From Rhodopirellula sp. P2 (GTDB lineage: Bacteria > Planctomycetota > Planctomycetia > Pirellulales > Pirellulaceae): a stretch of DNA of 64,000 bases. The DNA lies in NCBI RefSeq assembly GCF_028768465.1, contig NZ_CP118225.1:2337001-2401000 (forward strand), given 5' to 3'. Shown piece after piece: positions 1 to 64,000 of this stretch. Position 1 is the first letter of the stretch. Every line of letters begins with the position of its first letter. Position numbers and translations under genes: made by a program. The notes under the pieces were generated by a model that was not told where the DNA came from, ran no database searches, and saw only the letters and a program-made list of their open reading frames with translations.

Positions 1-311
1 TTTTGAACGTCAAGAAACGCTGGACGCCCTCTTCCTGCCAAGTCGCCACCCAGCGGCCGTAGAAGTTTCTGCTGACGCCGGTCACGCCGGACGTGTTGTT
101 GGTGGGTTTCTTGCGAGGCCCTTTGCGCCATTGTCGCTCGCCGAGCTCTTTGATCTTGGCGTCACGCCATTTCTGGGCCTTGGCCAGCGACTTTCGGATC
201 CCGCCGTCGGAGAACCGAAAGTATTTGGAATGCTGCTCGCCTTGGCGAACGATCCGAACGGTCCAGCCTTCGAGACCCCGGGAGATGTTTAGGTTTTTGT
301 TCTTGCTCATG
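1..311 (-). CDS. AP2-domain DNA-binding protein, N-terminal part (runs off the window)
   Basis: The minus strand is open from an ATG at 309-311 to the window edge, giving about 103 residues with no stop. After a short basic start, residues 15-60 read as a diverged AP2-like unit (GWTVRIVRQG, then SKYFRFSDGG and a basic helix rich in K/R and A). A basic linker follows (GPRKKPTNN). A clearer AP2 start is then cut by the edge: GVTGVSRN, then GRWVATW, then FLTF. Tandem AP2 units on a basic linker are known in bacterial and phage homing-type proteins and occur in Pirellulaceae. DNA binding is inferred from the family. The C-terminus and any nuclease or integrase domain are not visible. Confidence 0.7.
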
Positions 312-405
312 CGATCTACGATAATCTGCCTCTGTCCGGCAATCAACATAGAGTTCACGCACGGTCCCGGGATCGCGTCGAATCAAACTGCTGGGGAACA
401 GCGAA

Positions 406-1671
406 TCAGGGGGATTCCCAACCGACAGGTTGTGTCCAGGCCTGTTGTTTTTGGTCCTTGAACGAAGGGTCTCGGGGAGGTTGGTTGCTGGTCACGACCG
501 CCCGAACGTACAGTTCCTTCCCCGTCAGCGTGTACTCAGGCTGGAGGCTATCGGACGTTCCCACGGTCACACCGATTCGGTGCTCGTCGATCAATCCATC
601 CGCTTTGGCCAAGGTGGCGATGAACTTGGTTTGGTACGTCGTGTCGGGTTCCGATTGGATTTTCAGCGAGAGGGTTTTTGATTCGGCGTCGTACTTCATA
701 TCGTCCAGGCTGACACCGCTGGATGCATAGAAGTCGCCGCGTTTCATCGCCCGAATCAAATGTTCGGGCGTGAGGTATTGGCTGCGGACCATCACCCACC
801 CGCGGCCAGGACGCGAGCCGGGTTTGCCGTGGTACTCGTGGCTGTCGTCCGTCGCGACGCCCATCATTGGCGGCACGTTCAGCGAAGTTTGACGCAGGGC
901 GTTGATGATGTCCCACATGCGTTCGATGCTGGGGTGTTCGTCGTCGCCGAGATGATTGACACCCGGGTGCCCGTTGTAGACCTCGAAGAATCGTTCGGAG
1001 ACGACCGAAGCAAGGTCCTCGGCGGTCACGGCGTAGTGAAAGTTGGGGTGATTCACGTGCGGCAGGACTTCTCGGCCGTGAGCTTTTTCGTGTTCGAGGA
1101 TGGCTCGCAGGTTGTTTTCGATCACCTGACGAACCGTGTCGCCGCCGGCGGGTTCGAGGGCTTCGGCCAAGTTCGTTGCGTTGATGTGAACCGGCTTGCC
1201 ATCGCCGCGGTCGCTAATTTCTTCCGCGGGAATCAGGATGAATTGGTGATGCTGTTCGACCAAGTAGCGGAACTCATCGAGCGGTTTGAGTCGCACTTGG
1301 TAGTCGGCTTCGCCTTCTGTGCCCCGAGTTTCAACCCAGGCGTTGCCGAATCGGGCTCGGTAGCGATCCAGGATCCCAGCGTCACTGCGTTGCAGGATTT
1401 TCGAGTAGTCCATCCATCGTGAGCCCTCACTGAGCACGTTGTGGTCGGTCAGGGCCAGGAAGTTGTAGCCCTCCGATTGGTACCAATCCGCAATCATTTC
1501 AGGAAATTGATCTCCGTCACTCCACAGCGAATGCGTGTGGATATTGCCCTTCCACCATTGTGGTGCTGGTTCATCAGCGTGGCACAGCAAGGTGAAACAC
1601 GAAGTGGTGAGGCAAAGTGCAAGGAGGAAAAAAGGAAGGAGGCGAGGATGCAAACGCTGGGAGAGTTTCAT
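406..1671 (-). CDS. Secreted PHP-domain protein (predicted metal-dependent phosphoesterase)
   Basis: 421 residues. An N-terminal hydrophobic signal segment (about residues 11-32) ends near CHADEP. A Cys at 25 could alternatively be a lipid-attachment site. The PHP fold is shown by HTHSLWSDGD at 45-54, LTDHN at 75-79, a central HVNHPNFH and a late ATDDSHEYHG, which supply the usual His/Asp metal ligands. Family knowledge suggests a metal-dependent phosphoesterase acting outside the cytoplasm; the substrate is unknown. The gene stands alone, with about 95 bp to the AP2 gene downstream. The ATG start sits just before the signal segment. Confidence 0.8.
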   Translation of the reverse strand: MKLSQRLHPRLLPFFLLALCLTTSCFTLLCHADEPAPQWWKGNIHTHSLWSDGDQFPEMIADWYQSEGYNFLALTDHNVLSEGSRWMDYSKILQRSDAGILDRYRARFGNAWVETRGTEGEADYQVRLKPLDEFRYLVEQHHQFILIPAEEISDRGDGKPVHINATNLAEALEPAGGDTVRQVIENNLRAILEHEKAHGREVLPHVNHPNFHYAVTAEDLASVVSERFFEVYNGHPGVNHLGDDEHPSIERMWDIINALRQTSLNVPPMMGVATDDSHEYHGKPGSRPGRGWVMVRSQYLTPEHLIRAMKRGDFYASSGVSLDDMKYDAESKTLSLKIQSEPDTTYQTKFIATLAKADGLIDEHRIGVTVGTSDSLQPEYTLTGKELYVRAVVTSNQPPRDPSFKDQKQQAWTQPVGWESP

Positions 1672-2256
1672 GGTGGAATTCAGGCGAGAGGGTTGGCGGG
1701 AGATCGAGTGCCAGTCACAGAGTAGAACCAGTCACAGAGTTGAACCGTTGTCCCCAACCGCATAGGTGAGAGCTCATTGTCTTTTTGAAACGTCGAGCGA
1801 TCGGGGGGACGCTGGTTCGTCGTGGCAGTTGGTTAAGAGAGGAACGCCGCTTGACGGAACATTGGGGGACAAATGTTCTCCTCTGGGCGGCGAGTTTCAT
1901 GAAAACGTTTCATGATGAGTGCCCTTTGTACTGGAAGCACTCGCAAGAAGCATTCTCTGCCAACCAAATCTTCATGATGAAAGACGTCGAATCCTTGCGA
2001 ATGGGGCACAAAACTGAGCTGCGAGGAGGACGTTCGGAAAACTTCACGTTTTTTCCGATTGCCGTCAAAGTTTACCCAACCGCCATCCGATAACTACTTT
2101 CGGATGAAGGTCTCGTTCCATTCGGTGGAACGTTGTTGGGCGGGACTTTCATAGGGGGGCTTTCCACACTCGGCCCGTTCGGGGACATGCCATGCCGCAC
2201 TCGCGGCACTCGTGGGGCATGTTCTGCGGCGGCACCGCGCCAGGGAAGTCCAGGGC
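1672..2256. other. Intergenic region with a short palindrome
   Basis: This 585-bp stretch separates the divergent PHP and TolC-like genes, so it should hold both promoters. No convincing gene is seen. The perfect inverted repeat ATGAAA-ACG-TTTCAT at 1899-1913 resembles an operator half-site pair. Related TTCATGATGA strings lie nearby at about 1908-1916 and 1971-1980. Operator function is only a guess. Confidence 0.3.
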
Positions 2257-4722
2257 ATGAATCGCTCACTGATCCGTTTGACTGCACAACTGCAATTGGG
2301 AATCACACTCCTGATCGCCAGTGGGTGCGCACCAACTCAGCCGTTCTTCTTGAACGAGTCTCCGGACCTGAACTACTACCTCAACTCAGCCACCCGGATT
2401 GAATATCCGGATGTGGACGTGGAGAGTCTGCCCGAAACGACGGAGTCGTTGCCACCGCTTGCGATTGGCAATCACGACTACCAGTTCTGGGATTTGACGC
2501 TGGAAGAAGCGACCAACATCGCGTTGCAAAATGCGAAGTTCTACGTCACCACCAGCGGCATCGCAGAAGCCCGTCAAAACGTGGCTGACCAATTCATCAG
2601 TGGAACGGCGGATCAATTTGGCAGCATCTATGATGTCGCCATCCAGCAAACGACCACGCAGTCGGTTCCCTTGACGGTGGATAGCAATGGCAACCGCACA
2701 CTGCCTCGCGGCGTTCTGCGAGCCAATCAAGTCGGCGGCGTCGAAGATGCTTTGGCTGAATTCGATGCTCAAGCCAGCGGTTTCCTGAGCTACAGCAACA
2801 CCGACCGTCCGCGAAACTCGGGCAACAGTGCTGTCTCAACCTCGTTGTTTCAATCCGATGATGTGACCGCTCAAGCCGCGATCAGCAAACGATTCGCAAC
2901 CGGTGGTGTCGCCACGCTGCGTCATCAAATGATTTACGGGCACAACAACCTTCCGACGGCACCGTTGGCTCTCAACTCGGCATCGAGAGTGGTTTCGAGT
3001 GACTACACCGTCACGATGGAAGCTCAAGTGCAACAACCGTTGATGCGGAATCGTGGCACCTTGGTCAACCGCATTCCGGTTGTCCTGGCCAGCCTGAACG
3101 AAGACGTGTCGATCGCCGAATACGAAATTCAAGTTCGCAACTTGGTCCGTGACGTCGAGAACGCTTACTGGGACCTGTACGTTTCCTATCGCAACGTGGC
3201 CACGGCTGTGGTCGCTCGCAACAGTGCGATGGCGACTCAGCAGTTTGCACAACTGGCGTTGGAAAACGGCACCGGGACGTTGCAAGAGTTTTCGCAAGCC
3301 AAAGGCCAGTACTTCCAGTTCCAAGCTCAGCTTGAAACGGCACTGGCGGGATCGAACTTGCCCGGACCGGATGGTGCAGGCGTTTATGGTGCCGAAAACC
3401 GATTGCGTGAGCTGATGGGATTGGCTGCAACGGACGGTCTTTTGATTCGTCCAATCGACGAACCAACGCTGGCCCGAGTTGAATTCGATTGGTTCGAGTC
3501 GGTCGCCCAAATGCTGTACTTGTCGCCTGAGCTTCGTCAGACCAAGACTCGAATCAAACAACAAGAGCTGGAAGTGATCTCGGCCAAGAACCAGATTCTT
3601 CCCGAAGTGAACCTGTCGTTGCTGTACCGCTGGGTCGGTGTCGGTGACACGCTTGGTCCTCCAGATGGTGGCACGGGTGTCTTTCCTGAACCAGGCAGCT
3701 CCGCACTTGGCAGTCTGACCGGTGGCGATTTCCAAGAAGGTGCCGTTCGTCTCGAAGTGACTCCACCCGCCTTTGGTGCACGTCGTGAATTGGCTCGAAT
3801 CCAGAACGCAAAGCTCCGCATTGTTCGCGAACGATCTAAGTTGCAAGAGGACGAACGATTGCTCGTCAGCAAGTTGTCGGGGGCAGTTCGCAAGGCTCGC
3901 TCGCACTACCAACTGACTCATACCAACGCTCAGCAATGGCAAGCGTTTGAAACGGAAGTGGAAACTCGATTGGCAGAATACGAAGCCGGAACACGAGACA
4001 TCAACGTGGTCCTGCAAAGTCAGCAACGCAAGGCTCAAGCCGAGATCAGCTACTACCGTTCGCTCGCCGAATACAGCAAATCGCTGAGCTACGTCGACTA
4101 CTTGAAGGGAACCTTGCTCGCCAACAGCGGCATCACCCTGCGAGAAGGACCTTGGAACAAGAAAGCCTACTGGGATGCACTCGAACGAGCACGTGAACGA
4201 AGTGCTGGCAAGAAATTGCAATACGGTGTGACTCGTCCAGGCGTGGTTCGCCAAGGGCCTGTTCGGGATGCGGATTCCGTTTCGAAAATCGTCGGCAGTG
4301 GAACCAGCACCCACGGACAAACGTTGCCACCGGGTGAGTTCGAGATGAACGCGGCTGACGGCCAAGTCTTCTTCGGCGATGCCAACGGCGATTCGTTGCC
4401 CATGGACATGGGAATTGCTCGAGACCCAATCCGAATCGAAGACCAACCCTTGGTCGAGTACGGCAGCAGCACCCATGAAATGTTGCAGGCTCCTCAGCCC
4501 ATCGATCGGCTGTCGGCACCTGTGAACGTCCCAACACCGGCTCCATCGATTGAATCGGTTCAACCACTTCGATCGCCCGCCGCATCGTCCAGTGATGGTG
4601 CGTCGTGGGGAACGGCTCGCCGAGTCCAACCCGCTGCTTACACGGCACCCGCGGCGACCTCGGTCGCGGAACCTGCTGAGTACTCACCGCAACCCGTGCG
4701 ACGGAAACCCATTCCTCGCTGA
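2257..4722 (+). CDS. TolC-family outer-membrane efflux lipoprotein
   Basis: 821 residues from the ATG at 2257, chosen because it directly precedes the signal sequence; an in-frame upstream start at 2212 would add 15 charged residues. The hydrophobic segment ends in LIASGC, a lipobox-like site. The middle (about residues 80-640) has the long-helix pattern of outer-membrane efflux proteins, such as VRDVENAYWDLYVSYRNV and the heptad-rich stretch near IKQQELEVISAKNQILPEV. The last 180 residues are low-complexity, rich in Pro and Ser, and make it longer than the usual 450-500. No adaptor or pump gene is adjacent, so the partner is unknown. Assignment to the TolC superfamily is confident; the substrate is not known. 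Confidence 0.8.
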   Translation: MNRSLIRLTAQLQLGITLLIASGCAPTQPFFLNESPDLNYYLNSATRIEYPDVDVESLPETTESLPPLAIGNHDYQFWDLTLEEATNIALQNAKFYVTTSGIAEARQNVADQFISGTADQFGSIYDVAIQQTTTQSVPLTVDSNGNRTLPRGVLRANQVGGVEDALAEFDAQASGFLSYSNTDRPRNSGNSAVSTSLFQSDDVTAQAAISKRFATGGVATLRHQMIYGHNNLPTAPLALNSASRVVSSDYTVTMEAQVQQPLMRNRGTLVNRIPVVLASLNEDVSIAEYEIQVRNLVRDVENAYWDLYVSYRNVATAVVARNSAMATQQFAQLALENGTGTLQEFSQAKGQYFQFQAQLETALAGSNLPGPDGAGVYGAENRLRELMGLAATDGLLIRPIDEPTLARVEFDWFESVAQMLYLSPELRQTKTRIKQQELEVISAKNQILPEVNLSLLYRWVGVGDTLGPPDGGTGVFPEPGSSALGSLTGGDFQEGAVRLEVTPPAFGARRELARIQNAKLRIVRERSKLQEDERLLVSKLSGAVRKARSHYQLTHTNAQQWQAFETEVETRLAEYEAGTRDINVVLQSQQRKAQAEISYYRSLAEYSKSLSYVDYLKGTLLANSGITLREGPWNKKAYWDALERARERSAGKKLQYGVTRPGVVRQGPVRDADSVSKIVGSGTSTHGQTLPPGEFEMNAADGQVFFGDANGDSLPMDMGIARDPIRIEDQPLVEYGSSTHEMLQAPQPIDRLSAPVNVPTPAPSIESVQPLRSPAASSSDGASWGTARRVQPAAYTAPAATSVAEPAEYSPQPVRRKPIPR

Positions 4723-4910
4723 AACACCTGAACACGAACCAGGTCTGAGTCACTGACCAGGCCACACGGTTCTCATCACCTTCGTAGGGGCGGAGGCTTG
4801 AGTGGTTGTCGTCCGACACACGCGCGTTGGATCCACGACCCACTCCCACGACTAGCTCGACCGGTCTGCTTGCAGGCCCGTCGGGCTTTTCGTCGTTTTC
4901 AAGTCAGTAC

Positions 4911-5095
4911 GATGGTCTTCCAAGACCGTCACGCACACTGGGCGGATTTGCGTCGCAGACCGACGGGCTGGGAAGCTTGTCGTGCAGAGCGGGTTCGACG
5001 GGCTCGGAAGCCCATCGTACGGAGTAAGTTTGCGACGGGCTGGGAAGCCCATCGTACGGGGCAAAGCCAACGGGTTTGGGAGTCCGTCGTGTCGT
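4911..5095 (+). repeat. Cluster of five hairpin repeats (about 24 bp each)
   Basis: Copies start at 4962, 4997, 5034 and 5069 with consensus GACGGGCTGGGAAGCCCATC followed by GTACGG. A fifth copy at 4911-4930 is in inverted orientation (GATGGTCTTCCAAGACCGTC). Spacing of the direct copies is about 35 bp. The best copies fold as GGGCT-GGGA-AGCCC, a 5-bp stem with a purine-rich tetraloop, and bases in the stem change in a compensated way (GGTCTT pairs with AAGACC in the inverted copy). The cluster fills the 523-bp gap between the TolC-like gene and gltX; no gene is seen there. Confidence 0.75.
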
Positions 5096-5245
5096 CAGGG
5101 TGGCTGGCATGATTTTGGTTGGCGGGTTAGGAAAGTTTCGACCGCCTGCTAGCATTGTCGCTGAGCGTTGGATGAATCAAACGCTCCAGGGTTTGAACCC
5201 GCTCGGTCGTCCTGCACGTCTTCCCATTTCCACTGTTTTCGAACC

Positions 5246-6796
5246 ATGATTCGCACGCGATTTGCCCCCAGCCCGACCGGATACTTGCACATCGGCGGCG
5301 TCCGCACGGCACTGTTCAATTGGTTGTTGGCCAAGCAATCTGGCGGACAATTCATTCTGCGGATTGATGACACCGACGCGGGACGCAATGTCGAGGCAGC
5401 CCTGAAACCCATTCTGGACGGCTTTCGTTGGCTGGGAATGGACTGGGACGAAGGCCCCGATGTCGGCGGCCCCCACGGACCCTACTTTCAATCGCAGCGA
5501 GGCGATTTGTACCGAGCCGCGGCCGGAAAACTGCTCGCTGATGGTCACGCCTACCGCGATTTTGCCAAACCAGAAGAGTTGCAAACGCTTCGCGAAGAAG
5601 CTCAAAAAGCGGGCGAAGCATTTGTCTACGATCGCCGCTGGATGGCGGAAGACGAAGCGACCGCGGCCAAATTCGAAGCCGAAGGTCGGCAAGGCGTCGT
5701 GCGTCTGAAGATGCCCCGCGAAGGCCAATGCGTGATCCAAGATTTGATCCGTGGCGAAGTCGTTGTGGAATGGGCGTCGGAACAAGATCACGTGATCGCG
5801 CGTGCCGACGGCAGCCCGCTGTATCACCTCGCCAGCGTCGTCGATGATCACGAACTGAAGATCACCCACGTCGTTCGCGCCGCGGAACACTTGCCCAACA
5901 CGGCTCGCCAAGTGTTCATCGCTCAATCGCTTGGGTATGACCTGCCCACCTACGCTCACCTGCCCTACGTGGCCGAGCCCGGTGGATCCGCCAAATTGAG
6001 CAAACGCAAACTCGACAAGTACAAGAAGAACCGCGATTTCGCTGTGCTGTTGGCTCATGGTGAGAAGATCGCCGAGCGTTGCAACATGCAAATCGACGCG
6101 GACACGTTCAATCCTGTGCTGGTCGACTTCTATCGTGAGATCGGATTCTTGCCCGATGCGTTGCTCAACTACCTGTTGTTGCTGGGTTGGTCGCTGGACG
6201 GCGAAACCGAGAAATTCACGATCGCCGAAATGATCGAGAAGTTCACTCTGGACCGTGTCAACAAAGCTCCCGCCTCATTCGACCCTGCCAAATTGCAATC
6301 GTTCCAAGGCGATGCATTCGCGGAATTGTCGGACGAGAAACGGACCGAGTTGGTGCGTCCGTTTGCGGTCGCGGCTGGCTTTGTCGCCCCAGGCGATGCC
6401 GACGAAACGTTGAAAGCTGTTCTGGCTGCGGCGGGCGATCGTTTGAAAATGGCCGGCGACATCATCGATTTCGACTATTGCTTCGTGGACGACTATGCCG
6501 TCGACGAAAAAGCGTACGAGAAACGATTGGTCAAAGCCGATGGTGCGAAGGAGTTGCTGGCGAAGCTGAATGAGACTCTGAAAGCAGCGACTGAGTTCGA
6601 CGCCGCCAGCGTGGAAACGACGGTGAAGTCATTCTGCGAATCCGAAGGCATCAAGATCGGGCAAATCATTCACGCGTTGCGAGTGGCGACGACGGGAGCG
6701 GCCAGCGGCTTCGGCATGTTTGAAACGCTGGCGGTCTTGGGCCAAGCCAAGGTGATCGCCCGGATCGAAAAGACGATCGCTGGTCTGCCAGCGTAG
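5246..6796 (+). CDS. gltX: Glutamyl-tRNA synthetase
   Basis: 516 residues from the ATG at 5246, which begins [18 protein letters not shown]. This is the canonical class I start with the HIGH-type motif, so an upstream in-frame ATG at 5168 is rejected. The KMSKS-type loop is KLSKRK near residues 250-255. The Rossmann catalytic domain is followed by the alpha-helical anticodon-binding region. The enzyme charges tRNA-Glu in the cytoplasm; whether it also charges tRNA-Gln cannot be told by eye. The gene is monocistronic and convergent with the ABC exporter cluster. Confidence 0.95.
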
Positions 6797-6838
6797 AACC
6801 TTTGCCCGCAACGGTTTGTGTGATCCCGGTCTCAATCG

Positions 6839-6859
6839 GAGCAATGCACGTCATTGCTC
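6839..6859. terminator. Hairpin between convergent gltX and exporter genes
   Basis: GAGCAATG-CACGT-CATTGCTC is a perfect 8-bp stem with a 5-nt loop. It lies 43 bp after the gltX stop and overlaps the last codons of the convergent permease gene. There is no T-run, so it is only a candidate terminator or transcript end-protecting hairpin. Confidence 0.4.
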
Positions 6860-8081
6860 AGCCGAATTGACGGCGAAAGTACCCCATGCTCATCCCGTAG
6901 ATGGCAGCGCCGAACAGAGCAATGGCGAGGATCGAATCCCACAACAACCCAATGCCGGACCCTTTAAGCATGATGCCGAGGCTGGCATCGATGTAGTGGT
7001 GCAGCGGCGCGATGGCGCTGACAGCACGAAGCACCGGTGGCATGTTCTCGGGCGGCGTCCATGCCCCTGAGAGGAAGACCATGGGGATGAAGATCAAGGC
7101 GGTCAGCATCCCGACTTGGGCCAAGTTCCTAGCGATGGTCGCCAGCAGCATCCCGATCCCAGCGGTCGTGAACACATAAATCGCGGTCACTGCCATGAAC
7201 AGCGTCAGGCTGCCGCGAAAAGGGACGCCAAAGAAGGGTTGCAGGATCAAATGAATCGTGATCATGGTGCCCACCAAGATCACACTGGTCATGGCGAGCA
7301 CTTTGGGGAACATCATTTGGAACGTTGACAGCGGCGAAACCAGAAGTTGTTCAACGGTGCCGCGTTCTTTCTCGCGGGCCATGGCGGACGCCGGCAGCAA
7401 GATCGCAAACATCGTGATGACATTCAGCATCTCAACGACGGACATGAACCACGCGTCGTTCTGATTGGCGTTGTACCAAACGCGATGTTCTTCGTGGATG
7501 ATCGGCGCAGCTTGTTCGTTCAGGCCGATGCCTTCTCGCTGCATCGCGGCCTCCAACCCGTATTGCCCGACAATCTGCTCACCATAGCTGGTCGCCAAGA
7601 ATCCCAAGACGGGGTTGGAGGTGTCGATCTGCAACTGCACGCTGGTGGTTTCGCCGGCCAAGAGGGATTCCTGAAACTGCGGCGGGATATCGAGCACCAT
7701 CATGGCTTCCCCGCGGTCGAGCATCTCAATGCTCTCGCCGTGATGGAGGACTTCGCCATCGATGCTGAATTGAGGGGGGCGAAAGCGATGAATCAGTTCC
7801 CGCGATGCAAAGCTGTGATCGGAATCGTGGACCTGCAAAGCTCCATTTTGCAATTGCATGCTGACTCCTGACCCGGCCAGGAAGACTTCCAGCGTGAAGG
7901 CATACAGCATGAACACAATCAAAATGCGATCGCGGTAGAGTTGCAGGTACTCTTTGATCGTCATCACTCGCATGCGGTTCCACCACACAACGAACGCTCG
8001 GCCGCGACGGGGGCGAGTCTCCGGTTCGTCTGCCGTGTGCGGCTGAGGTCGTTCCCCGGTCGTTGGTGTTGTTGGATTCAT
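6858..8081 (-). CDS. ABC-2 type permease subunit (YbhR-like)
   Basis: 407 residues, last gene of the exporter cluster. An N-terminal charged, Pro-rich tail of about 30 residues precedes a first membrane helix (about 50-70), then a large extracytoplasmic domain (about 75-200). A cluster of five membrane helices fills the C-terminal half and includes the ABC-2 signature region with AREKERGTVEQLLVSPL. This matches the ABC2_membrane_3 family (YhhJ, YbhR, YbhS). It starts 10 bp after the other permease stops, so the two are surely co-translated and form a heterodimeric channel. The substrate is unknown; homologues export drugs or cations. Confidence 0.88.
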   Translation of the reverse strand: MNPTTPTTGERPQPHTADEPETRPRRGRAFVVWWNRMRVMTIKEYLQLYRDRILIVFMLYAFTLEVFLAGSGVSMQLQNGALQVHDSDHSFASRELIHRFRPPQFSIDGEVLHHGESIEMLDRGEAMMVLDIPPQFQESLLAGETTSVQLQIDTSNPVLGFLATSYGEQIVGQYGLEAAMQREGIGLNEQAAPIIHEEHRVWYNANQNDAWFMSVVEMLNVITMFAILLPASAMAREKERGTVEQLLVSPLSTFQMMFPKVLAMTSVILVGTMITIHLILQPFFGVPFRGSLTLFMAVTAIYVFTTAGIGMLLATIARNLAQVGMLTALIFIPMVFLSGAWTPPENMPPVLRAVSAIAPLHHYIDASLGIMLKGSGIGLLWDSILAIALFGAAIYGMSMGYFRRQFG

Positions 8082-8091
8082 GTGCTGGGAC

Positions 8092-9246
8092 TCAAGTGCT
8101 GGGCCTTTTGTGGAACATTCGATATCCGATTGTCATCAGGCCCGTCGCGTAGAAGGCCAGGACCAGAACATCAGGCCAAAGCTCACGCAGGCCCACCCCT
8201 TTCATGAAGGTGCCGACGATGATGTTGGTGTAGTACATCGCTGGCAGCCCGTGGGCGGTCATTTGTGCCGTTGGACTGAGCGATGAAATCGGCACGATCA
8301 CTCCCGAATACAGGATGGAAGGGATCACCGTGACGATGAAGGTCACCACCATGGCGGCCACTTGGGTTCGCACCAGAACGGAAACAACCAATCCCAAACC
8401 GGTGGTGCAAATGATGTACAGCAGCGTCGCCGGGATGAAGAACAGCAGGCTGCCTTTGAAGGGAGCACCAAAGAGCTGGGTCGCGATCAGCCAGAGGATC
8501 ACCGCATTGGCGGAGGAAATGCCCACATAGGGAATCAGTTTTCCAATGAGAAATTCGAGCCTTGTGACAGTCGATGAATAGATGTTGTAGATCGACCCGC
8601 GTTCTTTTTCGCGAACGATTCCGAGTGCCGTGTAGAACGGTGGCGTCATCATCAAGATGACCATGATCAGCCGCGGCGTAATCGCCCAATCACTCTTCAT
8701 GCTTTGGTTGTACAGGTACCTCGCTTCCAACGTGACCGGACGGATGGACGTGGCGGCTTGAGCCAGTGGAATTCCGCGACGCTTGGAAATGTACGATGCC
8801 AGCACCTCGCTTGAGAACGAGGTGTTCATCGCCAGCACATAACCCTTGGTCGTTTGCGCGCGGAACGGAAACGTCCCGTCGATCAGGGTTTGCACCACCA
8901 CCGGCCGACCACCAAGAAGTTCCTTTTGGAAGTTCTCCGGGAGAATGATGGCAGCACGGATTTTGTTGTCTGCCAACAGGGGTGACAGGTCGTGCACGTC
9001 GAGGGCGTAGCCTTTGAAATCAAAGTAACGTGAGTCGATGTAGCGGTATGCATATTCGCGGCTCAAATTCGTTCCGTCGCGATCCACAATTGCGAGTGGG
9101 ATGTCCTCGACGTCCAGGGACAATCCGTAGCCAACGACAAGCATCAACGAGACCGGCACCAAGAACGTGAGGGCCAGGAACATGCGATCTCGCACGATTT
9201 CTCGCCATTCTTTGGATGCCACGGCGGTGACGCGACGCACGTTCAT
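8092..9246 (-). CDS. ABC-2 type permease subunit (YbhS-like)
   Basis: 384 residues. The first membrane helix lies at about 22-42. An extracytoplasmic domain follows to about residue 170, then five more helices with the family motif VREKERGSIYNIYSS. It is the paralogue of the next permease in the cluster. Its ATG overlaps the TGA of the double ATPase by 4 bp (ATGA, 9243-9246), showing translational coupling. The expected role is one half of the inner-membrane channel of a YbhFSR-type exporter. Confidence 0.88.
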   Translation of the reverse strand: MNVRRVTAVASKEWREIVRDRMFLALTFLVPVSLMLVVGYGLSLDVEDIPLAIVDRDGTNLSREYAYRYIDSRYFDFKGYALDVHDLSPLLADNKIRAAIILPENFQKELLGGRPVVVQTLIDGTFPFRAQTTKGYVLAMNTSFSSEVLASYISKRRGIPLAQAATSIRPVTLEARYLYNQSMKSDWAITPRLIMVILMMTPPFYTALGIVREKERGSIYNIYSSTVTRLEFLIGKLIPYVGISSANAVILWLIATQLFGAPFKGSLLFFIPATLLYIICTTGLGLVVSVLVRTQVAAMVVTFIVTVIPSILYSGVIVPISSLSPTAQMTAHGLPAMYYTNIIVGTFMKGVGLRELWPDVLVLAFYATGLMTIGYRMFHKRPST

Positions 9247-11285
9247 GGCGTTCCCCCGTTGGCTTTCGCGTCGGCCTTTTCGAGGGCGAGGACGCGGTTC
9301 ACAAATACGTCTTCCATGGTCAGCGGTTGTTCCAACACCGACAGCACCTCGATGTTGGATTTTCTCAAGGCGTCCCTGACTCGCTGTTCTGCGACCGATG
9401 GATCCGACGCGAGGAAGTGAATGCGTTTGCCGAACAAAGACACACCCGGAAACCCTTCTGATTCGAGGACTTCGAGGGCGGCCAGCGGATTGTCGGTGGT
9501 GACTTCGAGCAATTGGCCGGATTCGTTCCGCAAGCTGGCTTTGAGTTCGCTCGGCGAGGCGTCGGCAAAGACACGTCCGGCGTACATCATCGCGATGTGG
9601 TCGCAGTGTTCGGCTTCGCTCATGTAGTGCGTGGTGACGAGAATCGCCACGCCTTCGTTGCGTGAAAGATCAAAGATGATGTCCCACAAACGTCGTCTGC
9701 CGATCGGGTCGACCCCTGAGGTCGGTTCGTCGAGAAACAGGACTTGCGGGCGGTGAACCAACGCGCAGCCGATGGCCAAACGTTGCCGGACACCCATTGG
9801 CAGACTTCCCGAGAGCGAGTTTTCGCGGCCGGACAGTCCGGCCATGTCGATGATCCACTCGGTCCGCTCACGTGCGCTGCGTCGAGAGAGTCCGTAGATC
9901 CCTGCGTACAGGCGAATGTTTTCGACGACACTCAGGTCCTGGTACAACGAGAACGCCTGGGACATGTATCCAATCCGTTCTTTGATCTCCTGACCAGCGC
10001 GGCGCATCTCAGCACCTGCAACGCGGCCCGTTCCTGCCGTTGGCGGCAGCAGGCCTGTCAGCATCTTGATGACCGTTGTTTTGCCCGCGCCGTTGGCTCC
10101 CAACAGTCCAAAGATCTCACCCTGCTCGACACGAAAGTTAACGCGATCGACGGCCCTGAAAGAACCGAATTCTCGCACCAGTTCGTTGGCTTCGATGGCG
10201 AGTCCATCCGGGTGTCGGGCGTTGGTGTTGGAAATCGAAGGCGCTGTTTGCAGGTCATCGTTGTCAGTGAGTCCACGTCGCCGCAGCAAGGCAATGAACA
10301 CGTCTTCGAGATCAGGTTCTGCAACATGGATTTCATGCGGTGAGAACTTTTCGAGGCGAGACGTGACGGCCTGTTTCGCCTGTTCATCGTCCGCGTCGTC
10401 CACGAACACACGGAGCCACGGTCCAACCGCTTCGGATTGCGGGAAAGTCTGTTTGAGCAAGGCCAGCGATTCCGCTTGCGGTTCGGCCTTGGTCTGCACG
10501 ATTCGGCCTGGAACGAGCGCTGCGATCTCGTCCGGTTCACCGCGGGCAAGCACCTTCCCGTCAAACAACAAGGCGGCGTGATGGAACCGAGTTGCTTCAT
10601 CCATGTAGGCCGTCGAGACCAACGCCGTGATCTGTTCCTCTCGGAGGAGCTGAGCGAGAATACTCCAAAAATCACGGCGTGAGACCGGGTCGACTCCTGT
10701 CGTCGGTTCGTCCAGCACCACGAGTTGTGGATGATGGATCAGGCAACAGACCAGGCCCAGCTTTTGCTTCATTCCACCCGAGAGATTCTTCATCGCCCGA
10801 TCGCGAAATTTGTCCAGTCGGGTCATCTCGAGCAAGCGTTTCTTGCGTTGTTCCAGGATCTCTTTGGGGACGAGTCGGATCTGCCCAAAGAAGTCCACGT
10901 TTTCTTCGATGGTCAGGTCGGCGTAAAGGTTCAGCCCCAGGCCTTGCGGCATCAAGCCAATTCGATCTTTGATCGTTTCCGCGGATTGTTCTGAATCAAC
11001 CTGGGTGCCAAACACTTCGAGTGTTCCGCTGTCGTAGGTGAGAACACCCGCGATGGCCTTCATCAGACTGCTCTTGCCGGCACCATCGGGGCCAATCAGA
11101 CCGTAGATCTCTCCGCGACTGATTTCCAAGTCGATGCCATCGACAGCGGTTGTGCGACCATAGGTCTTGCGAAACTCAGCGACGCGAACGATCGGTTTCG
11201 AAGCAGCTGATGAGGTGGTGTCGGTGGAGTGGTTGAGGCCGACGTCTACCATTGGGGTTTGGCCCACGGTGTGTCCTCCTTCCAT
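9243..11285 (-). CDS. Double ABC ATPase (YbhF-like)
   Basis: 680 residues holding two nucleotide-binding domains. NBD1 (about 30-250) has Walker A GPDGAGKSS, signature LSGGMKQ and Walker B LVVLDEPTTGVDP. NBD2 (about 355-580) has Walker A GANGAGKTT and Walker B VLFLDEPTSGVDP, but its signature is altered to SLPMGVRQRL. A similar change is known in YbhF, so it supports the assignment. The start overlaps the end of the adaptor gene by 40 bp; an in-frame ATG at 11252 would shorten the overlap. It powers the two downstream permeases. Confidence 0.9.
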   Translation of the reverse strand: MEGGHTVGQTPMVDVGLNHSTDTTSSAASKPIVRVAEFRKTYGRTTAVDGIDLEISRGEIYGLIGPDGAGKSSLMKAIAGVLTYDSGTLEVFGTQVDSEQSAETIKDRIGLMPQGLGLNLYADLTIEENVDFFGQIRLVPKEILEQRKKRLLEMTRLDKFRDRAMKNLSGGMKQKLGLVCCLIHHPQLVVLDEPTTGVDPVSRRDFWSILAQLLREEQITALVSTAYMDEATRFHHAALLFDGKVLARGEPDEIAALVPGRIVQTKAEPQAESLALLKQTFPQSEAVGPWLRVFVDDADDEQAKQAVTSRLEKFSPHEIHVAEPDLEDVFIALLRRRGLTDNDDLQTAPSISNTNARHPDGLAIEANELVREFGSFRAVDRVNFRVEQGEIFGLLGANGAGKTTVIKMLTGLLPPTAGTGRVAGAEMRRAGQEIKERIGYMSQAFSLYQDLSVVENIRLYAGIYGLSRRSARERTEWIIDMAGLSGRENSLSGSLPMGVRQRLAIGCALVHRPQVLFLDEPTSGVDPIGRRRLWDIIFDLSRNEGVAILVTTHYMSEAEHCDHIAMMYAGRVFADASPSELKASLRNESGQLLEVTTDNPLAALEVLESEGFPGVSLFGKRIHFLASDPSVAEQRVRDALRKSNIEVLSVLEQPLTMEDVFVNRVLALEKADAKANGGTP

Positions 11286-12355
11286 CGCACCACGGCATCG
11301 GCCGGCAAGCCAGGCGTCAGGCGATGAGCGGGGTTCTCATCCAAGTACAACTTGACGGCGTAGACCAGCTTCACGCGTTCATCGGGAGTTTGGACTTCCT
11401 TCGGTGTGAATTCAGCCCGACTGGAGACGTAGCGGACGGTGGCTGGAAACGGTGTTTCCGGATAGGCGTCGGTGTGGATCCGTGCGGGCAATTCCAATCG
11501 CACCCGTCCGATTTCGACTTCGGGCACGTAGACCTTCAGGTACAAACGGTCGAGATTCACGAGGTCGAACAACGGTGAACCTGCGGCGACGATCTCGCCA
11601 ATGTCAACGACACGCGTCGTGATGACTCCGTCCGCAGGTGCGGTGATGGTCAAGTCATCGAGGACACTTTGGGCTTCGTCTCGAACCGCTTCTGCGCCAG
11701 CCACTTGGGCGGCGAGTGCTTCGAGTTCTTGCCGTTTGGCGTGAACACGACGGTCACCCAGATTCGCTTCGGCCAGTTGCTTTTCGGCTTGCGTCAATGC
11801 GGTCTCGGCCACACGCACATCGTTCTTGGCGACCGTCCAGGCGAGCTCCGCTTCTTCGCCCTTGCGTTGGTCGACGGTTCCACGGGACGCAAGTTCGGAG
11901 AAACGCTTGGCGTCGCGTGCCGATTGCTGTTCGGCCGCCTTGGCTTTCGCGACGACGGCCTTGGCATGCTCCAGCGATGCCTCCGCCGTTTCGATCATCA
12001 GTGGCACTTCGCTCTCGAGCAACTCGAGTCCGGATTGGGCCGCTCGGTACTGAGCCTGTGCGGCTTGGACGCCCTGCTCGGCTTGTCGCAGTTTTGCCTG
12101 AACCTGTTGGCTGTCCAATCGAGCCAAGACCTGGCCCGCTTTGACGCTATCGCCTTCGCGAGCTAGTAGTTCGTGGATTTTGCCAGCGAACTTGCTGGCG
12201 ACGGTGACGTGGTCGCCTTCAATTCGGCCGTTTGCTTGGACCAGTCCATCGGGGAGCGGTTCCACTCGTCCCCAGCGATCCCAAGCGAAGTAGCCTCCCA
12301 CCACGCATGCTGCGAGCAACAAGAGCATCGACAATCGTTTGAATGACTTCGCCAT
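11246..12355 (-). CDS. HlyD/YbhG-type periplasmic adaptor
   Basis: 369 residues. A single N-terminal anchor lies at about residues 8-25. A biotinyl-lipoyl-like half motif follows (VASKFAGKIHELLAREGDSV), then a long Ala/Gln/Glu-rich coiled coil (about 85-215). The second lipoyl half (ITAPADGVITTRVVDIGEIV) and a beta-barrel domain complete the membrane-fusion-protein layout. It should bridge the inner-membrane ABC pump and the outer-membrane factor encoded just upstream. Confidence 0.9.
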   Translation of the reverse strand: MAKSFKRLSMLLLLAACVVGGYFAWDRWGRVEPLPDGLVQANGRIEGDHVTVASKFAGKIHELLAREGDSVKAGQVLARLDSQQVQAKLRQAEQGVQAAQAQYRAAQSGLELLESEVPLMIETAEASLEHAKAVVAKAKAAEQQSARDAKRFSELASRGTVDQRKGEEAELAWTVAKNDVRVAETALTQAEKQLAEANLGDRRVHAKRQELEALAAQVAGAEAVRDEAQSVLDDLTITAPADGVITTRVVDIGEIVAAGSPLFDLVNLDRLYLKVYVPEVEIGRVRLELPARIHTDAYPETPFPATVRYVSSRAEFTPKEVQTPDERVKLVYAVKLYLDENPAHRLTPGLPADAVVRWKEDTPWAKPQW

Positions 12356-12634
12356 CGCGACGGATCCTGATTATGAAAAAGATCGCCGTCACTCCAAACG
12401 AAATTGCAAACTCGCTTCGCTCTACCTTTGTTCGCGGACGACAAACAGCAGACGCGTTCAAGCACAGGGTGTGCCATTGTCATCAAGGGTGCCGAAAGGC
12501 ACGGTCGCACGATTGACGGACCTGATCGCCGCCGCGACCAGATTGCTGGTGTGACGAGGTCGCACTGCCCGGCGGGGGGCGGCGAGCGTATCTGCACAAA
12601 ATTGCGGAGGGCGGTTGCGCAGAGCGGATGGCTT

Positions 12635-14206
12635 TTAGAGATTGCCGGTGGCTCGGTCGAGCATGACGCGAGCGAGGGCGGCGTCATACTTCGCCGAGAA
12701 ATAGCTGTTGCGACTTTGCGCCAACAACGTTTGAGCGTCCAAGGCTTCGGTGTTGGTGCCGACTCCTTGGCGGTAGCGGTCCAGGGCAGACTGAAGGTTT
12801 TCTTCCGCCTGTGCAACGGATGTTTCGGCGACATGGATCCGGTCGTTGGCGTTTTGGAGATTGAGCCAGGACTGCTTGACTTGCAACGCGATGCGGCTTT
12901 CCAAGTCTTGTTTGAGCCGAGCCAACGCGGATGCCTGCTGTCGGAGTGCGGCGGCTTTGTTGCGAGCGACTCCACCATCAAAGATGGTCCATTCAGCCAG
13001 CAAAGAAGCGGACCAAAATCCTTCGTGCGTGAGGTTGTCGTTTTCAAGAAAACTGAATCCGCTCGCGGCACCCACCTGAGGTCCCAGGGCCGCCAGTTCA
13101 CGCTTTGCTTGGTGACGCAGTGCGTTTGATTTATGGGCCACCGCCTGCAATTCAGAACGTTGTGCCAGAGCAATCGCAATCAATTCATTGGGGCCGGCAT
13201 CGGCCGGCAGTCCAGCGGTCTCGAATTCCGAACTCAGGGGTTGTGAATTCGCGATCTCGGCGAGCGTCACCGGTGCGTCCAGCGGTCGTCCGACATAGCG
13301 GTTGTAGGCTGCACTTGCGAGATCGAGCCCATTGGTCGCTTGCAGGTGCTTGTCGCGAGCTTCGGAAAGGGTGGTTTTGACGGCCAGGACATCGCCGTTG
13401 GCGACCACACCTTCATCGAACAGATCTTGAACATCCACCAAGTGCTTTTCCAGCGTGACCACGCTGATCCGAGCGACTTCGACGAGTTTCGCGGCCTTCA
13501 AGACATTCACAAACGCTTCGGCCACCTCCATTTTCAAGTCGTGCCGTTCGGAGCGTTGGTCAAAACGCGACGCGTGCACATTGGCGCAGGTGGCGTCAAT
13601 CGTGCTGCTAATCCGCCCACTTGTGTAAATCGGAACGGACGCGAATGTGGCGGATGAAAAGAAATCCTTTTCGCCGATCGGCAGGGAACCGAAACCAAGG
13701 CCGGCCAGTCCGGGAATGTCGACCCCAATCCCTGGCTCTCGATCAAGTGCGGTGTAGGAGTTGAACGTTCTCAGGGAAGGGTTTCTGGCCGACTTCGCTG
13801 CTTCGTGAGCGTAAACGGCGGCGCCGGTCACATTGGCTTTGGATTGCAGTTTTTGATCCACTGCGACTGCCATTGCCCAGGCTTCTGGCAGCGATTCGCC
13901 ACCGGAAGAATTCAGTTCGATGGTGTCCAACACGACGGGGGGCGGTGTCGGTTCCTCCGCCATTTCTACGTCGTTCAGCTCGAGATTTGCCTCGACGTCC
14001 GTGAAGCTCGCCAGGCTGACGGGCGGCGATAACTTCGGTGGGACGCTCGCATCGCTTGGTGAATGCTCTGCCACAAGCGACTTGCTGACGGGGGTGGTGT
14101 CAGCCAATCGGTGTGTCCCCGACCCCGCGCAACCGACGGCGTTGACCAACAAAACTGCCATGGCGGTTTGGAATCGTGAATGCATTTTGAAGGCCTTGGA
14201 CGACAC
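12635..14206 (-). CDS. TolC-family outer-membrane factor of the exporter
   Basis: 523 residues, first gene of the minus-strand exporter cluster and 279 bp upstream of the adaptor. A signal segment ends at AVGCAG, a lipobox-like site; a second ATG seven codons in is also possible. The mature part shows two long helical repeats with typical heptads and the closing pattern YRQGVGTNTEALDAQTLLAQ found in outer-membrane efflux proteins. With the adaptor, ATPase and two permeases it makes a full tripartite exporter in one locus; in E. coli, ybhGFSR relies on TolC encoded elsewhere. Confidence 0.85.
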   Translation of the reverse strand: MSSKAFKMHSRFQTAMAVLLVNAVGCAGSGTHRLADTTPVSKSLVAEHSPSDASVPPKLSPPVSLASFTDVEANLELNDVEMAEEPTPPPVVLDTIELNSSGGESLPEAWAMAVAVDQKLQSKANVTGAAVYAHEAAKSARNPSLRTFNSYTALDREPGIGVDIPGLAGLGFGSLPIGEKDFFSSATFASVPIYTSGRISSTIDATCANVHASRFDQRSERHDLKMEVAEAFVNVLKAAKLVEVARISVVTLEKHLVDVQDLFDEGVVANGDVLAVKTTLSEARDKHLQATNGLDLASAAYNRYVGRPLDAPVTLAEIANSQPLSSEFETAGLPADAGPNELIAIALAQRSELQAVAHKSNALRHQAKRELAALGPQVGAASGFSFLENDNLTHEGFWSASLLAEWTIFDGGVARNKAAALRQQASALARLKQDLESRIALQVKQSWLNLQNANDRIHVAETSVAQAEENLQSALDRYRQGVGTNTEALDAQTLLAQSRNSYFSAKYDAALARVMLDRATGNL

Positions 14207-14554
14207 AAATCGGGTGTGGAAGTCGCTCGGCTGCCCACGGCAGGACCGGATCTCGACGACTGTTCACGACATTCCCACTCTTCGTCACACCCGCTAGGAA
14301 GGTCTTAACTGGACGGTCGAGCAAGGAGGAACCGGTAGGACCGTTACAAAGCGAATCAACGCAATCGTTTCAGTCCGCAAGGTCAACGATGTGGGGGCAT
14401 CTGCTCCCAAGCAGGGGCGTTTTGACCGCACGCAGTCCCAAGCGGCACGTCGCTTGCCTTCTTTGTCATCGCTTGCCGGTCGTCATTGATGAGCCGCTTG
14501 CCAGTCGCGGGGCGATGGGACGTCCCCAAGAGCCAACCACACAAGGAGAACAAA
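14207..14554. other. Divergent intergenic region
   Basis: This 348-bp gap lies between the divergent exporter cluster and the STAS-like gene. It must hold both promoters. No gene, hairpin array or clear operator is seen. A TetR-type regulator, common beside such exporters, is not present. Confidence 0.4.
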
Positions 14555-14938
14555 ATGGCTGTTCAAATCATTCAAGATCCAGCAACCAACATGATCGAGA
14601 TCCAGGCTTCTGGATTGTTGACCACGGAAGACTACGAGACCTTCCTGCCTCGCGTTGAAAAAGCGATTGAAGAACATGGCAAGCTCAACTTGATGTTTGT
14701 CATGGAGCATGTCGACGGTTGGGAAGTGGGCGCCTTTTGGGAAGATCTCAAATTTGGCTTCAAGCACCACGGCGAACTGAATCGGATCGCGATCGTCGGT
14801 GACAAGAAATGGGAAATCGCCATGGCGAAGATCGGCCAGTACTTCACCAGTGCAGAGGTCAAATTCTTCTCTGTCAGCGATCAACATCATGCGATCGATT
14901 GGTTCCGCGTCGGTGGGACATCGCCCGCAAAAGCGTGA
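14555..14938 (+). CDS. Small SpoIIAA/STAS-like protein (DUF3478 type)
   Basis: 127 residues from the ATG at 14555, preceded by a good ribosome site (AAGGAG at about 14543). The fold pattern is beta-alpha: a beta-rich start (IIQDPATNMIEIQASGLL), helix (YETFLPRVEKAIEEH), hydrophobic strand (LNLMFVMEHV), then WEDLKFGFKHH and a strand RIAIVGDKKW. This matches the SpoIIAA-like small family seen in many bacteria, for which no biochemical role is established. No regulator is adjacent. The protein is cytoplasmic, with no signal or membrane segment. Confidence 0.75.
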   Translation: MAVQIIQDPATNMIEIQASGLLTTEDYETFLPRVEKAIEEHGKLNLMFVMEHVDGWEVGAFWEDLKFGFKHHGELNRIAIVGDKKWEIAMAKIGQYFTSAEVKFFSVSDQHHAIDWFRVGGTSPAKA

Positions 14939-15327
14939 GCCAAACCCGTTGTTCGAGAGGATGATGGTGCGTTCCATGGACCACCCTCAATCCTGGAGAT
15001 CGTGCAGCTTTTTGGTGCTGCATTTTGGCAGGTTTTCACGCGGCGCACCTCTCCTGAAACGCAGTTTGGGGAGAGGTCGAGCGACGCCGTTCAGGCGTAC
15101 GCGAGGGTGAGGGCCGAGCATGGGAAGCGGCGCGTATGACCCTCCCCCGGAAATCTCGCTGAACGCTCGCTTTCCGACCCCTCCCGCTGCACGGGCGGGG
15201 TTCTGAAGGCATTGCCAACACAGCACTTCAAAACCGCACGATCTCCGCGGGCCGAGGTGGGACGCGGCGAGTTCGCTTGATCCTGCGAGGCTCGCCAGCG
15301 GTGAGGGAGGGTGCAGGATGGGTTGGG
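14939..15327. repeat. Non-coding region with a dispersed repeat
   Basis: This 389-bp gap between convergent genes has no credible gene. It contains GGGGAGAGGTCGAGCGACGC and a matching GAGGGTGAGGG string. A 33-bp segment at 15214-15246 (core CAACACAGCACTT, then AACCGCA) recurs at 35232-35265. It reads as a mobile or dispersed intergenic repeat rather than coding DNA. Confidence 0.55.
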
Positions 15328-16389
15328 TCAGAACCGGATCAACGGCTTGAGCATGCCGTCTTCTTTCGTTTCCATCATGTGCAGTGCTTTTCCGACGTCG
15401 TCAAAGTCAAACGAATGTGTCGTCAGAGGCGAGGGATCGACGCGGCCGGTTTCCAGCAGGCGAAGCAACCGCGACATCCGCACGTTTCCACCAGGACACA
15501 ATCCTGTCCGGATGACTTTGTCGCTCATGCCGACGCCCCATTCCAGGCGTGGGATGTTGACGCTGTCGCCGTGCCCAAAGTAGCCCGCGACTGAAATCGT
15601 TGCCCCTGGCCGGGTTGCCTTGATGCACGCTTCAAAGGTGGGCTGGGCCCCGAGGCACTCGATCGCTGAGTCGACTCCGACGCCACCGGTCAACTGGCGG
15701 ATTTCTTCCACCGGATCCACTTCATTGAAGTTCAGGGCGACGTCGGCACCGAAGTGCCGAGAGAGCTCGAGACGGTTCTCCATGCCGTCGATTCCGATGA
15801 CCAGGCCTGCGCCCAGCAGTCGAGCACCGACGGTTGCCATCAGACCCACGGGGCCTTGCGCAAAGATCGCCACGGTGCCACCCAAGGGGATGTTGGCATG
15901 TTCGGCGCCCATGAACCCCGTCGACATCATGTCGCAAGCGTAGACGGCGGTGTCATCGGAAATCGAATCGGGAATCGGAGTCAAATTCGCTTTGGCGTCG
16001 TTGACATGAAAGTACTCGGCAAAGCTACCGTCTTTGATGTTCGCGTACTTCCAACCACCCAGCATTTCGCCGCACTGCGAAGGGTAGCCACGCTGACAGT
16101 TTTCACATTGAAAGCAGGGCGTGATTGCATTGACAGCCACGCGGTCACCTTCGCGAAAGCCGCGAACTTCGCTGCCCAATTTGGCGACGATGCCGACCGC
16201 CTCATGGCCGAGTGTCAGACCGCTGCGGTCACCGATTGCCCCTTTGACGGTATGCACGTCGGAGGTGCACACCAGAGCTCGGGTTGTTTTGACGATCGCA
16301 TCATTGGGGCCTGGGGTTGGAATCGGTTTGTCGGCAAACTCGACGCGATCAATGCCTTGCATCACGAACGCTTTCATCAGGCTGGACAT
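15328..16389 (-). CDS. Zinc-dependent secondary alcohol dehydrogenase
   Basis: 353 residues from the ATG at 16389; an in-frame extension upstream to 16539 is rejected as it adds unlike, Pro/His-rich sequence. GHEAVGIVAKLGSEV carries the catalytic-zinc Glu, and CFQCENCQRGYPSQC is the structural zinc loop with four Cys. A Rossmann NAD(P) site lies near GLMATVGARLLGAGLVIGID. Over its length it strongly resembles the isopropanol (secondary alcohol) dehydrogenase branch, including GWKYANIKDGSFAEYFHVND and GLCPGGNVR. The enzyme is cytoplasmic. The natural substrate is not evident from the neighbours. Confidence 0.88.
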   Translation of the reverse strand: MSSLMKAFVMQGIDRVEFADKPIPTPGPNDAIVKTTRALVCTSDVHTVKGAIGDRSGLTLGHEAVGIVAKLGSEVRGFREGDRVAVNAITPCFQCENCQRGYPSQCGEMLGGWKYANIKDGSFAEYFHVNDAKANLTPIPDSISDDTAVYACDMMSTGFMGAEHANIPLGGTVAIFAQGPVGLMATVGARLLGAGLVIGIDGMENRLELSRHFGADVALNFNEVDPVEEIRQLTGGVGVDSAIECLGAQPTFEACIKATRPGATISVAGYFGHGDSVNIPRLEWGVGMSDKVIRTGLCPGGNVRMSRLLRLLETGRVDPSPLTTHSFDFDDVGKALHMMETKEDGMLKPLIRF

Positions 16390-16900
16390 CGGGGGGACTC
16401 CGTTGGCGGGTTGAAGTGAACTCGGATCGCTGCTCGAGGCAGCGTGTTTGGACAGACGGTCAACTGCGTGATTGCGATCCCTGTGCCAGAGTGCCGGCGA
16501 TCGCAGTGGGTGGGTGGTGGGTGGTTTGGCTCGGGGCATTCCATCGGAAGACGTCCGCTGTGATGCGTTGGCGCCGGGTGGGATGGGACTTGCCTTTCAA
16601 AGCCGTGCCTCGTTTCGGTAGCGAGGTTTTCCCGACGCTGCCTGTTTGCTCCATTGGGCTGTTTGTTTGCTCCATTGGAATGACCAAGAGTGTGCGAACA
16701 CGTCCAGGTTGTGCGAATGCGATCGCACTGGTTGATCCTGTTTGGGGAAAAGGATCTTGTCTCTCTGCTGTTCGGTGGCTGGTCTGACCCGCGGCATTGG
16801 AGTTGCGTTGAGGTCTTCTGACGCTCCTTCGGAAAGTGAGCGAAGTGGGTGGGCTGGATCGCCCGGGGAAACAACGACCACAAACTCAACGAGAAGATGG
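16390..16900. other. Divergent intergenic region, no gene seen
   Basis: This 511-bp gap lies between the alcohol dehydrogenase and glycogen phosphorylase genes and should carry both promoters. The only structure noted is a 15-bp direct repeat, TGTTTGCTCCATTGG, at 16643-16657 and 16664-16678 (period 21). Confidence 0.4.
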
Positions 16901-19426
16901 ATGAACTTGCCTTCTTTGCATGACCAGTTACCCACGGACATCGATGGATTCGACCTGTTGGCAGAGCTTTCGCTCGACCTGCGTTCGACTTGGAACCATG
17001 CCACCGATGAGATCTGGCGGACCCTTGATGCAGAGCTTTGGGAAGCCACTCAGAACCCCTGGGTGGTGCTGCAGGCGGCTTCTCGCGAACGGATTGAGCA
17101 GCAGCTTTCGGACCCCGATTTTCGCGAACGAGTCAACCAGTTGGTGAGAGTCCGACGGGACGCGGCGGAAGCCCCTGGTTGGTTTCAGCAATCCCATGCG
17201 GAGTCGGTGTTGAAGAGCGTGGCTTACTTCAGCATGGAATACATGCTCAGCGAGGCGTTGCCGATCTACTCAGGTGGTTTGGGAAATGTTGCGGGTGACC
17301 AGCTCAAAGCGGCCAGTGATTTAGGCGTTCCCGTGACCGGCATTGGACTGCTGTACCAGCAAGGGTACTTTCGTCAAACCATTGACTCCGATGGTGTCCA
17401 GGGAGAGTTGTATCCCTACAACGATCCCGGGCAGCTTCCTGTAACGCCGTTGCGAACCGAGGATGGGGAATGGTTGCGGCTGAAGATCAGTTTGCCTGGT
17501 CACTCGGTTTGGTTGCGTGCCTGGCAAGCCAACGTCGGGCGAGTCAAGCTGTACTTGCTCGATAGCAATGACCCCGCCAATTTGCCGGTGTACCGCAGCA
17601 TCACCAGCGAGCTGTATGGTGGTGGGCCGGAGTTGCGGTTGATGCAAGAGTTGGTGTTGGGCATCGGCGGTTGGCGACTGTTGAAAGCGGTGGGGGTCAG
17701 GCCGGATGTTTGTCACCTCAACGAAGGTCATGCCGCGTTCGCCGTTTTGGAACGGGCTCGCGATTTCATGGACGAATCGGGGCAGGCGTTTGATGCGTCC
17801 CTGGCGATCACTCGAGCCGGGAATCTGTTCACGACACACACAGCCGTGGCGGCGGGATTTGATCGTTTTGATCTTCGTTTGATCGAGCAGTACCTCGGTC
17901 GCTACGCTCGTGAGCGATTGGGCATTGGTGTCCGCGAGTTGCTCACATTGGGCCGCCTCGATGGCAACGACGATTCAGAGCCTTTCAACATGGCGTACTT
18001 GGCGGTGCGCGGCAGCGGTGCCGTGAACGGGGTCAGCCGCTTGCATGGTGAAGTCAGTCGTCAGTTGTTTGAGCCGTTGTTCCCGCATTGGCCCGAAGAG
18101 GAAGTCCCAATCACGCACGTGACCAATGGGGTGCACGTGCCGACTTGGGATTCGGCGCCCGCGGATGCCCTGTGGACGAAGGCTTGTGGCCAGTGTCGAT
18201 GGCGGGGCACAACGGACACGCTCGAACAAGACATTCGCGAGGTGACCGATGAGCAACTGTGGGCATTTCGGCTGGCATCGACTCACGAATTGGTTGACTA
18301 CGCCAGGTCCCGGTTGTCGCGGCAACTGGCCGGATCGGGGGCGTCCGAAGAGGACGTCGAAGCGGCTCGTCACCTGTTTGACCCCGCCGCGTTGACGCTT
18401 GGTTTTGCTCGTCGGTTTGCAACCTACAAACGCCCGAACTTGTTGCTGCATGACCCCGATCGTCTGTTGAGATTGTTGTCCAATTCGGAACGCCCCGTGC
18501 AGTTGATCCTTGCGGGCAAAGCTCACCCAGCCGATCAGGCGGGACAGGATTTGCTTCGTCAGTGGATTCAGTTCATCCGTCGCGCCGACGTTCGTCCGCA
18601 CGTGATCTTCATCAGCGACTATGACATGTTGCTGACCCAGCATTTGGTGCGAGGGGTCGATGTGTGGCTGAACACGCCGCGTCGGCCTTGGGAAGCGAGC
18701 GGCACCAGCGGAATGAAAGTTTTGGTGAACGGGGGCCTGAATCTGTCTGAACTGGATGGTTGGTGGGCCGAAGCATATTCACCTGATGTTGGTTGGGCGA
18801 TCGGAGATGGGAAAGAGCATGGCGACGATCCGCAGTGGGATGCGATCGAGGCCAACCAGCTTTATGAGGTGCTCGAAAACGAGGTTGTGCCGGAGTACTA
18901 CGACCGCAACGAACTGGGGATCCCAGCGCGTTGGCTGGCCAGGATGCGGGAAAGCATGGCACGTCTGACACCTCGGTTTTCAGCGGTACGAACGGTTTGC
19001 GAGTACACCGAGAAGATTTACATTCCGGCCGCGAATCGAATTCAATCGCGAACCAAGCTGGGCGGTGCGGCAGGCACCAATCTGGTGAATTGGAAGCATG
19101 CGTTGACAGAGCGATGGTCTTCGATTCGGTTCGTGAATGTCGCGGTCACATCGAGCGAGAGCGAGCATCATTTTGTGGTGCAGGTGGATCCCGGCGGTTT
19201 GGAAGCTGGGTGCCTGCGAGTGGAGCTTTTTGCCGATGCGATGCAAGACGGCGAGCCAGAACGATTGGCAATGAACCGTCAGGTCGACGACCAAGCGAGT
19301 CATCTTGTTTACGAGTTGTCGGTGCCGAGCACCCGACCCGCAAACGACTACACCGCCCGGATCCTGCCCCATCACGAAGGTGTCGCTGTGCCGCTGGAGC
19401 TGCCGCTGATTCTCTGGCAGCGATAG
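16901..19426 (+). CDS. glgP: Glycogen/alpha-glucan phosphorylase
   Basis: 841 residues from the ATG at 16901, which directly precedes MNLPSLHDQL; the upstream in-frame extension looks non-coding. Family motifs are YSGGLGNVAGDQLKAASDLG near residue 125, HLNEGHAAF, and the PLP site RRPWEASGTSGMKVLVNGG with Lys606. The length and the N-terminal domain with WNHATDEIW match the bacterial/archaeal alpha-glucan phosphorylase branch (GT35) rather than the E. coli MalP/GlgP branch. It releases glucose-1-phosphate from storage glucan. No other glycogen gene is adjacent. Confidence 0.92.
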   Translation: MNLPSLHDQLPTDIDGFDLLAELSLDLRSTWNHATDEIWRTLDAELWEATQNPWVVLQAASRERIEQQLSDPDFRERVNQLVRVRRDAAEAPGWFQQSHAESVLKSVAYFSMEYMLSEALPIYSGGLGNVAGDQLKAASDLGVPVTGIGLLYQQGYFRQTIDSDGVQGELYPYNDPGQLPVTPLRTEDGEWLRLKISLPGHSVWLRAWQANVGRVKLYLLDSNDPANLPVYRSITSELYGGGPELRLMQELVLGIGGWRLLKAVGVRPDVCHLNEGHAAFAVLERARDFMDESGQAFDASLAITRAGNLFTTHTAVAAGFDRFDLRLIEQYLGRYARERLGIGVRELLTLGRLDGNDDSEPFNMAYLAVRGSGAVNGVSRLHGEVSRQLFEPLFPHWPEEEVPITHVTNGVHVPTWDSAPADALWTKACGQCRWRGTTDTLEQDIREVTDEQLWAFRLASTHELVDYARSRLSRQLAGSGASEEDVEAARHLFDPAALTLGFARRFATYKRPNLLLHDPDRLLRLLSNSERPVQLILAGKAHPADQAGQDLLRQWIQFIRRADVRPHVIFISDYDMLLTQHLVRGVDVWLNTPRRPWEASGTSGMKVLVNGGLNLSELDGWWAEAYSPDVGWAIGDGKEHGDDPQWDAIEANQLYEVLENEVVPEYYDRNELGIPARWLARMRESMARLTPRFSAVRTVCEYTEKIYIPAANRIQSRTKLGGAAGTNLVNWKHALTERWSSIRFVNVAVTSSESEHHFVVQVDPGGLEAGCLRVELFADAMQDGEPERLAMNRQVDDQASHLVYELSVPSTRPANDYTARILPHHEGVAVPLELPLILWQR

Positions 19427-19445
19427 GGGGTCACTCGATTGTGCG

Positions 19446-19892
19446 TCACGGCAGTTGGACTTCGACCGCCGTGCCGTTTTGCCGGATCGGAAACACCGCT
19501 TGCAGCGGTTGGCGGCTGGTCGTTTGGGTTCCGGTTTCCAGTTCGTATTGCCATCCATGCCAGGGGCAAGTCACGCAGCCGTCCGCCACATGACCTTCCG
19601 CGAGCGGGCCGCCTTGGTGGGTGCAGATGCCGTCCATCGCGTACCATTGGCCCGCGTGAAAAATCACAGCGAGAATTCGATCACCGACCAAGGCTTCGCG
19701 AGCAAAGGATTCGGTGTCGGGGTTGGCGGCCAAGCGTTCAGCCAGGCCCGCTTCGACGTCCTGGAGGTCAAACGCGAGGTGCCACGGCAGTTCTGCTCGA
19801 GGCTGGCGGTTGTGATTTTGCTCGGCGAGTTCGTTGGGATACAAATCTCGCTTGGGTGGTTGCTCGGAGGGAGTGGGTTGCGAATCGTTCAT
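19446..19892 (-). CDS. Rieske [2Fe-2S] ferredoxin-like protein
   Basis: 148 residues from the ATG at 19892; the longer in-frame start at 20081 is rejected because it would run into the divergent peptidase gene. The cluster is bound by C90-T-H92 (GICTHQGGPL) and C109-P-W-H112 (CPWHGWQY). A hydrophilic 35-residue N-terminus precedes the domain, with no signal or membrane helix. It is like the soluble ferredoxin components of nitrite reductase (NirD-type) or dioxygenases. No oxygenase or reductase partner is adjacent, so the electron partner is unknown. The stop lies 19 bp from the convergent glgP stop. Confidence 0.88.
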   Translation of the reverse strand: MNDSQPTPSEQPPKRDLYPNELAEQNHNRQPRAELPWHLAFDLQDVEAGLAERLAANPDTESFAREALVGDRILAVIFHAGQWYAMDGICTHQGGPLAEGHVADGCVTCPWHGWQYELETGTQTTSRQPLQAVFPIRQNGTAVEVQLP

Positions 19893-20035
19893 GGGGTGTG
19901 TCCGTGAAAGGCGTTGGGAACGCACAGTGTGAAGTTTGCCGTCGATCACGGCGACCCCGGGGGGACACAGTTGTCGCCTCGCCGTTACAATTCGGGCGTC
20001 CCTCAGCTCACACATCACTCCAACGAGACGATCGG

Positions 20036-22864
<2,829 letters not shown>

Positions 22865-22908
22865 TCTGGTCGCAGTTCTGCTGCGATCGATCTACAAAAA
22901 ATGACTGA

Positions 22909-22948
22909 AGCCGGACCGGGCGGGTGCCAGGTCCGGCTTTTGTTGTTT
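22909..22948 (+). terminator. Rho-independent terminator after the M16 peptidase
   Basis: AGCCGGACC, a 12-nt loop, then GGTCCGGCT and TTTTGTTGTTT form a perfect 9-bp stem with a T-rich tail. It lies 45 bp after the stop codon. Confidence 0.85.
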
Positions 22949-23086
22949 ACACTCGGCCCCAACATTGATCTTTTTCATCCGAGTGTTTCGTCCTTGTCCA
23001 GGGTTCCTGCTGGCCGGTGTTGTGCCAGTTGAGAGGGGATCCTCCCGATGAGGTTCGTTTTTGCCTGCGTTGTCGAGCGTTTTTAT

Positions 23087-24253
23087 ATGACAACTTCATC
23101 CACCAACGATCCTGTGGAAAATTCTTCCACCCCAGCGGACTGTCTGCAAACACCGTTGGACGCCTGGCACCGCGAGGCCGGGGCCAAGATGGTCCCCTTC
23201 GCCGGCTACTCGATGCCGATTCAGTACGAGGGCATTGTCGCGGAACACCAAGCGTGTCGAAATTCGGCCGCCCTGTTTGATGTGTCGCACATGGGCCGAC
23301 TGCGGTTCGATGGTGATCACGCGGCTGAGTTCCTCGACCACATGCTGACTCGCCGAGTGACCGACATGGTTCCCGGCCAAGTTCGCTACGGCATGGTCTG
23401 CAACGCCGAGGGCGGCGTGCTGGACGATGTGTTGGTTTCGTTCTTGCAAACCCCATCGGAACGACGCTTTCACCTGTTGGTCGTCAACGCATCCAACCGA
23501 GCAAAAATTCTGGAGTGGTTCGAGCCTCACCTGGCCGACTTTCCCACCGTGACGATGTCGGATCGGACGGAGTTGACCGCGATGATCGCGGTTCAGGGGC
23601 CGATGGCGATCGAAGTTTGCAAAAAACTGTTCACGATCGATCCCTCTCGACTGAAAAATTATAGCGCGTTCATCACCGACCAATTCGCAAAACCTGTCAT
23701 CGTCAGTCGGACCGGGTACACCGGTGAGGACGGTTTGGAATTGATCGTTCGCGCGGAAGAAGCCCAACGGGTTTGGGAAAACGTCTTGCTCGCCGGTCGG
23801 GAAGCTGGTTTCAAACCTGCCGGTTTGGGCGCCCGCGACACGCTGCGAATGGAAGCCGGGATGCCGCTCTACGGGCATGAACTGGACGAAACGATTGATC
23901 CGATCACCGCCGGTTTGAAGTTTGGTTGCAACCTGAAAGACCGACACTTCATCGGTGAAGATGCCTTGCGGGCCGTTGTCGAACAGGGCCGGATGCGTTG
24001 CCGAATTGGACTGCTCCCGACTGGAAAACGTCCTGCACGAGAAGGCTGTCCCGTGCTGACAGCGGATGGCGAAACGATCGGGAAAGTCACCAGTGGCGGT
24101 CCATCACCGACGTTGGGTGTTCCGATCGCGATGGCGACGATTGATGCCAAGCATGCGAAAGACGCGAGCTTCCAAATCGACATTCGTGGCAAGACCACCG
24201 AAGCGTTGCCGACCAAGTTGCCGTTTTACAAACGCCCGGTCGCTGCATCCTGA
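23087..24253 (+). CDS. gcvT: Glycine cleavage system T protein (aminomethyltransferase)
   Basis: 388 residues from the ATG at 23087; an ATG 39 bp upstream (23048) is in frame and adds a hydrophobic stretch unlike the family. The THF-binding fold is clear from PFAGYSMPIQY, DVSHMGRLRF, TRVVTD-like RRVTDMVPGQVRYG, GYTGEDGLEL and GARDTLRMEAGMPLYGHELD. It transfers the methylene group from aminomethyl-lipoyl GcvH to tetrahydrofolate. First gene of a gcvT-H-PA-PB-lipM operon. No glycine riboswitch was recognised in the 138 bp after the upstream terminator. Confidence 0.95.
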   Translation: MTTSSTNDPVENSSTPADCLQTPLDAWHREAGAKMVPFAGYSMPIQYEGIVAEHQACRNSAALFDVSHMGRLRFDGDHAAEFLDHMLTRRVTDMVPGQVRYGMVCNAEGGVLDDVLVSFLQTPSERRFHLLVVNASNRAKILEWFEPHLADFPTVTMSDRTELTAMIAVQGPMAIEVCKKLFTIDPSRLKNYSAFITDQFAKPVIVSRTGYTGEDGLELIVRAEEAQRVWENVLLAGREAGFKPAGLGARDTLRMEAGMPLYGHELDETIDPITAGLKFGCNLKDRHFIGEDALRAVVEQGRMRCRIGLLPTGKRPAREGCPVLTADGETIGKVTSGGPSPTLGVPIAMATIDAKHAKDASFQIDIRGKTTEALPTKLPFYKRPVAAS

Positions 24254-24369
24254 TTTTTGTGGTGCGTTGTTTGACGAATGCCCGCAACCTAGCGTTGGCG
24301 ATCGTTGACCGTATCATTCATTGATTCACTTTTTCCTTTCATTTTTCATTGATTCGTTAGGAGCCTCTG

Positions 24370-24768
24370 ATGGCACGAGACCCTTCGACCCTGCGTTATG
24401 CCGAGACCCATGAGTGGGTGGACGTCCAAGAAGAAGGCGGCGACAAGTTCGCAACGATCGGCATCTCAGCGTTCGCCGTCGAGCAACTCAACGACTTGGT
24501 CTACATGGACCTTCCCGAAGTGGGCCGGCAGCTAGAAATTGGCGAAGAATTCGGTGAAGTCGAATCCGTCAAAGCGGTTAGCCCTCTGTACAGCCCGGTG
24601 GCTGGCGAAGTTGTCGCAGTTCACTCCGATCTGCCTGACAACTTGGACAACTTGAACGACGACGCGTTCGACTTTGGATGGATTCTCAAAGTCAAATTGT
24701 CAGCGGATCTGCCGGATTCGTTGATGGACTTTGCCGCTTATCAAAAACAGTGCTCCGAAGCAGGTTGA
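24370..24768 (+). CDS. gcvH: Glycine cleavage system H protein
   Basis: 132 residues. The lipoyl-domain layout is complete: THEWV at 13-17, ISAFAVEQLNDLVYMDLP, then FGEVESVKAVS with the lipoylated Lys68, and the closing GWILKVKL. It shuttles the aminomethyl group between the P, T and L proteins. It is preceded by GTTAGGAGCCTCTG, a strong ribosome site. A LipM-like transferase encoded at the end of the operon could modify Lys68. Confidence 0.97.
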   Translation: MARDPSTLRYAETHEWVDVQEEGGDKFATIGISAFAVEQLNDLVYMDLPEVGRQLEIGEEFGEVESVKAVSPLYSPVAGEVVAVHSDLPDNLDNLNDDAFDFGWILKVKLSADLPDSLMDFAAYQKQCSEAG

Positions 24769-24772
24769 TCGA

Positions 24773-26176
24773 ATGAGTTATCTCTTTCATACCGACGAAG
24801 ACCGCCGAGAAATGTTGGAATCGATTGGTGCCGAAAGCATCGATGAGATCATCAACGATCAGGTGCCCGAAGCGGTTCGGATGAAACGCCCCTTGGATTT
24901 GCCGCCCGCATGCAACGAGTTGGCGTTGACCGCCGAGATGACTCGGTTGGCAGCACGCAACGCATCGGCCGATTCACACGTGTGTTTCTTGGGCGGTGGT
25001 GCTTACGACCATTTCATTCCCGCCGTGGTGGATGAAATTGCGTCGCGAGGGGAGTACTACACCTCCTACACGCCGTACCAAGCCGAGGTCAGCCAAGGCA
25101 ACTTGCAGGTGATGTTTGAGTACGAAACCTTGGTCACGCAGTTGACCGGGTTGGGCGTCAGCAACGCCAGCCTGTACGACGGTGGATCCGCTGCGACGGA
25201 AGCTGTCTTGATGGCTTTGTCGATGCAGCGTGGCCGCAACAAGGTCATCACGACCGATGTGGTTCATCCACAGTACCGTGACATCTTGGTGGCTTACCTG
25301 AAGAACATCGATGCCGAACTGGTGGTTGTCCCCTCGGACGAAAATGGGCATTCCAACCCCATGATCGATGCGATCGACGACCAAACGGCTTGCGTGTTGA
25401 TTCAGCATCCGAACTTTGTCGGGCAGCTCGAATCGGTTGCCGAGATCGCTGCTGCGGCCAAAGAAGCCGGTGCACTGACGATTCAAGTGTTTGATCCGGT
25501 TAGCTTGGGACGTCTGAAGCGTCCCGGTGACATGGGCGTCGACATTGCCATCGCGGAAGGCCAAAGTCTGGGCAACCCGCTGGCGTACGGTGGGCCTTAC
25601 CTGGGCATCATGGCGTGCCGAGATGAATTGGTGCGTCGCTTGCCTGGTCGGATTGCGGGACAAACGACCGACCGGCGCGGGAAACGCTGCTGGGTGCTGA
25701 CGCTGCAGACTCGCGAGCAACACATTCGCCGCGAAAAAGCGACCAGCAACATCTGCAGCAACCAAACGCTGTTGGCCTTGCGAGCGACCGTGCACCTGGC
25801 GTTGCTCGGTCCGGAAGGTCTGAAAGAGACCGCGGATCATTGCATCGCGAAGACGGCTTACGCCAAACAAGTGATCGCGAAATCGGAACGATTTGAAGTG
25901 GTCGGCGAAGGGCCCTCGCTGAAAGAGTTTGTCGTGCGAGATCTCGGTGCCGATGTGGCGGGCTTGCTGGCTCATGCCCGCGACCAAGGTTTGTTGGCAG
26001 GGATCGACATGACGCCGATGTGCGTTGGTGGTTCGGAAGCCTCGGAGACCGCGGTCGCTCTGCCGTCGCGATACGAGCAGTGTTTCTTGGTCGCGGTGAC
26101 TGAAAAACGTTCGCGAGTGGAGATCGATCGTTGGGCCAATGTGCTCTGCGAAGCTCCCTCGATGGCCACGGTTTGA
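24773..26176 (+). CDS. gcvPA: Glycine dehydrogenase (decarboxylating) subunit 1
   Basis: 467 residues from the ATG at 24773, four bases after the gcvH stop. It begins MSYLFHTDEDRREML, the usual start of the N-terminal half of split P proteins, and contains YTPYQAEVSQGNLQ, YDGGSAATEAVLMA and AYGGPYLGIMACR. With subunit 2 it forms the PLP-dependent glycine decarboxylase. The split form is typical of Gram-positives, archaea and some deep lineages, whereas proteobacteria carry one fused chain. Confidence 0.95.
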   Translation: MSYLFHTDEDRREMLESIGAESIDEIINDQVPEAVRMKRPLDLPPACNELALTAEMTRLAARNASADSHVCFLGGGAYDHFIPAVVDEIASRGEYYTSYTPYQAEVSQGNLQVMFEYETLVTQLTGLGVSNASLYDGGSAATEAVLMALSMQRGRNKVITTDVVHPQYRDILVAYLKNIDAELVVVPSDENGHSNPMIDAIDDQTACVLIQHPNFVGQLESVAEIAAAAKEAGALTIQVFDPVSLGRLKRPGDMGVDIAIAEGQSLGNPLAYGGPYLGIMACRDELVRRLPGRIAGQTTDRRGKRCWVLTLQTREQHIRREKATSNICSNQTLLALRATVHLALLGPEGLKETADHCIAKTAYAKQVIAKSERFEVVGEGPSLKEFVVRDLGADVAGLLAHARDQGLLAGIDMTPMCVGGSEASETAVALPSRYEQCFLVAVTEKRSRVEIDRWANVLCEAPSMATV

Positions 26177-26209
26177 TTCTACGAAGTTCACTCTTTTATT
26201 CACGCAACC

Positions 26210-27712
26210 ATGCGAAACCAACAATCGACTCAGCTTCTGTTTGAACTCAGCCGTGCTGGACGACGTGCTCACCGACTCGGTGATTTGGACGTGCCATCGG
26301 TGAATGTGGACGACTTGTTCGCCACAGAGGCTCTCGCCGAAACGCCTCCACCACTTCCGGAGCTGGCCGAAGGCGACGTGGTGCGTCACTTCGTTTGTTT
26401 GTCGACGCTGAACATGAGTGTCGACACGCACTTTTACCCGTTGGGTTCGTGCACGATGAAGTACAACCCGAAACGCAATGAACGCATCGCGTCGTTGCCC
26501 GGGTTCTTGAATGTGCACCCGCTGCAACATGAGTCGGGCCTGCAAGGGTTGCTGGAGTTGTTGTACGAATTGCAGGGCATGTTCGCTGAGATCAGTGGCT
26601 TGCCGGGCGTGTCGATGCAGCCTGCTGCGGGAGCGCATGGTGAGTTGGCGGCATTGTTGGTCGCGGCGGCTTACTTCCGCGAACAAGGCAGCGAACGCAA
26701 CGTGGTTTTGACCGCTGACTCGGCTCACGGAACCAACCCGGCCAGCGCTCAGATGGCCGGTTTTAAAACCAAAACGGTCAAGAGCAACGCGAATGGTTTG
26801 GTGGACCTCGAAGACCTCAAAGCCAAGCTCGATGACAAGACCGCCGTGTTCATGTTGACCAACCCAAACACGTTGGGTTTGTTTGACAGTCAGATCGAAG
26901 AGATCAACCAATTGGTGCATGATGCCGGGGCCTTGATCTACTTGGACGGCGCGAACATGAACGCCATCTTGGGGATCACGCGACCGGGTGATTTTGGTGC
27001 GGACTTGATGCACTACAACCCACACAAGACTTTCTCCGGACCTCACGGTGGTGGCGGTCCCGGTGCTGGCCCGATTTGTGTTCGTGACTTCTTGGCGAAG
27101 TATTTGCCAGGTCCAATTGTGACTCGCGTTGAGAACGAGGAGGCGACCAGTGACGACGATCGCTACACCTACCACCTGACATCGCCGTCGGGCGATTCCA
27201 TCGGACGTGTGCGGAGCTTCTTTGGCAACACCGGGGTGTTGGTGCGGGCGTACATCTACCTGCGGACTTACGGTGGCGATGGCTTGCGGCATGTCAGCGA
27301 AGACGCTGTGTTGGGAGCGAACTACTTGCTCAGCAAGGTCAAGCATTTCCTCGATGTGCCGCATGGCAATCGATGCATGCATGAGTTCGTGGCTTCGGCA
27401 TCGCGTCTGAAAAAAGAAAAGCATCTGTCCGCGATGGACATCGCCAAGCGGATTTTGGATTACGGATTCCACGCGCCCACGGTGTACTTCCCGTTGGTGG
27501 TGGATGAAGCCGTGATGGTGGAACCAACCGAAACGGAAAGCAAGCAAACGTTGGATGCCTTCGTGGAGGCTCTCTTCCGGATCACCGAAGAAGGCGAGGA
27601 GTTGATTCACGATGCTCCCCACTCGACGCGAATCAGTCGTCCCGATGACGTGACGGCAGCTCGGCGTCCGGTATTGAAATGGACCGATGCGGCAGGCGAA
27701 TCAACGACGTGA
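26210..27712 (+). CDS. gcvPB: Glycine dehydrogenase (decarboxylating) subunit 2
   Basis: 500 residues. Conserved blocks include FYPLGSCTMKYNPK, QPAAGAHGELAALLV, DSAHGTNPASAQMAGF, and the PLP-binding HYNPHKTFSGPHGGGGPG with Lys273. It is the catalytic half of the split P protein and starts 33 bp after gcvPA. The stop overlaps or nearly overlaps the following transferase gene, so the operon continues. Confidence 0.96.
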   Translation: MRNQQSTQLLFELSRAGRRAHRLGDLDVPSVNVDDLFATEALAETPPPLPELAEGDVVRHFVCLSTLNMSVDTHFYPLGSCTMKYNPKRNERIASLPGFLNVHPLQHESGLQGLLELLYELQGMFAEISGLPGVSMQPAAGAHGELAALLVAAAYFREQGSERNVVLTADSAHGTNPASAQMAGFKTKTVKSNANGLVDLEDLKAKLDDKTAVFMLTNPNTLGLFDSQIEEINQLVHDAGALIYLDGANMNAILGITRPGDFGADLMHYNPHKTFSGPHGGGGPGAGPICVRDFLAKYLPGPIVTRVENEEATSDDDRYTYHLTSPSGDSIGRVRSFFGNTGVLVRAYIYLRTYGGDGLRHVSEDAVLGANYLLSKVKHFLDVPHGNRCMHEFVASASRLKKEKHLSAMDIAKRILDYGFHAPTVYFPLVVDEAVMVEPTETESKQTLDAFVEALFRITEEGEELIHDAPHSTRISRPDDVTAARRPVLKWTDAAGESTT

Positions 27713-28536
27713 GTGAGGTGTCCTCCGTTCGTGGTCGATTGATCGAACTGGCGCAGCACGATGCGGCAGCGAACATGGCGATCGATGAAGCGTTGCTGAA
27801 CAGCGTTGCGGCGGGGGCGCCACCGACGCTGCGTTTTTATGGCTGGAAACGGCCGACGTTGTCGCTCGGGTACTTTCAACCGCTGGCCGCAGCGAAGGCT
27901 TGGGCGGAGCGAACGGGCGTTGCGCTCGGGGCGGACGGCGAAGTGGATTTGGTTCGGCGGTCGACGGGTGGCGGAGCCATTCTGCACCACGCCGAACTGA
28001 CCCTCTCGTTGACTCTGCCAATGAACGTGTCGGACACGGGGGCTCGCGAGGCCACCTATCGAAACGTGCACGAGGCGATCGCGGACGAACTGCGTGTCGT
28101 GAGCGTCGACGCGAAACCCTTTCGGACGTTGGGGGCCAACGCGGTCGCACGAGCGCAAGTCGATGCAGCAGTGAGTTCCAGTGCAAGCAAACCGGACGAG
28201 CCGTTCTTGTGTTTTCAACGGCGCACCGACGAGGACTTGATCGTCAGTGGCTACAAGGTGCTTGGCAGTGCACAGCGAAGAACCAAGGGAGCGTTGCTGC
28301 AGCACGGCAGTTTGCTGTGGAGCGTTTCGCCTCATGCGGATGTCTTGCCGGGGATGCAGCAGTTGGCTGGCCGGCAGTTGGACCTGGATGGATTCTTGCG
28401 GGGTTTGACGCGACGCTTGGAAGTGATCTTTGAAATCGATTGGCAGTCCGGCCCGCTGGATTCCACGGAGCGCGAAGCGGCTGAGCAAATTGTGACGCAG
28501 CGCTACGGCAATCTAGACTGGACCGCGAAGAGGTAG
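27709..28536 (+). CDS. LipM-like octanoyl/lipoyl-protein transferase (BPL/LplA family)
   Basis: 275 residues if it starts at GTG 27709, which overlaps the gcvPB stop as GTGA; an ATG at 27679 would add 10 residues. Family motifs are NMAIDEALL, RRSTGGGAILHHAEL, FLCFQ (Cys168, at the place of the LipM acyl-enzyme Cys) and KVLGSAQRRTKGALLQHGS (Lys183). There is no C-terminal lipoate-activating domain. These features favour LipM-type octanoyltransfer from ACP to GcvH rather than LplA ligation, though the two cannot be separated firmly by eye. Placement at the end of the gcv operon points to GcvH as target. Confidence 0.82.
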   Translation: MSEVSSVRGRLIELAQHDAAANMAIDEALLNSVAAGAPPTLRFYGWKRPTLSLGYFQPLAAAKAWAERTGVALGADGEVDLVRRSTGGGAILHHAELTLSLTLPMNVSDTGAREATYRNVHEAIADELRVVSVDAKPFRTLGANAVARAQVDAAVSSSASKPDEPFLCFQRRTDEDLIVSGYKVLGSAQRRTKGALLQHGSLLWSVSPHADVLPGMQQLAGRQLDLDGFLRGLTRRLEVIFEIDWQSGPLDSTEREAAEQIVTQRYGNLDWTAKR

Positions 28537-28664
28537 TGGTTGCGAATTCGTGACCGTGTTGGTGCGAAACGCGTGTTGTGGGGGAGTCCCATCCCACAGG
28601 GATAGTGGAGACCGTTACACTGCATGGATTCCACTCTGAACGTGCTCCACGCCGAAGGCATCTC

Positions 28665-29609
28665 ATGGCGATTCAATTCAATTGTTCTTCGTGCAACGCT
28701 GTGTTGCGAGTTGGTGACGAATCGGCTGGCAAGTCGGCTCGCTGCCCCACTTGCCAAAGCGTGCAACCCATTCCTGGGCCATCTGCTGCTGCACCCAGCG
28801 ATGATCCGTTTGGTGCTTTCAAATCGGAATTCAACGAACCGCCAGCCGCATCGCCGTCCAATCCTTACGCGTCGCCGGTGACGTCCCACGCATCCACCAG
28901 CGTCGCGATGGGTGGTTATCAGCCGACAGCGACTGATTTCGGAGAGATTTTCTCGCACACCTGGCAGGCCTTCAAACGCAATGTCGGCGTCTTGGTGGGG
29001 GCCACCGTGGTGGTTGGTGCGATCTCCATCCTTTTCAACATCATCACATCCATCTTGGATTCGGCTGCGGACAACAACAACCGCATGGAGTTTGTGGTGT
29101 TGTCGCTGGTGGTGAGCTTGTTGGGGAGTTGCGTCAACACTTTCATTGGGATCGGAATGGCACGGATTTGCTTGGCCACGGCTCGTTTTCAGCCAGCTGA
29201 ACTGGGCACGCTGTTCAGTGGTGGCGACAAGTTTCTGGCGGTGCTGGGGGGCACGATTCTGTACATGATGGGCGCGACGTTCGGCTTGCTGTTGCTGATC
29301 CTTCCGGGCCTGATCTTCATGCTTCTGCTGTGGCCCTACTACTACTTCATTGTCGATCGCCAGTGTGGCGTGTTTGAATCCTTTTCGAAGGCGTTTGAGG
29401 TTGGCAAATTGAACTGGGTGACCTCTTTGGTCCTTGGGATTGCCACCATTGTGATTTTCATCGCCGGTGCGTTGGCGTTGTTGGTTGGCCTGTTGTTTGC
29501 GGCTCCCTTCATCGGCGTGATGTTCGCAACGACGTACCTGATGATGAAAGGGGAGCACCCTGGGCAGCCAGGCATTTCGCAACCCGGTGCACCTCAGGCG
29601 GCGTTTTAG
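28665..29609 (+). CDS. Zinc-ribbon multi-spanning membrane protein, function unknown
   Basis: 314 residues from the ATG at 28665. The N-terminus is a CxxC...CxxC ribbon (FNCSSCNAVLRV, ARCPTCQ), followed by a Pro/Ser/Ala-rich linker to about residue 75. Five or six hydrophobic helices follow (about 95-115, 140-165, 200-235, 265-300). The membrane part resembles the loosely defined DUF975/glycerophosphoryl-diesterase membrane-domain type. It has no catalytic motif. It stands between the gcv operon and thiD with no clear link to either. Confidence 0.65.
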   Translation: MAIQFNCSSCNAVLRVGDESAGKSARCPTCQSVQPIPGPSAAAPSDDPFGAFKSEFNEPPAASPSNPYASPVTSHASTSVAMGGYQPTATDFGEIFSHTWQAFKRNVGVLVGATVVVGAISILFNIITSILDSAADNNNRMEFVVLSLVVSLLGSCVNTFIGIGMARICLATARFQPAELGTLFSGGDKFLAVLGGTILYMMGATFGLLLLILPGLIFMLLLWPYYYFIVDRQCGVFESFSKAFEVGKLNWVTSLVLGIATIVIFIAGALALLVGLLFAAPFIGVMFATTYLMMKGEHPGQPGISQPGAPQAAF

Positions 29610-29635
29610 ACAGGACAGGTGTCATCGAGCATGTG

Positions 29636-29700
29636 AGCCGCTGCGTTGCAGCGACCACCGGCTACCGTCTTGAATCCCGTTCGGGATATCGACTCCACGG
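29636..29700. repeat. Hairpin-bearing intergenic repeat
   Basis: Between convergent genes lie two small perfect hairpins: CGCTGC-GTT-GCAGCG (29639-29653) and ATCCCG-TT-CGGGAT (29674-29687), joined by ACCACCGGCTACCGTCTTGA. A related ATCCCACAGGGAT occurs at about 28595. It may act as a transcript end. It looks like one of the short palindromic intergenic repeats of this genome. Confidence 0.45.
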
Positions 29701-29730
29701 AACAAAACTGAAACGAAAGAAAACGTGGAA

Positions 29731-30519
29731 TCAGTTGATCGGGGCGAGGAGCCCCAGCGGCGAGATGCCTGCGCCGAGTTTGGGAGCGTTGCGAATCGCA
29801 GCGTGGACGAATGATCGAGCGGTTTGCACGGCGTTGTGGAAGTCCTCGCCTTGAGCGAGGCTGGCGGTGATCGCCGCGGACAGCACACACCCGCTGCCGT
29901 GTGTCCGGTTGGATTGCAGTCGCGGTGAACGCAGCAATTCAATACCGCTGGCATCGGCCAAGCAATCGACTGATTCGTCGCCCAAGTGAGTCTTGAGCAA
30001 GACCGCATTTGGTCCCAGGGCGAGCAATTCGGAAGAGACACGGACGAGGTCCTCTTCGGTGCGGATCGGGTGTCCAACCAGTCGTTCGGCTTCAAACGAA
30101 TTGGGTGTCACGAGATCCGCCAGCGGAAACAACCGCTCGATCAGCTTGGCGACCGCATCCTCGTCGATGATGGGGTGCCCGTGTTTGCTGATCATCACGG
30201 GATCGATCACCACCGGGGACGAAGCCGAAGCCAGGCAATCCGCGACCGTCTCGATCATTTCGGCATTGCCCAGGGCGCCCGTTTTGATGGCAGCCAAAGG
30301 CAGATCGCTGGAGACACTGGCCCACTGTGTCCGCACAAAATCAGTGGGAACCATCTGAATGCCTTGGACTCCCAGCGTGTTCTGTGCTGTGAGCAGCGTC
30401 ACCACGCTGCAACCATACACGCCCAGCGTGTGGAACGTCTTCAGGTCGGCCTGCAATCCCGCCCCGCCAGACGGATCCGAGCCAGCGATCGTGAGCGCAA
30501 CTGGAGCGGCAGCGGGCAT
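29731..30519 (-). CDS. thiD: Hydroxymethylpyrimidine (phosphate) kinase
   Basis: 262 residues of the ribokinase fold. It begins with [20 protein letters not shown], has the internal IKTGALG and [11 protein letters not shown] blocks, [11 protein letters not shown], and the anion-hole/catalytic loop [12 protein letters not shown]. It phosphorylates HMP and HMP-P in thiamine synthesis. It follows the NtrC-type regulator by 7 bp on the same strand, so the two are likely co-transcribed. No TPP riboswitch or other thi gene was seen nearby. Confidence 0.92.
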
Positions 30520-30526
30520 TGGGATG

Positions 30527-31984
30527 TCAATGGTTGGCGAATTGGAGACGCGGGTCGTCGAGACCCAGGCGTTTCATTTTCTTGTAGAGCGTTGTGCGAT
30601 TGATTTCAAGCTCGTCCGCCGTGGCAGCTCGGTTCCAGTTGTGGCGTCGAAGCGAGTGGAGAATGATTTCTCGCTCAGGACCTTCGAGCGCTTCTCGTAG
30701 GCTGCAACCGTCGAGAATGGCGGGGTTGAACGAAGACGGGCCCGTCGACGCGGTCACACCCGGGGAATGCCCGACGCTGCCGATGGAGGCATGTTGGTTG
30801 GCGGAGGTTCCGAGCACGTCGGGCGGCAAGTCATCCTTGGTGAGGACGCGATCGGTGGCCAGCAAAACAGCTCGCTCAACCACGTTTTCAAGTTGGCGAA
30901 CGTTGCCCGGCCAGGCATAGGATTGCAGGCACTTCATCGCTTCGCGGTCAAAACCATCGACCTCTCGGCCGGCTGTTTCTGCAGCTTCGCGAAGAAAGTG
31001 GTCGACCAGCAGAGGGACGTCGCCAGGACGCTCGCGAAGCGAAGGCAAGACGATGTTCACGACGTTGATTCGGTAGAACAAGTCTTGACGGAACGAGCCA
31101 TTGGCGACGGCTTGATCCAGGTCTTCGTTGGTTGCCAAGATGACGCGGGTGTCGACGCTGCGGGTCTCCATGCCACCGAGTGGTTCGAACTGGAGTTCTT
31201 GAAGAACGCGAAGCAATTTGACTTGCATGGCAGGTGTGGCCGTCGCGATCTCGTCGAGGAACAACGTGCCGCCGTCAGCGAGTTCGAACTTCCCTCGACG
31301 GTCGGTGTTGGCACCGGTGTAGGCTCCCGCGACGTGACCGAACAACTCGCTTTCGAGCAAGGTGTCAGGCAACGCACCGCAAGCGACTTCGATGAATGGT
31401 CCGCTGCGTCGGTTGCAACGGTTGTGGATGGCACGAGCGATCATGCTTTTCCCGGTGCCGTTTTCGCCAGTGATCAAAATCGATGCTTTGGCATCCGCGA
31501 CACTGTCAATGACATCGAAGATTTTCATCATTCGGTAGTCATGGCTGAGGATGTTTTCGAGTCCACTGCGCTGATCGAGTTGTCGACGCAGGGTCTCGTT
31601 TTCCGCCTCAATTTGGCGTTGGTTCATGGCGCGATCGATGGCCAGCAACAACTCGTCATCGATGACCGGTTTGGTCAGCAAGTCGACTGCCCCAGCGCGG
31701 ACGGCTTCCACCGCAGTGTTGGGAGATGCGTAACCGGTCATCACCAAAACCGGAGTCTCGCAGTGGTGGCGTTTGATGTCCTTCACCAACGTCATTCCAT
31801 CGTCACCGCCCAATCGCAAGTCGGTGATCACCAATTCGAACGCGTGTTGTTTGAGTTGTTGGCGTGCGTGTTCGAGCGTGCCGGCCAGGTGGATCTCGAA
31901 ACCTTCATCGGCTAGCCATTCACCCAGCGAGGTTGCCAAGTGATGGTCGTCGTCGACAAGCAGGATCGAAGCAGCGGGCATCAT
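30527..31984 (-). CDS. Sigma-54-dependent NtrC-family response regulator
   Basis: 485 residues. The receiver domain (about 5-125) has DDD at 11-13, the phospho-acceptor Asp55 in VITDLRL and the LLTKP lysine. The AAA+ domain (about 150-380) has Walker A GENGTGKS, the sigma-54 contact loop as GAYTGA (canonical GAFTGA) and [11 protein letters not shown] Fis-type helix-turn-helix closes the protein ([20 protein letters not shown]). It activates RpoN promoters after phosphorylation. No sensor kinase is adjacent, so its input is unknown. It lies just upstream of thiD on the same strand. Confidence 0.92.
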
Positions 31985-32110
31985 GGTGCGATTCCGAAGC
32001 AGGGTGTTTCGTGAGGTTGACTCCTTTTCCTAGGTCACGTTTGACGATGAGGCAAAAAAGAACACGTGTTGCTTGCGGGCTGCATGTGGGGCGTTTGCCC
32101 CGGTTCCATT

Positions 32111-32680
32111 TCAGGGGGCGGTGAAATAATTGGCCAAAGGGCTGCGTTTGAGCGACCCTTCGCCCGTCCGGCGACTGACCTTGCCACTGTAGACACGGAG
32201 TTCTGAGTCAGCGGACTTTTGTGAAACCGTGTCAGTTGCATCGATTGCAGCGGTCATGCGGTTCGCGGTGTTTTCGGAAGGCAACATGTGCCCGACTCGG
32301 TTGGAGGAGCCATTTCCTGCCAGTGTGGACTTGGGTGTCGACCGTTGGACGGCCGATGGTTGCGGACGATTGGCGATCGAGGCGGTGGATTGGGCTGGTT
32401 TCTTGGCCGCGGCGGGCCGGTAGGTGGCTTCGATTTCTTCAGTCGTTTTGAGCAATGCCTGCGTGGCTTCGTCGTTCAGATCCAAGTCGACCACCAATTG
32501 AGTGTCGCTTGCCTCGGCGGCTTCGCTTGCTTTCGGTTCCAGTTCGCCTCGCAGGACACGAATGTCGCGAGGTGCCGAGATGCCAAGCCGGACTTGGTTG
32601 TTCCGAACCTTGATCACAGTGATCTTGATGTTGTCGCCGATTACGATTTGTTCGTCGATTTTTCGAGTGAGAACCAACAT
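32111..32680 (-). CDS. csrA: CsrA with a long C-terminal extension
   Basis: 189 residues, about three times the usual 60-75. Residues 1-50 are a normal CsrA core: MLVLTRKIDEQIVIGD with Leu4, IKVRNNQVRLGISAP, and RDIRVLRGEL with Arg44, the two residues central to RNA binding. An acidic patch (about 50-80) and a low-complexity tail rich in Ser, Ala, Thr and Lys (about 85-189) follow. The stop is unambiguous and the frame is open throughout. The core should bind GGA motifs in mRNA leaders. The tail has no recognised domain. The gene is single and divergent from the next. Confidence 0.88.
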   Translation of the reverse strand: MLVLTRKIDEQIVIGDNIKITVIKVRNNQVRLGISAPRDIRVLRGELEPKASEAAEASDTQLVVDLDLNDEATQALLKTTEEIEATYRPAAAKKPAQSTASIANRPQPSAVQRSTPKSTLAGNGSSNRVGHMLPSENTANRMTAAIDATDTVSQKSADSELRVYSGKVSRRTGEGSLKRSPLANYFTAP

Positions 32681-32965
32681 GGCAGTTTCCTTTGCCCCAG
32701 AAGAGAGTCGTTATGAAGAGCGGACCGTTGCGACCCGCGGTTGTGATGAGGGACTAATGCAACGGGGATGCCAAACGGGTCTGGAATTCCACTTGTTTCG
32801 TTGTAAGTCTTTTTTGGGTAGTGGGTTGCGTGTTTTGGTGAGGTTTTCGGTTGCGGGTGAGTGCAAGATTTGGCAGTAGGTGTTACAAGCGAAGGTCAAG
32901 AATTACAAACCGGTCTGGACGCCCCCCGCTGCGGTCGACTATTCCCTGTTCTAGGCACGAATTCG

Positions 32966-33877
32966 ATGCCCAAAATGAATTGGATGGGTCCCGCGATGCT
33001 TTCTTTTTCCGCCCGTATTGGTCAATTGCCGACGTTTGTTCGGCCCAGGTTGCCGCTTGCGCGGAAATCGAAGCCCTCTGTCCGCGGAATCGCGTGGGTG
33101 TTGGCCGCGTTGCTGGTGCTGCTGAGCAGCGGATCGGCAAAGGCCCAGGATTTTCGTTTGGCCAGCCGTCTGGGGGAACAGTCCGAGCCGGCGGGGACGC
33201 CGAACTTCACCCTCACCACCAAAATCTATTTCGCAGGTGAGCGAAATCCGAACTCAGTCCACCAGAACATCTTCCATGAAGGTGTGATCTACAGCGTGTC
33301 GGAATCGGATCCTCGGTTTCTGACCGTGTTTGATCTGAACCAGTCGGTGATTGTTTTGTTGGATCAGCAAACCAAGACGCGTTGTTCCGTTTCGATGGAC
33401 GTGTTGACTCAGTTGGCAGCTCGCGCGGACGCCACGGTCACGGACCCGAAGCGTCGGGAGCGACTGGGGATGAATGCTGACGTGAGATCGCTCGGCAACC
33501 ATCGCTATGAGATGACGTACCCCGGTGTGCGGTACGAAGTGGAGGGTGTTGTGCCTCCGTCACCAGCGATGGCGGTTGCCAATGCTCAATTGGTTGACTG
33601 GGCGTGTCGTTTGAACATCGCTCGCCCGCGGGGCTTGCCACCGTTTGGTCGGATGCGATTGAACGACGAATTGTGGAAGCAATCGCTGATTGGCGTGAAA
33701 ACAAAATTGACGATTGACCGGAATGGCGCTGATGGCGAACCGGTCATGAAAGCAAACCTGAACATTGAATCGACTTGGTCCGAGGGCATTGATGACGCTG
33801 CCCAGCGTCAGATTGATCAGGCCATGGGCCACCGGGTCGTTTATAAACAAGTGAACTGGAACGAGTTCGCGGACTGA
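32966..33877 (+). CDS. Secreted protein of unknown function
   Basis: 303 residues if started at ATG 32966; later ATGs at about 32975-32996 are possible. An unusually long basic N-terminal region precedes a hydrophobic signal (about residues 45-63, GIAWVLAALLVLLSSGSAKAQ) with a clear AKA-QD cleavage site. The mature part is beta-rich (LTTKIYFAGERN, GVIYSVSESDPRFLTVFDL) and has no catalytic motif I recognise. It sits 112 bp upstream of the DUF374 acyltransferase on the same strand, so the two may be co-transcribed. Confidence 0.7.
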   Translation: MPKMNWMGPAMLSFSARIGQLPTFVRPRLPLARKSKPSVRGIAWVLAALLVLLSSGSAKAQDFRLASRLGEQSEPAGTPNFTLTTKIYFAGERNPNSVHQNIFHEGVIYSVSESDPRFLTVFDLNQSVIVLLDQQTKTRCSVSMDVLTQLAARADATVTDPKRRERLGMNADVRSLGNHRYEMTYPGVRYEVEGVVPPSPAMAVANAQLVDWACRLNIARPRGLPPFGRMRLNDELWKQSLIGVKTKLTIDRNGADGEPVMKANLNIESTWSEGIDDAAQRQIDQAMGHRVVYKQVNWNEFAD

Positions 33878-33989
33878 GTTGCCAGCGTTGTGATCGCTTC
33901 GGCAATGTTTGCCATCGAGGGGGAAACCTCTCGACGGTGGCGTTTCCTTTGGTTGTCTTACGTCGTTGTCTTTTTTTCTTACTACCTCG

Positions 33990-34835
33990 ATGAAAGTCCC
34001 CTCCCTCGTGAATCCAGTGATCGGAGCAGGCATCGCTGTGACGTTCAAGTTGTTTCGACTCACGTTTCGAATACGTGTTCGCAACGACCAACGTGAACGC
34101 TTGGTGCAGCGAACCGGCAAGCAGTACGCGCTCGCGATTCTGCATGCTCATCAATTGGCAGCATTGTCATTGTCCGCGCCCAAGGTGGGGGCGATGGTTT
34201 CTCGTTCCCGTGACGGGGATTTGTTGATGCCGTTGCTGCGAGGCAACGGATGTGTGCCGATTCGTGGCAGCAGCGGAGTGGGGGAAAAGGGTGGCGCCAC
34301 GGCGCTGACCAAGATGATCCGCCACGTCAAGGATGGCAATCCAAGTGTGATCGCAGTCGATGGACCCCGCGGGCCGCGTGGTGTCGTGCAAAAGGGCATC
34401 GCGATGGTGGCGATCAAGGCCGACGTGCCGATCGTCCCCGTGGTGCTGATTCCACGACGACGTTGGATCCTGCCCAAAGCATGGGATCGAATGCAGATTC
34501 TGCTGCCGTTCACTCGGGTGGACGCGTTGTTTGGCGACCCGATCTTTCCGGTTCCCGGTGAATCCATCGACGACCTGAGAGAGAAGGTGGCGGAATCCTT
34601 GCGGGTCATGGAGCATCGCATGGATCCCGAAGAAGCCGAGCGTTGTGATCGTTTGTGCAGCAAACAAGCTGGCTCACGGCGCGGCAAGAATCGACCCGTT
34701 CCACCGACCTCGGAATCGTCGGCTGGCGAGACAGGGGACTCAGTGGGTGGGAAGGCCGAGGCGATCGTTCCAACAGAGACGCTTCGGGACGCTGAAAATC
34801 TCGCTTCCGACACGAGCAAACGAGCCGCGGCCTAG
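33990..34835 (+). CDS. DUF374-type lysophospholipid acyltransferase family protein
   Basis: 281 residues from the ATG at 33990, which begins MKVPSLVNPVIGAGIAV. Diagnostic blocks are LHAHQLAALSL (in the place of the acyltransferase HxxxxD), VPIRGSSGVGEKGGATAL and AVDGPRGPRGVVQKGIAMVA. This matches the DUF374 group related to LPLAT enzymes. It is membrane-associated by its hydrophobic N-terminus. The last 70 residues are hydrophilic, low-complexity and probably disordered. The acyl acceptor is unknown; lipid A or phospholipid assembly is inferred only from the family. Confidence 0.82.
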   Translation: MKVPSLVNPVIGAGIAVTFKLFRLTFRIRVRNDQRERLVQRTGKQYALAILHAHQLAALSLSAPKVGAMVSRSRDGDLLMPLLRGNGCVPIRGSSGVGEKGGATALTKMIRHVKDGNPSVIAVDGPRGPRGVVQKGIAMVAIKADVPIVPVVLIPRRRWILPKAWDRMQILLPFTRVDALFGDPIFPVPGESIDDLREKVAESLRVMEHRMDPEEAERCDRLCSKQAGSRRGKNRPVPPTSESSAGETGDSVGGKAEAIVPTETLRDAENLASDTSKRAAA

Positions 34836-35430
34836 CAGGCAACGGCTCGCTTTCGGACCGGTTGGGGTTGGGCTGGATCCGATGCTGAACCCTCCCGGTG
34901 CGATCTGAGAATAAAATTGGCATCCGCAATCAGAGCGCCAATGGTGACGGCTTGTCGTCAATGTCGTCAACGACGTTTCAACGCATGGAGGATGAGCACT
35001 CTTGCCCGTCAGAGTCGGCCAAGACCACCCATCACAACCCGAAACGCGAGCGAAGGACGTCCCCAACTCCCACGACGGCCCCATCCGCGGCGACCGTTTG
35101 TTTTCAGGCATCGGTCTCTCGGGGCTTCCGCCCCGAGCTAAGCACGACGGCCCCATCCGGGGCGAAACCCAGCCGCCAGCCACCATTTATTTTTTGAACG
35201 TCTCCAGAGGGAGGGTGATGATAAGCGTTTGGCAACACAGCACTTAAGAACCGCAAGACCTCTCCAAAAGGGAAGGTGATGAGCAGCGGCAGGCGAAACG
35301 AACCTTGAAATCGGCACACGACCTGTCGGATTGGCAGGCGTCTTGGCGAAACGAGGTGGATGCTTAGAATCTGGGTTCTCAATCGCAACGCGATTGTCTT
35401 CGGAAATTCCTCTTCACCAGGCAGTGCATC
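34836..35430. repeat. Non-coding, repeat-rich region
   Basis: This 595-bp stretch has no credible gene. It contains two copies of ACGACGGCCCCATCCG-S-GGCGA (35072-35093 and 35144-35165, 72 bp apart). A perfect hairpin CTCGGGGC-TTCC-GCCCCGAG lies at 35118-35137. The segment at 35232-35265 is shared with 15214-15246. The promoter of the phosphofructokinase gene must lie at its right end. Confidence 0.55.
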
Positions 35431-36720
35431 GTGGCTGAGCTCGCTCATCACAATTTGGATATCAAACGCGTCGCGATCTTGTTCGCTGGCGGACCCGCTC
35501 CCGCCGCCAACGCGGTCATCAGTACCGCTGCGTTTTCGTTCCTGGAAGAAGGTGCTCAGGTCTTCGGCATCAAACACGGTTACAGCCGCTTGGCGGAGTA
35601 CACCGCGGCGGGGCCGTTGCAAGAAGGCACCGATTACATGCGGTTCACGCACGATTCGCTGACCCACGCTCGCAGCAGCCGTGGGATCATGATCGGAACG
35701 GCTCGGACCAACCCTGGCAAACACGTCAGCAGCCCCGAGCATCTGAAAGATCCCGAGTTGGTCGCGCCGCTTCGCCGCGTGTATGAAGGCCTGTGCTCGC
35801 TGGAAGTCGACGCGTTGATTTCGATCGGCGGGGACGACACGTTGAAAACGGCGAACAAACTTAAAATGTTCCAAGACAACCTGCCCGGCGAGGCACGTCG
35901 TTTCCCGGTGGTTCATCTGCCCAAAACGATCGACAACGATTACTCAGGCATTGATTTCACGTTTGGATTCTTCACCGCCGTGGAAACCTTGGCCGAAGAA
36001 ATTCGGAACTTGAACTATGACGCTGCCGCTGGCCGTGCCTACTTCTTGTGTGAAGCGATGGGCCGCAGTGCCGGTTGGTTGGCGTACGGTGCCGCGATTG
36101 CTGGTGAAGCCAGCATGGTGCTCAGCGTCGAAGACATTATCGGAGCATTGGCGGAAGAAGAAGTCGTCAATCAAGAAACCGGCGAGACTCGCAAAATCAT
36201 GGCGATGGATCGCGTGATCGATCGGATGGTCGACATGATGCTGGCTCGCGAACGGGAAGGCCGCCAATACGGCACGATCGTGATCGCGGAAGGCATGGCG
36301 GAGTACCTACCCGCGAAGTATCTCGAAGGCGTCACCCGCGATGATCACGGTCACATCAACATCTCGTTGGTGAATCTTTCGGCGTTGATGTCCCGCTTGC
36401 TGGCCGCTCGCTACAACGAACGCACCGGTCGGACTCGCAAGGTGAACGGGTTGCAAATGGGATACGAATCTCGTTGTGCACCACCACACGCTTACGATGT
36501 CATGTTGGGATCGCAACTCGGCGTCGGTGCTTACCGAGCGCTCGTGGAAGAGAAGCTCAACGGCGTCATGGTTTCCGTTTCTGGGCAATTTGATTTGCAT
36601 TTCGTGCCATTCGAAGAATTGGTCGACCCGCAAACGTTGGTCACCAAGGTTCGTTTCATCGAGCAGAACTCGGACTTCCACCGCTTGGCACGGTTCCTGG
36701 AAACCTGCATCGACAATTGA
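35431..36720 (+). CDS. Pyrophosphate-type 6-phosphofructokinase
   Basis: 429 residues starting at GTG 35431; no in-frame ATG lies close upstream. The phosphate-donor site is GGDDT (133-137), with Asp in place of the Gly of ATP enzymes, and PKTIDND (164-170) is the PPi-type catalytic loop. GYESRCAPPHAYD fits the sugar-phosphate region. It should interconvert fructose-6-phosphate and fructose-1,6-bisphosphate with PPi, reversibly, in central carbon metabolism. Cytoplasmic and monocistronic. Confidence 0.9.
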   Translation: MAELAHHNLDIKRVAILFAGGPAPAANAVISTAAFSFLEEGAQVFGIKHGYSRLAEYTAAGPLQEGTDYMRFTHDSLTHARSSRGIMIGTARTNPGKHVSSPEHLKDPELVAPLRRVYEGLCSLEVDALISIGGDDTLKTANKLKMFQDNLPGEARRFPVVHLPKTIDNDYSGIDFTFGFFTAVETLAEEIRNLNYDAAAGRAYFLCEAMGRSAGWLAYGAAIAGEASMVLSVEDIIGALAEEEVVNQETGETRKIMAMDRVIDRMVDMMLAREREGRQYGTIVIAEGMAEYLPAKYLEGVTRDDHGHINISLVNLSALMSRLLAARYNERTGRTRKVNGLQMGYESRCAPPHAYDVMLGSQLGVGAYRALVEEKLNGVMVSVSGQFDLHFVPFEELVDPQTLVTKVRFIEQNSDFHRLARFLETCIDN

Positions 36721-36737
36721 TCGATGCCTGACCGGAG

Positions 36738-36805
36738 GGCTCACGGGCTGTCCATTTCGTGAGCCGCTTAGGATTCGCCTCGGTTCCAATGCCACTGAAC
36801 CGGGG
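36738..36805. terminator. Two tandem hairpins between convergent genes
   Basis: GGCTCACG and CGTGAGCC (36738-36765) form a perfect 8-bp stem. CCTCGGTTC and GAACCGGGG (36778-36805) form a second stem with one wobble. Both lie between the phosphofructokinase stop and the convergent mutM stop. No T-run is present, so a shared bidirectional end is only likely. Confidence 0.4.
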
Positions 36806-36892
36806 CCAACGCCCAAACGGCTCACATGAAGAATCGAACCGACTAACCGACCGCCTGCTTGCGGGTTTTCGGGTTCAAATGACTGACGGAGG

Positions 36893-37789
36893 TCAGTCTC
36901 GACAGTTGTCTGGCATGGAAACGCTGGGGTGCCGACCGCTTTTGCGTTGGCATCCCGGGCAAAAAAATGTCGCACGTTGAGCTTGGACGATTCGCCGAAT
37001 CACCCCGCCCTCGCAACGAGGGCAACTCAAGTGTTCGCGATCGTAGACCCGGTGCATGTTTTGATAATTGCCGGGGTCGTTCAGGGCGTTGCGATACGTC
37101 CCGTCGCTCAGTGTGCTGCCCTCGTGTTCGATGGCATCTCGCAGCACCCAGGTGATCGCAGGATGGATGCGTTCCCACTGCGGTTTGGTCAATTGGTCGC
37201 AACGTGTGCGCGGATCAACGCCGGCTAAGAACAGGATCTCGGCCGCGTACAGGTTGCCAATCCCGGCGACGGCGGATTGATCCAGCAACGCCACTTTGAT
37301 GGGGCGTCGTGAGGCCGCCAAGTTCTGACGCAATTCCTCCGCGGTGATGCACATCGCGTCAGGTCCCAGACGCGAATCGACTTTTTCAAGGTAGTCCTTC
37401 TCGCTCATCCAGCGGATCGTCCCCAGCCCGCGACGGTCCCAGAGCAGCAATTCCGTGGGAGCGTCCGCGGATGGAATCGATGGCGGGCGAAACTGGATCC
37501 GCAGTCGCAAATGGTCTGGATCCGGCGGGTCGGCCAGCAGCACCAGACCCGTCATCCGAGGTTCGATGACGAGTCGCGACTGATCGTCGAAGCACAGCAT
37601 CACTCGTTTGCCGCGACGCTGGATTGCCGTGACCGGACGGCCTCGCAGTCGGCGGTCGATGGTGGCGACCGAAGGTTCGATCGTGATCGGTCGGCAGTGA
37701 CACGGCGGAACTTCGACCCGTTCAATCTCTCGCCCGATGATTGGGGCGATTCCCCGGCACATCGTTTCGACTTCCGGCAGCTCCGGCAT
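36893..37789 (-). CDS. mutM: Formamidopyrimidine-DNA glycosylase
   Basis: 298 residues. The enzyme begins MPELPEVETM, so the catalytic Pro2 and Glu3 are in place. The helix-two-turn-helix block is KVALLDQSAVAGIGNLYAAE. The C-terminal zinc finger is CPRCEGGVIRR...FFCPGCQ with four Cys. It removes 8-oxoguanine and formamidopyrimidines and nicks the strand. A 20-residue tail follows the zinc finger. Divergent from the acyltransferase-3 gene. Confidence 0.95.
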   Translation of the reverse strand: MPELPEVETMCRGIAPIIGREIERVEVPPCHCRPITIEPSVATIDRRLRGRPVTAIQRRGKRVMLCFDDQSRLVIEPRMTGLVLLADPPDPDHLRLRIQFRPPSIPSADAPTELLLWDRRGLGTIRWMSEKDYLEKVDSRLGPDAMCITAEELRQNLAASRRPIKVALLDQSAVAGIGNLYAAEILFLAGVDPRTRCDQLTKPQWERIHPAITWVLRDAIEHEGSTLSDGTYRNALNDPGNYQNMHRVYDREHLSCPRCEGGVIRRIVQAQRATFFCPGCQRKSGRHPSVSMPDNCRD

Positions 37790-37954
37790 GAAAATTCCAG
37801 TGGAAAGGAGTGGGGGATCTCAACGGTTGTACTTCTTCTCATTCGATTGAGTTCGGCCGCAATCGATTGGACGCGGGTTTCACGCCCGGTTTCACAGGGC
37901 GATTTGAGCGGACTCGTCTGGCGTCGGCGAATGCGAATTCGTTATTGAGAGGGA

Positions 37955-39241
37955 ATGCAAGCGACCCATCTTCGACTGAATCAAGCCGATTCTGCCGAGT
38001 CGGCTCCCAAGAATAACAATCTGCTCGGTTTGGATGCCGTGCGGGCGTGGGCAGCCATCGGCGTTGTGATGTTGCATGCCTGTGTGCCTTATTCCAATCC
38101 GGACGTTCCAGGGCTGACTTGGGCCACCACCGATACACCGCACTCGGGGCTGACTGCGCTGATGTGGGCCATCGAGATTGTCATCATGCCAATTTTCTTG
38201 GTGATGGCTGGGTTCTTGGCCGTTCGAAGCATGGCCTCGCGAGGTCCATTGGCCACGCTGAAATCCAGAACACGACGATTGGGTTGGCCGTTTGCGTTGG
38301 CGGTTCTGTTTTTGATCCCCGTCGACCTCTACGCGTGGTTGTTGGGGTGGTTGGCCGATGGCGTGATCACGCCTCGCCAATTGCGATCGTTGAAGTTCGC
38401 GGAGGGACAAGACGAGCACCTTTGGGGACTGTCTCATCTGTGGTTCCTGCAGTACTTGATCCTCTACATTGCCGTTCTAGCGGGTGCTTGGAAGTGGCTG
38501 CAGCGGTTGGATCCGAAGCGTGCCTTTGGGATCGGCATGCCGTTGGTGATCGCGGTGGGTGTGTCAGTGCTTTGTGTTCGCCCCGAAGTCGTTTGGGGAT
38601 TCCAGCACGCGTTCTTGCCGGTTCCTTCCAAGTGGGTGTACAGCGGGTGCGCCTTTGCCATGGGAGTGTTGATCGCGCACGCTGATCCTGACATGCAAGG
38701 TTTGACTCGGTTTGCCGGTCGAGCTTGGTGCCCCAGTGCGATGATTTGCGCCGCTGCCACGATGCTGGGGATCTGGGTGCTGGAACAGCCAACGGTCAGT
38801 GACACCGAGCAAGCCTCCGCTTTCCCGGTTGCGATCGGTTCCTCAACTTGGTTGTGCCTCGCATTGTTGACCGTTGTGGGTGCCACGGGGGTTGCGTTTT
38901 CATTGATTGGATTGGCGTGCCAAAGGGTGAAGCGACTGGACCCGATCACTCAGCAATTGGCGACCGCTTCCTTTGCAATCTACTTGTTGCATCATCCCGT
39001 GCTGGTGCTCGTGCACATCGCGGTCAAGCATGGGCTGCCGTCGGCGTCGCCGTTGTTGAAGATGTCTTTGTCGACGCTCATTGCGGTTTGCATTCCGGTT
39101 GGCATGCACTTCGTCTTTCGCCGCATCATGGCTCGTCGTCAGGCCAAGCAGATCGAACGAATCGATCAGGACAGGCCTTCGATTCTGTCGATGCCCACGT
39201 CTTCTGGTACCTCACAAACCGAGCAACGTTTGGCAGGCTAG
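37955..39241 (+). CDS. Acyltransferase-3 family membrane protein (MdoC/OpgC-like)
   Basis: 428 residues with about ten hydrophobic helices. It begins NNLLGLDAVRAWAAIGVVMLHACVPYS, the usual acyltransferase-3 first helix with the catalytic-type His. HLWFLQYLILY follows at about 155. The layout fits the OpgC/MdoC branch, which transfers succinyl or acetyl groups to extracytoplasmic glycans. A ribosome site (GAGAGGGA) precedes the ATG. No glycan-synthesis gene is adjacent, so the acceptor is not known. Confidence 0.82.
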   Translation: MQATHLRLNQADSAESAPKNNNLLGLDAVRAWAAIGVVMLHACVPYSNPDVPGLTWATTDTPHSGLTALMWAIEIVIMPIFLVMAGFLAVRSMASRGPLATLKSRTRRLGWPFALAVLFLIPVDLYAWLLGWLADGVITPRQLRSLKFAEGQDEHLWGLSHLWFLQYLILYIAVLAGAWKWLQRLDPKRAFGIGMPLVIAVGVSVLCVRPEVVWGFQHAFLPVPSKWVYSGCAFAMGVLIAHADPDMQGLTRFAGRAWCPSAMICAAATMLGIWVLEQPTVSDTEQASAFPVAIGSSTWLCLALLTVVGATGVAFSLIGLACQRVKRLDPITQQLATASFAIYLLHHPVLVLVHIAVKHGLPSASPLLKMSLSTLIAVCIPVGMHFVFRRIMARRQAKQIERIDQDRPSILSMPTSSGTSQTEQRLAG

Positions 39242-39357
39242 CCGGCGGTTTGTGCCTGACAATCAGCGATTCGGAACCGGACGCTAGCGCGTTCCGGCTG
39301 ATGGGAGTGGTTCGCGTTGGATCGTCGGCTGTGCCAGCTACCGTCGTTCCGCTCAAC

Positions 39358-39475
39358 AAGGCCCGAAGGGTCGACAGATCCATTGCCGGGGTCGTCAGAC
39401 CCCGGAACGATGAGCCGCTCAAACTGCGAAAGGCCCGAAGGGTCGACAGAACGACTTCGCCCCAACGGGGCAGCC
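39358..39475. repeat. Intergenic repeat pair with hairpins
   Basis: AAGGCCCGAAGGGTCGACAG occurs at 39358-39377 and again at 39430-39449, 72 bp apart. Between the copies is a perfect hairpin, CCGGGGTC-GTCA-GACCCCGG (39386-39405), and after the second a smaller GCCCC-AAC-GGGGC. The region lies between the convergent acyltransferase and aminotransferase genes and may also end transcription. Confidence 0.6.
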
Positions 39476-39509
39476 TGATATCAGCCCAAGGCAACGTCCT
39501 GGGTTACCG

Positions 39510-40697
39510 CTACGAGAGTTCGGCCACCGCATCGGCGAGGCGTTCGTATTGTTCCAGCGTGTTGTAGGCTTGCGCCGAGATTCGCAGGCAGACATTCGTT
39601 GCATCGAACCGGAACACGGGTAGTTCGAAGTGATGTTTGGATCGCAATGTATCTTTTATCGCTCGGACTTGGTCGGGCGAATGGTTCCTCCAAGCCGGTA
39701 TCGGAATCGTCGCGAGACTGCCGAGCATGGATTCAGGGGCTGGCTCGGGAAGGTTGAGTTTCTCCAGAATCACGCGTCGACCCGCCACCACCATTTCGTG
39801 GTTGTGTTGCATCAATCCAGCCAGCCGATTGGGGCCGTCCGTTGGGTACAAACTTGCCAGAAAGTCGATCGCGGTGGGGAGGGCCAGCAACGGTGACGGG
39901 TCGAAGGTTCCTGGCCAATTGAATTGACTCTGGAATTGGCTTGGTCCGTAGCCTTCCGTGTTCGCACCGTGGCTGATGATTGATGGCAGGACTTCGTTTT
40001 GAGAGTCTTCGTCGACGTAAAGGAATCCCGACACCTTCGGCCCACACCACCACTTGTGATGATTCGCGGTGTAGTAGTCGGGTTGCAATTCATGGAGGTT
40101 CAGCGGCAGCATGCCAGGGGCGTGAGCCCCATCGACCATCACGCGAATGTTGTTGGAGTGTGCCAGTTCAATCAGCTCCGCAACTGGCAGGACGATCCCG
40201 GTGGGGCTGGTCACATGATCGATCAGCATCCAGGTGGTCTTGGCGGTGAGGCTCTGCTCGATCGCCTGCACCACTTCCCCGGGATGGCGAATCGGGAAGG
40301 GAATGTTCGCGGTGACCACCGAAGCGCCGGCGGAATCAGCGGCTTGGCTGACCGCGTTGATGCAGGCGTTGTAGCCGTGGTTGGTCACCAGGATCTCATC
40401 GCCGGATTGCAATGGCCACGAACGCACGACGGCGTTGACTCCTTCGGTGGCATTGCGAACAAACGCGATGTCATGGGGAGACGCGTGAATCTGTTGAGCA
40501 ACCGTTTGGCGAACGACGTCGAGTTTGGGCAGCAGCGACCTTTCCGGGGCCAAGAACTCGATGGGGTCTTCTTCCAAAAGAGTTTGCCAGTGCCGTTGGT
40601 TTTCGAGCACGCAACGGGGCGTCGCGCCGAAGGACCCGTGGTTGAGGAATTCCAGGTCGGGCCGAATCAACCATGGTTCGTATTGTGTGTCGTTCAA
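39510..40697 (-). CDS. Class V aminotransferase (isopenicillin-N-epimerase/cysteine-desulfurase-like)
   Basis: 395 residues. The N-terminus LEFLNHGSFGATPRCVL is typical of the isopenicillin N epimerase-like branch. PLP contacts are VRNATEGVNAVV, IDHVTSPTGIVLP, MVDGAHAPG and the Schiff-base lysine in YTANHHKWWCGPK. There is no desulfurase Cys loop that I can identify, and no signal peptide. The substrate is unknown: members include epimerases and hercynylcysteine lyases. Confidence 0.85.
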   Translation of the reverse strand: MNDTQYEPWLIRPDLEFLNHGSFGATPRCVLENQRHWQTLLEEDPIEFLAPERSLLPKLDVVRQTVAQQIHASPHDIAFVRNATEGVNAVVRSWPLQSGDEILVTNHGYNACINAVSQAADSAGASVVTANIPFPIRHPGEVVQAIEQSLTAKTTWMLIDHVTSPTGIVLPVAELIELAHSNNIRVMVDGAHAPGMLPLNLHELQPDYYTANHHKWWCGPKVSGFLYVDEDSQNEVLPSIISHGANTEGYGPSQFQSQFNWPGTFDPSPLLALPTAIDFLASLYPTDGPNRLAGLMQHNHEMVVAGRRVILEKLNLPEPAPESMLGSLATIPIPAWRNHSPDQVRAIKDTLRSKHHFELPVFRFDATNVCLRISAQAYNTLEQYERLADAVAELS

Positions 40698-40850
40698 CGA
40701 AGGGCCTGAGGGTAGGAAGGTGTCATTCCGGTGGGATGTCGTGATAGATGGCTTTGTGTCGCCAGAGGGACTTCCGCTGCGGGTATGATGAGTTTTTCAG
40801 AGATGTCGGCATCGAGCCTCGTCCACCTCCGTTGAGTCGGGAACGCAAAA

Positions 40851-41753
40851 ATGAAGCGCACTCATCGTTCATGGTTGTTCATTGTCGTGTGTTTCTTGGC
40901 GTTGCAGAAGACCGCCGCTGCTCAGGATGCGAACTCGGTGGTGGCGCATCGAGACCTGGTCTACGCAGAGGTGCCAGGCGAAGAGAATGAAACTCGAACG
41001 CTCCAGTTGGATCTGTTTGTGCCGGCGATGTCAGAGAAGCCTGCCTTGGTGGTCTGGATTCATGGCGGTGGGTGGCGAAACGGTTCGCGGGGCAATCCCA
41101 AGTTGATGGAAGCGACCGAGAACGGGTACGCACTGGCCAGTCTGAGTTACCGCTTCTCGAAAGAGGCGATTTTCCCGGCTCAGGTTCACGACTGCAAAGC
41201 GGCGATTCGATGGTTGCGAGCGAATGCGAAACAGTACGGTTACGACGCGGATTGGATCGCGGTCGCGGGAAGTTCCGCTGGCGGGCACCTGGCGTTGTTG
41301 CTGGGCACGTCCGGCGATGTGGCTGAGTTGGAAGGTGAAGTGGGCGGAAACCTCGAGCAGTCCTCTCGCGTGCAGGCCGTGATCGATTACTTTGGCCCAT
41401 CGGATTTTGTTTTGCGAGGGAAGACGCAACCGGAGCGAGCGTACACCGATCGCTCCGGCAGCTACGCCTTGCTGGGTGGCAAAGACGGGACGGTTCCCGA
41501 GCAGATGGAACGATTGGCCAGTCCGGCGACCTATGTGTCCACCGATGATCCACCACTGTTGATCTTTCATGGGACCGCCGACAAGACGGTGTTGTTGGAT
41601 CAAAGCGAGCGGATGGTCGAATTGTACGAGGCCCTCGGTCTCGAAGTGGAGCTGATTCAGCACGAGGGTGCCGGCCACGGCGGCAAGCGATTCTTTGCCC
41701 GGGATTCACTGCAGAAGGCGATCGTTTTTTTGAACGACCATCGACCGGATTGA
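40851..41753 (+). CDS. Secreted alpha/beta hydrolase (esterase)
   Basis: 300 residues with a signal peptide ending TAAAQD (about residue 25). The oxyanion motif is HGGGW (71-75) and the nucleophile elbow is GSSAG with Ser142. An Asp in [15 protein letters not shown] and His in [11 protein letters not shown] complete the triad. The family matches BD-FAE/hormone-sensitive-lipase-like esterases. The following sulfatase on the same strand, 100 bp away, suggests joint action on decorated polysaccharide (ester and sulfate removal); that is inference. Confidence 0.87.
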
Positions 41754-41853
41754 ATCGAGAAAGCGAGTGAGGTTGAGCCTATGATGGTCGACTGATTTCG
41801 TTGTTTGAGCCGGTGAGATAGGCGGACGCAGTTGCTTCTTGGGAGAACAGGGC

Positions 41854-43383
41854 ATGTCGTTGAGATTGGGCGGATGGTTGTGTGGCATCGTGATGATGGT
41901 CGGTGGCACGTTGCTGGGGCAAAGTGTCTATGGCGATGAGGTCGATCGTCCCAATGTGATCTTGGTGATGGCGGACGATTTGGGGTATGCGCAGACGGGA
42001 TACTTTCAGCATCCGTTGCTGAAGACGCCTGAACTGGATCGCTTAGCCGCTGGCGGTTTGCGTTTGGATCGGTTCTACGCGGCCTCCGCGGTTTGTTCGC
42101 CGACCCGAGCGAGTGTTTTGACGGGGCGGTCACCCGAGCGGACCGGTGTCCCTTCGCATGGTCACGCACTGCGACATCAGGAACGATCAATTGCGACTGC
42201 AATTCGGAAGGCGGGCTATGTCACCGGGCACTTTGGAAAGTGGCATCTGAATGGTCTTCGCGGACCGGGAGTTCCAATCCTAGGCGAGGATCGCTTTCAT
42301 CCCGGTCGGTTTGGGTTTGATGTGTGGTTGTCGGTGACCAACTTCTTCGATCGCGATCCGTTGATGAGTCGGCGGGGCAAGTTTGAAGCCTTCGAAGGCG
42401 ACTCGTCCGAAGTGATCGTGGAAGAAGCGTTGGATTTCGCGTCTCGATCAGCACGGTCTCAACAACCGTTCTTCGCAGTGGTTTGGTATGGCACCCCGCA
42501 CAGTCCGTTTGTGGCATCCGCGGAGGACATGCAAGCCTTGTTCGATGCGGGCAAGGACAAAGATGAAAAGGCCAAGTTGCAGCAGATTGTCGATGGCATG
42601 GATGAGGAGTCTCGCAATCACTATGGCGAGCTGGTGGCCATGGACCGAAGTCTGGGAACTCTGCGAGCAGGGCTGGAACGGCTGCGAGTGTTGGACAACA
42701 CATTGATTTGGTTCTGCAGCGACAACGGTGGTCTGCCCCGCATCGAACCATCGACGACGGCTCCGCTGCGGGGGAACAAGTCACAGTTGTACGAAGGTGG
42801 GCTGCGGGTGCCGTGTGTGTTGCACTGGCCTGATCAAATTCAACCCGGGCGTGTGAGCCGCTACCCAGGCTGCACGACCGACATTGCACCGACGTTGGTG
42901 GAGCTGCTGGATTTGCCTGGGGACTCATTGACCACACCGGTCGACGGAATCAGTTTGCTGCCAGTGCTTCAGGGCGATGGCGAGACCGCCATGGTTCGTC
43001 GTGAAAAGCCCATGGGGTTCCGTTTTCGTGGTGCTTCAACGGTCGTCGACAACGCGTGGAAGCTGATTCGCGAAACACGAAAGAAGAAGGGGCAATCGGT
43101 GGTCAGCGAACAGTTGTTTCAGCTGGACGATGACATTGCCGAGAGCAAGGACGTGGCGGATGCTCATCCGGAAATTGCTTCGCGTTTGAGCGAGTGGTTG
43201 GCGGAATGGAACGCGTCGGTCGACAACAGCGTGGCGGGGTTGGACTATCCCGAGCAACGTGTCGACCCGGACCATCCGGAATCGAAGTACTGGTCCAGCG
43301 ATTCGCGATACGAAGCGTTCTTCGAAGAGTGGCGTGAGCGACCGGAGTATCGATCGTTCTTGAAGATTCGTTTGGCAAAGTGA
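41854..43383 (+). CDS. Secreted sulfatase
   Basis: 509 residues from the ATG at 41854, preceded by GGGAGAACAG; an in-frame TTG 15 bp upstream is less likely. A signal segment spans about 8-27. The metal-binding VMADDLGY (38-45) and the maturation motif C81-S-P-T-R (CSPTRASVLTG) mark a type I sulfatase whose Cys must become formylglycine. GKWHLNG and SDNGGLPR add further active-site residues. Planctomycetes carry many such enzymes for sulfated algal glycans. The stop is one base away from the convergent TadE-like stop. Confidence 0.93.
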   Translation: MSLRLGGWLCGIVMMVGGTLLGQSVYGDEVDRPNVILVMADDLGYAQTGYFQHPLLKTPELDRLAAGGLRLDRFYAASAVCSPTRASVLTGRSPERTGVPSHGHALRHQERSIATAIRKAGYVTGHFGKWHLNGLRGPGVPILGEDRFHPGRFGFDVWLSVTNFFDRDPLMSRRGKFEAFEGDSSEVIVEEALDFASRSARSQQPFFAVVWYGTPHSPFVASAEDMQALFDAGKDKDEKAKLQQIVDGMDEESRNHYGELVAMDRSLGTLRAGLERLRVLDNTLIWFCSDNGGLPRIEPSTTAPLRGNKSQLYEGGLRVPCVLHWPDQIQPGRVSRYPGCTTDIAPTLVELLDLPGDSLTTPVDGISLLPVLQGDGETAMVRREKPMGFRFRGASTVVDNAWKLIRETRKKKGQSVVSEQLFQLDDDIAESKDVADAHPEIASRLSEWLAEWNASVDNSVAGLDYPEQRVDPDHPESKYWSSDSRYEAFFEEWRERPEYRSFLKIRLAK

Positions 43384-43384
43384 G

Positions 43385-43861
43385 CTAGCGGCCTTCGCGA
43401 CGCATCGTCAGTTCTCGCTGCATTTCTTCGCCGAGAAAGTAGTTCGCGGGGACGTAGGTGTTGCGGTCCAATGGCACGGTCACGCGAACGGTGATGTCTT
43501 GCGTGGCGTCGGTGATGTTGGCCGGTTCCACCTCCAGGTCGAAGACATCGATTCCGATGGTGCCCAGGATCCGGGTGGCTTCGGTTCGGATTTCCGCGTT
43601 GGTGCCACCGGGGATGATTCCCACGCGAGCCCCTTCGTAGACTGCGTTGTCAATGGTGTGCCGCACCATCGCCACTCGCATGAATTCGAAACCTGCGAAG
43701 AAGAACAGAAACAGCAGCGGCACGACAACGGCGAATTCAACCGCAACGGCGCCTTGCCGAGGATTCGGTTTGGCGATGGGTTGGCGAGAGTGAGTCGGCG
43801 AGTGCATGGGAATTTGTCGGGAAGAAGTGAGGGGTATGAATTGGCGGCTGATCGATTTCAC
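43385..43861 (-). CDS. TadE-like pseudopilin protein
   Basis: 158 residues starting at GTG 43861, overlapping the upstream TGA by 4 bp; an ATG at 43807 is the alternative. The TadE block is RQGAVAVEFAVVVPLLFLFF, one membrane helix with the conserved Glu, followed by an extracytoplasmic part (YEGARVGIIPGGT). Such proteins join Flp/Tad pilus systems or act as surface anchors. It is the last of four genes in this cluster. Confidence 0.85.
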   Translation of the reverse strand: MKSISRQFIPLTSSRQIPMHSPTHSRQPIAKPNPRQGAVAVEFAVVVPLLFLFFFAGFEFMRVAMVRHTIDNAVYEGARVGIIPGGTNAEIRTEATRILGTIGIDVFDLEVEPANITDATQDITVRVTVPLDRNTYVPANYFLGEEMQRELTMRREGR

Positions 43862-44949
43862 TCGGTCAGGACCGTTCCCAACGTGAGGGCGATCTCTCGG
43901 TAGATTTCACGCAACTGGGCGCCATCGGTGGCGTGGAAGTGCCGACCACCTCCGATGCGTGCGACGTCTTGCATGCGGCCGAAGTCGGCGCCGGCTCCGA
44001 AGGTGATGGTGTGGATGGTGACACCATCCGCGGCGAGATCATTGGCCACGACCCTTGGTTCAATGCCTCGGTTGTGGCGGCCATCGGTCATCACGATCAT
44101 GGTGCGTTCGACAAACTCGGGAGGTCGACCACGCAAGGCGATCGCCCGTCCGGCTTGCATCCCACCCGAAATGCTGGTGAATCCACCCGTTCTCAACCCG
44201 TCCATGGCATTGGTGATCTCGACGAAGTTTTCGGTCAATTGCACATCTTCGCTGGCTCGGTCGTTGTACGACGCCAGTCCGATTTGTTCATCGACCGGTG
44301 TGGTTGCCAACATGTCGGTGAAGATTCGAATGGCATCACGGAGGTCAGCGAATCGACTGCCGCCCATCGAACCACTGCGGTCAACGACCAAGGTGATGTC
44401 TCGTTCGACATAGGTTGCCGTCGCAAATGCTTCCGGTTCAAAGATGGAGGTGCCAGTGACGTTGCCAAAGAACAATGGCACTGGGCCGGACAACGATCCG
44501 GTGGTGCGTTGGCCGTTGACGCGAACGCCGTTGAAAGGAGCTTGACCCGAAGTGAACGCATACTTGCCGTTCACTTGACGCTCGGAGCGACCGAACTGGA
44601 AGTCGCCGGCTGCGAGCAGCAAGGGTTGTCCGTTGACCAAGTTGGCTTCTGCGATTTGCTGACCGCGTCGAACGGCTTCATTCCGATCCAGCGTGTCAGC
44701 CAATGTGGTGGCGGCGGCATTGGCGGCGGCATCGGTGGAGGCACGTAGTTCGGTCCGAGCCAGGTGCATCTGAGCGATGTCGATCGAGAAAGCCACAACG
44801 ATCAAGAACAGGAACATCATGATCGCGATCAGCACCAACATTGCTCCGTGCCGTTGCGGTGCACGGCGAGTTCGATGGAGGTCGAAAGCGACGCAGCGAT
44901 CACGAAGTTTGCGAGACAGCGTCGACTTGGTTGTGGAGGCGGGAGGCAT
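43858..44949 (-). CDS. TadG-like protein with von Willebrand factor A domain
   Basis: 363 residues. The N-terminus has the Tad-like helix (RHGAMLVLIAIMMFLFLIVV, about 34-53) with SIDIAQMHLARTELR after it. The C-terminal vWA domain (about 190-360) carries the MIDAS motif VDRSGSMGG, a later Thr (GGFTSISGG) and MTDGRHNRG. It is extracytoplasmic by topology. Metal-dependent adhesion is expected from the domain. It is coupled to the TadE-like gene after it and follows another TadE gene. Confidence 0.87.
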   Translation of the reverse strand: MPPASTTKSTLSRKLRDRCVAFDLHRTRRAPQRHGAMLVLIAIMMFLFLIVVAFSIDIAQMHLARTELRASTDAAANAAATTLADTLDRNEAVRRGQQIAEANLVNGQPLLLAAGDFQFGRSERQVNGKYAFTSGQAPFNGVRVNGQRTTGSLSGPVPLFFGNVTGTSIFEPEAFATATYVERDITLVVDRSGSMGGSRFADLRDAIRIFTDMLATTPVDEQIGLASYNDRASEDVQLTENFVEITNAMDGLRTGGFTSISGGMQAGRAIALRGRPPEFVERTMIVMTDGRHNRGIEPRVVANDLAADGVTIHTITFGAGADFGRMQDVARIGGGRHFHATDGAQLREIYREIALTLGTVLTE

Positions 44950-45025
44950 GCTGCGATTCCGGACGAGTCGGATGAAGTTGAACGGGGCGGATGTGCGTTG
45001 TGAGTTCAGTGGAGCCGTTGTGGTC

Positions 45026-45463
45026 TCACTGCTTCAGCATCACCGTGTTGACGGTGAGTTGACGATCGGTGAGGAATCGGCCCAGCAGGGGACTGTTCGT
45101 GGCACTCGAAGCGGACACCGATGTCACGACTTCGGCGGCTCGGTCCGCGTCCAGCGATTCCCCGTTGGGAAACGTGATCTGGTAGCCAATGATGCCGCGG
45201 GAATCGAGGACTGCTCGGGCGCGAGCGGCGGCGTCGGCGTTGCTGCGGCCGTCGCGAATCGCTTCTCGCGTGGACTCGTACGCCGCCACGTTGAGTGACT
45301 GTTTCAGGAAGATCATGCTGGAAGCTTCGATCGAACCGAAAACCAAAAGGATCAGGACCGGCAAGCAAACGGCAAACTCAACCGTTGCCACACCGGATCG
45401 GCTGCGACGAGTTCGTCGGCCAGGGACGGTTCCGTCCCGCGGGCTGGAGGTGGGTGCAGGCAT
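45026..45463 (-). CDS. TadE-like pseudopilin protein
   Basis: 145 residues. SRSGVATVEFAVCLPVLILL is the TadE-type helix with conserved Glu, followed by GSIEASSMIFLKQSLNVAAYE and a beta-rich extracytoplasmic part. It starts 9 bp after the HAMP-like protein ends and precedes the vWA protein by 76 bp. No prepilin peptidase, ATPase or secretin gene is in the window, so any assembly machine must be encoded elsewhere. Confidence 0.85.
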   Translation of the reverse strand: MPAPTSSPRDGTVPGRRTRRSRSGVATVEFAVCLPVLILLVFGSIEASSMIFLKQSLNVAAYESTREAIRDGRSNADAAARARAVLDSRGIIGYQITFPNGESLDADRAAEVVTSVSASSATNSPLLGRFLTDRQLTVNTVMLKQ

Positions 45464-45472
45464 CGGATGAAT

Positions 45473-45964
45473 TCAGACGTTGGTGGAGGATGAGCTGGAT
45501 TCGGTGTCGGTTGATTCGGCGTTCTCTTCGATGAGCAAGCCGGTCCGTTGCGCCATGCTGTTGAAGGAGTCCGCGACATCACGCCAGAAGTCGTTGGTGC
45601 GGAAACACAACCGTGTGACGGGACGGCCTTCGGCTGCATTCAAAATCTCGGTGCGGAGCCGCATGATCGGTCCGGCAAAACGATTGGTTAACTTCAGCGT
45701 GTCCAGCACGAAGGCGGGAATCAACGCGAGTGAGATCAAGAAGAATGGCAGGAAACGACGGACGCAATCCTCAAAGGAGTGCTGCCAACTCAGGTCAGGG
45801 TGCTCAAACAGACGCAACCACAACAGCAAGGCGATGGAATTGCAGACGAAGAAAATGACCCAGTGGAAGGCGATCTTTTTCACGACGCCATACTGAACTG
45901 TGCGGTCGACCACCGTCGTGGATCGTTCCTGACGCGGTGGATGGGGGGTGGCTGCGAGGGACAT
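45473..45964 (-). CDS. Two-helix membrane protein with a HAMP-like tail
   Basis: 163 residues from the ATG at 45964; an in-frame upstream start at 46042 is possible. Membrane helices lie at about 33-52 and 68-90. Then comes NRFAGPIMRLRTEI and DVADSFNSMAQRTG, which resemble the two helices of a HAMP linker (with the Pro and the D-x-x-x-x-x-N pattern). No kinase, cyclase or methyl-accepting domain follows; the protein ends in a Ser/Thr tail. It is the first gene of the TadE/TadG-like cluster. Confidence 0.7.
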   Translation of the reverse strand: MSLAATPHPPRQERSTTVVDRTVQYGVVKKIAFHWVIFFVCNSIALLLWLRLFEHPDLSWQHSFEDCVRRFLPFFLISLALIPAFVLDTLKLTNRFAGPIMRLRTEILNAAEGRPVTRLCFRTNDFWRDVADSFNSMAQRTGLLIEENAESTDTESSSSSTNV

Positions 45965-46237
45965 GATGCAAACCGTGAGGTCGTATTGGGTGCGGACAAA
46001 GGGATCGAGGTGTCGCAACCGCCTTGAAGGCAACCGTTGCATCCAACCCTAGTTCGCATGAATTGCTTGGCGCCGCCAAGCGGATGGGTGGCATCCGAGC
46101 AAATGAGATTGTGGATGGACTGCGCCAGTTTTAACGGTCACGCTGGCATCTCCCGGCAACTTGGTTGGGTTGAATCACCTGATGGACTCGCTGACAATGA
46201 AGTCGTTCCCCCTCCTCCAGCACGAAATTCAGTTCCC

Positions 46238-47092
46238 ATGAACGAAACCGGATCCCCCTCGGACGCTGCGTTTGCGATCATTCCAGATCGAGAGTCGATT
46301 GAAACGGTTCCACGCGAGATCCGTTTCTTTCCCACTGAGAACGCGTCGCCTCAGTTGCTGAGCCCTGAGCAAATGGAAGCTTGGAACCGGGACGGCTATT
46401 TGGGGCCACTGGATGTCTTGGACCCGGAGGAGTCCGCTTCGCTGCGTGAATACTTCGACGCGTTGTTGGCTGAGACCATGGCTGCCGGGAAGGACAGCTA
46501 CTCGATCAGCAGCGCCCATCTGAAACACGCTCGCGTGTGGGAATTGTTGCAGCATCCGAAGTTGGTCGGCTATGTCTCGGATTTGCTTGGCGAAAATGTG
46601 ATCGGTTGGGGATCGCACTTTTTCTGCAAGATGCCCGGGGACGGCAAGCGAGTCGATTGGCACCAGGACGCCAGTTACTGGCCGTTGACCCCGACGAAGG
46701 CAGTCACGGTTTGGTTGGCGATCGACGATGCTGATTTGGGCAATGGTGGGATGGAGGTCTACACGGGGTCCCACCAGCATGGATTGATTGACTTTGACAT
46801 GACGGACTCTGATTCCGGCAACGTCTTGGACCAAGTTGTGAGCGAACCTGAAAAGTACGGGAAGCACCGTTTCACACCGGTTCACGCGGGGCAGGTGTCG
46901 ATTCACAGCGACCTGCTGGTTCACGGGTCGGCTCCCAATCAGAGCGATCGCAGGCGATGTGGTTTGACGCTGCGATACTGCCCCGCCGATGTCACGGCGT
47001 ACTTGGGCTGGGAGAAGAAAGGGGTGATCGTGTCAGGAACGGCCTCCCCAGACAAATGGCCAGGTGCTCAGCGTCCCAGTTCCCTGCTCTGA
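46238..47092 (+). CDS. Phytanoyl-CoA dioxygenase (PhyH) family protein
   Basis: 284 residues from the ATG at 46238; a longer in-frame start at 46037 would overlap the divergent promoter region. The Fe(II) facial triad is H142-x-D144 in DWHQDASYWPL and H229 in LVHGSAPN, and an Arg nearby (CGLTLRY) fits 2-oxoglutarate binding. The fold is cytoplasmic, with no signal. Members hydroxylate diverse small molecules, and no neighbour narrows the substrate. Confidence 0.87.
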   Translation: MNETGSPSDAAFAIIPDRESIETVPREIRFFPTENASPQLLSPEQMEAWNRDGYLGPLDVLDPEESASLREYFDALLAETMAAGKDSYSISSAHLKHARVWELLQHPKLVGYVSDLLGENVIGWGSHFFCKMPGDGKRVDWHQDASYWPLTPTKAVTVWLAIDDADLGNGGMEVYTGSHQHGLIDFDMTDSDSGNVLDQVVSEPEKYGKHRFTPVHAGQVSIHSDLLVHGSAPNQSDRRRCGLTLRYCPADVTAYLGWEKKGVIVSGTASPDKWPGAQRPSSLL

Positions 47093-47389
47093 GCAGGTGC
47101 CGCCCCAGCGTCCCCTCGCTGGTTAGCAATTTTCCCCGCAAATGAACGCATGCTCCCCTTCCCGGCGCAAACGCTGGAGCGGCGGTCGGTTTCGGGATGT
47201 GAAGGGATTGCGGTAAAGTTGGGAGGCTTCGGTTCGCGCCAGCGGGACGCTTGGTTCCGTCAAACGGGCGGTCGTTTATACTGGCGAGGTGCCCGGTTTT
47301 GTCTGGAACTGCCTGGCCGGTGACGTTGCCCGACTATTCTCTTGCAGCGTGCCTTTTTGCAGCACATTTCTTCTTTTGTGATTTGTTTG

Positions 47390-48262
47390 ATGACTCTGGC
47401 TTCTGTTTATCAGTCCCCCGATTGTGCGATTTCGTTTGAGCTGTTTCCGCCCAAGAATGCCGAGGGTGTGGATTTGCTCTGCAAGAACGTGGAACGGTTG
47501 ATGCAGTTCAGCCCGAAGTACTTCACCTGCACCTACGGTGCGGGGGGATCGAGTCGTGGGACGACGTTGGAGGTCTTGCAGAAGGTCAAGCAGATCACCA
47601 ACCTGCCGGTGGCCTCGCACCTGACCTGCGTTGGCTCGACGGTCGAAGAGTTGGAGGGATACCTCAAAGATGCTCGCGAGATCGGTGTCGATTACATCGT
47701 TGCGTTGCGCGGGGACCCGCCTCAAGGCACCACAAAGTTTGAGGTGACGGAGGGTGGTTTGAAGTACGCGAATGAGTTGGTCGAATTGATTCGAGGGAAG
47801 TTCAGCGATCTGGGGATCGCGGTGGCCGGCTATCCCGAAACGCACCAAGAAGCCGTCGATTTCCAAACGGATTTGGTGAACCTGAAGCGAAAGGTGGACG
47901 CGGGGGCCGACATCGTTATCACGCAGTTGTTCTACGACAACGACGATTTCTATCGGTTCCGGGACGCTTGCCACGCGATCGGGATCGAAGTGCCGATCGT
48001 TCCAGGCATCTTACCGGTGACGAACTTCAAACAGGCCAAACGGATTGCCTCCATGTGCAAGGCATCGATTCCGGCAGAGTTGGAAACGGCGATGTCGGAG
48101 AAGGATGACGCTGCTCATCAATTCCGGGTGGGCGTCGATCACGCTCGCCAGCAGACGATCGATTTGCTGAAGCATGGCGTTCCAGGAATCCACTACTACG
48201 TTCTGAACAAGAGCGAAGCGGCCGCCGAGTTGCTCGACGGTCTTCAGCTGGCAGGCGTTTGA
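47390..48262 (+). CDS. metF: 5,10-methylenetetrahydrofolate reductase
   Basis: 290 residues from the ATG at 47390. It starts with ISFELFPPKNAEG, carrying the catalytic Glu, followed by TYGAGGSSRGTTLE, HLTCVGS, ALRGDPP and ITQLFYDNDDFYRF. These are the TIM-barrel FAD and folate contacts of MetF. The enzyme makes 5-methyl-THF for methionine synthesis. No SAM riboswitch was recognised in the 297 bp upstream. Confidence 0.93.
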   Translation: MTLASVYQSPDCAISFELFPPKNAEGVDLLCKNVERLMQFSPKYFTCTYGAGGSSRGTTLEVLQKVKQITNLPVASHLTCVGSTVEELEGYLKDAREIGVDYIVALRGDPPQGTTKFEVTEGGLKYANELVELIRGKFSDLGIAVAGYPETHQEAVDFQTDLVNLKRKVDAGADIVITQLFYDNDDFYRFRDACHAIGIEVPIVPGILPVTNFKQAKRIASMCKASIPAELETAMSEKDDAAHQFRVGVDHARQQTIDLLKHGVPGIHYYVLNKSEAAAELLDGLQLAGV

Positions 48263-48858
48263 CAGCTCAGGTTGTTCGATCTGGTTTATGGCGTCAGATG
48301 TCGCTTTGTCTGCGATTTATGTGTTGGGTTCTCGCTTTGGTTGCCTGGTTGCCCGCACAATCGGACCAGGTGGACCCTGGGTTCTGACGAAATCTCGCTT
48401 TTCGCAAATCAGGACCGGAAGTGGCGTCGAAAACAGGTGACAGAGAGCTAGGCTTTCGTGTCCACCGACCTTCTGAACGAGACGACACCCATGTTCGCTC
48501 CCATTTCGATGCCACCCATTCACACGCTTCACGGTCTGACCTATCGGGTCGCACCGGTCTCTCAGCGAAGTGAAAATGAAGACCCGCAAACGTCACGACG
48601 CCGTGAAGAGCACGTGGTGGATCGGCCAGTCAGCCAACACCGCGGATCCGAAGAGCAGATCCTGGATCAAGACGCGTAGTTTCGCGTCTTCGTCCGGAGT
48701 GACTTTTCCGCCCATTCGGCTCGCGTTGAAACGAGTTTCGCCACCGGTCCAGTGTGAACTCGGTGGCGAATGATGGGCTCAAGTCGATCGATGAAAGCTG
48801 ACGTCGCTCACGATTGGCCGTGGCGACGTCGAAGGCTGGCCTCCAGAAAGACCGACGC
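48263..48858. other. Intergenic region, no gene seen
   Basis: This 596-bp stretch lies between convergent metF and a PQQ-type gene. Several short open frames exist on both strands, but none has a ribosome site, recognisable protein or consistent codon use. No tRNA or strong hairpin was noted. Confidence 0.4.
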
Positions 48859-50919
48859 TCAGCGAGGTTTTCCAATCGCGAACAATTTGTCTTTCGTGCT
48901 GATGAAAATGGTTTCATCTGCCGCGACGGCCGTGCTGTAAACGCTGGTTCCCATGTTGATTTCTTCGATGGGTTCGTTGTTTTCAGCGCCGAATTCAAAG
49001 ACGCACACGTCGCCGTCTTCATCCCCGATGTAGACCTTGTCATCGGCGATCAACGGGCTGCCCCAGCTTTGGGCAAACATGTCGTAAGTGAAGTGGACGA
49101 TCGGCGTGCCGTCTTCGTTGCCCTTGGCATCCAAGCAGTGGACCAACCCAGAGAAGTCAGCGATGTAGAGCACGTCGTCTTTGATGGCGACGGTTCCGCA
49201 ACTGCGGTGCATTTCTTCCTCGAAATCAATTTCACCGTCTTCATTTTGGTCGGCCAGCGAATAGTGCCAGACAACGGCCGAGTTTGGGTTGTCGACCGCG
49301 GCTTCACCTTTCTCAGGTTCGACAGCTTGAATGCGTTTGTGCCCAATCGGTTCGCGACTGTCACCTTCCATCTTCACTGCCAGTTGCGGCGAAACATCGC
49401 CCCGTTTGGTTGGGTCGATGCACCACAGGTGGCCTTCGCCTTCGCCGTGTTCAGGGTCTTGGCCGACCGCGATGTAGACCCATCCGTCGTAGGCGACGGG
49501 GGTGGCGATCAGATTGTTGCGAGTGCCTTCGCCACCAAGGATCCACTTGGATTCCTTGGGGTTGCAGTCAAATTTCCAAAGCAATTCGCCGGCACCGTCT
49601 TTTCCACCATCTGCTTTGAAGCTGTAGAGCCATCCGTCTCCACCGCAGAACAAGACTTGTGGGACACCACCCAGGACTTCGACGGAAGGCGACGACCATT
49701 GACCGTGAAGGATGTTGGTACCGGGGGATTGATCGGTCCACAGGACTTCACCGGTGTTCTTGTTCATGCAGATGAAGCTGGGAGCTTCAGGAGCGGGCAA
49801 GTTGATGTGGGATTCGTCGAGACCATTGCTGGTGTTCACGAACAACAAATCGCCGTAGCTGGTGACGCTGCAAGAGCACATGTTGTGCTGGCTGACGCCC
49901 AGTTCATCCATCATGTTGAAGACCCAGATCACATCGGCGTCTTGTTTGTCTTCGACCGACAGGGTTTTGAAGATCGAGATGCGAGGCCCGAGTTGTTTGA
50001 ATGCCAGGGTGCGTTCGACGCCACCGAACTTGCCGGTGGCGGTCCAGGATTTGTTTTCGGCGAGTGTTTTGATCTCGACCTGGCCTTCGGGAGCACTTCC
50101 AGCCTCGGTCAAGACGTTGGTCAAAGCGTCGTTGAGTTGACCTTGGTTGAGCGATAAAAGTGAATCTTCAAACTCGCTGCCTTCGCCGCTGTTGGGAAGG
50201 TCACCGACCCGAGCGACTTCGTTTTGAACTTGGCCATCGTCTTCGTTGTCGTGGAAGCCTTGGGTGTCCAGGCAACGGACTTCGCCACGACTGGTGACGA
50301 ACCACAGGCGTTCGCCTTCAACCAATGGGGCACAGCAAATGCCTTGCAAAGGCCAATCGTGAACGCGACCGGTGATCAGCTTTTCGCTGCTGTGCTGCCA
50401 GAGAAAGCTTCCGTCTTCTTGGTCGAATGCGAGCAAGCAGCCCAGGTCAACGTTGCTGGGATAGCGTTCCAGGTACCCGTTGCCGTTGTTGGTGCCGACG
50501 TAGACTTGGCCACCGGCGACAACGGGGTTGCCGTAGGTTTGGCTGCCGAGGCTGGAGAACCAGCGAATGTTTTCTGCTTTGGATCCATCCCATTCGCCCG
50601 TGCGACGGTCGAATTTGCCGATGTTCCAGGTCTCGGGCAAGTTCTTTGCGTTGGGAACATTGTTGCGAACCCGGGTGCCGCCCCATTGGGGCCACTCTTT
50701 GCCGGATTCCATGACTTCCTTCACATCCGCCGCGGATCCTGAATCGGATTTCGATGAGTCCACGTCGACGACGATGGCCTCATTGGCGGCGGCGGCCGTC
50801 AGGGTGACGGAGTTCAATGGAATGGGAGGCTGGCACCCACTCAAGAGAACGGTTGTCAGTGTGCCCAGCATCGCGGAGCCGATCATCAAGCACCAAGCAG
50901 AAAATTCAGAGCGAGCCAT
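48859..50919 (-). CDS. PQQ-like beta-propeller lipoprotein
   Basis: 686 residues. The signal ends LLSGC with lipid-attachment Cys29. The mature part starts WPQWGGTRVRNNVPNAKNLPETW, the usual opening of planctomycete PQQ-like repeat proteins. It then shows repeated blades such as GNPVVAGGQVYVGTNNGNG, DDVLYIADFSGLVHCLDA and DDKVYIGDEDGDVCVFE. No dehydrogenase active site is seen, so a scaffold or BamB-like role is as likely as an enzyme. It lies directly downstream of a second propeller gene on the same strand. Confidence 0.85.
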   Translation of the reverse strand: MARSEFSAWCLMIGSAMLGTLTTVLLSGCQPPIPLNSVTLTAAAANEAIVVDVDSSKSDSGSAADVKEVMESGKEWPQWGGTRVRNNVPNAKNLPETWNIGKFDRRTGEWDGSKAENIRWFSSLGSQTYGNPVVAGGQVYVGTNNGNGYLERYPSNVDLGCLLAFDQEDGSFLWQHSSEKLITGRVHDWPLQGICCAPLVEGERLWFVTSRGEVRCLDTQGFHDNEDDGQVQNEVARVGDLPNSGEGSEFEDSLLSLNQGQLNDALTNVLTEAGSAPEGQVEIKTLAENKSWTATGKFGGVERTLAFKQLGPRISIFKTLSVEDKQDADVIWVFNMMDELGVSQHNMCSCSVTSYGDLLFVNTSNGLDESHINLPAPEAPSFICMNKNTGEVLWTDQSPGTNILHGQWSSPSVEVLGGVPQVLFCGGDGWLYSFKADGGKDGAGELLWKFDCNPKESKWILGGEGTRNNLIATPVAYDGWVYIAVGQDPEHGEGEGHLWCIDPTKRGDVSPQLAVKMEGDSREPIGHKRIQAVEPEKGEAAVDNPNSAVVWHYSLADQNEDGEIDFEEEMHRSCGTVAIKDDVLYIADFSGLVHCLDAKGNEDGTPIVHFTYDMFAQSWGSPLIADDKVYIGDEDGDVCVFEFGAENNEPIEEINMGTSVYSTAVAADETIFISTKDKLFAIGKPR

Positions 50920-51032
50920 GATTGTTTTTGGGAGGGAGGGATCGTTGGGTGTTGGAAGCGGATCGCGGGGGGAGTGGAGGTCTGCGATCTCGCTGCAAGG
51001 TTTTCAGAGGGAGTTATTGAAGGGAACGGCGG

Positions 51033-51058
51033 GGGGCGGCGGATGAGTCTGCCGCCCC
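51033..51058 (-). terminator. Hairpin after the second propeller gene
   Basis: GGGGCGGC-GGATGAGTCT-GCCGCCCC is a perfect 8-bp G+C stem, 8 bp beyond the stop of the 772-residue gene on its transcribed strand. No T-run follows. It may partly end transcription between the two propeller genes. Confidence 0.4.
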
Positions 51059-51065
51059 ACCTGCA

Positions 51066-53384
51066 TCACTCGTTGGGAGTGACTTCCAAGTTGTCGATGT
51101 AAAGCTCCGCGACTTTCGCGTTGCCGTACAAACCAGGGCTGGCCGAGAGGACAGGGATTTTGTCTTCTGCAGTCACGGTCCAGTCAGCGGGCTCTTCTTC
51201 GCCGCGAGGCCAAATCTTGCCCTTCAACACGGCAATCGCATCATCGCCGCTGCCTTCGATCTGGGCTCGGAATTTCATCCGGTACCACTGGTCTTCTTTC
51301 CAGGGGAAGTCAACGGTTTGTGCCATTCGCAATTGCGGTGACCAGGATCGAATTTGCAACTGTTGGCTGTTGCCCATCAAATCCAACACGTAACCGTGAG
51401 CGGTCAAGCCAATGTCGGGAAGTTGGTCGTTGGCTCGGCTGCCACGAACATCTGCGGCAATGGTGTAGTTCTTCAGTTCGCTGGATCCCATCCAAGCACG
51501 GCTGCGTGCTCCCTTGGGAATCGTGCTGATCTTGACCAAGGCGGGCGAGCCATCGACGGGACGGATCACGTGTCGATAACGAGCACCCACCCAGGAAAGC
51601 GGTGGGTCATTCAAGTCGTCGAAGTTGAACGCCCAGGGCAGTTCAGGCACGATCCGAACGCGGGTGGATCCGGAAACACTTCCGACCTTGGCAATGATCG
51701 TGGCTGCCGTGTGAGCCACGTCCGCATTGGCGGTGAAGACGTTGCCGTCGACTGAGCCAGGTCCTTCGACGCTGAACGTGACCTCGGATCCTTCTGGATC
51801 GGCCAAGCGTTGTCCCAATCGATTGAACAACCGAACGGACAATTCCATGGTTTGGCCGGGATGCAGCAAGGCTTCCGCGGGAGTGATCAGCAGTTGGGCT
51901 GGTTCTGGATTTTCCTCGAGGGCTGTTTCACCGAGCAATTGCTCTGCCAAAACGAGCGGTTTTTGCTTGGATTCCGGTTTGCCAACGCAGTACAGAGCCG
52001 AGGCTCCTTGGAAATACAGCTTTCCATTGGCCAAGATTGGCGAGGAATGAAACGCTTCGTTGCGAATGCGTCCCTTGCTGAGGAATTCGACGCCCTCTTC
52101 GGTCATTTCCAAGATTGCCCAACGACCGTTTTCGGTGAGCACATAGAGTTTTTCATCCGCGACCAAAAGCGAGGGCCACTGTTTGCGGTCTCCGATTGCG
52201 ATTCGCTCGGCGATCAAGTCACCCGTCTCGGTGTCAATGATCCAAAGTTTGCAGCGGTCATCGACGACGTACAAACGGTTGTCGACGACGACGGGAGCAC
52301 TGCGTCCGACGACCAAACCTTCCATCTTCCAGACTTCTTTGCCGTAGGTTTCGTCACCGGTTCCGCCGACTTCGATGGAAGCGACCGCGCCCATCGAGCT
52401 GCCGGACATGTTTTCTTCGCTGTGGCTGGCATAAACCCGATTGCCATCCACCAACGGTGTCGCAAACAGTCCCCGGCGGGACAGGTCGTGGTGCCAGAGC
52501 GGTTTGCCGGTCCGAGGTTGGATGCCCCATACGGCTCCGTCACCGGTTCCCAGAATCAATTGCCGTTGGCCTTCGATCGTGGTCAGCGTGGGAGCGGAGT
52601 AAGTGGTGTCGTTGGGCAAATCCTTGGTGCCGCTGAACCAGACGACTTCGCCGGTCAGTTTGTCCATTGCGATCAGGCGATGGTTTGGCTTGGCGGCTTC
52701 GCCCCAGTTGATGATGATGCCGCTGATGATCACGAGGTCTTCGTGAATCACGGGGAAGTTGGTTCGTCCGCCGTAAGTCGACAACATGCCAAACTGTTCG
52801 TGCAGCGGTTTGCTCCAGACGGTTTGACCCGTTTCGCCATTGATGCAGAGGAACAAATCGCAGACGCCCAGGGCATAGACATTGCCACTTTCTGGGTCCG
52901 CGACCACGCTGCTCCATCCCACCCGGGTGTCAGGCACGTCGGACATCCAAACGTTGAAGCGGTTTTCCCAGAGGGTTTCACCGGTTTCGGCGTCGAGGCA
53001 GACGACCTTTTCACCTTCGGTGTCCGTGCCCGGATTGGAACGCATCATCAAGTAGAGTCGGCCGTTCATCGACACTGGCGTGCTGCGGGTGCCGATGTCG
53101 TCGCGTTTCCAAATCAGATTGCTGCCTTCACCACCCTCGGAGTCCCAGTCGTCGACCAAGTTCTCCGCTTCGGCGGTCCCATTGAAATGGGGGCCACGCC
53201 AATAGGTCCAATCAGCGGTTTGTCCGTTTTCTTGGGAGTGGGCAATGGAGGAGCCCAGGGTCAGGCCAACACAACCCATCAGACACAGCAACATCACGAC
53301 CACACGGGGCGGGCGATCAAAGTGTTGTGAGGTCCTCAGGAAGCGTGGCGAAGTGACTGAGCGGCGCAACGTCGCAAACATCAA
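51066..53384 (-). CDS. Secreted PQQ-like beta-propeller protein with C-terminal beta domains
   Basis: 772 residues. A signal segment (about 28-50) is preceded by a basic 25-residue N-terminus. It opens WTYWRGPHFNGTAEAENL. The propeller spans about 60-480, with blades such as GRLYLMMRSNPGT and NRLYVVDDRCKLWIIDTETG. An Ig-like stretch (about 505-590) and a C-terminal lectin-like beta domain (about 600-770, ending KVAELYIDNLEV) follow. It is probably periplasmic or on the surface, and paralogous to the lipoprotein downstream. Function is unknown. Confidence 0.83.
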   Translation of the reverse strand: MMFATLRRSVTSPRFLRTSQHFDRPPRVVVMLLCLMGCVGLTLGSSIAHSQENGQTADWTYWRGPHFNGTAEAENLVDDWDSEGGEGSNLIWKRDDIGTRSTPVSMNGRLYLMMRSNPGTDTEGEKVVCLDAETGETLWENRFNVWMSDVPDTRVGWSSVVADPESGNVYALGVCDLFLCINGETGQTVWSKPLHEQFGMLSTYGGRTNFPVIHEDLVIISGIIINWGEAAKPNHRLIAMDKLTGEVVWFSGTKDLPNDTTYSAPTLTTIEGQRQLILGTGDGAVWGIQPRTGKPLWHHDLSRRGLFATPLVDGNRVYASHSEENMSGSSMGAVASIEVGGTGDETYGKEVWKMEGLVVGRSAPVVVDNRLYVVDDRCKLWIIDTETGDLIAERIAIGDRKQWPSLLVADEKLYVLTENGRWAILEMTEEGVEFLSKGRIRNEAFHSSPILANGKLYFQGASALYCVGKPESKQKPLVLAEQLLGETALEENPEPAQLLITPAEALLHPGQTMELSVRLFNRLGQRLADPEGSEVTFSVEGPGSVDGNVFTANADVAHTAATIIAKVGSVSGSTRVRIVPELPWAFNFDDLNDPPLSWVGARYRHVIRPVDGSPALVKISTIPKGARSRAWMGSSELKNYTIAADVRGSRANDQLPDIGLTAHGYVLDLMGNSQQLQIRSWSPQLRMAQTVDFPWKEDQWYRMKFRAQIEGSGDDAIAVLKGKIWPRGEEEPADWTVTAEDKIPVLSASPGLYGNAKVAELYIDNLEVTPNE

Positions 53385-53552
53385 GGATTCCGGGGGGCGG
53401 GGATGGAGGCAGGGAAGGAGAGGAACGACAGGATAGTCCCAATCGTGTGGATTAAAATGATTTTAGCGTGCCGGTACCCGTCACGTGCAATCCCCTCGAA
53501 TGCTCAAATGTGTAAATGCCGTTTTGACGGCGATTTTCGAGCTTTTGAGAGG

Positions 53553-54020
53553 TCATTCGAAAGACGAAAGCCGGCGAGGCGGCGGGACAGTCGAGTTTTT
53601 GCCTGACTCCACGGCAGGATCGCCGAAGTGCTCGTCCGCGGAATCGAATTCCGGGGTGCACACGATCAAGACCTCCATTTTTCCCACCGCACGGTGTTTG
53701 ACCCGGGGAGGAATGAGAATGGACATCAGGGGACGGACGGGATGAAGTTCGCCATCGAGCTCAATGGCCGCATCCGGATCGCATTTCAAGATCACGTAAA
53801 TCTCGGTGTGATCGCGATGGAAGTGTGATTGGGCGTCCAGACTGATTTGAGTCAGATGCAATGTGCCTGGGAAATGGGGCGAGTCCGCGAAGGCGCGTCG
53901 GGCCTGTCCACAGGGGCACTCGACTGGTTCGATTCGCGTCAAATCCACGAGTTCAGGTTGGGAGGGGCCGGGGGTGGCCCGTTGGTTCGCCGGATTCGCG
54001 TGCATTCGTTTGGGTTTCAT
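53553..54020 (-). CDS. Small cupin protein
   Basis: 155 residues from the ATG at 54020 (GTG at 54047 and ATG at 54005 are alternatives). The cupin motif 1 is HFHRDHTEIYVIL and motif 2 is near PLMSILIPPRVKHRAVG, giving the usual His/Glu metal site. A Cys pair (ECPCG) lies before the barrel. It has no signal. Substrate or regulatory role cannot be told. Confidence 0.78.
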   Translation of the reverse strand: MKPKRMHANPANQRATPGPSQPELVDLTRIEPVECPCGQARRAFADSPHFPGTLHLTQISLDAQSHFHRDHTEIYVILKCDPDAAIELDGELHPVRPLMSILIPPRVKHRAVGKMEVLIVCTPEFDSADEHFGDPAVESGKNSTVPPPRRLSSFE

Positions 54021-54638
54021 GACGGCGCGTTCCACGACGGAAGCCACTCGATTTGAGCCGCTGTTACCGCCACGAGGGGGTGATTCTGTCAGTCTGAATC
54101 GATTAAACGCATCGTACCAAGGGATTGTTCAGGACGACCCATACCAGCCGAATAACCGCGTTGAAATTCCGCAAGCCGCAAACGTTAACAAGCTGACGAA
54201 AAAGGCTCAAACCACTGCATTGAAGCCTAGGTGTCGCCGATACGTTTGTTGTCCGACCGCTTGAGTCGGGTTTGAAATGCTCCCGGCATCGCAAGCTCGA
54301 TCCAACTCAAGTGACTCGGATGACCCAGAGATGCAGACAGCGGATGTCAGCATCTGGCAGATGTTTCTTCATCCAACGATTGAACTCATTTCACCATCGC
54401 CAGGAAGTCTGGCACGAATCGATAACGGATTTCAGAACTGAACGAAGTCAGCGGGCCAGGTGCTCGCACCTCGCTCGGTTTGTGTTCTGAAGTCTTTCCT
54501 CGGGGCTTGATCGTCGGCGACTTCGTCCGACGACCGTGTCCCCCGGACACAGATTCAATGGTGAGGTTGCAAAATCGCATGTGACGGATCACTGCCGACA
54601 ACTTCCCGCAACAATCTCGAGAGGGAGAATAATCTCCG
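54021..54638. other. Intergenic region upstream of the Cys-rich gene
   Basis: About 600 bp without a credible gene, between the divergent cupin and Cys-rich genes. It looks somewhat richer in A+T than its surroundings by eye (for example GTTAACAAGCTGACGAAAAAGG near 54185). No operator or RNA gene was recognised except the hairpin next to the Cys-rich start codon. Confidence 0.4.
54624..54637 (+). promoter_or_regulatory. Hairpin covering the ribosome site of the Cys-rich gene
   Basis: GGAGA-ATAA-TCTCC is a perfect 5-bp stem with a 4-nt loop ending one base before the ATG at 54639. The GAGGGAG ribosome site (54621-54627) overlaps the left arm, so folding would hide it. This could be a translation switch, or an accidental palindrome. 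Confidence 0.45.
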
Positions 54639-55490
54639 ATGAAGCGGACAATTTTAACACTGACGATGGTCGTAGCTAGTTCGGTTTGTACACAAGGCTT
54701 CGGCTTTGACCTGCTGGACCGAATGCTCGGCATGAAAGGCTGCGGCAGCTCAACAGCTTGCTGTGAAGCTCCTGCTTGTGAGCCTACTTGTGGTTTGGAA
54801 GCACCTTGCGGCGGTTGCGACAGCGACTGCGGATGTGCTCCTGCTTGCGAACCTGATTGTGGTTGCGAAGCCCCTTGTGGCGGTTGTGACTCCGGTTGTG
54901 GCTTGCTGAAGGGCAAACTGTTCGGCGGCTGCAACAGCTGTGCGGAACCAACTTGCGGTTGCGAAGTCGCTGATTGTGGCTGTGCACCTGCTTGCGAAGT
55001 CGCTTGCGAACCAGCTTGTGGTTGCGAAATCGCTTCTTGCGAACCTTCGTGCTGCGACAGCGGATGCAGCATTGGCAAGGGCGGCTTGCTGAGCAAGTTG
55101 TTCAAGGGCCACAAAGGTTGCAACAGCTGCTGCGAAGCTCCTTGTGAAGTCGCTTGCGAACCAGCTTGCGGTTGCGAAATCGCTTCTTGCGAACCTACCT
55201 GCTGCGACAGCGGATGTGACAGCGGATGCTGCACCATCGGCAAGGGCGGCCTGCTGAAGAAACTCTTCGGCAACTTGGGTTGCAAGAAGAGCAGCTGCTG
55301 TGACATGGGCTGCGACGCAGCTCCTTGTGACACCGGATGCGGATGTGGATCGACCTACGCCGCTCCTACTGCCGCACCAGTCGCTGCTCCTCACGCCGCT
55401 CCAATGCCACCTGCACCGATCGTTGATCCAAGTGCAAGCATTTCCCGTAATCGTCGCGTCATTCAGGCCAGTGCCAGCTACGTTCGCTGA
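54639..55490 (+). CDS. Exported cysteine-rich repeat protein (probable wall/surface protein)
   Basis: 283 residues with an N-terminal signal (MKRTILTLTMVVASSVCTQG). About 50 residues are Cys, mostly as CxxC, CC, CGC and EPxC units. A module of the form CEVACEPACGCEIASCEP is repeated, each copy ending in a basic amphipathic link: LLDRMLGMKGC, LLKGKLFGGCNSC, LLSKLFKGHKGCNSC, LLKKLFGNLGC. The C-terminal 50 residues are Ala/Pro-rich and Cys-free, ending NRRVIQASASYVR. Disulfide-rich protein walls are known in planctomycetes, and the export signal argues against a metallothionein. It ends at a shared terminator, convergent with the transglutaminase-like gene. Confidence 0.85.
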   Translation: MKRTILTLTMVVASSVCTQGFGFDLLDRMLGMKGCGSSTACCEAPACEPTCGLEAPCGGCDSDCGCAPACEPDCGCEAPCGGCDSGCGLLKGKLFGGCNSCAEPTCGCEVADCGCAPACEVACEPACGCEIASCEPSCCDSGCSIGKGGLLSKLFKGHKGCNSCCEAPCEVACEPACGCEIASCEPTCCDSGCDSGCCTIGKGGLLKKLFGNLGCKKSSCCDMGCDAAPCDTGCGCGSTYAAPTAAPVAAPHAAPMPPAPIVDPSASISRNRRVIQASASYVR

Positions 55491-55544
55491 GTGAACTTGT
55501 TCACTTGATGAAAGTAGACCACTGCGTCAAACAGACGTGACCTC

Positions 55545-55590
55545 AAAAACGCCTCGGCGAAGGGTAACCTTCTCCGGGGCGTTTTTTTTT
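55545..55590. terminator. Bidirectional rho-independent terminator
   Basis: AACGCCTCGGCGAAGG-GTAA-CCTTCTCCGGGGCGTT is a 16-bp stem with two imperfect pairs. It has a run of nine T on the right and five A on the left, so it works for transcripts from either side. It serves the convergent Cys-rich and transglutaminase-like genes. Confidence 0.88.
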
Positions 55591-55602
55591 ATGCGCCAGC
55601 CG

Positions 55603-55737
55603 CAGCTCTGACACTCACAGCTCTGACACTCACAGCTCTGGCACTCACAGCTCTGGCACTCACAGCTCTGGCACTCACAGCTCTGGCACTCACAGCTCTG
55701 GCACTCACAGCTCTGGCATCCGCAGCTCTGGCATCCG
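55603..55737. repeat. 15-bp tandem repeat array, nine units
   Basis: Units from left: CAGCTCTGACACTCA twice, CAGCTCTGGCACTCA five times, CAGCTCTGGCATCCG twice, then a partial unit running into the stop codon of the minus-strand gene. Units are adjacent with no spacers. Read on the minus strand the array stays in the frame of that gene past its TGA, coding pentapeptides AADAR, AVSAR and AVSVR up to a TAA at 55589-55591. Confidence 0.95.
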
Positions 55738-55741
55738 CAGC

Positions 55742-57730
55742 TCAGCCGCCACGAATGACCGCGTAGATGCTGATCTGCATTCGCGAGAGTTTGTCGATGA
55801 ATGCCTCGATCAACTCAATCGGATCGATGTCTTTCATGTCAGTGGTCTCAATTGCCAAGCAATCCGGTTGGGTTTCGGTGCCAGCGACAGGGTCCAACGA
55901 GATCCATTGGTCGTCGACTTTTGCCACCACCCAGGCGTGATAGACAAAGCGGTTGCCGTCGGGAAGGCGAGCCCGGGTTTGGAATGGCAAGGCGATGTCA
56001 CGGTTGGGGGCAACGTGGTCGGCGGATTGGTACCGAATTCCCAAGGCCATTCGGGAGGGGATCCCCGCGGAACGCAACAGCGCCATCAGCAGAATGGACT
56101 GCTCGGTGCTGTCTGCCGTTGATGAGTCGGCAATTTGGCTGGCCGCACGCATGCCTTGCGACAGCGGTTGGAACGAGAGCAAGGAGTGAACGGTGCGGTT
56201 CATCTCCATCGCTCGTTCTGCCAGCGTGAAATCGGGGCTGTTGGCGGTTGCGTTGGCAATGCGGCGAACCGTGGCGGAGCGATAATCGACCAACGAAGTT
56301 GCGGCCAAGTCAGCGGGGGTGCTCTCGCCTCCGAATTGATCAAAGCGATCGCGAAGCTTGGAAGCTGGAACCGGGGTCCGGGAAACGATCAGCTTTTGCT
56401 GTGCTTGGTCACCGTTGCGGCGAAGGTACTGACGGGGAGCCAGAGCGATCTGATTGTCTTGGTTGTCCGCTGATGGTTCTGGTTCGTTTGCCTCGCCAGG
56501 TGGATCCGCTGCCACGGACTCGGGCGCGGGTGGTTTGGCCCAGATGATTTCGTAGCCGACCTGCTGGAGGTCACCCGCCAACAAACTCGCTTCGGTCTCA
56601 AGCGGTTTGCCCTGCACTTGCAAGGCAATCGGATAGTCTTGGCGGAGGAATTCTTGCCCCAGCAGTTTGTATTGCGAGGCATTGCACCCGTACGAAAATC
56701 GTTGTTCGTTGGCGACGTGGTAGAGCTGGACCTGGCCCTGATCGTCGAACCAATAAACGCTTTCGCGTTGTCGTTGGGGCCCCAGTGACAACAGGCAAGA
56801 TGCTTCCTGCAGCACGACTTCTTGGAATCCCTGCGGTGTCAGGACAGAGGGCGATGCGAGCGAGTTGTGTTGCAGTCGAAGGGTTGCCACTTCCCCCAGG
56901 ATTGGAAGCAAGACATTGGCTTCGCGAATTTCACCTTCTTGCAACGGTTTTCGGCGCAAGGTTTGGTAGACGTGCAGCGGGCCGCCCAAAGGTGAATGGA
57001 TTGGCAGCGTCTTCTTCTTGGTTGCGACCAAGCGGTTGTCAACGAACTGGACTTCGTTGGCGGTGATCTCGATCGTGCGATGTGATTCGATCGGTCCACG
57101 TCGAAACGTGCAGTCCACCTTCTTCAGATTGCCATTGGCATCGTGCCAGAACGTTTGCTGATTGGATTCAAGGATTTGCAACATGCCGCGATAGGTCAGC
57201 CCTTGTTCTTCCAACTCGACCTTGATCTCGTTGTCCGCGGTCCGAGTGGACTTGGCGTGAATGCCGCCCAGAATGGTCGAGCGCAGGCTGTGAATTTGCC
57301 ACGACTCCCATTCGTCGGCGAGTCGGTTTTCGATCGTTCCGGCGGAGGCTTGCGAATGGGGTTTGCCTGAAACGGTTTCGATCGTGTTGGAGGGTGTCTG
57401 GTTGGGCGCGAGGATCTCTGGCATGCCGGATTGCCGCATCGCATCGGCGGCTGACGAGGGCCGCGCTGTGTTGCGTGCCTGGGAGGCAAACGAAGGCGTT
57501 GTTTCGGCCTGCCAAGGAGCAGGCTTTTCAAACGTCTGAATGTCGTATCGATCGGGCAAGTCGCAGCCGCTGGGGAGCAACGCCGCGGTCAGGCATGCCA
57601 GCGTGAACACTTTGCCAACTCGGTTTTTCTCAGCGTTTGAATCGCTGGGAAGAATCGATGAAAAGCCTGGGCAGGGCAAAGTACGAATGAAACGGGCCAA
57701 TGCCCGTCGGGATGCTGTTCGATCCATCAT
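55742..57730 (-). CDS. Transglutaminase-like lipoprotein with Ser at the catalytic Cys position
   Basis: 662 residues. After about 42 hydrophilic residues, a hydrophobic segment ends LLPSGC, a lipobox. A large middle region (about 130-400) has no motif I know. The C-terminal transglutaminase-like core has STEQSILLMALLRSAGIPSRMALG, in which Ser541 takes the place of the Cys in the usual DCTEHA-type block, then YHAWVV (His598) and SLDPVAG (Asp613). The His/Asp pair is thus kept but the nucleophile is not a Cys. It is anchored in a membrane facing the periplasm or wall. The frame is intact. Confidence 0.8.
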   Translation of the reverse strand: MMDRTASRRALARFIRTLPCPGFSSILPSDSNAEKNRVGKVFTLACLTAALLPSGCDLPDRYDIQTFEKPAPWQAETTPSFASQARNTARPSSAADAMRQSGMPEILAPNQTPSNTIETVSGKPHSQASAGTIENRLADEWESWQIHSLRSTILGGIHAKSTRTADNEIKVELEEQGLTYRGMLQILESNQQTFWHDANGNLKKVDCTFRRGPIESHRTIEITANEVQFVDNRLVATKKKTLPIHSPLGGPLHVYQTLRRKPLQEGEIREANVLLPILGEVATLRLQHNSLASPSVLTPQGFQEVVLQEASCLLSLGPQRQRESVYWFDDQGQVQLYHVANEQRFSYGCNASQYKLLGQEFLRQDYPIALQVQGKPLETEASLLAGDLQQVGYEIIWAKPPAPESVAADPPGEANEPEPSADNQDNQIALAPRQYLRRNGDQAQQKLIVSRTPVPASKLRDRFDQFGGESTPADLAATSLVDYRSATVRRIANATANSPDFTLAERAMEMNRTVHSLLSFQPLSQGMRAASQIADSSTADSTEQSILLMALLRSAGIPSRMALGIRYQSADHVAPNRDIALPFQTRARLPDGNRFVYHAWVVAKVDDQWISLDPVAGTETQPDCLAIETTDMKDIDPIELIEAFIDKLSRMQISIYAVIRGG

Positions 57731-58096
57731 GAACCAGCCGCTCGAAAGCGTCTTCAGAGAAGCGTTTTTGAAAAAGGCGGCGCGCGGCCCCCGCTAACGT
57801 CTCAATGTCGACTCCTAGGCGTGCGTGTCAACCTCTTTCGCAGGGATCTGGGCGAACCAGAACACCGCTTGTGGTGAGTTGGGAGAAACGATTGTTCGGA
57901 TTATGACGGTGGAAACGCTTGGAAGGCCGTCTTGCGGGCCATTCAGCGAGTTTTGAGCGGTTCTGGGACAGTTGCGGGGTCTTGGCCCAGACATGACCTA
58001 GCTTTGTGTGTTCACCAGTCGCAGCGGTGAACCGGCTCAGGCAATCTTTTCCACCCTGGTGTCGTCATCACACACGCGTCGAAAATTACCAATCAA
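57731..58096. other. Divergent intergenic region
   Basis: This 366-bp gap separates the transglutaminase-like gene from the 236-residue unknown gene. It must hold both promoters. No gene, operator or hairpin stands out. Confidence 0.4.
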
Positions 58097-58807
58097 ATGG
58101 GCTTTCTCAAACGCATCCTTCGTCCGACGGCACAGGACGACGCGATTCCAACATCCGCACCTGGCAGTTTCGAACGTCTCTCGGACGAAGAACTGCAGGT
58201 TCACATGGGGATCAAAACCTATGGGATGTTCGAATTGACCGACGCCATCCGACCTTCCTACGACGTCCAGATTTCTCCCAGTCAGGGATTTCGGTACGAC
58301 AAGTACGTGGACGAATCCAACGGATCCACCACGCCGGTCATCATGGCCGCCGCATCCAAACCTGTTTTGATGGATGTGTTCCTGGATCTGATCGATCAAC
58401 TGGGAACCGTGGTCGATGTGGTGTTGGAAACCAGCCATCACAGTTCTTCGCAACACGAAGACCTGTACCGCGAGCACATCGATGTTCCCGTGCTGAAAAG
58501 CATCTTGATGGAATTCGAAGACGTGCTGCTCAACGATGGCTGCACTGGAATCGCGATCATCAACACAGCCAAGCAACAGGAAGTCCAACTGGACGAACAC
58601 AAACTGTTGATTGCCTACGGAACGCCACTGGATGGATTCCGTCAAGCGTTGATCAATTCGGACGTGTATCCGGATGACTCGATCAAATTCATCACCGAAG
58701 CAGAACACGTGCACAGCAGCAGCGAACGCTTGTACGACAAGTTCCAGCAGTTCAAAACACGCCTGGGCGTCGAAGACGAACACGAGCCCGAATGCGGTGC
58801 ATGGTGA
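58097..58807 (+). CDS. Conserved-looking cytoplasmic protein of unknown function
   Basis: 236 residues, intact, ATG start. No family was recognised. It is acidic, has no signal or membrane helix, and looks like a mixed alpha/beta domain: TTPVIMAAASKPVLMDVFLD, VVDVVLETSHHSS, GIAIINTAKQQEVQLDEHK, LLIAYGT. A C-terminal His/Glu-rich end (EDEHEPECGAW) could bind metal. It is convergent with the sugar kinase 24 bp away, with no functional hint from context. Confidence 0.7.
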   Translation: MGFLKRILRPTAQDDAIPTSAPGSFERLSDEELQVHMGIKTYGMFELTDAIRPSYDVQISPSQGFRYDKYVDESNGSTTPVIMAAASKPVLMDVFLDLIDQLGTVVDVVLETSHHSSSQHEDLYREHIDVPVLKSILMEFEDVLLNDGCTGIAIINTAKQQEVQLDEHKLLIAYGTPLDGFRQALINSDVYPDDSIKFITEAEHVHSSSERLYDKFQQFKTRLGVEDEHEPECGAW

Positions 58808-58831
58808 TCGACGAGGCTCGCTGATTCTGTT

Positions 58832-59800
58832 TCAGTGAGTTGTGGTCAATCCGACTGCGATCACCAGCGTACCTACGACTGATTCAGGAATTGCACGGAA
58901 AGTGGTTTCCGTTCCAGTTCGAGCCAGCTTGTCACGGACGCTTTGTGTGAACGCGGGTTGATGAATCAGCACGCTGCCGGTTCCAGCCAACGCGCACGGA
59001 TGGTTTGACATGCCAAGGCGATCGACCAGCGTGTGCACCATCTCGGCGAGATCCGTCGAAGCTTGATCAAGGATCTGCATCGCGACCGGATCGCCAGAGC
59101 TTGCGACCTCGAAAACGAGTGGTGCAAGCGAGGCGATCGCGACTCGGTTGTTCGAGTCGGTGTAGAGGATGGGAATCAATTCACTGGCCGTTGTGATCCC
59201 GTGGTGTTCCAGCAAACGCTGGTGCAGTTGTGTGGTGGGGCCACGCCCATCGTCGGCGCGAACGGCAGCACGCAGAGCCGAGAGAGAAATCTGATAGCCA
59301 CTGCCTTCATCGCCCAGCAAGCTTCCCCATCCGCCGCATCTCGCTGTCTGGCCCTCGGCGTTCCGGCCCAGTGCCAACGACCCGGTGCCCGCGATCAAGG
59401 CGATGCCGATCCCATCTTCCGCGGCGGCATACAGGACTGGCAATGCGTCATCGACGACCGCCAGGCGGTTCGCCAGTTGACGTTGATTCGCCCATGACCG
59501 AATCCGTTGTTGTTCGGTGTTTCGACCGGCACCGGCGAGCGCCAAACAGGCACGGTCCACAGGGACTCGGGGGATTTCTGCATCGGCAAAGGCATCCTCG
59601 ACTGCCCGATCCAAGTTGCCCAGCGCGGTTTCAAAGCCGACGCGACGGACATTGGAGGAACCCGCGCGTCCACGACCAATCGTTTCGATTGTGTTGGAAA
59701 TCGCGGTGCGATGATCGGTGAAGTCACACCGCGCCAGCCACGCGACGGTTTTGGTACCGCCCCCGTCGATTCCCAGCACGAGTCCGGTGGGCGTGTTCAT
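58832..59800 (-). CDS. BadF/BadG-type sugar kinase (N-acetylglucosamine/N-acetylmuramate kinase-like)
   Basis: 322 residues of the ASKHA fold. Phosphate 1 motif is GIDGGGTKT (10-18), phosphate 2 is AGTGSLALG, and GGWGSLLGDEGSGY is the typical BadF-type loop. The family includes MurK of Clostridium, which phosphorylates MurNAc and GlcNAc at C6. The start ATG overlaps the murQ TGA by 4 bp (ATGA), so the two are translated together. Coupling to the MurNAc-6-phosphate etherase strongly suggests MurNAc as a substrate; that is inference. Confidence 0.87.
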   Translation of the reverse strand: MNTPTGLVLGIDGGGTKTVAWLARCDFTDHRTAISNTIETIGRGRAGSSNVRRVGFETALGNLDRAVEDAFADAEIPRVPVDRACLALAGAGRNTEQQRIRSWANQRQLANRLAVVDDALPVLYAAAEDGIGIALIAGTGSLALGRNAEGQTARCGGWGSLLGDEGSGYQISLSALRAAVRADDGRGPTTQLHQRLLEHHGITTASELIPILYTDSNNRVAIASLAPLVFEVASSGDPVAMQILDQASTDLAEMVHTLVDRLGMSNHPCALAGTGSVLIHQPAFTQSVRDKLARTGTETTFRAIPESVVGTLVIAVGLTTTH

Positions 59801-60696
59801 TCCGGGGAAGACACTCGCAAGCGACTCAGGTGCCCATCCACGCCAGCCAACTGTCGTCGCGCCGTTTGTGGGGAGACGTCACGCATGTGAACGACGATGG
59901 CTGTTTTGACTTCGCCCTCACATCGGTGCAGCAATTGTTCAGCTTGCTCAATTGGGATCCCCACGATCTCGGAAAGCATTTGCCGCGATCTTGCGACCAG
60001 CTTTTCGTTGGTTGCGCGGACGTCGACCATGCGATTGCCGTACGTCTTGCCGATCCGAATCATGGCTCCGGTCGTCAACATGTTGAGCACCATCTTGGTG
60101 GCCGTTCCCGCTTTCAACCGGGTGGATCCGCTGACCACTTCCGGACCCACCACCGGTGCGATCATGATTTGGGAGAGCGGTCGCAATTGGCAGTTTGGAT
60201 TGCAACTCAGTCCCACCGTCACAGCGCCAACGGATCGGGCGTATTGCAATCCGCCGATGACGTAGGGGGTCCGTCCGCTGGTGGCGATGCCCACCAACAC
60301 ATCGTTGTCGGACAGCTTGATTTCAGCCAAGTCACGCTTCGCAAATTCCGGATGGTCTTCGGCCCCTTCAATCGCACGGGTCAGAGCCTCGGGGCCTCCG
60401 GCGATCACACCAACGACCATTTCAGGCGGCGTTCGGAACGTCGGTGGGCATTCGCTGGCGTCCAGCACTCCCAAGCGACCGGACGTGCCAGCACCCAGAT
60501 AAACCAATCGCCCGTTGGAGCGGAATTTGTCCGCGATCACGTCCACCGCCTCCGCAATCCTTTCGGCCTGCGTGTTCACGGCGGCCGCGATCAGTGCGTC
60601 TTGTTGGTTGATCAACTGAACAATTTGCAACGCCGACAAAGAATCGATCTGGGCAGATGCCGGGTTGCTGGCTTCCGTGGTCAATTGATTCAGCAT
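59797..60696 (-). CDS. murQ: N-acetylmuramic acid 6-phosphate etherase
   Basis: 299 residues from the ATG at 60696; the frame is open further upstream to 61458 but that part is antisense to the symporter. The SIS-fold signature is exact: LGAGTSGRLGVLDASECPPT with the catalytic-type Glu82, then GIATSGRTPYV and GSTRLKAGTATKMVLN. It splits the lactyl ether of MurNAc-6-phosphate to give GlcNAc-6-phosphate and lactate. First gene of a murQ-kinase pair, divergent from the symporter. Confidence 0.95.
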   Translation of the reverse strand: MLNQLTTEASNPASAQIDSLSALQIVQLINQQDALIAAAVNTQAERIAEAVDVIADKFRSNGRLVYLGAGTSGRLGVLDASECPPTFRTPPEMVVGVIAGGPEALTRAIEGAEDHPEFAKRDLAEIKLSDNDVLVGIATSGRTPYVIGGLQYARSVGAVTVGLSCNPNCQLRPLSQIMIAPVVGPEVVSGSTRLKAGTATKMVLNMLTTGAMIRIGKTYGNRMVDVRATNEKLVARSRQMLSEIVGIPIEQAEQLLHRCEGEVKTAIVVHMRDVSPQTARRQLAGVDGHLSRLRVSSPE

Positions 60697-60831
60697 GGTG
60701 GATGGTTTCGCATGTGTGATTTCCCTGACCGCAACAAAACTGATCGCATCAAAATACAGTAAGGTAGCCGCACCGGTCAGGCGAGGCGGATTCACGGCAC
60801 AAAATCGACTACAGCACACGAGACTCGACAC
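60697..60831. promoter_or_regulatory. Divergent promoter region of the MurNAc salvage units
   Basis: These 135 bp separate murQ from the symporter gene and must drive both directions. An A+T-rich patch (GATCGCATCAAAATACAGTAAGG, about 60748-60770) is a plausible promoter core. No clear operator palindrome was found. Confidence 0.4.
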
Positions 60832-62355
60832 TTGGCTATCAGCTCCTTTGACCTTGCCGTTCTGGTCATCTACATGCTCGCGATGGTTGGCTTTGGTCTC
60901 TGGGTCGGACGGGACCAGAAGGACTTGGCCGGTTACTTGCTGGGCGGACGTGACATGCCCTGGTGGTCGATCTTGGGGTCGATCGTCGCAACGGAAACCA
61001 GCACCGCGACTTTTTTGAGCGTGCCCGGGATCGCGTTTGCGGTCGACGGTGACATGCGGTTTCTGCAGTTGGGAATGGGGTTGGTCATTGGCCGCTTGAT
61101 CGTGGCGGTCGTGTTGGTGCCCCTGTTTCGCCGCGGTGAAATCTACTCGGCCTATGAAATTCTGGCGACGCGGTTTGGTGACTCCAGCAAACGGTTTGCA
61201 TCGTTGTTGTTCTTGGTCACCCGGAATTTGGGCGACGGTTTGCGGCTGTTCTTGGCCGGCATCGCGTTGGAGAAGGTGCTCAGCGTTGACCTTGTCAGCT
61301 GCATTGTGATCTTGGGGGCCTTCACGATCGTCTACACGTTCTTTGGTGGAATCAAAGCTGTGATCTGGAGCGACTGCATTCAGTTGGTCGTTTACATGGT
61401 CGGTGGGGTGCTGTCGTTGCTGATCCTGGTCCACTATTTCCCGGGTGGTTGGCAGCAACTGGTCGAGTTCGGCCAGGAGACCGGGCGTTTTCAGGTCTTC
61501 GATTTTCGCTGGCGATCAACCGGCACGTTCAGTGTGCTGACGGAACCGTTCACGTTCTGGTCGGGAGTCATCGGCGGTGCGGTGTTGACGCTGGGGACAC
61601 ACGGGACCGATCAAATGATTGTCCAACGTTACCTGGCCGCGCGGAGCACCTTGGATGCACAGCGTGCCGTGGTTGCCAGCGGCGTGGTCGTGCTGATCCA
61701 GTTCGCTTTGTTCTTGTTGCTGGGGGTTGCTTTGGCTGGCTTCTACTCGCAGATTCATCCGCGGGCGTTTGACCACAATGACGAGGTGTTTGCCGCGTTC
61801 ATCGTGGACTACCTGCCGGTTGGCTTGGTCGGCATCACCTTGGCAGCTGTGTTTGCAGCAGCCATGTCCACGTTGTCCAGTTCGTTGAATTCCTCAGCGT
61901 CTGCGGCGGTCTCGGATTTCTATCGACCTTGGTTGCGTTCTCGGAGCAATGGCTCGGCGCACAAGGATGCCGACGATGAAATGTCTGGCAGTGACGCGTC
62001 CGGCAACCTGCTTCGAGTCAGCCGCCGACTGACCGTTGTTTTTGGTGTGATCCAGATCGCGATTGGCATCGGTGCGAGCTACCTTTCGAGCAGTGTCATC
62101 AGCGATGCACTCGCGATCGCGGGCTTCACCGCGGGGATCTTGTTGGGCGTGTTCCTGCTCGGGATCTTGACCGCGTCAGCCCACCAACGCGGTGCCCTGG
62201 TCGGGATGGTGACCGGCATGGCTGTGCTCACCGCGATCAAGTTTGCGACGTCCGTCGCGTGGCCATGGTTGGCGATCATCGGCTCGCTCACCACCTTCGG
62301 TTCAGGGTACATTGCCAGTCGCTTGATTCCTGCGGGGCAGCAACCGGATGATTGA
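60832..62355 (+). CDS. Sodium:solute symporter (SSS family)
   Basis: 507 residues starting at TTG 60832; the first ATG in frame lies inside the first membrane helix, so a non-ATG start is likely. About 13 helices. GGRDMPWWSILGSIVATET matches the sodium-binding first helices of the family, and LSSSLNSSASAAVSDFY is the later SSS signature. It should import a small solute with Na+. The place between murQ and a NamZ-type gene suggests MurNAc, a GlcNAc-MurNAc sugar or another wall fragment. Confidence 0.88.
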   Translation: MAISSFDLAVLVIYMLAMVGFGLWVGRDQKDLAGYLLGGRDMPWWSILGSIVATETSTATFLSVPGIAFAVDGDMRFLQLGMGLVIGRLIVAVVLVPLFRRGEIYSAYEILATRFGDSSKRFASLLFLVTRNLGDGLRLFLAGIALEKVLSVDLVSCIVILGAFTIVYTFFGGIKAVIWSDCIQLVVYMVGGVLSLLILVHYFPGGWQQLVEFGQETGRFQVFDFRWRSTGTFSVLTEPFTFWSGVIGGAVLTLGTHGTDQMIVQRYLAARSTLDAQRAVVASGVVVLIQFALFLLLGVALAGFYSQIHPRAFDHNDEVFAAFIVDYLPVGLVGITLAAVFAAAMSTLSSSLNSSASAAVSDFYRPWLRSRSNGSAHKDADDEMSGSDASGNLLRVSRRLTVVFGVIQIAIGIGASYLSSSVISDALAIAGFTAGILLGVFLLGILTASAHQRGALVGMVTGMAVLTAIKFATSVAWPWLAIIGSLTTFGSGYIASRLIPAGQQPDD

Positions 62356-62463
62356 AACACTTCCGCAATGGATTTCAGCGAGAGATCAAAGGTGATCGTT
62401 CGGTCGCGAGCCGGGGTATGATTGGCAGTGCTTTCCAAAACTCACGCTCACTCTCAAACGATC

Positions 62464-63669
62464 ATGCCTCACTCGTTCTTTGCCATTTTTCTGTTGGCGA
62501 TCACGCTTGGTTTCGTTCCTGCAAACGCCGCCACTGCTCAAGTGCTGGCCGGGATCGATGTCTTGCAGCGAGATGATTTTGCGGCCTTGGCGGGACGCAA
62601 GGTGGGGCTGATCACGAATCACACAGGCACGAATTTGGCCGGTGTGTCGACGGTTCAGTTGCTGCACGCTTCAAAGGACGTGAATCTGGTGGCACTGTTC
62701 AGCCCCGAACATGGGTTTGTGGGCCAACTGGATCAAGCCAATATCGACGACCAACAAGATGCGTTGACCGGATTGAAGGTCCACAGTCTGTACGGCAAAA
62801 CGCGAGTTCCGACAGCGGAGATGCTGGAAGGCATCGACACGCTGGTCTTTGATATTCAGGACATCGGCGTTCGCTTCTACACCTACATCTCGACGATGGG
62901 GGGCGCGATGAAGGCGGCGGCCGAAAATGAGATTCGGTTTGTTGTTTTGGATCGGCCCAATCCAATCAACGGGACCGCCGTGCAAGGTCCGGTGACCGAT
63001 GCGGGCAGCGAATCGTTCATCGCTTACCACCGCATTCCCGTCCGGCATGGGATGACGATTGGTGAGCTGGCGAAAATGTTCCAAGCGGAATGGGAACTCG
63101 ACCTGGATCTGCAAGTCATTCCGATGGAGGGTTGGGAAGGACGCCCCGGGTTTGATCAAACCGGACGGATGTGGATCAATCCGTCACCCAACATGCGCAG
63201 TCTCAACGCGGCCTACCTTTATCCGGCGATCGGATTGTGGGAGACAACCAACTTGTCCGTGGGCCGGGGAACGGACACGCCGTTTGAACACTTCGGTGCT
63301 CCCTGGATCGACGCGTTGGAACTGGCCCGTGAACTGAATGCACAGGGTTTGAGCGGGGTGCGATTTGTCCCGATCGAGTTCACTCCGAACGCCAGCAAAT
63401 TTGCCAGTGAAAAGTGTGGCGGAGTGAACGTGATCCTGACTCAGCGGGCTGAGTTCGATCCGTTGCAAACCTCGCTAACCATTGCCGTGACGTTGAGGAA
63501 ACTGGCTCCCGATGATTGGAATACGAAGTCACTGAACCGTTTGTTGGTCAGCCAGAAAACAGCGGAAGGAATCCTGGGCGGTCACTCGGTGGAGCAGTTG
63601 CAGGCGGCCTACCAAGAAGAGTTGGAAGAGTTTCAAACTCGCCGAGCGAAGTACCTGATGTACCGCTGA
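62464..63669 (+). CDS. NamZ-type exo-N-acetylmuramidase (DUF1343)
   Basis: 401 residues from the ATG at 62464. A signal peptide ends ANAATAQ (about residue 22-26). DUF1343 blocks are GRKVGLITNHTGTN, ALFSPEHGFVG, DTLVFDIQDIGVRFYTYIST, LDRPNPINGTAVQGP and GLWETTNLSVGRGTDTPFEH. The family is known from Bacillus NamZ (GH171), which releases MurNAc from the non-reducing end of wall fragments. It is exported, so it would feed the symporter encoded 108 bp upstream. The activity is inferred from the family. Confidence 0.88.
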   Translation: MPHSFFAIFLLAITLGFVPANAATAQVLAGIDVLQRDDFAALAGRKVGLITNHTGTNLAGVSTVQLLHASKDVNLVALFSPEHGFVGQLDQANIDDQQDALTGLKVHSLYGKTRVPTAEMLEGIDTLVFDIQDIGVRFYTYISTMGGAMKAAAENEIRFVVLDRPNPINGTAVQGPVTDAGSESFIAYHRIPVRHGMTIGELAKMFQAEWELDLDLQVIPMEGWEGRPGFDQTGRMWINPSPNMRSLNAAYLYPAIGLWETTNLSVGRGTDTPFEHFGAPWIDALELARELNAQGLSGVRFVPIEFTPNASKFASEKCGGVNVILTQRAEFDPLQTSLTIAVTLRKLAPDDWNTKSLNRLLVSQKTAEGILGGHSVEQLQAAYQEELEEFQTRRAKYLMYR

Positions 63670-64000
63670 TGTCCTCCGAATCGATCCAGACACGTATGAC
63701 CTCATCAGATGATTCGAAGCTGTCGTCCAGTTGGCTCACGCGGTTGTTGACCCCGCGAAATTTGGCGGTGTTTGTCTTTCTCGTCTTGCCGCTATCGCTG
63801 ATCTTTCTGGTGCTGGCTTGGTGGTTCGCTCGCCAGAACATGGCGACTCAGGAACTGGCCGACCGCAAAAATGATTTGCTGGCCAGCGGTTTGCCAATTG
63901 ATGCGGAGTCGTTGCTGGACTACCGCCGAGAGCGGATTGATTCATCGCGTAGCCAGGAATGGCAACGCATCCTCGATGAGATCGAATCGGACGCGTTCCA
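63669..64000 (+). CDS. Single-pass membrane protein, N-terminal part (cut by window end)
   Basis: The ATG at 63669 overlaps the stop of the NamZ-like gene (TGATG), and the frame stays open to the window end (about 110 residues). A polar start of about 30 residues is followed by one strong helix (about 32-55, NLAVFVFLVLPLSLIFLVLAW) and a charged, helical region. No domain is recognised in the visible part. Tight coupling makes it a candidate part of the MurNAc unit. Confidence 0.75.
   Translation, partial: MSSESIQTRMTSSDDSKLSSSWLTRLLTPRNLAVFVFLVLPLSLIFLVLAWWFARQNMATQELADRKNDLLASGLPIDAESLLDYRRERIDSSRSQEWQRILDEIESDAF

Follow-up and report, generated by a model that had tools for sequence, protein, structure and literature searches.

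The gene at positions 54639-55490 on the forward strand of the window, the 64,000-nucleotide stretch of Rhodopirellula sp. P2 DNA analysed here (source genome 7.29 Mb, a single contig), encodes a Cys-rich protein of 283 residues plus a stop codon, and on balance we favour the view that its product is secreted and serves as a structural component of the cell envelope in planctomycetes, cross-linked through disulfides. Almost all sampled genomes of one order carry the gene, and its product has the makeup of a disulfide matrix protein, which makes it a concrete and testable wall candidate.

The frame is a real gene under purifying selection. Pairwise comparison with five close orthologues gives pN/pS values of 0.07-0.20 over the whole gene, and among the six orthologues all 47 Cys columns in the 209 ungapped core columns are invariant at the protein level, with a synonymous codon change in 15 of them; 23 of the 162 non-Cys core columns vary. 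The N-terminal head shows no amino-acid change in four of the five orthologue comparisons and the C-terminal tail none in any of the five. Purifying selection on the orthologues, their unchanging Cys and the return of the same architecture in 97 further distinct members (98 when the window protein is counted) show the module pattern to be more than a product of chance. The first-pass annotation of this DNA had the coordinates, the strand and the length right, and its "about 50 Cys" agrees with the 50 that we count, 49 of them after the signal peptide. An antisense open reading frame (54386-55333, 315 residues) overlaps the gene; it was treated as spurious and is best read as a by-product. Downstream, a hairpin followed by T9 at 55549-55590 (+), seen by eye and absent from the terminator scan output, is a possible intrinsic terminator.

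In overall layout, a conserved head and a conserved C-terminal tail frame a core that is remade lineage by lineage. The alignment behind this description holds 37 members, the window protein and 36 others; the contig-end fragment L047 and L064 of the 38 loci L034-L071 were left out, and L073 (a fragment), L072 (no such frame), L143 and L166-L170 were likewise kept out of the member set. A motif rule, the alignment and a model helix over residues 2-17 together delimit a signal peptide of 22 residues (54639-54704, +), with a proposed cleavage between QGFG and FDLL. The signal peptide claimed in the earlier reading is thus apparent, at 22 residues in 35 of the 37 aligned members by the motif rule, and ANA, ASA, SYA or SFA precedes the same point in several of the loci L145-L158, which supports the proposed cleavage site; the product is probably exported. 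The idea of a lipoprotein was rejected, as Cys17 of the signal peptide is Ser in 6 of the 37 members (L055, L058, L059, L060, L063 and L065) and the position before it usually holds V, L, I or M. The signal peptide is followed by the head motif FDLLDRMLG (54705-54731, +); across the 37 sequences G22, L25 and L26 are invariant and R28, M29, L30 and G31 stand at 90% or more. The window protein carries both the signal peptide and the LLDRMLG head by which we recognise this head/tail Cys-repeat family.

The variable core (54747-55397, +), delimited by alignment and repeat analysis, comprises 217 residues with 48 Cys. Its units differ by lineage, with CEPACGCE in the window protein, CCEPTCCEPTCC in L041, AKPACGCEAKPAGC in L054 and DPKCGVDPKC in L058; the Cys share of the core ranges over 12-36% in the 37 members, the lowest density of about 12% being that of L058 and L065, and core length varies even between close orthologues, L036-L038 having 17-21 additional residues between linkers 2 and 3. 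A near-duplicated module had been reported, and indeed CEVACEPACGCEIASCEP occurs exactly twice, within a pair of 88-nt copies (54979-55066 and 55129-55216, +; repeat pair D3) that DNA repeat analysis places 150 nt apart at 91% identity. The gene also has a 65-nt repeat pair (78%), and five copies of a 40-nt unit make up a further repeat family.

The Cys blocks are separated by recurring LLxKLF-type linkers, which elsewhere appear as LLDRIF, LLDKLF or LFGGLKGLF. The window protein has three on the forward strand: LLKGKLF at 54903-54923, read from the sequence, LLSKLF at 55086-55103, in repeat family D6, and LLKKLF at 55251-55268, from the repeat analysis and with a short predicted helix at residues 205-213. 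The linkers noticed at first are present, but the exact pattern LLxKLFxGxxGC proposed for them fits one only, LLSKLFKGHKGC; of the other two, LLKKLFGNLGC falls short of it by one residue and LLKGKLFGGC does not follow it. In 56 of 99 cores (one of the 99 is a duplicate) some segment resembles the head more closely than anything in 95% of shuffled cores, and since the other 43 fall short of the shuffled 95% point, the notion that the linker may be a repeated head motif is suggestive only.

The C-terminal tail APMPPAPIVDPSASISRNRRVIQASASYVR (55398-55487, +), identified by alignment, profile and pattern, follows a family consensus of PPAPxVDPSA with a basic end, RRVxQASxxxVR, which the window protein also carries. 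The tail pattern was recognised in 92 of the 98 distinct members, two of the other six being cut by contig ends. We rejected the tail as a general sorting tag: a search gave a single match in this genome at E<=1 and one strong match in each of the other genus genomes, with extras in G003 (E 0.68) and G005 (E 0.49). The first-pass annotation mentioned neither the tail nor the likeness that many linkers bear to the head.

The absence of homologues beyond one strain had been set beforehand as a refuting test for that annotation; what we found is a member in 81 of the 87 sampled genomes of its own order, Pirellulales, when the head and full profiles are combined. The single-protein query matches 40 of 60 close genomes at E<=0.001 (its own included) and all 13 in the genus; the orthologue of G003 lies at C1:4048088-4048930. 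The head-profile search matches 81 of 297 class genomes at E<=0.01, comprising 75 of the 87 in the order and 6 of the 210 elsewhere, a split in which 196 misses were assigned outside the order because the genome list is sorted by kinship. It gave one match per matched genome, G038 excepted with two, with at most 26 candidates scored per genome so that a divergent second copy could be missed. Six of the 12 order misses (G190, G313, G042, G059, G207 and G231) have a member by the full profile and sequence reading, and the member of G052 (L159) is counted though it has no recognisable tail. The order genomes in which no member was detected are G297, G100, G115, G212, G253 and G303, and in G253 and G303 other Cys-containing frames were found instead (L258, L263). 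The modular, Cys-rich, planctomycete and probably exported character first proposed for the protein is thus supported.

Outside the order, the six class matches are weak, and five of them were examined as sequence (G075, G149, G266, G274 and G090, the sixth being G181). The matches in G075 and G149 (L167, L170) are Cys-rich and have a signal peptide, with the tail absent, the one in G266 (L169) is cut by a contig end, and those in G274 (L166) and G090 (L168) were rejected as unrelated proteins. L167, L170 and L278, together with the cut L169, start with MKWTTLTAAL and are Cys-rich without the PPAP tail; they occur in another family of the class (f22). With the full profile, 15 of 292 phylum genomes match at E<=0.001, of which 9 belong to the order, 5 lie elsewhere in the class and 1, G552, lies outside it (E 4.8e-4, by score only); this search missed two order genomes, G052 and G100. 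G046 was likewise matched by score only. Among the named matches listed, all are planctomycetes by title except one labelled "bacterium", and among the matches listed three labelled Candidatus Kuenenia and one labelled Planctomicrobium would fall outside the order if the labels are right; our guess is that these bins are mislabelled.

The same genome holds a second Cys-repeat protein, termed here family B (G000:C1:6734677; a frame of 204 residues with 34 Cys), which has similar Cys units and linkers, a different signal peptide and an end in CGCGH, with no PPAP tail; 18 loci were examined (L074-L091, the last with a masked stretch). Its frame, L079 7480-8091, corresponds to G000:C1 at about 6734480-6735090, and family B-like frames occur in other order genomes (L258, L262, L264 and L265). 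The second Cys-rich protein of G038, L143, has a family-like signal peptide and a partial tail, with no LLDRMLG head.

The number of Cys in the mature protein ranges from 10 to 108 among the 98 distinct members (median 49.5; L113 and L164 are cut by contig ends). It is odd in 55 of the 98, so that not every Cys can lie in an intramolecular disulfide, although odd and even counts stand near 50% and the members are phylogenetically non-independent. Relative to shuffled sequences, Cys pairs in the 98 cores occur at 0.99x for d=1, 0.48x for d=2 (CxC), 0.30x for d=3 (CxxC), 1.30x for d=4, 1.32x for d=5 and 1.49x for d=6, and 51 reduced representatives give 0.98, 0.43, 0.38, 1.31, 1.34 and 1.41 over d=1-6. 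The depletion of CxC and CxxC argues against metal-ligand spacing or thioredoxin-type redox motifs. Trp and Tyr are nearly absent from the cores (2 and 46 of 20,363 residues in the 98 members), and Lys and Arg are few in the core. The genome encodes a VKOR domain joined to a Thioredoxin_4 domain (L297 1081-2838), with CPYC and CPHC motifs seen by eye and a DSBA match below the Pfam cut-off (20.5 vs 25.6 bits); it is a candidate oxidase of exported Cys proteins, and a search for DsbB in this genome gave no match. VKOR was found in 16 of 20 genomes. Three of the eight genomes tested for both (G037, G040 and G043) carry the Cys-rich gene yet give neither VKOR nor DsbB matches, and so the mechanism, if right, would call for other oxidants in these three.

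The window protein has no Pfam or NCBIfam match up to E=10 and no match by sequence to solved structures up to E=1. The 37 members gave two weak NCBIfam matches, PRK04654 (2 members, best E 0.15) and PRK13386 (1 member, E 0.05), which we take as chance, and no description of the family turned up in the planctomycete literature at the level of search results. An AlphaFold model built on 26 sequences (pLDDT 48.7, pTM 0.17) has helices of at least four residues only at 2-17, 22-29 and 205-213 and no fold in the core; the absent fold counts as weak evidence, because the model rests on a shallow and repetitive alignment. The Cys-rich outer-membrane complex proteins of Chlamydiae, which belong to the same superphylum, embody the idea of a disulfide-linked envelope, and neither the window protein nor any of the 37 members matched a chlamydial model in Pfam or NCBIfam.

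Among known systems, the YTV proteins (PF07639) share with this family a restriction to planctomycetes and a description as Cys-rich wall proteins (PMC8567305, PMC10632474, PMC5287468). A test of 20 genomes with the head/tail Cys-repeat family found YTV genes in every one, with 23 domain matches in this genome. Their head, tail and repeats differ from those of the window family, however, and the YTV domain is absent from the Pfam matches of the window protein (E<=10) and of the 37 members (E<=1); by sequence comparison, the window protein is not a YTV protein. The core may be likened to hair keratin-matrix proteins, being a fast-changing Cys repeat in a protein that is about one-sixth Cys. Keratin_B2 (PF13885/PF01500) likewise has CCxPx units in variable copy number, as in the CCVPX repeat of sheep KAP2 (PMC4929423); CCxPxCC occurs in 26 of the 98 members, and 7 of the 37 weakly match PF13885 (Keratin_B2_2; best E 1.3e-4). 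The L225 match, however, reaches only 17.6 bits vs a curated cut-off of 27, and the window protein itself is unmatched (E<=10), has no CCxPx and comes from a bacterium, its head and tail having no keratin counterpart; we take the likeness to high-sulfur keratin-associated proteins as convergence. CREMP of the eggshell membrane and SP75 of the slime-mould spore coat are also Cys repeats of disulfide-rich extracellular layers (PMC3068167); compared by description, their regular C-X4-C-X5-C-X8-C modules differ from the spacing of the window family.

The planctomycete wall has been described as a proteinaceous sacculus containing disulfide bonds (PMC2754498), a disulfide-bonded protein wall having been reported since the 1980s (cited in PMC2754498). 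In Gemmata the wall withstands boiling 10% SDS, and YTV proteins are major constituents of it (PMC5287468). In the passages of two such papers drawn on here, the Cys-rich wall proteins named are YTV proteins, a lipoprotein also being high in one wall preparation (PMC8567305, PMC5287468). Peptidoglycan has since been detected in planctomycete walls (PMC10632474), and a protein network thus need not be the load-bearing part.

In the mechanism that we propose, the signal peptide would export the protein, which would be oxidised outside the cytoplasm, probably with the aid of the VKOR-thioredoxin fusion. The flexible core, with its Cys mostly as Cys-Cys or 4-6 residues apart, would then join neighbouring copies and other Cys proteins, the short amphipathic LLxKLF helices, many of them head-like, may act as hydrophobic spacers or points of self-association, and the conserved head and tail would hold the protein in position within the envelope. 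Selection would preserve the ends and the Cys density and leave the repeats free to change in sequence and number, much like the sulfur-rich matrix proteins of eukaryotes. Conserved ends around a drifting, Cys-dense and foldless middle suggest a job of export, placement and cross-linking.

A disulfide-linked structural role appears to be the best-supported reading, because the Cys are invariant in close orthologues, CxC and CxxC are depleted, no fold is predicted, Cys counts are often odd and a VKOR fusion is encoded; against it stand the Cys-Cys pairs, at chance level (0.99x), the low Cys density of L058 and L065 and the 6 of 87 order genomes without a detected copy. A bolder version, which we advance tentatively and with more doubt than belief, holds that one bacterial order has evolved a keratin-associated-like matrix, in which an order-defining disulfide-linked protein gives the wall much of its cystine and SDS resistance, with the paralogous family B as a second component and YTV proteins as partners. 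As a disulfide matrix protein, the candidate would also give bacteria a clear example of convergence on the high-sulfur structural repeats of eukaryotes. It is unlikely, in our estimate, that a protein of the same disulfide-linked kind serves a surface appendage or extracellular matrix (holdfast, crateriform structures or fibres) rather than the general wall. The signal peptide, Cys-rich core, drifting repeats and hydrophobic linkers would suit adhesive or matrix proteins equally, and the sessile stage of R. baltica makes a holdfast substance (PMC2754498), but a scan of seven neighbours in the window turned up no family of polysaccharide binding or export, and presence in so many genomes of the order favours a core envelope part over an appendage.

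We regard as improbable an exported protein that would soak up Zn, Cu or Cd in the manner of a metallothionein, either in the periplasm or outside: the abundance of Cys (48 of the 217 residues of the core), the undepleted Cys-Cys pairs and the additional His of some members (17 in L063) would fit it, yet 29 of the 37 members have only 0-4 His, the protein has an apparent signal peptide in a genome encoding a disulfide oxidase, and none of the seven window neighbours scanned belongs to a metal-transport family. Metallothioneins space their Cys ligands as CxC and CxxC, the opposite of the depletion in the 98 cores. Still more remote, to the point of being very improbable, is a thiol reserve or redox buffer in which the Cys matter as reactive thiols rather than for a network; many Cys in a fast-drifting context with no fold could serve it, whereas the invariance of Cys positions in close orthologues, the conserved head and tail and the rarity of CxxC speak against it.

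As for the surroundings of the gene, a cupin gene lies divergently upstream (53553-54047, -), and a cupin stands beside the family gene in 58 of 104 loci, on the opposite strand in 55 and on the same strand in 3, with 46 loci lacking it (counted over loci with at least 1.7 kb upstream, which partly repeat the same organisms; 10 more had too little). The window cupin has a Cupin_2 match below the Pfam cut-off (22.9 vs 27.2 bits) and an HxHxxxxE motif seen by eye, and two PQQ-propeller genes lie beyond the cupin in many loci. The transglutaminase-like neighbour downstream (55742-57730) finds no support as a partner, as it adjoins in 11 of 36 loci, those of the 11 genus members in the comparison; the cupin is better kept, yet suggests no mechanism. 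Between the gene and this neighbour lies a 15-bp tandem array of 8.7 copies (55603-55733), present at a single site in this genome, with its 11-mer core absent from five orthologous loci; a reverse-strand frame through it would encode CECQS repeats, though nothing marks that frame as a gene. Farther along, at 58832-61458 (-), a BadF/BadG-type ATPase adjoins a SIS-domain protein (Pfam: SIS, GKRP), and the two look like a sugar-kinase and MurQ-like etherase pair.
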